A program made the translations under genes and the position numbers. DNA of 34,536 bases, taken from Candidatus Macondimonas diazotrophica. GTDB lineage: Bacteria; Pseudomonadota; Gammaproteobacteria; UBA5335. How positions within the stretch are numbered: the stretch's first letter is position 1; the number at the start of each line of letters is the position of its first letter. This document shows, piece by piece, positions 1 to 34,536 of this stretch. The DNA lies in NCBI RefSeq assembly GCF_004684205.1, contig NZ_SRIO01000019.1:1-34536 (forward strand). The letters run 5' to 3'. A model generated the notes under the pieces. It did no database searches. It had not been told where the DNA came from and saw only the letters and a program-made list of their open reading frames with translations.

Positions 1-252
1 GTATGTCTCGGGGGCTTCTACATCGAGGCGCGAGAGGCCAGTTCCGACGCCGTCAGCGGGGAAGACGATTCCCATGTACTGCGGGATTCTTGCGATCAGT
101 TTCTCGACATCCTTGTCGATCACAGCCTTGTTGTGCTCGACAAGGATGTCGAGAAACTGATCGCGAGAGCCGGACATGTCCCGATTTCCGAGCAGGACTT
201 CCGTGTCGCCCGGAAGGTCAGAGAGGTGTTTGATCAAATCCCCCGCTTTCAT
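1..252 (-). CDS. Hypothetical protein, 3' end cut by window edge
   Basis: This frame starts with an ATG at 252 and stays open for 84 codons to the window edge. The protein begins MKAGDLIKHLSDLPGDTEVL and is not recognised. The 'DLPGDTEVLL' stretch resembles small phage proteins of unknown function. Its ATG overlaps the stop of the upstream gene as TGATG, which implies translational coupling. Codons 29-55 are occupied by a very long near-perfect inverted repeat (88-168), which is abnormal for coding DNA. It is the last member of the late small-gene cluster in this window. The conserved start coupling makes it a credible gene, but function is unknown. Confidence 0.6.
   Translation of the reverse strand, partial: MKAGDLIKHLSDLPGDTEVLLGNRDMSGSRDQFLDILVEHNKAVIDKDVEKLIARIPQYMGIVFPADGVGTGLSRLDVEAPETY
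88..168. repeat. 81-nt near-perfect inverted repeat (hairpin) inside a gene
   Basis: The arms 92-119 and 137-164 are perfectly complementary over 28 bp. Pairing continues inward after one mismatch (120/136) for 4 more bp and outward to 88/168 with one weak pair. The loop is 7 nt (125-131). There is no T-run on either side, so it is not a normal intrinsic terminator. It lies entirely inside the coding frame of the truncated gene. Confidence 0.9.
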
Positions 253-500
253 CAGTTCTTCCTCCGCTCTTTCAGAGGCAGGACGACAGCTTTGTCACCG
301 AGCGAGGCCTTGAGGTCGGCAACGTGCTGAGTCGCACAGACGCTGTCCCGATACGGGTAGAGCGTGACCCATTTCCCGAACAGGCCGGTCTTGAATTCAA
401 CGACCCAAGCCGTGTCCCCATTCGGGAATGCGTCCTCGCGGACCCGGTAGCGGATCACGCGATCCGGTTGGACGATTGCGAGAAGAGGAAACATCACCAT
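252..500 (-). CDS. Small hypothetical protein (82 aa)
   Basis: This 82-residue frame starts at ATG 500 (a second in-frame ATG is at 494) behind a purine-rich GGAGGCGAGGG stretch. It overlaps the stop of the upstream gene, and its own stop overlaps the next start as TGATG. The protein (MVMFPLLAIVQPDRVIRYRV...) is compact and rich in aromatic residues and shows no membrane segment or recognised motif. It belongs to a coupled run of three small genes after the lysis cassette. Function unknown. Confidence 0.6.
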   Translation of the reverse strand: MVMFPLLAIVQPDRVIRYRVREDAFPNGDTAWVVEFKTGLFGKWVTLYPYRDSVCATQHVADLKASLGDKAVVLPLKERRKN

Positions 501-871
501 ACCCTCGCCTCCGCTGCACGGATGTTCGAGGGATGGACGAACCGCATAGGAATCTGGCGGACGGATGAGAACCTGAAGCCTTCGAGATGGATAAGGCTTC
601 GTTCGTAGTCCATCGCCCCGAACACCCGAAACGGGGTCCCGTCCGCATACTCCCCGATCATGGATCGTTCAGTCATGAACCGACAGCCTTCCTCCAGAAG
701 GGTAGTCTTGGCGAAATGAATCCTGTCCGTGAGAATAGCGACTGGGTGGGTCGGAATGGCATCAACGACGCGTTGAGCCTCCTCAAGCGTCATTGTTGAG
801 ACAGGTTTGGCTTGCCTTGAGGCGCCCTCAACAGCACTTTTCAGTTCATCAACGAATGTTTGATCTGTCAT
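494..871 (-). CDS. Hypothetical protein (125 aa)
   Basis: The start at 871 is chosen over a longer open frame to 931 because a strong AGGAGG ribosome site lies just upstream (about 878-884). The longer start would also fall inside the terminator at 912-942. The protein begins MTDQTFVDELKSAVEGASRQ. It looks soluble and mixed alpha/beta, with no signal peptide or recognised domain. It is the first gene after the terminator, so it heads the last small-gene unit of the window. Function unknown. Confidence 0.65.
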   Translation of the reverse strand: MTDQTFVDELKSAVEGASRQAKPVSTMTLEEAQRVVDAIPTHPVAILTDRIHFAKTTLLEEGCRFMTERSMIGEYADGTPFRVFGAMDYERSLIHLEGFRFSSVRQIPMRFVHPSNIRAAEARVW

Positions 872-911
872 TTTCGGTCCTCCTTTCACACTGCGTGCGG
901 AGAACCAAGCA

Positions 912-942
912 TAAAAAACGGGCCAGCGCAAGGCTGACCCGT
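912..942 (-). terminator. Rho-independent terminator after the lysis unit
   Basis: Read on the minus strand, a 10-bp stem (ACGGGTCAGC with GCTGGCCCGT, one G-T pair) with a 5-nt loop is followed by six T residues. It ends the transcript carrying endolysin, spanins and the 101-aa gene. Confidence 0.85.
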
Positions 943-945
943 CAT

Positions 946-959
946 ATTTTTCGAAAAAT
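946..959. repeat. 14-bp perfect AT-rich palindrome
   Basis: The sequence ATTTTTCGAAAAAT is a perfect palindrome. It lies between the stop of the 101-aa gene and the terminator stem. It could be a protein-binding site or part of the terminator structure. It is too symmetrical to ignore but has no assigned role. Confidence 0.6.
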
Positions 960-975
960 GTTAGGTTGACCTGAC

Positions 976-1281
976 TTACGCGGTGCGCTTGACCCGCGTC
1001 ACGGTCTCGACCGTCATCTCGTCATTCGTTTTCACCGGGACGTCTATTGTAGTCATATCGAAGGCTTTTTCAGGAGAGATCCCGCCATCCTTCTGTTTTC
1101 GGGCAACGGATGTCGCCACAGCCTGTTTGGTCTCGGTGAAGTATTGGACTTCTCCGACCTTGAGTAAGTCGACACGCTCGTACATGGCGAGCGGCTTGTG
1201 TTCGATAGGGCCGACGAGTTCGAGCAAAGTTGCCCGAATAGAGGGCGTGATCTCGACTGTCCTGTTCGCATCTGATGGCAT
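976..1281 (-). CDS. Hypothetical protein (101 aa)
   Basis: The frame starts at ATG 1281 with an AAAGGAACG ribosome site upstream. The protein begins MPSDANRTVEITPSIRATLL, is acidic to neutral, and has no membrane segment. It sits directly after the outer spanin and before a terminator, so it is the last gene of the lysis unit. No family recognised. Confidence 0.6.
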   Translation of the reverse strand: MPSDANRTVEITPSIRATLLELVGPIEHKPLAMYERVDLLKVGEVQYFTETKQAVATSVARKQKDGGISPEKAFDMTTIDVPVKTNDEMTVETVTRVKRTA

Positions 1282-1343
1282 GGACGTTCCTTTCTTCTAT
1301 GGTCCCACTCTCGTAGTCCAGGGCGAAAGGCAAGTCCAGCGGG

Positions 1344-1667
1344 TCAGCCCTGGTCCAGTTCATCCTCGAAGGTCTTTTCGAATCCCCTGAGGATGTCTCC
1401 TATGGCTTCGTTGCGCTCCCTGCAGGTCTTGTAAGCTTCCACAAGGGCGACCTTCCAGATGGAATCATCCTTCGCGTCCGTGTCTTCCCCTACAGGGGCG
1501 AGCGGAACTTCAGGGCAGGTCAGGAGCCTATCCGGAATCTCCGGCAATATCACCCTGGTCTGCGTCACAGGTTTCGGGGTAGAGCAGGCAGTTAATGCGG
1601 CGATTGGTAGAACGAGACAGCTCAGGAAGAGTGTCGTTCTCCGTCTCCGGGGCGTTCTCGATGTCAT
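1344..1667 (-). CDS. Outer-membrane spanin subunit (Rz1-like lipoprotein)
   Basis: This 107-residue protein carries an arginine-rich start, a hydrophobic stretch and a lipobox, with 'ALTAC' followed by S near residue 28. Signal peptidase II would therefore leave a lipidated cysteine. It starts inside the inner spanin gene in another frame and runs past its end, the overlapping layout typical of Rz/Rz1 pairs. After the lipobox the protein is proline- and charge-rich, as outer spanins are. Together with the inner spanin it would span the periplasm and disrupt the outer membrane at the end of infection. The assignment rests on lipobox plus position. Sequence similarity between spanins is usually low. 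Confidence 0.85.
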   Translation of the reverse strand: MTSRTPRRRRTTLFLSCLVLPIAALTACSTPKPVTQTRVILPEIPDRLLTCPEVPLAPVGEDTDAKDDSIWKVALVEAYKTCRERNEAIGDILRGFEKTFEDELDQG

Positions 1668-1950
1668 CTATGATGTCCTCGACTTGTTCGTGAACGATGC
1701 GCTCACGCTCGATCACCCTTTCGGTAATGGTGTGGGTGAACTCCTTGGCTTCGACCGCTTTTCGGTTGAGCTTGATCTCCGTTTCAAGGGCGGCAACCTC
1801 CTTCCTGAGGCTGTCGATCTTCCGGTCCCGGAGATCGTTCTGCCAGTCCATGAACAGGATAAGTCCGATCATCAGGCCAACCTGGATCGTCCGGTTGTCC
1901 TTCACGACGGAAAAGGCACGCATCCCCCACTTGACGATAAACGCCCACAT
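1528..1950 (-). CDS. Inner-membrane spanin subunit (Rz-like)
   Basis: The start at 1950 is preferred to an upstream frame start because its ATG overlaps the endolysin stop as TGATG. The 140-residue product has one hydrophobic segment at about residues 21-36 (VGLMIGLILFMDW). A long charged coiled coil follows (about 38-100, rich in E, R, K, I and V), with a cysteine-containing tail. This N-in, C-out layout is that of an inner spanin. The outer spanin is encoded in an overlapping frame at the 3' end. It acts after the endolysin has cut peptidoglycan. Confidence 0.85.
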   Translation of the reverse strand: MWAFIVKWGMRAFSVVKDNRTIQVGLMIGLILFMDWQNDLRDRKIDSLRKEVAALETEIKLNRKAVEAKEFTHTITERVIERERIVHEQVEDIIDDIENAPETENDTLPELSRSTNRRINCLLYPETCDADQGDIAGDSG

Positions 1951-2804
1951 CAGACACGCCTCACAAAGTCGGAATGTACCCATCCCCGAACTGGGCTATC
2001 GTCCTTGTTGAAAATGACTTCGTACCAGTCTCGGTTCGATCCGATGATGATCACGGGCGTCTTCTTGGGAGCCTCGCTGATCTTCTCGGAATGGATGGAC
2101 GGACCGGACCTGACATTCAGGCTTGAAGCTGTCACAATGCCGCGTTCCTTGGCCGGGATAAGGGGGTCCGAGACATCCGAACTGCGATCATCCAGGAACG
2201 CCTTGTACCGCGCCATGGGGAAAACCGGGCCTGGGTCGACTTTCCAGCCCCGTGTATCGATATCTTCGTGCCCGACAATATCAAGGATCGGATACCTCGA
2301 CAGGAGTAGTGGCACGATCTCGTCGAGCGTAGCGAGCTGCTCATGTGTGTATCTGGGCCAGAACAGGTCTCCCGATCCTGCTTTGGGATATTGAACCATC
2401 TCGATTCCATCGACGAAATCTCTTTCTTCCAGGTATTGCCCAGACCATGTCCGGTACATACCCTGGTCGTTGGTTCGGCGCAGGAAGCCTGTATTGACGA
2501 TCTCTATTCCAATGGAATGGTGATTGAGGCTGGTGAATCCCTTGTACGCGCTTGGGCCGGCGTGCCAAGTAACACGGTTGAAGGCCTGCATCGAGATCAC
2601 CGACCCGTCCAGATCGATAATCAGATGAGAACTGGCCTTGCTCTTCCGGCTCTTGAACGTCCGTACAGCCTCATCTGCGGTCTTCGTCGCCGTATAGTGC
2701 ATGACGATGAATCGTGGATTGCAGGGTCCAGAGCCGTTCGGGGTCTCTTCTCGGGTTACATTGTCACCGATAAGCCGGTGGAACTTGATATCAAAGTCGG
2801 GCAT
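1950..2804 (-). CDS. Endolysin: N-acetylmuramoyl-L-alanine amidase with SH3 domain
   Basis: Residues about 28-205 form an Amidase_2 (PGRP/AmpD-type) zinc amidase. His36 in VMHYTAT, His179 in IVGHEDID and Asp190 in KVDPGP match the three zinc ligands of the family. The enzyme would cut the amide bond between MurNAc and L-Ala in peptidoglycan. Residues about 222-284 (GIVTASSLNVRSGPS ... RGWVHSDFV) are a bacterial SH3 domain, a probable wall-binding module. There is no signal peptide or transmembrane segment, so export needs a holin. A good AAAGGA ribosome site precedes ATG 2804. The gene is coupled to the inner spanin downstream. Confidence 0.92.
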   Translation of the reverse strand: MPDFDIKFHRLIGDNVTREETPNGSGPCNPRFIVMHYTATKTADEAVRTFKSRKSKASSHLIIDLDGSVISMQAFNRVTWHAGPSAYKGFTSLNHHSIGIEIVNTGFLRRTNDQGMYRTWSGQYLEERDFVDGIEMVQYPKAGSGDLFWPRYTHEQLATLDEIVPLLLSRYPILDIVGHEDIDTRGWKVDPGPVFPMARYKAFLDDRSSDVSDPLIPAKERGIVTASSLNVRSGPSIHSEKISEAPKKTPVIIIGSNRDWYEVIFNKDDSPVRGWVHSDFVRRV

Positions 2805-2857
2805 ATCCTTTCTTGAGCTTGGCAGATTCCGGTTTAATGGCTCCAGTTGTGGACAGA

Positions 2858-2879
2858 ATTATCCGAGCCATAGGATAAT
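2858..2879. repeat. Short inverted repeat upstream of the endolysin gene
   Basis: ATTATCC and GGATAAT face each other across an 8-nt gap, in the 81-bp space between the LamG-like gene and the endolysin. It may be an operator or a weak RNA hairpin. There is no T-run. Confidence 0.45.
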
Positions 2880-2885
2880 CCTTTG

Positions 2886-3608
2886 TCATGAATTCGGGAA
2901 GGGAGATTCCGGCGGCGTAAACTCGGCTGTGTACCTTGCTACACCTTTGGTGATTCGTATCTCATCAACGTCAAAACTGTCATTCTCCACCTGGATCGAG
3001 AAGGGAGCAGAACTGGCGTAAAAGCCATAATTAGTCGTACTACTCGCAACGACAACGCCATCATAGAACATGCGCAAAGTGCTCCCGTCGCCTGTGACGG
3101 CGAGATGTGCCCACGTATCCAGGGGGAGAGGTGCGTTCGGGATCATGTTCTGATTTGTTGATCCGTTGTGGGACCAACGAAAGCCCATCCGGTCGGGTGG
3201 AACTCCTAGAGTGCTGGATTCAAATCTCCAGGATCTCTGGCCCCCGGAGGTGACATACTTTTGAATAAAATTCGAAGTCCCTACAGATTCCCCTCTTCTC
3301 CTGATCCAGTATTCGATGGTAAACTCCCCCGACCCGAAGGAAAAATCTCCATCATCGGATTTGGTTCCCGAAGCAGTCAAAACCCCGCGCCTCAGTCTCC
3401 CCCCAAACTTACCACCCGAAATCTGCGCATCTCCACGGGAAAGCGTTATTGAGTTGGCCTGACTGCTCTCGTCACTGAGAATAGTCTGGTTTGAGTCTAT
3501 GTTGTCGCAATGGCACAAAAACACAACTGACGAGAAGTGTTCGTCCCCCTGTCCGTAAACAGGATTGACTCGGCGTTGGATAGCGGAAGCAAGGAAACCG
3601 ATCGGCAT
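2886..3608 (-). CDS. LamG / concanavalin-like domain protein, probable receptor-binding tail protein
   Basis: The 240-residue protein has a short N-terminal segment, then a laminin-G / concanavalin A-like fold from about residue 25 to 235. Typical family signatures are visible: GEFTIEYWIRR, WAHLAVTGDGSTLRMFYDGV and DVDEIRITKGVARY. Such domains bind carbohydrates and are common on phage tail tips. It follows the tail fibre and its small partner, so a role in host surface recognition is inferred. The start at 3608 has a GTGAGG-like ribosome site. Residues about 1-15 may anchor it to the tail. Confidence 0.75.
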   Translation of the reverse strand: MPIGFLASAIQRRVNPVYGQGDEHFSSVVFLCHCDNIDSNQTILSDESSQANSITLSRGDAQISGGKFGGRLRRGVLTASGTKSDDGDFSFGSGEFTIEYWIRRRGESVGTSNFIQKYVTSGGQRSWRFESSTLGVPPDRMGFRWSHNGSTNQNMIPNAPLPLDTWAHLAVTGDGSTLRMFYDGVVVASSTTNYGFYASSAPFSIQVENDSFDVDEIRITKGVARYTAEFTPPESPFPNS

Positions 3609-3615
3609 AGCCTCA

Positions 3616-3927
3616 CTAATCCTCGCTGTTTGCGGCCAATAGCGCCTGATAAGCGGATACAGCTTCTTCCGTGTGAGCAGCGCTCACAATGTCTGCCAAA
3701 CGACTGGCCGAGTTAGCATCAATCTCTGACACCGACATGGTTGCAGACAAGTAATCGTTTATCTGCGAAATCTTCAGCGCGGGAGTTTCCCCTGGATTGA
3801 TTGTGAATCTGTGATATGGAGAACGCCCCCCAACCTCAAACTCTGTTTCTCCTACGACAACAGTTTTCAGAACTTGTACCTGGACGATGCCTGTGTCTAG
3901 GACTTCGATTTTTGTAATTTTGGACAC
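3616..3927 (-). CDS. Small tail-fibre-associated protein (103 aa)
   Basis: It starts with GTG at 3927, supported by a good AGGAG site that overlaps the end of the fibre gene. The product begins MSKITKIEVLDTGIVQVQVL and appears to be an N-terminal beta domain followed by a helical C-terminus. No strong family match is recognised. Its place directly after the fibre is where fibre chaperones or small accessory tail proteins are often found, but this is inference from position only. Confidence 0.6.
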   Translation of the reverse strand: MSKITKIEVLDTGIVQVQVLKTVVVGETEFEVGGRSPYHRFTINPGETPALKISQINDYLSATMSVSEIDANSASRLADIVSAAHTEEAVSAYQALLAANSED

Positions 3928-3928
3928 G

Positions 3929-6025
3929 CTAAACTCCTGTCACTGTGAAAGTTATTGTGAAACGCACATTGATTTCTACGCCGGATGTCAAGGCTGACAC
4001 AGCAGTATTGGAAGTCACTCCCACCCCCATCGGATCTCCACTCCGGAGCGAGAAAAAAGTATTCCCCGCTGAACTTTGCAGGATGGGAAGAGGGTCTACG
4101 AATGAGATCTTCTCCACATAGTTTAGAGCTATGTAAGAGACTTGGCCCGATGCGGTAAAAGGGCTTCCCCCAATCCTAACCGCCCCAGAAGCCGTAGAGA
4201 AGGTCGGAGTACACACTATTCGTCCGGTGACAGTCACCAGGTCCCCAATGCGGCGGTACTCTCCCGACTGAATGGAATAAGATACCGCCAAATCTCCGGG
4301 AGTGGCGCAAATTAACGTGGGCGTCCATGTTCCGGACTCGTGATCCAGGGCGGCGACGGAGCCAAGGCCGGCCACAATCTCGTCTATCGCCGCCTGTGCC
4401 TCATCCGCAGACAAACCAGATGTCGTGTTGTCATAGGCGACTTGCTCCGCGTCCAAGGCCCCGGACGAAGCGGGCTCTAGGTCCCCGGCAAGAACCCACG
4501 TATCTGTCGCGGTCTTGACCAGCGACACTACGGAGTTCTGCTCCCGCAGGGCGAGGCTCCCCGCCGATGGGTAACTGATCGTGACTCCCGACCCTTCCGC
4601 AAGCGTGGTCTGTCCTGCCCCTTTTTGATGCACGTTCAGGATCGTGCCGACATCGAAGGCGACAGAAGAGTTTGGCGGGACTGTGAGGGTGTTGACTGCA
4701 CCGTTGTTCATGGCGACAAGAACGTCGTTCGCGTCGCCTATGACGAAAGTATATGTCGTCCCGGTCTGCTCATTCTCCGTCAGTGTGTTCGGGCCGCTCT
4801 CCGGCGCGTCAACGAACTCGATGCCGTCTTCCCCGGATGTCACCGCAAGAAGTTTTCCACCATGGCTTGAGTAGCTACCCGGAGCATCGTCGAGATCGGT
4901 GAAGTTCTCCGCTCCACCGTTGCCGTTGATTTCGGAGAACGACAGATTGGACGATCCGACTGTGATGGACCCTGTCGTCGTCAGGATGAAAAGCTTGCCG
5001 CCGTTTGCGGTGCCTTCCTCGACATAACACACCGCGCCGGTCGTCACCTCCGCATCTTCATCGAAATCGGTTGCCCGTGTCGGGGCACCGGAAGCGTTCA
5101 CGGTATAGATACCGTTCTCGCTGGCAGAGGCCTGGTCCTGGACGAGAATCCGGTCACCGGTCGCTAGGGTCACGCCGTCTACGGTATCACCGTCCTCGAA
5201 ATCGGACGCCAGGGTCCCGGCAGCGGTCGTGGCAGCCCTGACACTCTCCTTCCAGTCAACAACAGGAACTTCAGAGACGCCGACATCGACAAATTCGTAT
5301 TCCCCCGCAGAATTGTTCCATGCGAGTGTCTGCCCGTCCTGCGACGGTCCCGGAGCGGTCGGCATGTCCGCCAGGTCGGTGATGTTCAGTGCGGTCGGAT
5401 CGATGCCGAATGTGACCACTCCTCCGGATGCCGTTGCCGTGAAGAACGGATCGTCGAAGTCAAGCGTGGTATAGTTCTCCGAATTCGTGACATCAGACGT
5501 CTCGACCTGAATGACGGTCGCAACGAACTCTATTCCGTCCGGCGCAGAGTTTACACGAAGCTGCCGCCCCGCCGCGCTTGTGTATGCAGCTGGGACGTCT
5601 CCGAGATCGGTGAAGTTGGTGGCCGATGCGCCAGAAGCTGCGACGTAGAACGATGTTCCATCATAAACGATGATCGCTGTCGTCGACGGTTCCACGGCAA
5701 GTGACGCAGATCCGTCTGTGACATTGACGTTTCCTGTCCCGGCGTTCCGGATCAGGAACAGACGATTCGTAGTCTGGGTCCCTTCGTCCGTCGTGATCTC
5801 GTCTGGCACAGTGAGATTCGTGGTCGTTGTGTGACCGGAACACCGGAACAGGACGTAACGCGTGAACTGCGCCTGCGAAAGTTCGACAGCACCCTCGGTC
5901 AAGTCGACTTCAAGCGTACGGTTGATTGCCGCCTCAAGTGCGACAACCGCATCATTCGCCGTCAGATATGGAGAGTCCTGTGCTGGCGCGATCTGTTCAA
6001 TCGCCAGATAGGGCGTTTGTGCCAT
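3929..6025 (-). CDS. Tail fibre / receptor-binding protein (698 aa)
   Basis: This is a modular fibre. A short repeat of the form FTDLxDxP...DGIEFV occurs at about residues 138-168, 215-246 and 375-406. Residues about 257-365 form a domain with GDRILVQDQ and ENGIYTV, seen in many phage fibres. The phrase YDNTTSGLSADEAQAAIDEI at about 531-550 is a common linker before the distal part. From about 565 (GTWTP...GEYRRIGDLVTVTG...VRIGGSPF) it resembles beta-rich receptor-binding tips. The gene has its own promoter about 30 bp upstream (6052-6080). Gene order puts it right after the tail tip protein. Exact host receptor unknown. Confidence 0.85.
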   Translation of the reverse strand: MAQTPYLAIEQIAPAQDSPYLTANDAVVALEAAINRTLEVDLTEGAVELSQAQFTRYVLFRCSGHTTTTNLTVPDEITTDEGTQTTNRLFLIRNAGTGNVNVTDGSASLAVEPSTTAIIVYDGTSFYVAASGASATNFTDLGDVPAAYTSAAGRQLRVNSAPDGIEFVATVIQVETSDVTNSENYTTLDFDDPFFTATASGGVVTFGIDPTALNITDLADMPTAPGPSQDGQTLAWNNSAGEYEFVDVGVSEVPVVDWKESVRAATTAAGTLASDFEDGDTVDGVTLATGDRILVQDQASASENGIYTVNASGAPTRATDFDEDAEVTTGAVCYVEEGTANGGKLFILTTTGSITVGSSNLSFSEINGNGGAENFTDLDDAPGSYSSHGGKLLAVTSGEDGIEFVDAPESGPNTLTENEQTGTTYTFVIGDANDVLVAMNNGAVNTLTVPPNSSVAFDVGTILNVHQKGAGQTTLAEGSGVTISYPSAGSLALREQNSVVSLVKTATDTWVLAGDLEPASSGALDAEQVAYDNTTSGLSADEAQAAIDEIVAGLGSVAALDHESGTWTPTLICATPGDLAVSYSIQSGEYRRIGDLVTVTGRIVCTPTFSTASGAVRIGGSPFTASGQVSYIALNYVEKISFVDPLPILQSSAGNTFFSLRSGDPMGVGVTSNTAVSALTSGVEINVRFTITFTVTGV

Positions 6026-6051
6026 CTTAGTTTACCTGTGGGAGAGTTCCT

Positions 6052-6080
6052 TTCATACTATAAAACTGACTTTTTGTCAA
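6052..6080 (-). promoter_or_regulatory. Promoter of the tail fibre gene
   Basis: On the minus strand a perfect -35 TTGACA (6080-6075) is followed after 17 nt by TATGAA (6057-6052). The spacer carries TTTTA at positions 10-14, shared with three other promoters of this window. The predicted start lies about 20 nt before the fibre ATG. Confidence 0.8.
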
Positions 6081-6094
6081 GATTTTTGGCCGAC

Positions 6095-9000
6095 TCAGGC
6101 TTCGATCAGTTCATCCAGGACTCCTGGGAACCCGTCTCCGATCCGTCCCGAAATCTGACACACGGCCACATGGAGAATATCGGACCCAAGGGTGAAGGCA
6201 TCCGTCGCCTGCATTGCAGCCGTGTAGGTGATCTCAGGAGAAGTCACAGTCTCCTTTCGGATGTACGTTGCTGGCACATCTCCTCCTGTGTGTGCTGACG
6301 CCAGGAAATACACATTGTAGCTCTCGTCTTCCTCGGAATTGGGCAAGGACGATCCGTCGCCAGTGAGCCAGTCCTGTGTCGCAAGCCGCTCACGCCGACT
6401 CCAGCTGAGGTCGATGTCAGACCCGTCCACTTCCGCTCGGATGTCAGCCGGCGCCCATGGTCGAATGGCATTGCCCTTGATTGTGTAGTCCGTCGAAACT
6501 GCCTCTTCCTGGTACTGGTTCTTGGAAACAGCGCGGTAGAAGAACTGGACGTCAAGCTCGGTATAATCGAACGGCATGATGTCGACCGCAAAGTCCTGAA
6601 GAGCGATGACCCTCGGCTTCGCACCGTGCGTCTTGACCGCCCATTCCGTTCCGAACATCCCTCGGCGAAGATGACTGACCTCCCACGTCCGGCTGTCGAT
6701 CTGTGTCGCGTCCCGGTACTGGACGATCTCGTCGTCAATCAGGAGCATGTTCAGCCGCCCGGCCAGGAATTCGTCCTGTGTGATGGACACCAGTTCAACA
6801 TCGCTCGTCTCGAACTTGATCGTGAGCGTTGTTCGGTCATCCGTTGCGAAAGTCCCGTTCGCCGGGATTTCGAGTGTGTGTGTGAGGGCGCCCCACGGAA
6901 TGTCCTGATTCGCCACCTGCCACGGATCGTAGGTCAGTCCGTCCCCGGAGCGCTGAACCTCTGCAAACTTCCATCCGTCCGTCTCGGCTCCGACAGCCAT
7001 GTAAACAGGAATGAACGACGTCCCAGCCGGCTCGTCCACCAGGGCGAGGATAGGAATATCCATCAGGAACAGGTAGCTGTCTATCGCGGAACCAATCGTT
7101 TGCGACGGTACGCCAGCTCCTGTTGAGCCTACAGCCGCAGACGAGAAAGTCTCCGGATACACGGCGACCGTCTCAAGCTCTGACTGGAACGCCCTGCCGA
7201 GATCAAAGGACGTGATCCTCTCGCGGAACACCCGGCCATCGTTCATCTCGATCTGGATGACATCTCCCGGATCGAGGTCCATGTGCCGTGGAAGCAGGGA
7301 GAGCTTCTTGCTCTCTTTTTCGATCCAGGCGGTGTAGAGAAGCTTTTCAGCCTGCTGTTTCGCGTCATCGGCAATGAGGACAATGGGCCACGAGAAGTTC
7401 GAGGAACGGGACGAGAAGTGCGTGGGGTAAGGGAACTGAGCGCGTTTTGCGCGCTGGTGTCCTTCCTGGTAGTCTCGATCGAGGTCGTGATATGTGATCT
7501 CAACCCTGGACGGAAGTTCGCTGTCTGCGGTTCTGACAAGGATGTAGCGCTGATACCCCTTGTCCCCGTCCTCGACGTCGATCAATTCGTCCTCAGAAAT
7601 GGTCCTGACCGGATCACTTGACTTCATACTGAAGACCAGTCGACCGTCGCTCTCGCGACCGACGAAGTTATAGACAGTGGACAGGGTTTCCAGGAGGTCC
7701 TTTACGGTAGCTTCGGACGACTGAACAAAGCCATAAACCGTGTTTCCTTCCAGCTCCGTCGTCAGGTATTGCGACTCATCCAGCCCGGCGAAATCCAGGA
7801 GATCGGCGACGACATCCGCAAGGTCGGCGGCTGTCCGGTCTACCCTGCCTGTGAAAATGGTTGTGTAGCCATGTTCGTCGGTCGTCGTTATGATCGCGCC
7901 GTGTCGGTCATCGTAGAACTGATAGGCGTCTGTTGTCGGTTCGAGCGTGGCGTCAATGCCGGCAAGGTCGACATAGGTCAGCTTGCCGTCATAGACGCGA
8001 CAAATGCAGAGAACGCCCCCATCGATCCACTGGACCTCGCCTCTCTGGATCACCGAATTGTCGATGCCGTAGGGGATGGCATTGTCAATACGGCGCGACC
8101 ATCCTCTGTCTCTTTTCGTGACTGGGTAGAGCTGGATGGTCTCCTCGCCTACCTCGATCGAGTTCTCCGTCTCGATATAGGCGTCGGAACTGGTCCGGTC
8201 ATTCAGACTGGGAGGAGTCTCGCGCCGAATGAAGATCTGTCCCTGATCCTCGTACCAGTAGACGATACAGTTGTCGCTCTCGCAGAAAACGAGGGATTCC
8301 GGATTGGGCTCGACATCCTCGACGATATTGAAGTCCTTGAACCCGCCAAGATTGCCATCAAGATCGATGCGCCATTCATGCATCACCATTTCTGTGATAT
8401 TGTCGTCTTCCGACAGGGTTACGCACAGGCGACGGTTGTCGACCATAGGTCCGACAACGATCTGACGGCTGATATAGCCAGCAGGGTATGTGTCCGTGAT
8501 CGTATCTTCGGTCGTGGTCCAGTCATCAGGATCGCCCTTAATGAGGGCAAGAGACGAATTTGTTCCGGAAACGAACCAGAACCCCTTATTGGTTTGCCCT
8601 TCGACATCGACTTCCACGTATTTCGCGTTGTCGATGGCCCCAATTCCTGAAGAGGAAATGCGTCCTACCTCGACACCCGTCGAGGCGTTGATGATGGAGA
8701 TAGAGTGTGTACTGATCTGCCCAAGGATGAAATCCCCGTCTGTCGCATGGGGGACAAAACTCGTCGCGGCGTGCACGCTCTGGTTTACGGTTCCGTCTGA
8801 GCTTACAAAATTCAGGGGTGGGATCGGCCTGCGATCATCCAGTTCCTGACTCCTGTAGTGGATGCGGTACAGGACCCCGGACTCGACCACAAACGACCGG
8901 CGGCGGAGGGGGTCGACTATGGGTTTGTTGTCGGCGAACGCGGTTTTGCTCACTTCAGCGGCGACATGATCCAGGGCGTCGTAGACGATGACCTCTTCCT

Positions 9001-9628
9001 TGCCGCGTGAAACCTCGACCTCGATATCCGGGAGACGCCCCCCGAATTGCGTCGTCTCATACTCGTCGAGAACGATATAGGCGATGCCCCGGTAGGCAGG
9101 GCACGATCCTTCTATCCCTGTTTTCTCATCCGTGATCTGTGCAATCTTGGGATCAGGAAGCTGGTCTTCAGAGCCGGGGTAATACCGGATAGGAGACCCA
9201 AGGCGTGCGCTTGCCTCGTCGAACGAGGCTCCAGTATCCCCGCCGACATATCCTTCCTTGTTGTTCCGGGTAACGTCATAGATGAGTTTTCTGTTCGCCC
9301 AAATCCTGAGGATGGCGTCTTGCTGTCCCTGGGCAAAGGCAATGGCTGCGGATGTGTAATAGGCATAGGTCGTTTCCTTGACCGTCGGCCCCAGGCCGAG
9401 AAATCCGGTTTTATGCTTGGTTGTCGTCTTGACTTCCCGTGTGTCAGACTGGACCAAAACTTTTCCAGGCAATCTTGAGGAACCATAGGTTCGGGGGAGG
9501 ACGTCACCATACTGAGACTTGAGTTGGTGATCCAGCGCCAGACGCGGGCCTTCCTGCTCAATAGTCGTCAGTGCGCCAAGGATTAAGTTGGCACCTTGAG
9601 AAATAGCAAGAGGACTCAGAAAATCCAT
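6095..9628 (-). CDS. Tail tip / central baseplate protein (1177 aa)
   Basis: This large protein directly follows the NlpC-type peptidase gene, the slot of the tail tip 'megatron' of gene transfer agents and of related phage tail proteins. Residues about 177-206 carry the sequence PAYRGIAYIVLDEY...FGGRLPDIEVEV, matching a conserved motif of that family (PAYRGxAY...FGxRxPxIxxEV). The N-terminus (about 1-25) is hydrophobic. The C-terminal part near IRPWAPADIRAEVDGSDIDLSW resembles a fibronectin type III-like module. No obvious TIM-barrel glycosidase signature was seen, although GTA relatives carry one. It probably forms the tip through which DNA leaves the tail. Confidence 0.82.
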   Translation of the reverse strand: MDFLSPLAISQGANLILGALTTIEQEGPRLALDHQLKSQYGDVLPRTYGSSRLPGKVLVQSDTREVKTTTKHKTGFLGLGPTVKETTYAYYTSAAIAFAQGQQDAILRIWANRKLIYDVTRNNKEGYVGGDTGASFDEASARLGSPIRYYPGSEDQLPDPKIAQITDEKTGIEGSCPAYRGIAYIVLDEYETTQFGGRLPDIEVEVSRGKEEVIVYDALDHVAAEVSKTAFADNKPIVDPLRRRSFVVESGVLYRIHYRSQELDDRRPIPPLNFVSSDGTVNQSVHAATSFVPHATDGDFILGQISTHSISIINASTGVEVGRISSSGIGAIDNAKYVEVDVEGQTNKGFWFVSGTNSSLALIKGDPDDWTTTEDTITDTYPAGYISRQIVVGPMVDNRRLCVTLSEDDNITEMVMHEWRIDLDGNLGGFKDFNIVEDVEPNPESLVFCESDNCIVYWYEDQGQIFIRRETPPSLNDRTSSDAYIETENSIEVGEETIQLYPVTKRDRGWSRRIDNAIPYGIDNSVIQRGEVQWIDGGVLCICRVYDGKLTYVDLAGIDATLEPTTDAYQFYDDRHGAIITTTDEHGYTTIFTGRVDRTAADLADVVADLLDFAGLDESQYLTTELEGNTVYGFVQSSEATVKDLLETLSTVYNFVGRESDGRLVFSMKSSDPVRTISEDELIDVEDGDKGYQRYILVRTADSELPSRVEITYHDLDRDYQEGHQRAKRAQFPYPTHFSSRSSNFSWPIVLIADDAKQQAEKLLYTAWIEKESKKLSLLPRHMDLDPGDVIQIEMNDGRVFRERITSFDLGRAFQSELETVAVYPETFSSAAVGSTGAGVPSQTIGSAIDSYLFLMDIPILALVDEPAGTSFIPVYMAVGAETDGWKFAEVQRSGDGLTYDPWQVANQDIPWGALTHTLEIPANGTFATDDRTTLTIKFETSDVELVSITQDEFLAGRLNMLLIDDEIVQYRDATQIDSRTWEVSHLRRGMFGTEWAVKTHGAKPRVIALQDFAVDIMPFDYTELDVQFFYRAVSKNQYQEEAVSTDYTIKGNAIRPWAPADIRAEVDGSDIDLSWSRRERLATQDWLTGDGSSLPNSEEDESYNVYFLASAHTGGDVPATYIRKETVTSPEITYTAAMQATDAFTLGSDILHVAVCQISGRIGDGFPGVLDELIEA

Positions 9629-9631
9629 GGT

Positions 9632-10087
9632 CTACCGGCAGAAATCGCCGATCTCGGCAATTCTGGATTCATAAGGAAAAGGAGATGACAGAGGTTCTTC
9701 GACAACCATTCCGACACCTGGGAGATTGCTGGCGTGGATGACGTACCAGCGGTTGTCCTTGAACGACATGATGCCAAAATGGGCGGACTCGTTTCTCTGC
9801 CTCATGAGGACGACAGCGCCCTGAGCCCTGAAGTCCCGCCCTCTGACGACAAAGTTTGTCAGAAACTTCGGAAAGAAATACTTGAACGTAGCCTTGCGGC
9901 CATAGTCGACATAATCCGGAAGATAGAAGCCGCACGCCTTCGCAACTCGGACAGGAAGTCCGTAACAGTCAATGCCAACAGAACGGCGACCATGCAGCTC
10001 AAAAGGAGCACCCTTAAGCGCACGGGCATATCGAACAATTTCCGCTCTTTCATCACTGCTGGGCGTAGTAGGACTCGATTGCATCAT
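9632..10087 (-). CDS. NlpC/P60-type peptidase of the tail tip
   Basis: The family signature is GIDCYGL (Cys41 counted from this start). SAHFGIM (His103) and YVIHAS (His118) complete a Cys-His-His/polar catalytic set. Such enzymes sit in the tail tip and open peptidoglycan during DNA entry. A longer open frame reaches 10126, but it would overlap the hub gene by 74 nt. The tandem ATG ATG at 10087/10084 directly follows AGGAG, so the start is one of these. The slot between a DUF2163 protein and the tip protein is conserved in GTA-like tails. Confidence 0.83.
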   Translation of the reverse strand: MMQSSPTTPSSDERAEIVRYARALKGAPFELHGRRSVGIDCYGLPVRVAKACGFYLPDYVDYGRKATFKYFFPKFLTNFVVRGRDFRAQGAVVLMRQRNESAHFGIMSFKDNRWYVIHASNLPGVGMVVEEPLSSPFPYESRIAEIGDFCR

Positions 10088-11717
10088 CTCCTGGCAGATC
10101 AGGTTCTCCTCTGAAGTTAATGACATTGTTGAACTTGTCTCTGCAGGTCTCTCGTCGCTGGTCGCATCCCGCCTGCAACATCAGGAAATCCCCGATTACA
10201 GGTATTTCCGACTGAGGAAGCCAAAGCTCGATGTCGTAGACATCATTCTCGCCGCCTTCATAGTCCACGTCTTTCATTTCCGTGGCTCGGCCCTTATTGG
10301 CGCCCTCGGTCCATTCGACGATCCCACTATTGTACCACGTCGTGTTCGACCTTCCCCTTGTGTCGCCGATGACGATAGCTCGAAAATTCGCCCTATCCGT
10401 TCCCTGAAGGACGATTGCCGGTACGCGCCACGCCGACATGATCATGAACTTCGCCGATCCATCCGTGATCTCGGTTCCGACCGGCTGGTCGTAATCCGGC
10501 GAAGAACTCGCGGTTGTTCCGCCTTGTGTGCACAGAAGATACTTCCCGTCGAAATCCAGTTCCGAACTGAGATCTTCTGTCAGGCCGATGATCTTGGTCT
10601 CCGCGAAGGCCCATTCCCCATCCACCGTCGCCGGTCCTGTGTCGCCCTGAATGATCGCTGTTCTAACCTTGCGCGCTCCAGAGGGGATTCCCTTATAGAC
10701 AACCGCTACGCGGAAGAAGTAACTCCCATCCCACTCTGTTGGAGCCAGGTTCGCCGCGATATTGGTCTCGTCTATGACGGTTGCGACAACATCGTCCTCT
10801 TCATCAAGGATTTCAACACGCGCGCCCATCGGTTCAGCGCCGTCTGCTCTCGGGCAAAAGAAACAGGAAAAATAAAGCCAGCATTCCCCTCCGTCGAGGT
10901 CGTCTGTCGTTATTCCTTCAACAGCAAGATCCCTGGTTTGCGATGTCTGGTTGGAATTGAACGTGGATTCCATGTAGGCAGGAACATAATCAGGAAGTCC
11001 CTTGTATCCTTCCGAAATTCGGACAACACGAAGACCGCCGACAGAATTCCATCCCTCCGGCCCCTGACCAAGCGAATATGAATCCCCGATGCTGAGAGAA
11101 AGGTCCCCGTTGACGAGAAGTTCGTGGACCCCTCGGACCCCGAGAGTCCTTGTCCGGGTCCTCACAGACTGGCCTACTGTGTAATCTGTCTCGCGTTCGA
11201 TCTCGTCGATAAGGATGGCTACCTTGCACTTGGAATCCCCGAGATCGGCTCTGCATTCGGGAGAAAGAATCGTTTCGATCGAGGCAGAGAGCTTGTCCGC
11301 AAGACCTAGCAGGTCCGTTGTGAACCCCGTCCCTTTTGAGAGCGGCTTGATCTGTCCGAGCCAGCCGGCCTTGAGTTTGATCGGCCCGAACCCGTCCGGG
11401 TCTGTGTAGTTGACAACAAAGACTTCGACAGCGGCGTAATCAAACTTCCCGTTCTCCAGGTCGCTCCTGGAGAACAGCCCGGAATTGAGAACCGCGAACA
11501 TCTCGACATTGTCCGGCGTGAGTTCGATGTCGTTCGCGATGGCCGTTCGATCATAGGTGTCCTTCGCGTTGTAGGTGTCCCCATCGAAGACAATATCCGT
11601 CGAATTGTCCGTAAGGTAGAACACTTCACCGTCGGTCCGGCTGATCTTCCAACAGGTACACAACTGTGTTGTCGTTCCATCAAGGTGCTCCCTCATCGCG
11701 GATGAAATCGTCTTCAT
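10053..11717 (-). CDS. DUF2163 / BR0599-type tail hub protein (554 aa)
   Basis: Residues about 1-175 match the N-terminal DUF2163 region (MREHLDGTTTQLCTCWKI, then LSPECRADLGDSKC). Residues about 450-545 match the C-terminal BR0599-type region (IVEWTEGANKGRATEMK ... AGCDQRRETCRDKFNN, then NFRGEPDLPG). Family members are usually about 290 residues. Here roughly 200-420 is an extra beta-rich insertion (GDLSLSIGDSYSLGQGPEGW onward) that looks like a carbohydrate-binding-type sandwich. It starts 1 nt after the DUF2460 gene. In GTA-type tails this protein forms the hub between distal tail and tip. The core identification is strong and the insertion's role is unknown. Confidence 0.88.
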   Translation of the reverse strand: MKTISSAMREHLDGTTTQLCTCWKISRTDGEVFYLTDNSTDIVFDGDTYNAKDTYDRTAIANDIELTPDNVEMFAVLNSGLFSRSDLENGKFDYAAVEVFVVNYTDPDGFGPIKLKAGWLGQIKPLSKGTGFTTDLLGLADKLSASIETILSPECRADLGDSKCKVAILIDEIERETDYTVGQSVRTRTRTLGVRGVHELLVNGDLSLSIGDSYSLGQGPEGWNSVGGLRVVRISEGYKGLPDYVPAYMESTFNSNQTSQTRDLAVEGITTDDLDGGECWLYFSCFFCPRADGAEPMGARVEILDEEDDVVATVIDETNIAANLAPTEWDGSYFFRVAVVYKGIPSGARKVRTAIIQGDTGPATVDGEWAFAETKIIGLTEDLSSELDFDGKYLLCTQGGTTASSSPDYDQPVGTEITDGSAKFMIMSAWRVPAIVLQGTDRANFRAIVIGDTRGRSNTTWYNSGIVEWTEGANKGRATEMKDVDYEGGENDVYDIELWLPQSEIPVIGDFLMLQAGCDQRRETCRDKFNNVINFRGEPDLPGDDAIESYYAQQ

Positions 11718-11718
11718 A

Positions 11719-12348
11719 TCAGGTCACGACCTCCTCGTCCGGATGGACCTCGATGACAGGAATCGACGAGATCGAATTCTGATTGAAATTGTCCCACGAG
11801 ACCGGAAGGGAATCGATGTCGAACCGAACAGGAACGTCGAACTCGAAGTAATCGATAGAGATAACGTCCCCACCCGTTCCACTTCCGGTGAACGTGAAGA
11901 TTCCGGTGTCGTAATCGAGCGACCAGTCTTCAGGATCAAGTTCGACGCCGTTCTTCTTCACACCGAGAACCGTTCCGTCGACAATCTTCGACAGGACCCG
12001 GTCATATGTGCTGGCATCGTCTTCGTACCGCTTGAAGAGCTGGAACTCCTCCTCTCCTCCGTCAGAGAGGATACCGATGTTCTGCTCGACAACCTTGTAG
12101 TCGCCCCAATCCTTGAACCGGAAAGAGTACGCCCGGGCGCGTCTGGCGTAGAAGAATTTGATGACCGCGTGCATCTCCTCTTCCGTCTGGATGCCGTATT
12201 TCAGGTCGTACTCTGCGCGTGAACGTGCCCACTCCTGGTTACGCTGCTCCTTCCCGGACCCTGCGGTGATGACAGACGTCTTGAAGCCAGGCCCACCTAA
12301 CGAGCCATAGCTGATCTGTGTCGGAAGACGCACATTATGAAAGGACAT
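11719..12348 (-). CDS. DUF2460 distal tail protein
   Basis: The 209-residue protein shows the family pattern AGSGKEQRNQEW...EYDLKYGI...FFYARRARAYSFRFKDWGDY in its first half (about 30-105). A beta-rich second half ends in the acidic tail EVHPDEEVVT. DUF2460 proteins (GTA gp12-like) make the ring at the end of the tail tube. It follows the tape measure gene after 74 bp and is coupled to the DUF2163 gene. Its ribosome site is weak (GAGAAACG). Confidence 0.9.
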   Translation of the reverse strand: MSFHNVRLPTQISYGSLGGPGFKTSVITAGSGKEQRNQEWARSRAEYDLKYGIQTEEEMHAVIKFFYARRARAYSFRFKDWGDYKVVEQNIGILSDGGEEEFQLFKRYEDDASTYDRVLSKIVDGTVLGVKKNGVELDPEDWSLDYDTGIFTFTGSGTGGDVISIDYFEFDVPVRFDIDSLPVSWDNFNQNSISSIPVIEVHPDEEVVT

Positions 12349-12422
12349 CGTTTCTCTGAGCCATTTCAGGTTAGATTGACATTACTTGACAGGCTATAGC
12401 TTGGCAAACCTGTCTTGGCAGG

Positions 12423-15400
12423 TCAGGCAGCCGACCGGAGGGACCGAACGGCCCTTGCGCGAAGTTGGTGCTCGGACCTTCGGAAAGCGTTCGGGTCCTC
12501 GGCGTTGACGTTAAAGGTGACATTCTGATTCACCACTTGCGAGCTTCCGCCGCCGCCTTCCATCTGGACTGGAACATAGCGACCACGCGAGAGTGGGATC
12601 ACCGCCTCGTCGTCGTGCAGGACAGCCGGGCGTTCGCCGGAAGACGTACTCGCCGTGCCCATTGCGTATCTCGGCGCATTCAGGAAGGCCGAGGCCGGAA
12701 CGAGGCCATGCTTGACCGCTTCCGTGGAGTAGCCGCCTTCCTCGAAGAAGCCCGAGAAGAAGGACCCTGCAGATGACCAGAATCCACCCCCACCGCCGCC
12801 TCCAGTTGACGATCCTGTCTTCTGGGCCTTGGCGCCTGACGTGGACGAGGACGATCCGCCGCCCATGCCCCCCATGCCGCCGAACATGTCTCCCATGCCG
12901 CCCATTCCACCGCCGCCTCCGCCAGACGCGCCGATGGCCTCGATGGTCGCCTTTCCGATATCGACAATGATCTGTGTCTGCTGCTGGATTGCCGCGACAA
13001 TCGGGTTTGAGGAGTATTTGATGGCGCCCGTTTCCGGGTCTTTCATGTCCGCGATCCCGCCCGCAAAGGTGCCGGCATTGTTGCCGATTTGCGCGCCCAT
13101 CTCCCAGTTTCCGTAGTAGGCCCCGACAATCGCGCCGATGGTCGTGCCCGCCGTCTGCAGCCAGTCGCCTGTAGAGGAATCCCCATCAGCGTGGGACGAG
13201 GCTGCGTCTCCGAAGGCCGCATATCCCGCGCCGTCGCCCATGGACATGGTGCTGGTGTCCGGACCTTCGAGCAGCATGCCGCCTTGTCCGGCGGACGACA
13301 CTTTATTCCTTCCGAACATGCCTGCATTGGCTGCAACCCCTGCGGACGATCCGCCGAAGAAGGCATTCTCCTCGAAAGCGCGCCGAAGAAGGAACAGTTG
13401 ATCGACAATCGCCTGGTCGCCACGCGTGAACTCGTCATCGCAGCAGCACAGACCGTGCCCCTGGCTACTGGCCTCGGCGAACATCTGGTTCTCGCCTTCC
13501 CCACCGAGGATGGTGGAAAGAAGCTGACCGGAGGAGTTTCCCTGCTTGTTATCGAAGAAGGACCCGACAGTGCTGATAATGCCGCCGAAGATGCCTCCAT
13601 TGTTGAAGGCCTTTGCTCCGTTTGCGCCCATGACCGGGGCGGACGACCCGCCGCCGGTCAAGGCGTCCCGGATTTCGATCAGCTTCTCGACAATCGCCGT
13701 GTCGCCTTTCGACAGTCCATTCGGGGCTTTTTCCTTGTTGTATCCGGAAATGATCGACGAAATCGTGTTGCCTTGGACGCCGTCGAACAAGGACATGACG
13801 CCGTCCTTGGCAGCGCCCATAAGACCGCCTTTGTCTCCGAGGCCGACGACCTGGTACAGTTGCTTGGTGAAAAGCTCGCCAGCCGCCTGAGCCGATTCGT
13901 CCCTGATCGCTGTCAGGAATTCGGTCAGTTCGAAATCTCCTGTCGCGAAGAGTTTGCCGAAGGAGGCTGCCAGTTCGTCGCTGATCGTGACGGCCAGGTC
14001 GCTCATGGCCTCGTTGAGATCGCGCGCCTCGTCGACCCACTTCCGGAAGCCCTGCGGATTCTCCAGCTGGTCTTGCGCGGCGACGAGACGCGTGACTTCC
14101 TCGACCAGGTCACGGGTGATCGTGACGCCGGCTTCTTCGAGCTTGTTGATCTGGTCTCGCACGGCCTCATAGCGGCGAGCGGTCCGATCACTCATCCTCA
14201 GGATCATGCCCTGTTCGGCATACTCCTCACGCATCTTCCGGACAGGATCGAGTGCGTCTTGGTGTTCCCGGTTCAGTTTCTCGACAGCGGCGCGATACTC
14301 GTCCCCAACGAGGATGCCAGCCTGTTGTGCACGATTCAGGGTGTCCAGTTCCTTTTCGTACTGCTCAGTCGCTGCTGCCAGTGGATCGAGTTGCTGGGCC
14401 AGCTCGCGATACCCGGTTACGGCATTGCGAGGATCGAGGGCGTCGCGATACTGTGCGTCGAGATTGGAGAGCATCCGGTCGCGTGAAGCGCCCGGCTGTG
14501 TGGCATCGAGAACCGCCTGGCGGTCGAGGTCGTAATCACGGCGCGCGGCTGCTGACGGATCAAGATTGTCCCGGATATTTCCAAAACGCTTCAGGCTCTC
14601 TTCGAGCCGAAGCTTCTCGGCAAGTTCTGCGTTCTCCTCGGCCTGTGCCTCTGCGTTCTCCCGGCGAAGTTCAGCCATGACCTCGTAATAGCGCTGCATC
14701 CCGGGAGACATGTCCATGGTCTCCCGAAGGGCCGTAATGTTGCGTTCGGTCTCCGCCACAAGGGCACCAACCGGATCGATCTGGGCCTCATACTCCCGGC
14801 GAAGATTGATCTGCGCCTGACGCAGTTGTTCATCGTTGATCAGGTGATCTTCGCGGGCCTTCAGGAGGCGCTCCTCTGCCACGGCAAGCTCTTCCCGAGC
14901 GGTCTTCATCGGAAGGGTTTGCTCGATCAGCTTCGTGATGCTGGTGAGTTCCTTCTGGGCATCTTTTCGTCCGGACCCGTCATAGTCGTCCGTGAAAAGG
15001 CGGAGATTTGACGTCTCGGCGTCAGGGGTCGTCTGAGGACGGCCCGTCATGTGCGCGATACCTGCGGCGAGTGTCGCCTGTGTTCTTTCGCGTTGTTCTG
15101 ACCGCTGGGCGACACTGACCGCGTAATTCCCGACCGTGTTGTCAACGAAATTCTGGGCGTAGTCCCGCCCGGCAATGCTCTCCATGCGATCCGCAGTCAG
15201 GCCTGCAAGCCTGCCCTGCGCCGCTGTAGCCTGCTGGCGAATGGAGACGAAGTTCAACGGATTCTGAAGCGTCTCGATAAACGCCTTGAACTCGATGCTC
15301 ATGCTCAGGATGGCGGCTTTCACGGTCGTTGCCATGAGGTCGAAGCCGCGCATAACGAGATTGATCGGCGTCTTGACGGACGACCAGATCAGGGAGCCGA

Positions 15401-17639
15401 ACGAGGAGAAGTCATAGCCTGCACGTTCGAGCGCACCTTTCAGGAATTCGAAGACCGGACGTGCGAAGGGGACGATGTCCAGAAGAGTGAAGGTGAACCT
15501 GTCAATCCATTCGATGGCGGCTGAAACAGCGCCGACGATGTCTTCCCAGACCACTTTCATGATCGTGCCAAGCCGCGCGGCGTGCCCTCCGATCTCGATC
15601 ATCCGGTTGCGATTGACATAGAGGAGCGCTGCTAGGGTTCCCAGCGCGACGACAATGGCCCCGATCCCGGTCGAGATCAGCGCAATCTTGAGGAAGTTCG
15701 CGCCCGCCGCAGCCGCCCGGAATTTGCCGGCCAGATTGACCAGTCCGCTCGCCATGACACCGATGTTCGCGGCTGACTGGATGATGTTGGCGCCGAGGTG
15801 GAGGGCCTTGTAGGCAATGACAACCACAATGACCCTCTTCAGAGCCTCGCGGACTTTCTCCATGTTCTCGATCATCCAGACAAGAGCATCCGCCCCCATC
15901 CGGACAGCGCGGCCAAGCCCCTGTCCCAGTTGCACGGCAAACGCCTTGAACTCGTCCGTCTGCATCGCGACCACGAGCTTGTCGAAGGCGATGCCGAGTT
16001 CATACAGGAAGCCGGAATCTGCAACCGTCTTCTTGAAGAAGGTCCATTCGTTGCGCAGTCGGTTGAGCGCCACGTCGGGGCGCTTCAGGGCGTTCTCAAG
16101 CTCCGGACCGTAGGTTTCCTTGAGCACCTCGGCGAAGCGCTGCATGGCCTCGACAGACTGGATGCTGCCAGCCTTCAGTTCTTCATTCAGTTTGGCCTGG
16201 GCGGCTTCCATGCCCTCGGTCGCGACGAGGGTCGGGTACAGGGCCTTGGCCATGGCCTGGAACGCGCCGGGCAGGCGTTCAGCCAGCTGGCGACGAAGTT
16301 CTTCCGACGACAGAACGCCCTTGGACACGATCTGCTCGATGGCGAGGAAGGCCAGCTCACTATCCTCGGCGTTCGCACCGAGAACCGTCAGAGCGCCCGA
16401 CGTCGCTTCGAAGATGTCGCGCGCTTCGCCGACCGTGAGGCCGGACTGACCTGCGGCGGCAACGAACTTGGAATAGCGCGGCAGAACTGCGTCAATCGCG
16501 CCGCCTGTGCGCTGGATCATGGCGATGGCCTGATCCATTTCGGCATTGGCGGCTTCCTGGGAGCCGGTAACAACCTTAAGGGCGGAATCCGCCTTAAGGT
16601 ACATCACGGAAGTGTCGTAGATGCTGCGCGCAATCGAACCAAGCGCCAGCGATCCGAGCATTGTGCGGAACAGCGAGCCAGCGTGGTAGGAGAAGGAGAA
16701 GGCATTCTCCAGGCCGCGCAGAGAATGCGTCAGGCCGTGCACCTGCCTTGTGGTGCGCCCAATTGGCAGATTGGTCATGCCACGGCGCAGCAGACCAAAG
16801 CCACGCGCCGCGCGGGAAGAGGCTGCCGTAATACGGTCAAGCCCCGCAGCCATCACCCCGAAATCCTTGCGCAATTTCACGCCGTTGATCGCGGCCATGA
16901 ACTCCTTGAAGCGCTCGATTTGGGATGTGGTCGGGGGCCTGAACGTCTTGAACGACGTGCCGAGTGACATGAGACCTGAGCCGAGCCCTCGGGGGACAAC
17001 GACGCGTTTCAGGATGTCGAAGAAACGGGCCATCCGACCGATCTGCTTGTCAGTCGGGGGTCGGATGGTCTTGAGGGCGATACCGAGCGCAGACAGCTTC
17101 ACAATGTCTGGAGACACGCGGAAGGCGCGCAGCATCTGAAAGAAAAGCCCGAGCTTCTCCAGTCCTTGTGGTTTGAGGCTCGCAATGCCTGTGACAGCGG
17201 TTTTCAGGGTTCGGAGATGCTGGGCAGCGCCCCCCAGCTTGTCGAGCGACATGGCCGCATCGGCGACCCGGCGCAGATTGTCCCCGCCTTTCCCGCCATT
17301 GACCTTGCCCAATTCAGTCACGGCCTTTGCCATGTTCCGAACGCGTGTGATGGCCGAGGCGCTAGGCCCTTTAAACCGGCTCAGTTCTGCGAGGTCGCGT
17401 ACAAAGGCGGTCATCCCCCGGTTCGAGAACCTGACGCCCGCCAGGCTCCGAAGCTGGCGTGCGATCTTCGTGAAGTCCGCGCCTCCGACGGCTCTGGTAA
17501 GCTCCTTGAAGTCGTCCGCAGTCCCCCGGATATTGGCCTTGGACTGAGCACGGATAGTCTGAACAGCACGAACGAATTGACGCGCGCCAGCTTCTGCCTG
17601 GCGCGCGTCAATCGCGTACTTCATCGTCTTATCGGCCAC
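12423..17639 (-). CDS. Tail tape measure protein (1738 aa)
   Basis: It starts at GTG 17639 with an AGAGGT ribosome site and directly follows the tail chaperone gene. Residues about 340-530 are the tape-measure N-terminal domain (LKADSALKVVTG ... ELRRQLAERLPGAFQAMAKAL). Two tandem copies of a 'LGxxxKTxRPPTxxQIxR' unit occur at about 185-250. Hydrophobic segments lie at about 603-637 and 648-675. Long helical stretches follow, and the C-terminal part has a glycine/methionine-rich run and a three-cysteine cluster (GLCCCDDEF). The protein sets tail length and is expelled ahead of the DNA. Hairpins lie in its coding sequence at 17576-17612 and 16573-16600. Confidence 0.95.
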   Translation of the reverse strand: MADKTMKYAIDARQAEAGARQFVRAVQTIRAQSKANIRGTADDFKELTRAVGGADFTKIARQLRSLAGVRFSNRGMTAFVRDLAELSRFKGPSASAITRVRNMAKAVTELGKVNGGKGGDNLRRVADAAMSLDKLGGAAQHLRTLKTAVTGIASLKPQGLEKLGLFFQMLRAFRVSPDIVKLSALGIALKTIRPPTDKQIGRMARFFDILKRVVVPRGLGSGLMSLGTSFKTFRPPTTSQIERFKEFMAAINGVKLRKDFGVMAAGLDRITAASSRAARGFGLLRRGMTNLPIGRTTRQVHGLTHSLRGLENAFSFSYHAGSLFRTMLGSLALGSIARSIYDTSVMYLKADSALKVVTGSQEAANAEMDQAIAMIQRTGGAIDAVLPRYSKFVAAAGQSGLTVGEARDIFEATSGALTVLGANAEDSELAFLAIEQIVSKGVLSSEELRRQLAERLPGAFQAMAKALYPTLVATEGMEAAQAKLNEELKAGSIQSVEAMQRFAEVLKETYGPELENALKRPDVALNRLRNEWTFFKKTVADSGFLYELGIAFDKLVVAMQTDEFKAFAVQLGQGLGRAVRMGADALVWMIENMEKVREALKRVIVVVIAYKALHLGANIIQSAANIGVMASGLVNLAGKFRAAAAGANFLKIALISTGIGAIVVALGTLAALLYVNRNRMIEIGGHAARLGTIMKVVWEDIVGAVSAAIEWIDRFTFTLLDIVPFARPVFEFLKGALERAGYDFSSFGSLIWSSVKTPINLVMRGFDLMATTVKAAILSMSIEFKAFIETLQNPLNFVSIRQQATAAQGRLAGLTADRMESIAGRDYAQNFVDNTVGNYAVSVAQRSEQRERTQATLAAGIAHMTGRPQTTPDAETSNLRLFTDDYDGSGRKDAQKELTSITKLIEQTLPMKTAREELAVAEERLLKAREDHLINDEQLRQAQINLRREYEAQIDPVGALVAETERNITALRETMDMSPGMQRYYEVMAELRRENAEAQAEENAELAEKLRLEESLKRFGNIRDNLDPSAAARRDYDLDRQAVLDATQPGASRDRMLSNLDAQYRDALDPRNAVTGYRELAQQLDPLAAATEQYEKELDTLNRAQQAGILVGDEYRAAVEKLNREHQDALDPVRKMREEYAEQGMILRMSDRTARRYEAVRDQINKLEEAGVTITRDLVEEVTRLVAAQDQLENPQGFRKWVDEARDLNEAMSDLAVTISDELAASFGKLFATGDFELTEFLTAIRDESAQAAGELFTKQLYQVVGLGDKGGLMGAAKDGVMSLFDGVQGNTISSIISGYNKEKAPNGLSKGDTAIVEKLIEIRDALTGGGSSAPVMGANGAKAFNNGGIFGGIISTVGSFFDNKQGNSSGQLLSTILGGEGENQMFAEASSQGHGLCCCDDEFTRGDQAIVDQLFLLRRAFEENAFFGGSSAGVAANAGMFGRNKVSSAGQGGMLLEGPDTSTMSMGDGAGYAAFGDAASSHADGDSSTGDWLQTAGTTIGAIVGAYYGNWEMGAQIGNNAGTFAGGIADMKDPETGAIKYSSNPIVAAIQQQTQIIVDIGKATIEAIGASGGGGGGMGGMGDMFGGMGGMGGGSSSSTSGAKAQKTGSSTGGGGGGGFWSSAGSFFSGFFEEGGYSTEAVKHGLVPASAFLNAPRYAMGTASTSSGERPAVLHDDEAVIPLSRGRYVPVQMEGGGGSSQVVNQNVTFNVNAEDPNAFRRSEHQLRARAVRSLRSAA
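16573..16600. repeat. Hairpin within the tape measure gene
   Basis: ACCTTAAGG and CCTTAAGGT form a 9-bp perfect outer stem, with an inner CGG/CCG pair and a bulged G. It is AT-rich for this gene and lies within the region encoding the tape-measure domain. No role is known. Confidence 0.6.
17576..17612. repeat. 15-bp perfect hairpin at codons 10-22 of the tape measure gene
   Basis: The arms 17576-17590 and 17598-17612 are perfectly complementary over 15 bp with a 7-nt loop. The core GCGCGCCAG/CTGGCGCGC is very GC-rich. It starts 27 nt after the first base of the GTG start, where a stable stem could affect early translation. Confidence 0.85.
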
Positions 17640-17645
17640 AGCCGG

Positions 17646-18029
17646 TTACCTCTTGGGAGGGGTCTTCTTTCCTTTGTTCTTGTTCTTCGCCTCCTCTCGC
17701 TTGCGCTTCTCGGAAGCATCCGCGAGGAACTCGTCATCAAGCACGGCAATAAATCTGAGCAGGTCTTCACGCTCTTCCGATCCCCAGACGGAGAGCAGGT
17801 CGCAGTAGGCCTTTATTTCAGAGGGAGGAATGGCGCAGGGCGCCGAAAACCCAGGCGGACGCCGCCGGTCGAGGTAGACAAATGCTTCCCAGATCCAGCG
17901 AAGATCCTTGTGGAGTTCGGGGCGGTCATCGAGGGTCTTGAACGACCGGCCTTCTTCTTCAGCCAGCTTCTGGAGCCAACTGCTCTTTCTTGCGGTGGGC
18001 TTTAGGCTCCACCGCAAGAAGTCGGTTAG
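17646..18029 (-). CDS. Tail assembly chaperone, -1 frame extension (T part of a G/GT pair)
   Basis: This frame continues the upstream chaperone in the -1 frame. After shifting on A AAA AAC the ribosome would read LTDFLRWSLKPTARKSSW and continue to a stop at 17646, adding about 127 residues. The fusion product would be about 260 residues. The frame has no good start of its own, only a TTG at 18017 inside the stimulatory hairpin. The C-terminus is lysine-rich (KRKREEAKNKNKGKKTPPKR). Location just before the tape measure gene is the conserved place for this pair. In lambda the matching proteins bind the tape measure protein during tail assembly. Confidence 0.85.
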   Translation of the reverse strand, partial: LTDFLRWSLKPTARKSSWLQKLAEEEGRSFKTLDDRPELHKDLRWIWEAFVYLDRRRPPGFSAPCAIPPSEIKAYCDLLSVWGSEEREDLLRFIAVLDDEFLADASEKRKREEAKNKNKGKKTPPKR

Positions 18030-18035
18030 TTTTTT
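17987..18035 (-). promoter_or_regulatory. Programmed -1 ribosomal frameshift signal
   Basis: The heptamer A AAA AAC lies at 18035-18029 in the zero frame, immediately before the TAA of the first chaperone frame (18028-18026). Eight nucleotides later a 12-bp perfect stem begins (18020-18009 with 17998-17987, 10-nt loop). Slippery site, spacer and hairpin are all as expected for an efficient -1 signal. Confidence 0.92.
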
Positions 18036-18427
18036 ACCGAACCCTCGTCGAGAGCGGCCTTGAAGGTGTCGCGGTCAAGCGCGACGGCGGCGACCTGGTT
18101 GCGGAAGTCCGGAAGGTCCTTGAGAACTTTCAGTTTGGTTTCCGTGGTGCACTCCAGTGGCTCGCCGTCCGGGCCGGTCGCGCCTTCCCAGTCGACAATG
18201 ATCGCCTCGGCAATCACGCGCTCGGTGATGTTCTCCAGGTCCTCGTCCGGAATGGAGCCGCCGCTGCGCAGAAGACCGGTATAAGGCTTCTCCAGACGGG
18301 TGCGGACGGCCTTGGCTTGCGGGCACGAGAACCGTCGGAGTTTCAGTCGCAGGTTCGGGCCGAACTCGACCCAGGTGCCTTCGGTTTCGGCGGCCTTGTT
18401 GGTAGCGTAGGTATCGTAAAGAGACAT
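18026..18427 (-). CDS. Tail assembly chaperone (G part)
   Basis: The 133-residue protein begins MSLYDTYATNKAAETEGTWV at ATG 18427 behind a clear AGAGG site. It is a compact protein with a beta-like N-terminus and helices rich in charged residues, as in tail assembly chaperones. The family call comes mainly from gene order (after the tail tube, before the tape measure) and from the frameshift signal at its end. The unshifted product ends GSVKN. Most ribosomes would make this short form and a minority the fused form. Confidence 0.85.
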   Translation of the reverse strand: MSLYDTYATNKAAETEGTWVEFGPNLRLKLRRFSCPQAKAVRTRLEKPYTGLLRSGGSIPDEDLENITERVIAEAIIVDWEGATGPDGEPLECTTETKLKVLKDLPDFRNQVAAVALDRDTFKAALDEGSVKN

Positions 18428-18717
18428 GTCGGGTAACCTCTTTGTCTATCTGGTTGGGAATGGTGGCAGGACGGCCCGACCCCGTCCCGCCACCTAGCCG
18501 CGCGGCTATTTCGGGATGATTTCGGGGTCGGGGGAGGAGATAGCCCCGCAGGAGTGCTTCATGGAGAAGCGTGCGAGGGACGTTGACGCCACCGGACTGT
18601 ATCGTGGCCACATAGCGCTGAACGCAGTCCGCCGTGCAGGGAGTCCGGTGAGGTCTTTGTCCCGGTTGCTTGAGTTGCCCGAAGGATTCAGAGGCAGGTC
18701 CGGGGGATACTACTTGG
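18428..18717. other. 290-bp structured spacer without a confident gene
   Basis: The spacer between the endonuclease and the first chaperone frame holds three structures. One is a 12-bp stem with a 7-nt loop (18463-18493). Another is a perfect 14-bp palindrome TAGCCGCGCGGCTA (18495-18508). The third is a pair of inverted 10-mers, CCCGACCCCG (18475-18484) and CGGGGTCGGG (18523-18532). On the minus strand one frame without its own start ends HSCGAISSPDPEIIPK at a stop at 18508-18506. It could be the tail of a gene destroyed by the endonuclease insertion. No T-run follows the hairpin. Confidence 0.55.
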
Positions 18718-19257
18718 TCAGGCTTGAAACCCTTCCAGAAATTCTGCGGCTTTTCTAAGCCTTGTTGGGTCGTCTTTCATGTGTCCAAGAGCAAGGTTGC
18801 AGTGATTACAAAGAAGCGCTCTCTTTCGTCCAGTCTCGTGACAATGGTCGGCTCTGGGCTTCTTGCTCTTGGGGCCGTCCAGTTCCATTTCAGTCTCACA
18901 GATGGCGCACTTTCCATCCTGTGCCTTGAAAGCCTCGACGACTTCATCATTACTCCATCCAGAATAGTTCTTTCTGTAGTAGGCTGACGAGCATCCGTGA
19001 CACTTAGAGACAAGACCATCTTTCGACGTTCGGCTTCGGTGAAACTCCTGTGCTGGTTTGGTCTCTCCGCACTCTTTGCAGGCCTTGGTTTTAGGTATTC
19101 TGTCCTCGGCCCGCTTCGCTGCCCATTCTCTTTTGTAAGTATTGCGGCAGACCTTGCATTTACTTCGCCGTCCTGTTTTGCTACCATTGTGAACGTTAAA
19201 GTCCTCTTTGGGCTTCCACTGTTCACAGGTCACGCATTGAAACAGGCCCTCGGGCAC
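18718..19257 (-). CDS. HNH endonuclease, endonuclease VII type with two zinc ribbons
   Basis: The N-terminal half has two tandem copies of a four-cysteine zinc-binding unit: CVTC...CKVC, then CKECG...CHGC, each followed by a Tyr/Arg-rich helix. The C-terminal half (GKCAICETEMEL ... RADHCHETGRKRALLCNHCNLALGHM) is the HNH domain of the recombination endonuclease VII family. Such free-standing genes are often homing endonucleases that move between phages. The gene sits just after the tail tube stop and before a structured spacer, unlike the tight packing elsewhere. The start is uncertain. GTG 19257 lies just past the tube stop, while GTG 19296 would overlap the tube gene. Neither has a good ribosome site. 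Confidence 0.88.
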   Translation of the reverse strand: MPEGLFQCVTCEQWKPKEDFNVHNGSKTGRRSKCKVCRNTYKREWAAKRAEDRIPKTKACKECGETKPAQEFHRSRTSKDGLVSKCHGCSSAYYRKNYSGWSNDEVVEAFKAQDGKCAICETEMELDGPKSKKPRADHCHETGRKRALLCNHCNLALGHMKDDPTRLRKAAEFLEGFQA

Positions 19258-19258
19258 A

Positions 19259-21067
19259 TTAGGCAGTCGGTGCTTTGATCGACGAGAATCGATCACGCTG
19301 GAACTGGCAGTTCGTGGCGGGGTCGCGCTGGGCGGTGAACTCGATGGGTTCGAGAACGTCCTGATCGATGCCGCCCGGCGTGATGTCGTCGCTGGTGAAC
19401 TTCACAGCCGGGATGGTCGTCCAGTAGACGTTGCCATCAATGTCCTGGAAGTCATAGGCGAGCGAGACCGTGTCGTGGGCGACGAAATGGTCATACATGG
19501 CGCCGTCTTCGAAATAGGCCGTGACCGTTCCGGTCAGGTTGAACCGACCGGTCCCGATGCCGCGAGCGAACTTCGATCCGACCGCGTTCTGGGCGCGCAG
19601 GTTTGCCTCGCCCGTGACGGAGATCGATTGCACGGCGGTCGCGAGAAGCGCTCCGTCCTTGTAGAGATCGCCGACATTGGTCGTGGCATTGATCACTTCC
19701 GTGGTCGGGGCTTCCAGCGGCGTATAGGGAGACGTGCCGAGAAGCGTGGAGGTCCGGCGAGAGGTTGCGCGGCCCATGAAGGAGAAGGAGCCGGTGACGA
19801 TGGCGCCGGAGGCGACTTCCTCGTTGAAGGAGCCCACGCGCATGCCGTCGCGAACGAAGACCTGCCCGATGTCAGTGTAGTGCTCTTCGATGGTGAAGCT
19901 CTGCGGCGTGATGTCGTCGATTTCGCCCGGGTTGCGGAGCATCGACCCCTTGATGGTCACGGCATCGCCGGCAGATACAGCGTCGACGGTTTCCGAAACC
20001 GTGATCTTGTCATCGGTGAGCGCCGACACGGTGAAGAAGCCGCGAGCACCCGCAGCGCCGTTCGCGAAATCCGTCGTGGTGATCGCGGTGCCGGCCTCGT
20101 CCTCCGTCAGCGCGCCGCCTTCGGAGTTCAGGTTGTTGATCGTGACAGTGTCGGTATCGTCCGACACCGCCTTCACATTGATGAGGCCGAGCGCATAGTC
20201 TGCCTGAATGGCGGCGGCGAGGTCGTTGGCAGCTTCCTGGACATCGGCAGCGGCGCCGAGATCAACCACGCCTTCAGGAACGGTGCCGGCATACTGGTAT
20301 GTTCTGGAATTCATCCCGTCCGAAACAGTCACGGAATCCCCGGCAGCAGGGGCGCTGCCGAACACGTAGGTGCCTTCCTCGAAACCGAGGCCCTCGACAA
20401 AGATACGCTGACCGATGGCCAGCTGGCCCGCAGCGATTGCCGAAGCAAAGACGCCTGTACCTGTGAACCCGTCCGCAACAGCGGCCACGGTCGTGTTGTT
20501 CAGGACGATCACGTCATTGGCGTCCATGACCTTCGTGTAGCGGGACGCGGCCTCGATGGTCAGGCTTGTTTCAACGGTCGTGACCGTAGTCACGCCAGAG
20601 GAAAAGGCGACGGACTCGACTTCGAAATAACCATTATTGCCCGGGGTCGCGAAACCTTCGGTCTTGATCCGGCGACCCACGGTGAAATAGTCGGAGAAAT
20701 CGCCGCCATTGATGGCAATACCGTCAGTCGCGGTAATGGAAACCTGTTCACCTTCCCAGCGGTCGAAGGACATCGGTCGAGTCCAGGCGCCGAGGACAAA
20801 GGCTTCGAGGAACTCGTCATGCGAGCCCGAGGAGAATTCGGTGGAAATGTCGCCGGCAGAGCCCGCCTGGACCTCGATCACATTCGAGACCATGCGGTCG
20901 GCTCGGATTTCGTCCGAGACCACGGTCTCTTTCGATGCCGTCAGGGATGAGGAGGTCAGACGGACCTCGCGGGGTGTGCCCGAGGAAGGTGTTTCGCCCC
21001 AGGTGGACGTGCCCTCCTTCAGGAAGCGGGCGATATAACGGTTGCTATCGGCGAACGTATTTGCCAA
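19259..21067 (-). CDS. Major tail tube protein with a large insertion (602 aa)
   Basis: Residues about 1-100 (MANTFADSNRYIARFLKEGT ... GAWTRP) and about 375-600 (GSMLRNPGEIDDITPQSFTI ... FTAQRDPATNCQFQRDRF) match the two halves of a siphovirus tail tube protein. Between them lies about 270 extra residues with repeated beta modules (YFTVGRRIKTEGF, AIGQRIFVEGLGF, GFFTVSAL). These probably project from the tube surface. The start is TTG at 21067 with GGAG about 8 nt upstream. No in-frame ATG fits. A dedicated promoter lies at 21187-21215. It is the most abundant tail protein. Confidence 0.88.
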   Translation of the reverse strand: MANTFADSNRYIARFLKEGTSTWGETPSSGTPREVRLTSSSLTASKETVVSDEIRADRMVSNVIEVQAGSAGDISTEFSSGSHDEFLEAFVLGAWTRPMSFDRWEGEQVSITATDGIAINGGDFSDYFTVGRRIKTEGFATPGNNGYFEVESVAFSSGVTTVTTVETSLTIEAASRYTKVMDANDVIVLNNTTVAAVADGFTGTGVFASAIAAGQLAIGQRIFVEGLGFEEGTYVFGSAPAAGDSVTVSDGMNSRTYQYAGTVPEGVVDLGAAADVQEAANDLAAAIQADYALGLINVKAVSDDTDTVTINNLNSEGGALTEDEAGTAITTTDFANGAAGARGFFTVSALTDDKITVSETVDAVSAGDAVTIKGSMLRNPGEIDDITPQSFTIEEHYTDIGQVFVRDGMRVGSFNEEVASGAIVTGSFSFMGRATSRRTSTLLGTSPYTPLEAPTTEVINATTNVGDLYKDGALLATAVQSISVTGEANLRAQNAVGSKFARGIGTGRFNLTGTVTAYFEDGAMYDHFVAHDTVSLAYDFQDIDGNVYWTTIPAVKFTSDDITPGGIDQDVLEPIEFTAQRDPATNCQFQRDRFSSIKAPTA

Positions 21068-21186
21068 GGCGGGACTCCATGGGGTGTTGTCTGGGCGGCG
21101 CTACGACCGACACCCCCGGTGTCCGTCCTTTCATCGTGCAGGAAAAAGCTTTTTCGAGGCAGGTAAACTGACTCGATGATGGGTGA

Positions 21187-21215
21187 ACCATACAGTAAAA
21201 CACCCGAAAAGTCAA
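21187..21215 (-). promoter_or_regulatory. Promoter of the tail tube gene
   Basis: On the minus strand TTGACT (21215-21210), a 17-nt spacer with TTTTA at positions 10-14, and TATGGT (21192-21187). A TCTGCCA element ends 16 nt upstream of the -35 box (21238-21232) and is shared at the same distance with the scaffold promoter. Confidence 0.75.
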
Positions 21216-21255
21216 GCTAACCGGGCACTGATGGCAGATTTGTCAGCCTAAGTTA

Positions 21256-21684
21256 TCAGGAGCTTCGGATCAGCCTTTTACGCTCCCAGGGCACTGATCC
21301 TACCACCGTGTATTTGCCATTGGCGTCGCTCTCGCCGTCAATGGATGAGAGCCGAAAAACCATGGTCTCCGTGGGTCCGACCCGGTACTCGATCTCGTCG
21401 AAAATGGACAAGGCGTCCTCGCACAGATTGGTTGCCGGCCCGGCGCCTTCGTTCAGCGGATAGACAGCATTGACCTGGATGATCCCGACCTGGATGGAAT
21501 ACGCATTCCGGCCAATCGATCCTCTCGTAATGCGGCCCGTCACCGGCCTGAACACAAGATAAGGCCCGTAGTCAGGTTCGTGGAACGGAGCGTTCGGGAA
21601 ATCTACCGGGATGGTCGGATGGTTCGTAAGTGCCCATGCCCGGAAGCGCCTCTGCGCCTCTCCAAGTGCCTGCTGCAGTGACAT
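21256..21684 (-). CDS. Tail terminator protein
   Basis: This 142-residue protein (MSLQQALGEAQRRFRAWALT ... YLVFRPVTGR) has the alpha-beta layout and length of tail terminator/completion proteins that cap the tail tube. Its ATG overlaps the stop of the previous gene as TGATG. It comes last in the connector set and just before the tail tube, the normal place for this function. Assignment is by position and general pattern rather than a unique motif. Confidence 0.7.
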   Translation of the reverse strand: MSLQQALGEAQRRFRAWALTNHPTIPVDFPNAPFHEPDYGPYLVFRPVTGRITRGSIGRNAYSIQVGIIQVNAVYPLNEGAGPATNLCEDALSIFDEIEYRVGPTETMVFRLSSIDGESDANGKYTVVGSVPWERKRLIRSS

Positions 21685-22169
21685 CAGATCAGCCTCTCCG
21701 AGCGCATCTGCGCTTCCACCTCAAGAATCGATACACGGAAGACGCCTGCGGGGGCTCTGGCGCGCATCCCGGGGGCAGGTGGGAGGCCAAGCTCGGTCTT
21801 CTCCCAGAAATGCGGAGCGGTATTCGTCACCCAGAGAATATCGAACGGGTTGGCAAAACTGATCCGGTCAAAATTCTCTTCCGCCCACCGCCTGGCCTTG
21901 CCATAATTCGGCTCTGTCCCGACGAGCATCTGGTTCGTCCCTTCAACCTGTTCGAAGGGGGTCTCGACATAGGACATGTCGGGCGTTCCCCACGACCAGT
22001 TGAAATTGACCATTTGCTCACCGGTCCAGACAGGTGTCTTGTCCAGCATGAATTCGCTGAGAAGCTCGGCGTTTCTCTGGACTCTGACACGGACCTCATC
22101 CTTGATCTCCTCGAACAGGAGATCGTCGTCGTCTTCAAGGATATCGCCGGCGTCTATGTGAAGCTTCAT
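21684..22169 (-). CDS. HK97 gp10-like head-tail connector / tail completion protein
   Basis: The 161-residue protein has a helical N-terminus (LLFEEIKDEVRVRVQRNAELLSE), then 'DKTPVWTGEQMVNFNWSWG' and 'WVTNTAPHFWEKTELG'. These match the gp10-like family pattern in which 'TPVDTG' and 'NxxPYA' type segments recur. It overlaps its upstream neighbour by four bases (ATGA) and the downstream one by TGATG. It would sit at the neck joining head and tail. Confidence 0.72.
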   Translation of the reverse strand: MKLHIDAGDILEDDDDLLFEEIKDEVRVRVQRNAELLSEFMLDKTPVWTGEQMVNFNWSWGTPDMSYVETPFEQVEGTNQMLVGTEPNYGKARRWAEENFDRISFANPFDILWVTNTAPHFWEKTELGLPPAPGMRARAPAGVFRVSILEVEAQMRSERLI

Positions 22170-22546
22170 TTCTTCCGCACATGCACGATCCAGACCGAAC
22201 GGCCCGGGACCCCGAGGATATTCTGAACATTCCAGACTGTGCCATCCGACCCATCCGCGTTCAGATAGACAATTATGTCATCGTCTTCCGGAGTGACTGC
22301 CAGATCTGGCGCATAGATGATGAACTTGGCGTCTGTTTTCAGATCAACGGACCCGTTCAACTCAGTGGCCTTGAACCGGGTCTCGATGATCTGGGAAATG
22401 GGGTACTCGACAGGATCGGTCGGAGTGACCGTCCCTGCTTCCTCGTCATATTCGGGATCAACGTCCCGGACGAGCTTTCCGGACTCTGCCAGATCGTCAA
22501 TAATCGTGAAGCCGAGTCCGACCAGGTTTGAGACGAGTTCGCGCAT
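22166..22546 (-). CDS. Head closure / neck protein candidate (126 aa)
   Basis: The protein (MRELVSNLVGLGFTIIDDLA ... VWNVQNILGVPGRSVWIVHVRKK) is a compact, beta-rich, mostly acidic protein without membrane segments. It overlaps the stop of the previous gene by a single base in a TGATG junction. Between a DnaT-like connector and a gp10-like protein the expected function is head closure. That function is inferred from order. Confidence 0.65.
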   Translation of the reverse strand: MRELVSNLVGLGFTIIDDLAESGKLVRDVDPEYDEEAGTVTPTDPVEYPISQIIETRFKATELNGSVDLKTDAKFIIYAPDLAVTPEDDDIIVYLNADGSDGTVWNVQNILGVPGRSVWIVHVRKK

Positions 22547-23061
22547 CAGGATCGCTTGATCTTGGCAAAGGTCGGCTTGTCCGACGTGACGATGGCATAA
22601 TCCCGGATCAGTCTGGAGACCACGTCGGGAAGGGAATTGATCTGCGCGCCGGGCTCGAACTCAAGCTCGATCACGTCGACCTCGATGCGGCGAAGTCCCT
22701 GCGTGGCGTTCGGATCTCGCGCCGGTCCTTTTGCGAGAATGCGGGCATACTCGATGACCGCATGAACGAAGGAAGTCGGGATTTCATCGACCTCGACAGG
22801 CACGCCGTTGGCATGTTTCATGCCGGTCCGTGGTAATGGCAGTGCGCTGTCCGAGATGGTCTTGCAGCCATCGAGCGTCAGGCGCTGAAAGAGGTCCCTC
22901 GTGGCGAAAGCCAGGAGTTTCTCCTTCACTTCGTCTTCAAGTCCAGGCCAAGTCTGCTCGTGAATATCGAGTTCGAGATAATCATCCGCATCCTCGATCG
23001 AGGCGAGCGAATTGGAATCGGTGTAGCCTGTCCCGTCTTCAACTTTAAAAACGAATGCCAT
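22546..23061 (-). CDS. DnaT-like / head-tail adaptor protein
   Basis: The start VEDGTGYTDSNSLASIEDADDYLEL and the later LPLPRTGMKHANGVPVEVDEIPTSFVHAVIEYARILA match a phage family annotated as 'DnaT-like ssDNA-binding'. That family occupies the gp6-type head-tail adaptor position. It is 171 residues and mostly helical. The first codons overlap the end of the PhoH-like gene. The adaptor role is more likely here than DNA replication because all neighbours are connector genes. Confidence 0.78.
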   Translation of the reverse strand: MAFVFKVEDGTGYTDSNSLASIEDADDYLELDIHEQTWPGLEDEVKEKLLAFATRDLFQRLTLDGCKTISDSALPLPRTGMKHANGVPVEVDEIPTSFVHAVIEYARILAKGPARDPNATQGLRRIEVDVIELEFEPGAQINSLPDVVSRLIRDYAIVTSDKPTFAKIKRS

Positions 23062-23797
23062 TCTCTGTTCTCTCGAAGGCCCGGACCCATTGCCTGGCGT
23101 AAACTGATCGCTCTACATCCTCAGAGCTGAATTCCACGACAGCTATCTCGACGCCGTGCCGATCCGCCATCTTGATCACGCGTGTGAGGGCGCTGTCGGG
23201 GATATCCGCCTGTCCTGGATCGCCATTGATGAGATACTGGCAATTCTCTCCGATACGGGTCAGCAGGAGCTTGAAGTCGGACAGGTTCAGGTTCTGCGCC
23301 TCGTCCACGATGACGACAGCATCCTTGAATGTCCGTCCCCTCATGAAAGCAAACGGGACAACCTCGATGGCTTTTTCTCCAACCAGCCGGTCGAGTGCGG
23401 ACGCCCCGATTTCCTCGCGCATGGCCTCAAGAAGCGGCACCATCCAAGGACGCATCTTGGCGTCCTGAGACCCTGGAAGAAACCCAATCTCGTGACGCTG
23501 CGGCGCGATATTGGCACGAGCGATATAGACCTTTGCGATCTCGCCTTCGTTCAGCTTCCGTGCTGCGCGGCGAGCGGCGAGATAAGTCTTGCCAACGCCA
23601 GCGGGGCCGATCCCGAAGACCTGCGAGAACGAGTCCATCGCTTCAAGATATTTTCTCTGCGCCGCGTTTCTGGGGGACACGGGCTTGGGCGTTCGAGCAA
23701 ACTGACGTGCTTCCTTGGCGGCTTTTCTGCGCTTCCGGCCTTCGGGCTTCGATAGCGGAGCATCTTCTGGCGTCTCCAGGAAGGCATTGGACGGCAT
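23045..23797 (-). CDS. PhoH-like ATPase
   Basis: Walker A is GPAGVGKT at residues 64-71. Walker B with the following signature is VVIVDEAQNLN at about 161-171, and the family's NGDPGQADIP follows. This is the PhoH family, with an extra basic N-terminal region (residues about 18-45, rich in R and K). PhoH proteins are widespread in phages as auxiliary genes. Their role is unclear, possibly RNA-related. A strong ribosome site (AAAGGAGG) precedes ATG 23797. It lies among connector genes, an unusual place for a non-structural gene. Confidence 0.92.
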   Translation of the reverse strand: MPSNAFLETPEDAPLSKPEGRKRRKAAKEARQFARTPKPVSPRNAAQRKYLEAMDSFSQVFGIGPAGVGKTYLAARRAARKLNEGEIAKVYIARANIAPQRHEIGFLPGSQDAKMRPWMVPLLEAMREEIGASALDRLVGEKAIEVVPFAFMRGRTFKDAVVIVDEAQNLNLSDFKLLLTRIGENCQYLINGDPGQADIPDSALTRVIKMADRHGVEIAVVEFSSEDVERSVYARQWVRAFERTENGIRF

Positions 23798-23843
23798 CAG
23801 TTACCTCCGCCGCCTCCTTTCGAGATAATCTCTTCCTTGGCCT

Positions 23844-24062
23844 CTAGGCCGATACACAGAGAAGCCGTGGACGACATGCTTCCATCTTCCTCATTTGCCG
23901 AAGGGCTCTGGCCTGCCTGAGCAGGTCTACAAGCCCGGTGATGAACTCGTCTATATCCTTGACGTCGTCGAGAGAAAGAGACGCCTTCGCCATTTTGTCC
24001 CTGTGTTTGACAATGGCGGTATAGGCGGCATCCGCCTCAATTCTGCTGATGATGTGATCCAC
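23844..24062 (-). CDS. Small helical hypothetical protein (72 aa)
   Basis: The frame starts with GTG at 24062 behind GGTAGAG. The product (MDHIISRIEADAAYTAIVKH ... RQMRKMEACRPRLLCVSA) looks all-helical and has no recognised domain. It lies 46 bp before the PhoH-like gene and about 115 bp after the membrane-anchored coiled-coil gene. Coding status is moderately supported by start and spacing. Confidence 0.5.
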   Translation of the reverse strand: MDHIISRIEADAAYTAIVKHRDKMAKASLSLDDVKDIDEFITGLVDLLRQARALRQMRKMEACRPRLLCVSA

Positions 24063-24176
24063 GAAACTCTACCTGTTCTACCCTAGTCGGAAACGCCCCG
24101 ACCCTACCCTGACGCGAGGTTACGAGCGCGACATCCAGAAAGGGAAGGACTTTATTATTCCATTTGTAGGCGTGTA

Positions 24177-24539
24177 TTACATCCCCTTGAAGATAAAGGA
24201 CAAAACACCTGCAACAACCGCGCTGACAGCCGCAGTAAATGCTGCAAACAACCCGACATTGTTTCGATTTGGTTCATTCAGAGTTGAGGTGATGTTGACC
24301 AATTCATTACGAATACTGTGTACGGACTTTTCAAGTTCCCGCAAGGCTTTTATAGCCTGTTTACCTTCCTCCAGAGCCTGGTCCCGGGCGGCAGAGGCTG
24401 CCTGCACCTGACGGACGTGTTCGAAGGCTTCCTGCAGGGCGGAGTCGACGCCATTGACCGCATTCTGCACAACGCGGACGAAGACGGCAAATTCTTCCCG
24501 CGTGATGGGTTTCTGGTTGAGATCAGTTTCGTCGGTCAT
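24177..24539 (-). CDS. Coiled-coil protein with C-terminal membrane anchor (holin-associated candidate)
   Basis: Residues about 15-90 form a charged helical/coiled-coil region (QAASAARDQALEEGKQAIKA ... SIRNELVNITSTLN). A single C-terminal hydrophobic segment follows (about 96-117, VGLFAAFTAAVSAVVAGVLSFIF). This layout is like XhlA-type hemolysin proteins and other small phage membrane proteins. Its start overlaps the end of the PAS gene upstream. No holin is encoded beside the endolysin, so this gene and the 82-aa protein at 32.4 kb are the two candidates. The assignment is by topology only. Confidence 0.6.
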   Translation of the reverse strand: MTDETDLNQKPITREEFAVFVRVVQNAVNGVDSALQEAFEHVRQVQAASAARDQALEEGKQAIKALRELEKSVHSIRNELVNITSTLNEPNRNNVGLFAAFTAAVSAVVAGVLSFIFKGM

Positions 24540-25080
24540 GTTTCGGCGCTCTCAAATCCCAACGCATGTCGGGCTTGATGAAGATTTCTGCGCCGATCTC
24601 CCCCGGAACCAGGTCTTCGATATACGGCGTCTCGGCGACGACGAAACCCCCGGTTGCGCCTATCTGGATTTCAAGGCCTTGTGCAGTCACTCCCTCGATC
24701 TCCAGCGGCCATTTGACCACGAAGACGGTCTTCCGCTCCGAAGTCACTGGATGGGTTATGTGCTCAATGGCGAAAACAGGCTCGCCTTCCTGGATCACCG
24801 AAAAGTCCGTATCCCTGAATCCGTCTGCATCTTCGACGGCCCACTGCATATAGTCGTGGCGGTAATCGCCTTGTTGGATTCCGTATCGCTCCTGATACGC
24901 CCGGTTCACCCTGAGCATGTACCCGCTGGACCGTTTGATCCAGGCCGGCATGGGGTGGTTCTCGAAGAATTGGAAAAGATGCGCGGATGCCTGTCCTGTG
25001 GAGCCATAGGAGTCGGCAATCTGGTTCATCTCGGTCATGAGCGAGTCGAGATGAGGGTCGCGCCTGAGGCGTTTCGGCAT
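24523..25080 (-). CDS. PAS-domain protein, no DNA-binding domain seen
   Basis: The start at 25080 (MPKRLRRDPHLDSLM) is chosen because a promoter occupies 25109-25137, so an earlier open frame start at 25137 cannot be translated from that transcript. Residues about 33-142 fit a PAS fold: FFENHPMPAWIKR...YMLRVNRAYQERYGI, then the closing beta strands VFAIEHITHPV and TVFVVKWPLEIEG. PAS domains bind small ligands or proteins. The C-terminal 40 residues are unassigned. It is the third PAS protein in a row and would be transcribed on its own. Ribosome site is weak. Confidence 0.75.
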   Translation of the reverse strand: MPKRLRRDPHLDSLMTEMNQIADSYGSTGQASAHLFQFFENHPMPAWIKRSSGYMLRVNRAYQERYGIQQGDYRHDYMQWAVEDADGFRDTDFSVIQEGEPVFAIEHITHPVTSERKTVFVVKWPLEIEGVTAQGLEIQIGATGGFVVAETPYIEDLVPGEIGAEIFIKPDMRWDLRAPKHDRRN

Positions 25081-25108
25081 TTGAGTTTTCAGGGCTGCAA
25101 TGCTGTGA

Positions 25109-25137
25109 ACCGTAGCATAAAACACTGCATTTGTCAA
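25109..25137 (-). promoter_or_regulatory. Promoter of the third PAS gene
   Basis: On the minus strand TTGACA (25137-25132), a 17-nt spacer with TTTTA at positions 10-14, and TACGGT (25114-25109) preceded by TGC, an extended -10. It follows the stop of the second PAS gene by about 25 nt. Confidence 0.78.
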
Positions 25138-25161
25138 TGATTGGAGAGAGTCGGCTGGGGT

Positions 25162-25728
25162 TTAAGTACGCTCCGAAATGGAGACGATTTCGAACACTGC
25201 CCAGACTTCGCCCGCATCCGGTCGATATAAGGTGCACTCGGCAGTTTCTGTGCGTCCGAGGATGTCTATCTCGCAGACAGAAGTCGAATCCAGATACCGG
25301 AAAATGTCCAATATGCACGCATCCAAATAGGTTCCGGCAGGGTGAGTGGCGGAAAAAGGAGATCTTGGGAACAGTGAAGCAAGCTGTCTCAGTCCTTCCG
25401 ATACAGCGACGATCTCCCCTCTGTGATTCAGCGCGAACTCGTGGTTCGGATTATTTCTCACCCGCCTGGACAATGCGGCCCTTGAGGTGATTATCGGAAA
25501 ACCCTGATCGGAAACGTCCTGCAGAATTCTTTGAATGTGTTGCGCCCTTGGCGAAGCATCCGCAGCGAGCCACCTCTGTATGGTCCGCTCACTGACATCG
25601 TATCTCCGCGCCATCTCCCCTTGTGTGTACTCACAATCTCTCTGCACTCTCCGGGCAAGTGCGCAATATAGTGTACCCTCACCCCCAGGAAGTGGTTGAT
25701 ACTGTTTTCCTGTAGAACCCCTACGCAT
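25162..25728 (-). CDS. HTH plus PAS-like regulator (188 aa)
   Basis: The start at 25728 is fixed by TGATG overlap with the stop of the preceding gene. A longer frame to 25845 would lie inside that gene. Residues about 33-70 (YTQGEMARRYDVSERTIQRW) form a helix-turn-helix. Residues about 95-185 (HEFALNHRGEIVAVSEGL ... VWAVFEIVSI) look like a divergent PAS sensor. It is co-translated with the first regulator, so the two probably work together, perhaps as a pair of ligand-responsive repressors. PAS assignment for this member is the least certain of the three. Confidence 0.72.
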   Translation of the reverse strand: MRRGSTGKQYQPLPGGEGTLYCALARRVQRDCEYTQGEMARRYDVSERTIQRWLAADASPRAQHIQRILQDVSDQGFPIITSRAALSRRVRNNPNHEFALNHRGEIVAVSEGLRQLASLFPRSPFSATHPAGTYLDACILDIFRYLDSTSVCEIDILGRTETAECTLYRPDAGEVWAVFEIVSISERT

Positions 25729-26312
25729 CAAAGCGGCTCCTGAAATTCCATCGTGACCCGGTGAGGCTTCAGGAAAGATGGTGTAAAAGAACACAAAATT
25801 CCCCTGCTTCCCTCGACCGCAATCCCCACGGGGATCACTCGGCACACCATCTTCCCGCTAGGAACGCCTGATCGATCTGGATCAACCGGAAGCCCGTCGG
25901 CAAACGCCTGGAGGATGCCTCCACCAAAGATTTTCCTATCCCAGAGTTCCTCCACGAAAGGTTCGAGTTCCGGGATCTGGTTCAGTTTGATCATGCTCTT
26001 CCCGAGCAAATCCCTTGCCGGAACTCCGTGGTAGCGCGCAGAAGACGCCGATATGGCTCGTATCCTGAAGTCCGTCCCGAGATAACTGATATGTTTTACG
26101 GTCGCATTGACAGAACTGATAACGGAACGCTCATTTTCATCTTCGAGAACGGGCATGATTTTCGACAACACGCGCGATCTTTGTCTGGCAGGTATTCCCT
26201 GCTTCTCCCATTTGGAGAGATTCGCCTGAGTGCAACCAAGATCTGTAGCGGCCTGTTCTTGCGTAAGGCCTCCGCTATTCCTGTATAACGTGAGCATCGC
26301 TCCCGTTTGCAT
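25728..26312 (-). CDS. XRE-type HTH plus PAS-domain regulator (194 aa)
   Basis: Residues about 6-45 (LYRNSGGLTQEQAATDLG, then TQANLSKWEKQG) are an XRE/Cro-like helix-turn-helix. Residues about 75-185 (DFRIRAISASSARYHGVPAR, then DLLGKSMIKLNQIPELEPF) carry the N-terminal strand-helix pattern of PAS domains. Ribosome site GGAGGG precedes ATG 26312. It starts a new transcription unit just past the terminator at 26399-26429. A repressor that responds to a signal through PAS would be unusual for a phage. No Ser-Lys self-cleavage region of LexA/CI type is seen. Confidence 0.82.
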   Translation of the reverse strand: MQTGAMLTLYRNSGGLTQEQAATDLGCTQANLSKWEKQGIPARQRSRVLSKIMPVLEDENERSVISSVNATVKHISYLGTDFRIRAISASSARYHGVPARDLLGKSMIKLNQIPELEPFVEELWDRKIFGGGILQAFADGLPVDPDRSGVPSGKMVCRVIPVGIAVEGSRGILCSFTPSFLKPHRVTMEFQEPL

Positions 26313-26398
26313 GTCGCCCTCCGGAAAAGAGATTCATTTATGGACACATTAAATCGTCAACAGGTGGCCGTGGCAAGAAAAAACTTGTCAAACTGAAA

Positions 26399-26429
26399 GC
26401 AAAAACCCCGCCACTATGGACGGGGTTTC
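26399..26429 (-). terminator. Rho-independent terminator at the end of the head gene unit
   Basis: Read on the minus strand, AAACCCCG, a 10-nt loop, and CGGGGTTTTT form a stem followed by a T-run. The mirror sequence also has a short T-run on the plus strand. It separates the head genes from the PAS regulators. Confidence 0.85.
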
Positions 26430-26451
26430 CTACAACCAGTTTCTCGGGAGG

Positions 26452-26685
26452 TTATTCCTCGGAATCCTTTTCGGGCTTCAAAACAGGTTCGTCCGGGACC
26501 TTGGCCCGAAAACCGGAAAGAGGTGGTTTGGACACCTTGGAAGGCTTTTTCGCCGGCCTTGGCGTGCTGACGGGGACAGGTTTCGAGCGGGTCCAACCTT
26601 TTTGGAGAACAAGCTCCGGAACCAGGCTCTCGCGGACTTCAAACATTTCGCCGTCAGGAGCATAGACTTTTTGCAGGTGGGCCAT
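26452..26685 (-). CDS. Small basic proline-rich protein (77 aa)
   Basis: The product begins MAHLQKVYAPDGEMFEVRES. It has a short N-terminal domain (about 1-32) followed by a lysine/proline-rich low-complexity tail (KPVPVSTPRPAKKPSKVSKP). A GAAGAGGAA ribosome site precedes it. It follows the 125-aa head gene by 5 nt and ends just before the terminator. Position suggests a virion or head accessory role. No family is recognised. Confidence 0.65.
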   Translation of the reverse strand: MAHLQKVYAPDGEMFEVRESLVPELVLQKGWTRSKPVPVSTPRPAKKPSKVSKPPLSGFRAKVPDEPVLKPEKDSEE

Positions 26686-26690
26686 AAGGA

Positions 26691-27068
26691 TTATTCCTCT
26701 TCGGTCTCGTCTTCTTCACCTTCTCCGCCGGCATCCTCGGATGCGGCGGCAGGAAGGGCGGCCTCAGCCTCCTCGATCTTCGCCTTGAGCGAGTTCTCCG
26801 TCGCGCGGTTGGTGAAGCTGATGCCCAGTTCGGTCGCGCGCTCCTTCAGCACCTGAAGAGGGGCCTTCTCCTTCTTGGGCTGGGACTCGTGACCGAGATA
26901 CGGCGCGTCGTCGTCCTCTTTCGGAATCGGCGCCGGATCGTTCGGGCGTGTCTTCTTGCCTGGCGCCCACGTATATCCGCAATGACGGGTCAGGTCGACG
27001 GCGTTCGCTCGAAGGTGCTCCTCCGCCTTGCCGTCCTTGTTGTAGATGGTGATGAAGTTCTGGGCCAT
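26691..27068 (-). CDS. Head-region protein with HeH/LEM-like motif and acidic tail (125 aa)
   Basis: ATG 27068 is taken as start. An upstream TTG at 27083 would add only five residues. The N-terminal part (AQNFITIYNKDGKAEEHLRA) is a small beta domain. A LEVLKERATELGI-type helix-hairpin segment (PLQVLKERATELGISFTNRA) resembles HeH/LEM-like modules of phage head proteins. The C-terminus is strongly acidic (EDAGGEGEEDETEEE). It lies between the decoration protein and a basic small protein, as part of the head operon. Confidence 0.68.
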   Translation of the reverse strand: MAQNFITIYNKDGKAEEHLRANAVDLTRHCGYTWAPGKKTRPNDPAPIPKEDDDAPYLGHESQPKKEKAPLQVLKERATELGISFTNRATENSLKAKIEEAEAALPAAASEDAGGEGEEDETEEE

Positions 27069-27092
27069 GATGTCGAGTCTCAAAGCAGTTTC

Positions 27093-27125
27093 AGGAAAAG
27101 AAAGGGGAGAGAACGTCCCTCCCCT
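27093..27125 (-). terminator. Weak hairpin with T-rich tail after the head decoration gene
   Basis: On the minus strand AGGGGAGGG pairs with CTCTCCCCT (9 bp with one G-T pair, 5-nt loop) and is followed by TTTCTTTT. It may attenuate rather than stop transcription, since no promoter is seen between it and the next gene. Confidence 0.5.
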
Positions 27126-27166
27126 ATCTCAGAGTGGTGGGCGGTGGGGTGCCGCCCCTGCGGTGA

Positions 27167-27598
27167 TTACTTGTTCACCGGTGCGAGCCACGCGACATAC
27201 TTGAAGCTCGGCGCAGTGCCGGTGACATCAAGGGCGAGGTGGATCGAGACAGCGTCCGGGTCAAGCCGGTTCATGTCCTGGGCGTCCAGAAGGCGGACAT
27301 AGGTGCCGACGGCGTTCGCTTCAAACGTGTCGAAGACCACGTCGTCGTCGGACTGGATATTGAAGGAGTATTCCTCCGGCGTATCCGGGCTTTCCGAGAC
27401 AATGGTCGCTTCGGTCACGACAACCACGACAGCGTAGGTCTGGGCACCGAGCTGGCCCTGGTCCGCGCCGCGAATGTTGTTCAGACGGTCGAGAGTCACG
27501 GCATCGGAGTCCGTGTCAGCAGTCAGAGCCGTAACGGAGTCGTCAATGGTACGGAAGGCGGTGGCCTCATCATACATGTAACGGACGGTGGAGTGCAT
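27167..27598 (-). CDS. Bbp16-like head decoration / cement protein
   Basis: The 143-residue protein (MHSTVRYMYDEATAFRTIDD ... GTYVRLLDAQDMNRLDPDAV) is beta-rich. It sits directly after the major capsid gene, the place of Bbp16-type decoration proteins of podoviruses and siphoviruses. The phrase DTEEYSFNIQSDD-like segment and the C-terminal LALDVTGTAPSFKYVAWL are compatible with that family. The ribosome site AAAGAGGA matches that of the capsid gene. It probably trims the outer surface of the capsid. Confidence 0.7.
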   Translation of the reverse strand: MHSTVRYMYDEATAFRTIDDSVTALTADTDSDAVTLDRLNNIRGADQGQLGAQTYAVVVVVTEATIVSESPDTPEEYSFNIQSDDDVVFDTFEANAVGTYVRLLDAQDMNRLDPDAVSIHLALDVTGTAPSFKYVAWLAPVNK

Positions 27599-27639
27599 TT
27601 TGAGAGTATCCTCTTTGAGCAGTCAGTTGGGGTGGCGGA

Positions 27640-27660
27640 GGGCGGGATCAATTCCCGCCC
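27640..27660. repeat. 8-bp GC-rich hairpin between capsid and decoration genes
   Basis: GGGCGGGA and TCCCGCCC form a perfect stem with a 5-nt loop right after the capsid stop codon. There is no T-run. It may protect the abundant capsid message from 3' decay or act as a weak attenuator. Confidence 0.65.
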
Positions 27661-27672
27661 CAGCCTTCAGCC

Positions 27673-28608
27673 TTAGCTGACGACGTCCGCATTCTTGATG
27701 CCCCACACACGGGCCGCGCAGCGGCCATGTTGGGCGGCAAAGGAGACCAGCCATTCGAGACGGGTACGGTACACCGGCTTCGCATCGATCTCGCCGAGGT
27801 CTTCGACTTCGAGGATGCCGTTCTGCAGGCCGGTGATCATGTTCGGACCGAACGAGACGATGTAGATCGACGTGCCGCCGGTGCCACCGCCAGGACAGGC
27901 TTCATTGAAGCCGATGACCGGGTTGTTCTCATTGTCGCGGTCCGTGACGAGGATCGGCAGATCGTTGTAATAGGCGATCCGAGTACCGAACTCGTCCTTG
28001 TCCCACACAATGTCGCCGCCGATATTCTTGCGGGCAGCCACGTTGAGCTTGTTCCGCATTTTCTTCGACATGACCAGGTGGGTCGGATTGTCGACGGCAT
28101 CGATGGCGTCATCGAGAAGCTCGATGGACAGCGGGTCGCCGCCCGAGGTCTGCGAGCCGTTCGAAGCGGTCGTGCCGATCAGCTGATCGCCGACAATGCG
28201 TTTGCGCAGGCCGTCGAACTCCAGCGGGTTCGCTTCGGAATCGCCGTTGATGATCTTGCCCGTGATGGACAGAGCAATCGACTTGACCTTCAGCGCCTCG
28301 TGAGTGCTGCGCACGGTCTCGCCGCGCGTCTTGATCATGGCCTTGTCGACATCCATGTCGCCACCGACAATGCGGAGCATCTCGGTCGCGTTGTTGATGA
28401 TGCCGGTGCTTTCGTCGTAGCCTTGGTTATAGCCACGGAACGCCACGCCCGGCAGTTCGCCTTCGGTGGAGTAGGAGAAGGAGTCGCCCGGAATATCCTC
28501 GAACGGCATCACACGCAGTAGGTCGCTCGAAGATGCGAACATCTCGATCACGGCCTGGCGCTTGACATCACCGTCGACGAGCTTGGCGGCTTCGACCAGA
28601 GTCAGCAT
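27673..28608 (-). CDS. Major capsid protein (HK97-type fold)
   Basis: The 311-residue protein begins MLTLVEAAKLVDGDVKRQAV. It then shows DIPGDSFSYSTEGELPGVAF and GYDESTGIINNATEMLRIVGGDM, a pattern of a short phage major capsid protein family that lacks a long N-terminal scaffold arm. Later segments include NPTHLVMSKKMRNKLNVAAR and IPILVTDRDN-like beta strands. It follows a separate scaffold gene, so the protein is probably not self-scaffolding. Ribosome site AGAGGA precedes ATG 28608. It is the main building block of the head. Confidence 0.88.
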   Translation of the reverse strand: MLTLVEAAKLVDGDVKRQAVIEMFASSSDLLRVMPFEDIPGDSFSYSTEGELPGVAFRGYNQGYDESTGIINNATEMLRIVGGDMDVDKAMIKTRGETVRSTHEALKVKSIALSITGKIINGDSEANPLEFDGLRKRIVGDQLIGTTASNGSQTSGGDPLSIELLDDAIDAVDNPTHLVMSKKMRNKLNVAARKNIGGDIVWDKDEFGTRIAYYNDLPILVTDRDNENNPVIGFNEACPGGGTGGTSIYIVSFGPNMITGLQNGILEVEDLGEIDAKPVYRTRLEWLVSFAAQHGRCAARVWGIKNADVVS

Positions 28609-28765
28609 TTGAAGTCCTCTTTGGAGTTTGTGCTTTCACGGTTTCAGGGACGGGTTTGTTGGAGACGCCCCCGGCGTCGTGAGAAGCACCCGCACCGTCC
28701 GGTCACGGGTGGCTCCAGAAGTCAGTCGGACCGGCGCGATGCGCCGATGCCTGGTCAGGACAAAC

Positions 28766-28805
28766 AAAAAGGGAGATCAGGTCTGTGTTAGAGACCCGAC
28801 CTCCC
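28766..28805 (-). terminator. Strong hairpin with T-run between scaffold and capsid genes
   Basis: On the minus strand GGGAGGTCGGGTCT pairs over 14 bp (two G-T pairs) with AGACCTGATCTCCC, 7-nt loop, then TTTTT. It lies inside the head operon, between two genes that should be co-expressed. No promoter is seen downstream of it, so it may be a partial terminator that sets the scaffold/capsid ratio. Confidence 0.72.
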
Positions 28806-28838
28806 CCGGAGATCGCCTGTCCTTGTGTGTTCGAGCGC

Positions 28839-29630
28839 CTAGCGTCGCGCGGTCGTGTTCTTGTTCGCCGCCGCCAGCTTCTGCATCGGAGTCATCTTGC
28901 GATATTCATCTTCCGAGAGACCCAGATGCTTCTTGGTCGGATCGGGCGAATTTCCGCCGCCGGCTGAGGGTTTGGCGAGGAGTCGGTTGTTGGAGACGTG
29001 CTCCGTGACCCACTCCTTCATCGACATCGGCGTCGCGCCGTCTGAGCCGTAAATCGTGGCTTCGCCCTTCTTCGGGATCATCTCGCCGTCTTCGTCGAAG
29101 CGGAAAACGCGAGTCGCGTCCGCTACGATGTAGGAGAGAGCCTCGGGATTGGCGCCCGTCTCTGGGTCCAGGACGGCGTCATAGACAGCGCGCTCAAGGA
29201 CCGAATTCTGAAAGCGCTTCTCGGCTTCCGCCGCCCGTGCGTCCGCATCTTTCGCGCGTTGCGCCATGGCCCGGTTCTGGCCTTCGAGGTCTTCCCGCAT
29301 CTTCTTGACGCGGTCTTCGACGCGTTTCTCGATGTCGGTCGACTCAGTGAGTTCGCCGTCCGCCACGCGCTGGGCGATCTGCTTGAGCTGCTCGAACTCG
29401 GTCTCGAAGGTCTCGGGATCGAATTCGTCGCCGAGTGCCTTGATATAGGCATCCAGCTTGCTCTTCAGGTCGTCGCGTTCACGCGACGTGTCGATATTCG
29501 TCTGACGGAACTCGTCGAGACGAGTCTTTGGGACGACATTGAGCGAGAATCCGCCGGATTCTCCTTCGGTCAGTTGGTCGCGCAGTTCCTGCGGCCAGTC
29601 TTCCCGGTTCGGGAGTGTGATTACGGGCAT
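28839..29630 (-). CDS. Capsid scaffold protein
   Basis: The 263-residue protein is highly charged, with a long coiled coil at about 40-145 (SRERDDLKSKLDAYIKALGD ... MAQRAKDADARAAEAEKRF). A flexible Gly/Ser segment (PSAGGGNSPDPTKK) and a short basic C-terminal helix (LSEDEYRKMTPMQKLAAANK) follow. This is the plan of phage scaffold proteins, whose C-terminal helix contacts the coat protein. It lies just before the major capsid gene and has its own promoter upstream. The ribosome site is GGAGAG. Confidence 0.88.
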   Translation of the reverse strand: MPVITLPNREDWPQELRDQLTEGESGGFSLNVVPKTRLDEFRQTNIDTSRERDDLKSKLDAYIKALGDEFDPETFETEFEQLKQIAQRVADGELTESTDIEKRVEDRVKKMREDLEGQNRAMAQRAKDADARAAEAEKRFQNSVLERAVYDAVLDPETGANPEALSYIVADATRVFRFDEDGEMIPKKGEATIYGSDGATPMSMKEWVTEHVSNNRLLAKPSAGGGNSPDPTKKHLGLSEDEYRKMTPMQKLAAANKNTTARR

Positions 29631-29722
29631 AGTCTCTCCGAGATTTCGCCTTGATGTTTGTCGGGAGGGTGAATCAGGTGTCAGGTGCGGTTCGCCGAAC
29701 TGCGTGCTCTGATTTACGGGGA

Positions 29723-29751
29723 TTTATACAATAAAAGAGCCTAAAAGTCAA
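29723..29751 (-). promoter_or_regulatory. Promoter of the scaffold gene
   Basis: On the minus strand TTGACT (29751-29746), a 17-nt spacer with TTTTA at positions 10-14, and TATAAA (29728-29723). A TCTGCCA element (29774-29768) lies upstream at the same distance as in the tail tube promoter. This marks the phage side of the histidine block boundary. Confidence 0.85.
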
Positions 29752-29822
29752 GCCAATTAACCATTATTGGCAGAAATTCTCCAGGATACCGAAGTCCTTC
29801 CGTGACTCCTCTCCATAGCCTA

Positions 29823-29850
29823 TTTACAATCCTTGCTGTGAGCCTATACG
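29823..29850 (+). promoter_or_regulatory. Predicted leaderless promoter of hisF
   Basis: On the plus strand TTTACA (29823-29828), a 16-nt spacer and TATACG (29845-29850) lie directly before the hisF ATG at 29857. There is no Shine-Dalgarno. Transcription would begin at or within one or two bases of the start codon, making a leaderless message. Confidence 0.5.
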
Positions 29851-29856
29851 TCCAGA

Positions 29857-30630
29857 ATGCTGAAGACGCGCATCATCCCCTGCCTGGACGTCAAGGACGG
29901 GCGCACCGTGAAGGGTGTGAACTTTGTCGACCTGCGCGATGCCGGCGATCCGGTGGAGCTGGCGCGCGCCTATTCCGAGGCCGGCGCAGACGAGCTTTGC
30001 TTCCTCGACATCACCGCGAGCCATGAAGAGCGCGGCACCATGCTGGAAGTCGTCACCCGCACAGCCGAGCAGTGCTTCATGCCGCTCACCGTGGGCGGGG
30101 GCGTGCGCTCGGCTGCGGACATGGTCCAGCTGTTGCGCGCGGGGGCCGACAAGGTGGCGATCAATTCCGTCGCCGTGGCCAACCCCGACGTGATCGCCGA
30201 ATGCGCCGCGCGCGTCGGACGCCAATGCGTGGTGGTAGCCATAGATGCCCGGCTCGAAGGGGAGCGTTATGTGGTCTATACTCATGGTGGGCGCACGTCT
30301 TCCGGCGTGGACGCTGTGGAGCATGCCATTCGTGCTGAGGAACTGGGCGCGGGGGAAATCCTGCTCACCAGCATGGACAAGGACGGCACCAAATCCGGCT
30401 TCGACATCCCGATGCTCAAGGCCGTCACCGAGGCCGTAAACATTCCCGTCATCGCCTCGGGCGGGGCCGGATCGGCGGCAGATTTCGGGCCGGCTGTCAT
30501 CGAGGGCGGGGCGAATGCCGTGCTCGCCGCCTCGATCTTCCATTTCGGTGAAGTGAGCCTTGCCGAGGCCCGTACCGCGCTGGCCGAGGCCGGCGCACCG
30601 GTACGCCCGTTTGAAGGAGATGCAGCATGA
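29857..30630 (+). CDS. hisF: Imidazole glycerol phosphate synthase, cyclase subunit
   Basis: The 257-residue protein begins [20 protein letters not shown] and is a full-length (beta/alpha)8 HisF. Catalytic Asp11 (in [10 protein letters not shown]) and Asp130 (in [10 protein letters not shown]) are both present. HisF takes ammonia from HisH and closes the imidazole ring of PRFAR, giving IGP and AICAR. The gene is on the plus strand, facing hisA and hisH, and overlaps hisE by four bases (ATGA). It is richer in G/C at third positions than the phage genes around it and lacks a ribosome site. All catalytic residues seem intact, so it should be active. Confidence 0.97.
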
Positions 30631-30980
30631 GCGAGGAAAAAAGGCTCGGCTCGCCAGCGGAGTTTTTCGCCGCACTCGACCATCTCGCCCAGACAGTGGA
30701 TGCGCGCGCCGGCGGGGGCGGGGGCCCGGAGGCTTCCTACACGGCAAAACTGCTGGCGAAAGGCACCGGCAAGTGCGCCAAGAAATTCGGCGAGGAAGCG
30801 GTCGAACTGGCCCTCGCCCTGGTCAGCGAGAGCGATGAGGCCGTCGCCAGCGAGGCCGGCGATGTACTCTATCACCTGATGGTGGCCCTGCGCGCACGCG
30901 GGATAAGCCTGGACGAGGTGGGCGCAGCGCTGGCTGCCCGCCAGGCCATGTCAGGGCTTGAGGAAAAGGCCCTGCGTTAG
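30627..30980 (+). CDS. hisE: Phosphoribosyl-ATP pyrophosphatase
   Basis: The 117-residue protein has the PRA-PH signature: [28 protein letters not shown], then [15 protein letters not shown], with the Glu/Asp metal-binding residues intact. It removes pyrophosphate from phosphoribosyl-ATP, the second step of histidine synthesis. It is coupled to hisF through ATGA. Its stop codon overlaps the stop of hisA from the other strand (TAG and TAA share two bases at 30978-30979). A glycine run (AGGGGGPE) lies near residue 30. Confidence 0.95.
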
Positions 30981-31714
30981 GAACTTTTTGCCTGCTCAAG
31001 GGCTTGTTCGGGGTCGATATCGCCATCATAAAGCGCCCGCCCAAGGATGCAGCCGGCCACGGGACGCTCGACCTCTGCCGCACGCAGGGCGGTGATGTCG
31101 CTCACGCTCGCCACGCCGCCGCTGGCGATCACCGGAATGGAGACGGCTGAGGCGAGTTCGGCGGTAAAATCGACATTTACCCCGGTTTTCAGCCCGTCGC
31201 GGCCAATATCGGTGGCGATGATCGCGGCGACGCCACAGCCCTCGAAGGCCTTTGCCAGGTCCACCGCCAGCATGTCGGAGGTCTCCGCCCAGCCCTCCAC
31301 GGCAACCCGGCCATTCTTGGCGTCGATGCCGACGACAATCCGCCCGGGCAGGTCGCGCGCCGCGCTGCGGACCAGGTCCGGATCACGCAGGGCCGCCGTG
31401 CCGAGGATGACGCGCGAGAGCCCCGCCTCCAGCCAGGCCTCGATCTGGGCACGGGTGCGGATGCCTCCGCCAAGTTGCACCGGCACATTTGTCGCCGCCA
31501 GGATCGCGCGCACCGCATCGCCATTGGCGCTCTCCCCCGCGAAGGCGCCGTTGAGGTCGACCACATGCAGGTGGTCGAAGCCCATGGCGACGAACTGGCG
31601 GGCCTGGTTAGCCGGATCGGCGTTGAAGGTCGTCGCCTGGTCCATCTCGCCCCGGATCAGCCGGACGCACTGGCCATCCTTCAGGTCGATGGCGGGATAG
31701 AGGGTGAAGGGCAT
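30977..31714 (-). CDS. hisA: ProFAR isomerase (HisA)
   Basis: The 245-residue protein begins [20 protein letters not shown] and is a full-length HisA barrel. Catalytic Asp10 (PAID) and Asp131 (VVGIDAKNG) are present, as are LGGGIRT and ASGGVAS phosphate-binding loops. It isomerises ProFAR to PRFAR, the substrate of HisF/HisH. It starts two bases after the stop of hisH in the direction of the phage genes. It ends in a stop that overlaps the stop of hisE from the opposite strand. The reading is intact. Confidence 0.97.
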
Positions 31715-31716
31715 TT

Positions 31717-32358
31717 TCAGGGTTTCCAGGCGAGGAAATTGGAGAGCAGTTTCAGGCCGACCGCCTGGCTCTTTTCCGGATGGAACTGGGTGCCGAAGAC
31801 GTTCTCGCGCGCCACGGCGGCCACGATGGGTCGACCATACTCGGTCAGCGCGGCGATCTGGCTCTCGTCTTCCGGCGAGAGCGCATAGGAATGCACGAAA
31901 TAGGCGTGCGGCTCTTCGCTGAGATCGCGTAGCACCGGGTGGTCCATGCGAATATCGAGGCTGTTCCAGCCCATATGCGGCACGGGCAAACCGGCGCCCG
32001 GCTCAATCGGCTGGACCATGCCATGGACCCAGCCAAGACCCGAGGTCTCGCCATCCTCCAGGCTGAAATCGGCGAGCAGCTGCATGCCGACACAGATGCC
32101 GAGGAAAGGCCTACCGCGCTCATGCACGGCTTCTTCCATGGCTTCGATCACGCCGGTGCGCGCTTCCAGCTCGCCCTTGCACTGGGCGAAATGGCCGACG
32201 CCGGGCAGGACAATCCGGTCGGCTTTGGCGATGAATTCCGGATCGGCGGTCAGCTGGATATCGGCGCGCTTTCCTACCAGGCGCGCGGCTTCCACCAGCG
32301 CACGTTTGGCCGAGTGCACATTCCCGGAGTCATAATCGATAAGCGCGACTTTCTGCAT
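31717..32358 (-). CDS. hisH: Imidazole glycerol phosphate synthase, glutamine amidotransferase subunit
   Basis: The 213-residue protein begins [21 protein letters not shown] longer open frame reaches 32394, but homologous HisH proteins begin at this Met. The class I amidotransferase triad is complete: Cys89 in GICVGMQ, His193 and Glu195 in [11 protein letters not shown]. It supplies ammonia from glutamine to HisF. The gene lies 53 bp after the last phage gene upstream, in the same direction as portal, and no terminator separates them, so portal transcripts could run through it. No ribosome site is evident. Confidence 0.96.
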
Positions 32359-32411
32359 CGCGGCGGACTTACGCGCTGCTGTCCGGCGGCGCAATGGCGC
32401 AGACCGGTGTT

Positions 32412-32660
32412 TTACGAATCCGAACTGTCGTCCTGGGTCGTGGCTTTCTCAGCCGCATTGCGAATTCGGTCGTACAGGGCGGCGCCTGCCGCGTAGAGCG
32501 CGGTCGCCAGGGCGGTGAAGTTGACGACATCGCCTTGGATTCCCGTCGTTTCCTCGACAGGGACGCCAAATGCGTTCGCCAGGAGTGTAAGGAAAGTCGC
32601 AATGGCTGCGATCACAGCCTGCGTGCGTGCAGTGACTGAAAGGGCTGGAAGTTTGGTCAT
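32412..32660 (-). CDS. Small membrane protein, holin candidate (82 aa)
   Basis: The protein (MTKLPALSVTARTQAVIAAI) has two hydrophobic segments at about residues 12-32 and 47-64, separated by a short loop (VPVEETTGIQGD), and a charged C-terminus (AAEKATTQDDSSDS). That plan suits a class II holin. The start overlaps the stop of the previous gene as ATGA. It is far from the endolysin in this window, which is unusual. Alternatives are a head-associated membrane protein or a small unknown. It is the last phage gene before the histidine block. Confidence 0.6.
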   Translation of the reverse strand: MTKLPALSVTARTQAVIAAIATFLTLLANAFGVPVEETTGIQGDVVNFTALATALYAAGAALYDRIRNAAEKATTQDDSSDS

Positions 32661-32821
32661 GATCGGCGTTTCCTCGTTGGTCTCGATCCGGATTGCTTGC
32701 GCGCTTTTCGTCTTCCTGGGAGCCGGCGCTTGTGTGCTTCCAGGTCATCATCGTCCAACAGACCATAGATCGGCGCTTCGTCCGCCAGTGTGTCCAGCAG
32801 TCTGTCGAACTGATTACTCAT
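32657..32821 (-). CDS. Small basic protein between portal and holin candidate (54 aa)
   Basis: The start at 32821 overlaps the portal stop, in another frame, by a few bases. A longer frame within the portal gene is a shadow. The product (MSNQFDRLLDTLADEAPIYG, then LDDDDLEAHKRRLPGRRKAR) has an acidic helix followed by a very basic tail. Both flanking junctions are overlapping (ATG inside the portal end, ATGA at the other end), which supports translation. Function unknown, possibly DNA- or portal-associated. Confidence 0.6.
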   Translation of the reverse strand: MSNQFDRLLDTLADEAPIYGLLDDDDLEAHKRRLPGRRKARKQSGSRPTRKRRS

Positions 32822-34412
32822 CCTGGGGAGGTGGCTGGTCGCCGGGTGGAGATTGGGTCGCCTGTTCCTTGGCGAGTTTTTCCGCGCTGGCGCGTGCGGC
32901 TTCGTCCTCTTTCGCCTTCTGGCGAGCATTCGCATCCGCGAAGCCTTCCTTGCGGGCTTCAAAGTCCGGCTGATTGATGAAGCTGTTCGGATTGTCGAGG
33001 AGCGATTTGAACTCTTCGAGGGTCATCTCTTCCGGGACCACGTCCGATTTCACGAGATAGTCATAGACAACCTCGATCGGCAGAATTCCGTCCATGTACA
33101 TGGAGTGAATCGCCCGGAACTCGCGTGCGCCGGAGTGGTTGAGGAGGAAGTCCTTGCTCAGCGCGATCCTGATATCGGTCCGGGGCCTGGCGGCGCCTTC
33201 GTGCCACTGGACCCACAGGCGCAGGAGGCGGGTCACCGAGCGATCCACGACGCGGACCACATTCAGGAGGAGAGAGGCCTCGTTGGCCTCCTTCATGCGC
33301 AGTTCGTTGTCTGAGAGGGAAGCCTGGGCCTGAGCCTGGGAAATCAGGCGACCGCCAAGCGCGGCAATCTGGTTCTCCTTCTCGACAAGCGACTGTTCGA
33401 GGGATTTAAGACCGGTTCCGTGGAACTCCAGGATACCGGGTTTCTCATCTTCCGGTCCGATCTGCCACACGACATTCGGGCCGATGACATATTCCTTGTT
33501 CTGGCCTGCGGTCGGAGCGTAATAGATCGGAAGTGCGGTGTGATAGCGCCCATGCTGCAGTTGGGCATAGTCGCGGTAATGCGCCAGGTTCAGCGTGACA
33601 ATATCGCGGATCGGAGGTTTCTCGATCTCGGCTGTGCCCGAGAAAGGCCCGAAAAACTCGAACGGAATGCGGTCGAAGGTCCGCCCCCGGTTGATGGGGG
33701 TTCGAACCTCGTCCGGGGCGCCTTCCAGGGAGGCATCTGCGCCTTGCTTGAAATACAGGTGCTGGCGGTAGACATGGGTGTGGGTCCCATCGTTCTGGGC
33801 TTCGAGAACCAGGACGCGGTACGAGGTCAGGATGGCGTGCTGGAAGAAGGAATACTCCCCGCTCCGTTCCTGCCGGCCTTCCCGCAGGACGACCCGTGTC
33901 AGGGTCCAGCGCCCCTCGATCTTCTCATAATCCCAATCGACGATATTCTCGGTCCGGTAGATCGAGACATAGGGAACATCGGTTGGCTTGTTGCCCCGGT
34001 CGACCAGGGCGCCAACGCGGCCTGTCTCCATGATCTCATCGACGATCAGCTTCGCAGCGAAGGCGGGATCGTTTCCGTCGTCGGTGAACTTGTGTTCAAG
34101 ATCGTCCTTGAACTTGTCTGGAATGCCGACAATGTCGGGGGCTCTGCGGAAAATTGCGCCGACGAGGCCGTTCTTGGTCCGCGCGCTCATGTTTACGAAG
34201 ACGGCGCGGGACAGGAACTCCTTGTAATCTTCGGCATCGGCTGCCGACATCTTGGGAAGATAGGTCTGGGCGCGCTCCTTGATGGCGTCTTCCCCGAGCA
34301 CGGCGTCGCGTTGTTCCTGCCATGTGGCTTTCCAGGCCATATATTGCGGATGCGCGTAGAGCGGCGAAGCCAACATGTCGTCGGTCCGGCGATATTTTCG
34401 GCTGGCTGGCAT
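32814..34412 (-). CDS. Portal protein (DUF4055 family)
   Basis: The 532-residue protein (MPASRKYRRTDDMLASPLYA) has the pattern of DUF4055 portal-like phage proteins: YLPKMSAADAEDYKEFLSRA, FVNMSARTKNGLVGAIFRRA, then LIVDEIMETGRVGALVDRGN and IVDWDYEKIEGRWTLTRVVL. A central YYAPTAGQNKEYVIGPNVVW follows. Its C-terminus is charged and proline-rich (SPPGDQPPPQDE). The portal forms the ring through which DNA enters the head, binding terminase and the connector. Its neighbours are tRNA genes upstream and small coupled genes downstream. The terminase is presumably just outside the window. Confidence 0.87.
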   Translation of the reverse strand: MPASRKYRRTDDMLASPLYAHPQYMAWKATWQEQRDAVLGEDAIKERAQTYLPKMSAADAEDYKEFLSRAVFVNMSARTKNGLVGAIFRRAPDIVGIPDKFKDDLEHKFTDDGNDPAFAAKLIVDEIMETGRVGALVDRGNKPTDVPYVSIYRTENIVDWDYEKIEGRWTLTRVVLREGRQERSGEYSFFQHAILTSYRVLVLEAQNDGTHTHVYRQHLYFKQGADASLEGAPDEVRTPINRGRTFDRIPFEFFGPFSGTAEIEKPPIRDIVTLNLAHYRDYAQLQHGRYHTALPIYYAPTAGQNKEYVIGPNVVWQIGPEDEKPGILEFHGTGLKSLEQSLVEKENQIAALGGRLISQAQAQASLSDNELRMKEANEASLLLNVVRVVDRSVTRLLRLWVQWHEGAARPRTDIRIALSKDFLLNHSGAREFRAIHSMYMDGILPIEVVYDYLVKSDVVPEEMTLEEFKSLLDNPNSFINQPDFEARKEGFADANARQKAKEDEAARASAEKLAKEQATQSPPGDQPPPQDE

Positions 34413-34435
34413 TCCTTTCGTGCTCGTTGTGGAGA

Positions 34436-34511
34436 TGGTATTCCCGACGGGATTTGAACCCGTATCGCCAGATTGAAAGTCTGGTATCCTAACCAGTTAG
34501 AAGACGGGAAC
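34436..34511 (-). tRNA. tRNA-Glu (anticodon TTC)
   Basis: The 76-nt sequence folds as a full cloverleaf. The acceptor GTTCCCG pairs with CGGGAAT (first pair G-T), with discriminator A and an encoded CCA. The anticodon arm is CCAGA-CTTTCAA-TCTGG with TTC, which reads GAA/GAG. The T arm carries TTCAAAT. It lies 23 bp upstream of the portal start. Confidence 0.95.
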
Positions 34512-34512
34512 A

Positions 34513-34536
34513 TGGCCTGCGCGGCAGGATTTGAAC
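34513..34536 (-). tRNA. Partial tRNA, 3' end only
   Basis: The last 24 nt match a T loop (TTCAAAT), T-stem half, acceptor 3' strand and encoded CCA, ending one base from the tRNA-Glu gene. The anticodon is outside the window, so the identity is unknown. Confidence 0.75.

Follow-up and report, generated by a model that had tools for sequence, protein, structure and literature searches.

A near-perfect hairpin at a phage contig edge in Candidatus Macondimonas diazotrophica as a likely snap-back copy at a chimeric join

RESULTS

The window, that is, the whole stretch of DNA analyzed here, is the complete contig C19 (34,536 bases) of the 94-contig draft genome of Candidatus Macondimonas diazotrophica. 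The contig carries part of the genome of a large tailed phage, whose portal protein is 41 to 45% identical to those of 100- to 150-kb phages (phages of Rhodobacter, Ruegeria, and Citromicrobium and a Microcystis phage record). Contig C30 holds sequence of the same phage, as does IMG/VR contig 3300039005_000032, a 99.93% match to positions 31638 to 34536 of the window. A hairpin begins 87 bases from the first base of the contig and lies, as the first-pass annotation had it, inside a reading frame cut by the left edge; the features of the locus are collected in Table 1.

Table 1. Features at the left end of contig C19
Feature	Positions	Strand	Remarks
Open frame across the chimera, 84 aa	1..252	-	No stop before contig end
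C-terminal part of DUF7831, profile ~68-111 of 118	1..138	-	PF25176 match and stepwise truncations; cut by contig end
Left arm	88..124	-	Native DUF7831 sequence, encodes VIDKDVEKLIAR; putative copy source, exact part 92-119
Putative native seed stem, CACA-GCCTTGT-TGTG	121..135		Sequence read directly
Loop, 7 nt	125..131		Native; residues 41-43 add ~1.5 bits to DUF7831 match
Right arm	132..168	-	Putative inverted copy of left arm; exact copy 137-164
N-terminus of a different small gene, MKAGDLIKHLSDLPGDTEVLLGNRDMSGS	165..252	-	TGATG couples gene to upstream gene

Several other features of this phage were recorded. A histidine biosynthesis cassette (window positions 29857 to 32394) separates the scaffold and portal genes of the phage; hisF-hisE is on the plus strand and hisA-hisH on the minus strand, the two converging with overlapping stops, and the G+C content of the cassette is 66%, compared with 57% in the phage. 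The hisH-portal side of the cassette recurs in IMG/VR contig L135, four related phages (L142, L143, L144, and Mwe-JY26) have portal and scaffold genes without the cassette, and the host's own hisF (60% identical) and hisA lie at C1:178523-180026. The large terminase gene of the same phage (L135:1846-4053) has an insert that interrupts the ATP-binding motif (GHAK^STY); the insert is intein-like, with a below-cutoff match to PF14890 (27.1 bits), and appears to begin with proline.

The arms of the hairpin are 37 nt each and 95% complementary. Pairing is perfect over 28 bp (92-119 with 137-164), reaches 33 bp with one mismatch (120/136), and reaches 37 bp with a second (91/165), so the stem and loop lengths first annotated here are all present where they had been placed. 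The region from 60 to 200 folds at -81.7 kcal/mol, with a z score of -10.3 relative to shuffled sequences. When the same 84 residues were synonymously resampled 1,000 times with the phage's own codons, no stem was longer than 17 bp, and the longest stem in the other 252-nt blocks of the window was 15 bp. Because the 28-bp stem far exceeds the resampled maximum, chance similarity was ruled out, and the earlier view that arm identity of this length goes beyond chance is borne out. The match is exact at 28 of 28 positions, as expected of a template switch, and the two mismatches sit exactly at its borders; since the right arm is exact throughout the intervening 28 nt, we read these mismatches as the borders of a copy and not as a sign of age. 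An old duplication with 5% divergence was accordingly dropped. At position 165 the right arm departs from the pairing except for a 3-nt match, which could be accidental or a microhomology. Pairing ends at 88 and 168, with different sequence on the two flanks, which disposes of a simple, complete fold-back of the contig end.

Judged from its sequence, the minus-strand frame from 252 to 1 is a chimera of two genes. Residues 39 to 84, left arm included, correspond to the C-terminal half of DUF7831, a phage family; the match to PF25176 scores 38.6 bits against a cutoff of 27 and spans profile positions 60 to 111 of 118, a score above the cutoff for what is only a fragment of the domain. Stepwise truncation gave 26.6 bits for residues 56 to 84, 35.0 for residues 44 to 84, 36.5 for residues 41 to 84, 37.5 for residues 39 to 84, and 39.8 for residues 26 to 84. 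Residues 44 to 55, encoded by the left arm, thus lift the score from 26.6 to 35.0 bits, and residues 30 to 38, encoded by the right arm, bring a gain of only about 2 bits; the left arm is therefore native DUF7831 sequence, to which the right arm adds almost nothing. In an alignment with four phage homologues, I45, D46, and D48 were invariant. The first-pass annotation had both arms encoding protein, which is true of the frame, but the conserved residues come from the left arm only.

Full-length homologues of DUF7831 were found in Ruegeria, Brevundimonas, and Caulobacter phages and in Microcystis phage Mwe-JY26. The N-terminal half of the family (FGDN...GGQA), kept in all five homologues that were read, is missing from the chimeric frame, where its place is taken by the right arm and the unrelated start MKAGDLIKHLSDLPGDTEVLLGNRDMSGS. 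No Pfam family matched residues 1 to 30, and searches with this N-terminus yielded no significant phage match, only a tblastn hit with an E value of 3. Among 274 genomes of the host class, DUF7831 was found nowhere besides the C19 fragment, and a search for the intact DUF7831 locus of the C19 phage itself did not find it.

The hairpin was absent from the DUF7831 genes of five relatives, none of which had a stem longer than 8 bp at the homologous place or elsewhere. Comparison of orthologues for one arm versus two, suggested at first annotation, showed the five homologues with the N-terminal half intact and one arm only, as a template switch would predict, although this is weak evidence, with homologues as distant as ~30 to 35% identity. 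Related phages have DUF7831 and the portal gene on opposite strands and tens of kilobases apart in six of six cases (Ruegeria phages V10, DSS3P8, and RpAliso; Phaeobacter phage MD18; Caulobacter phage Ccr34 or a close relative; and Mwe-JY26). In C19 the DUF7831 fragment shares the minus strand with the portal gene, which is what an inverted join would give; the argument rests on distant relatives, and gene order in the C19 phage may differ.

Searches for the join elsewhere used the protein and the 28-mer against viral contigs, the protein against genome contigs, and the neighboring genes as a further route; the join did not recur in viral contigs, in phage records, in plasmids, or among 84,980 genomes. 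DNA from positions 1 to 1500 had no match among phages and plasmids. The absence of a second join is weak evidence because the left part of the phage is missing from those collections altogether.

The scan for hairpins covered ~1.24 of the 2.80 Mb of the draft, every contig end included. Near-perfect hairpins (score of at least 14) numbered 3 in 31 kb of contig ends (the last 170 bases) and 9 in 1.21 Mb of interior, a 12.9-fold higher rate at the ends, on small counts. This enrichment fits an origin at the contig end as well as one in the phage, because a strong hairpin could itself halt assembly nearby. Within the 1.24 Mb, only one other hairpin had a perfect 28-bp stem, and it lies between open frames on contig C30. 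There, positions 4915 to 5200 (L042) hold a cluster of TTACAG-N5-CTGTAA-type repeats and a 46-nt inverted repeat (85%) with the perfect 28-bp core, near a helix-turn-helix gene (5991 to 6476); this is possibly an operator region of the phage. The final base of contig C44 (L057) is also that of a perfect 17-bp hairpin in an open frame (2968 to 3024), which may be a second fold-back contig end; no relative covered this hairpin.

DISCUSSION

The hairpin is confirmed as sequence, and it is more likely to be a snap-back copy made at a chimeric join in vitro or in assembly than one made in the phage. The anatomy suggests an order of events. The strand carrying the DUF7831 gene would have ended at TGTGC (132 to 136) and folded back on an apparently native 4-bp CACA/TGTG stem (121-124 with 132-135), which surrounds a loop with DUF7831 homology on both of its sides. 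Extension from the mismatched end (120/136), whose base looks like the last native one, would then have copied 28 nt of the strand's own sequence, from 119 down to 92, and a template switch at about 164/165 would have joined the product to an unrelated phage gene start. The left arm would be the native source and the right arm its copy, and the recent inverted duplication proposed at first annotation is upheld to that extent. We infer this order from the anatomy, and we likewise infer, on other grounds, a setting in vitro rather than in the phage.

We consider library preparation, amplification, or assembly of the contig end to be the probable origin of this copy. The first-pass annotation had also raised a fold-back artefact near the window end, and this is the most likely cause because the window starts where the contig starts and the frame is a chimera of two genes. 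The join, together with all of the foreign sequence, falls in the terminal 164 nt of the contig, which may be about the length of one short read, and the higher density of near-perfect hairpins at contig ends, small counts notwithstanding, also favors an artefact. The two sides are halves of different genes, and DUF7831, which shares the minus strand with the portal gene here, is found on the opposite one and at a distance from the portal in the six relatives, which again favors an artefact. End repair in library preparation is known to yield chimeric reads with inverted repeats, an artefact described under the PDSM model (PMC10908179), in which, as proposed for C19, a native short inverted repeat is followed by an opposite-strand copy to give a near-perfect hairpin; those were soft-clipped reads from human DNA libraries, whereas the C19 copy would have become part of a contig end and been fused to a third sequence. 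Against an artefact, the frame is open across both joins with DUF7831 in the right frame and strand, which a random join would achieve about 1 time in 6, and copying in a simple fold-back would run on to the end of the molecule, whereas the stop after 28 nt in C19 calls for a second join. The main rival, to which we give a clearly smaller though appreciable likelihood, is a genuine and very recent rearrangement of the phage, in which template switching during replication fused two genes and left the hairpin, either by quasi-palindrome extension or by microhomology-mediated repair that inserted 28 nt of inverted, templated sequence. The same footprint, a native seed stem with an exact reverse-complement copy, results from template switching in living cells (PMC8794818, PMC7202029, PMC8604942), the fused frame is open with DUF7831 kept in frame, and DUF7831 is native to the phage lineage, so that the material is not foreign. 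The hairpin-creating template-switch mutations (PMC8794818) and the quasi-palindrome mutations of E. coli (PMC7202029) place, as proposed for C19, a reverse-complement copy beside its source with a short native stem as seed, and the C19 loop of 7 falls inside their reported range, but those events return to the original template, whereas the far side in C19 runs on in a different gene. Moreover, both genes would be broken, the identity of the arms at all 28 positions means that the event must be very recent, no other sequence with the join was found, and the site is where assemblies are least reliable. That a single switch in vivo joined the two half-genes in frame through the 28-nt insert and so created a new expressed protein seems very unlikely.

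A role for the hairpin itself was also weighed. A functional RNA element is unlikely, and we regard as most improbable any hairpin under selection, whether as an RNase III processing site, an RNA regulator, or a phage DNA signal. The fold is very stable, but the DUF7831 genes of the five relatives do without such a stem, and the presence of conserved residues in one arm and not in the other gives no sign of joint constraint. No Rfam family reached its gathering score; the best match was mir-576 (41.3 bits against 99), and the matches were sub-threshold microRNA models only, which fit long hairpins in general. With the hairpin in no relative, the structured RNA element once suggested here finds no support. 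The perfect inverted repeat within a reading frame also recalls the coding palindromes of nematomorph mitochondria (PMC6649704), which are likewise long and perfect inverted repeats in open frames; there the conserved residues lie in both arms, whereas in C19 the DUF7831 score comes from the left arm only and the family is cut short at the right arm; a palindrome of this type, with both arms encoding conserved protein, is barely credible.

The preferred reading, a snap-back copy from library preparation, amplification, or assembly, carries a warning: where a draft contig has a striking hairpin close to its edge, the hairpin can be the mark left by a fold-back join, and a protein read across the C19 join should not be taken as a new domain fusion. 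If the join were real in the reads, it would be a clear phage example of gene fusion by template switching.
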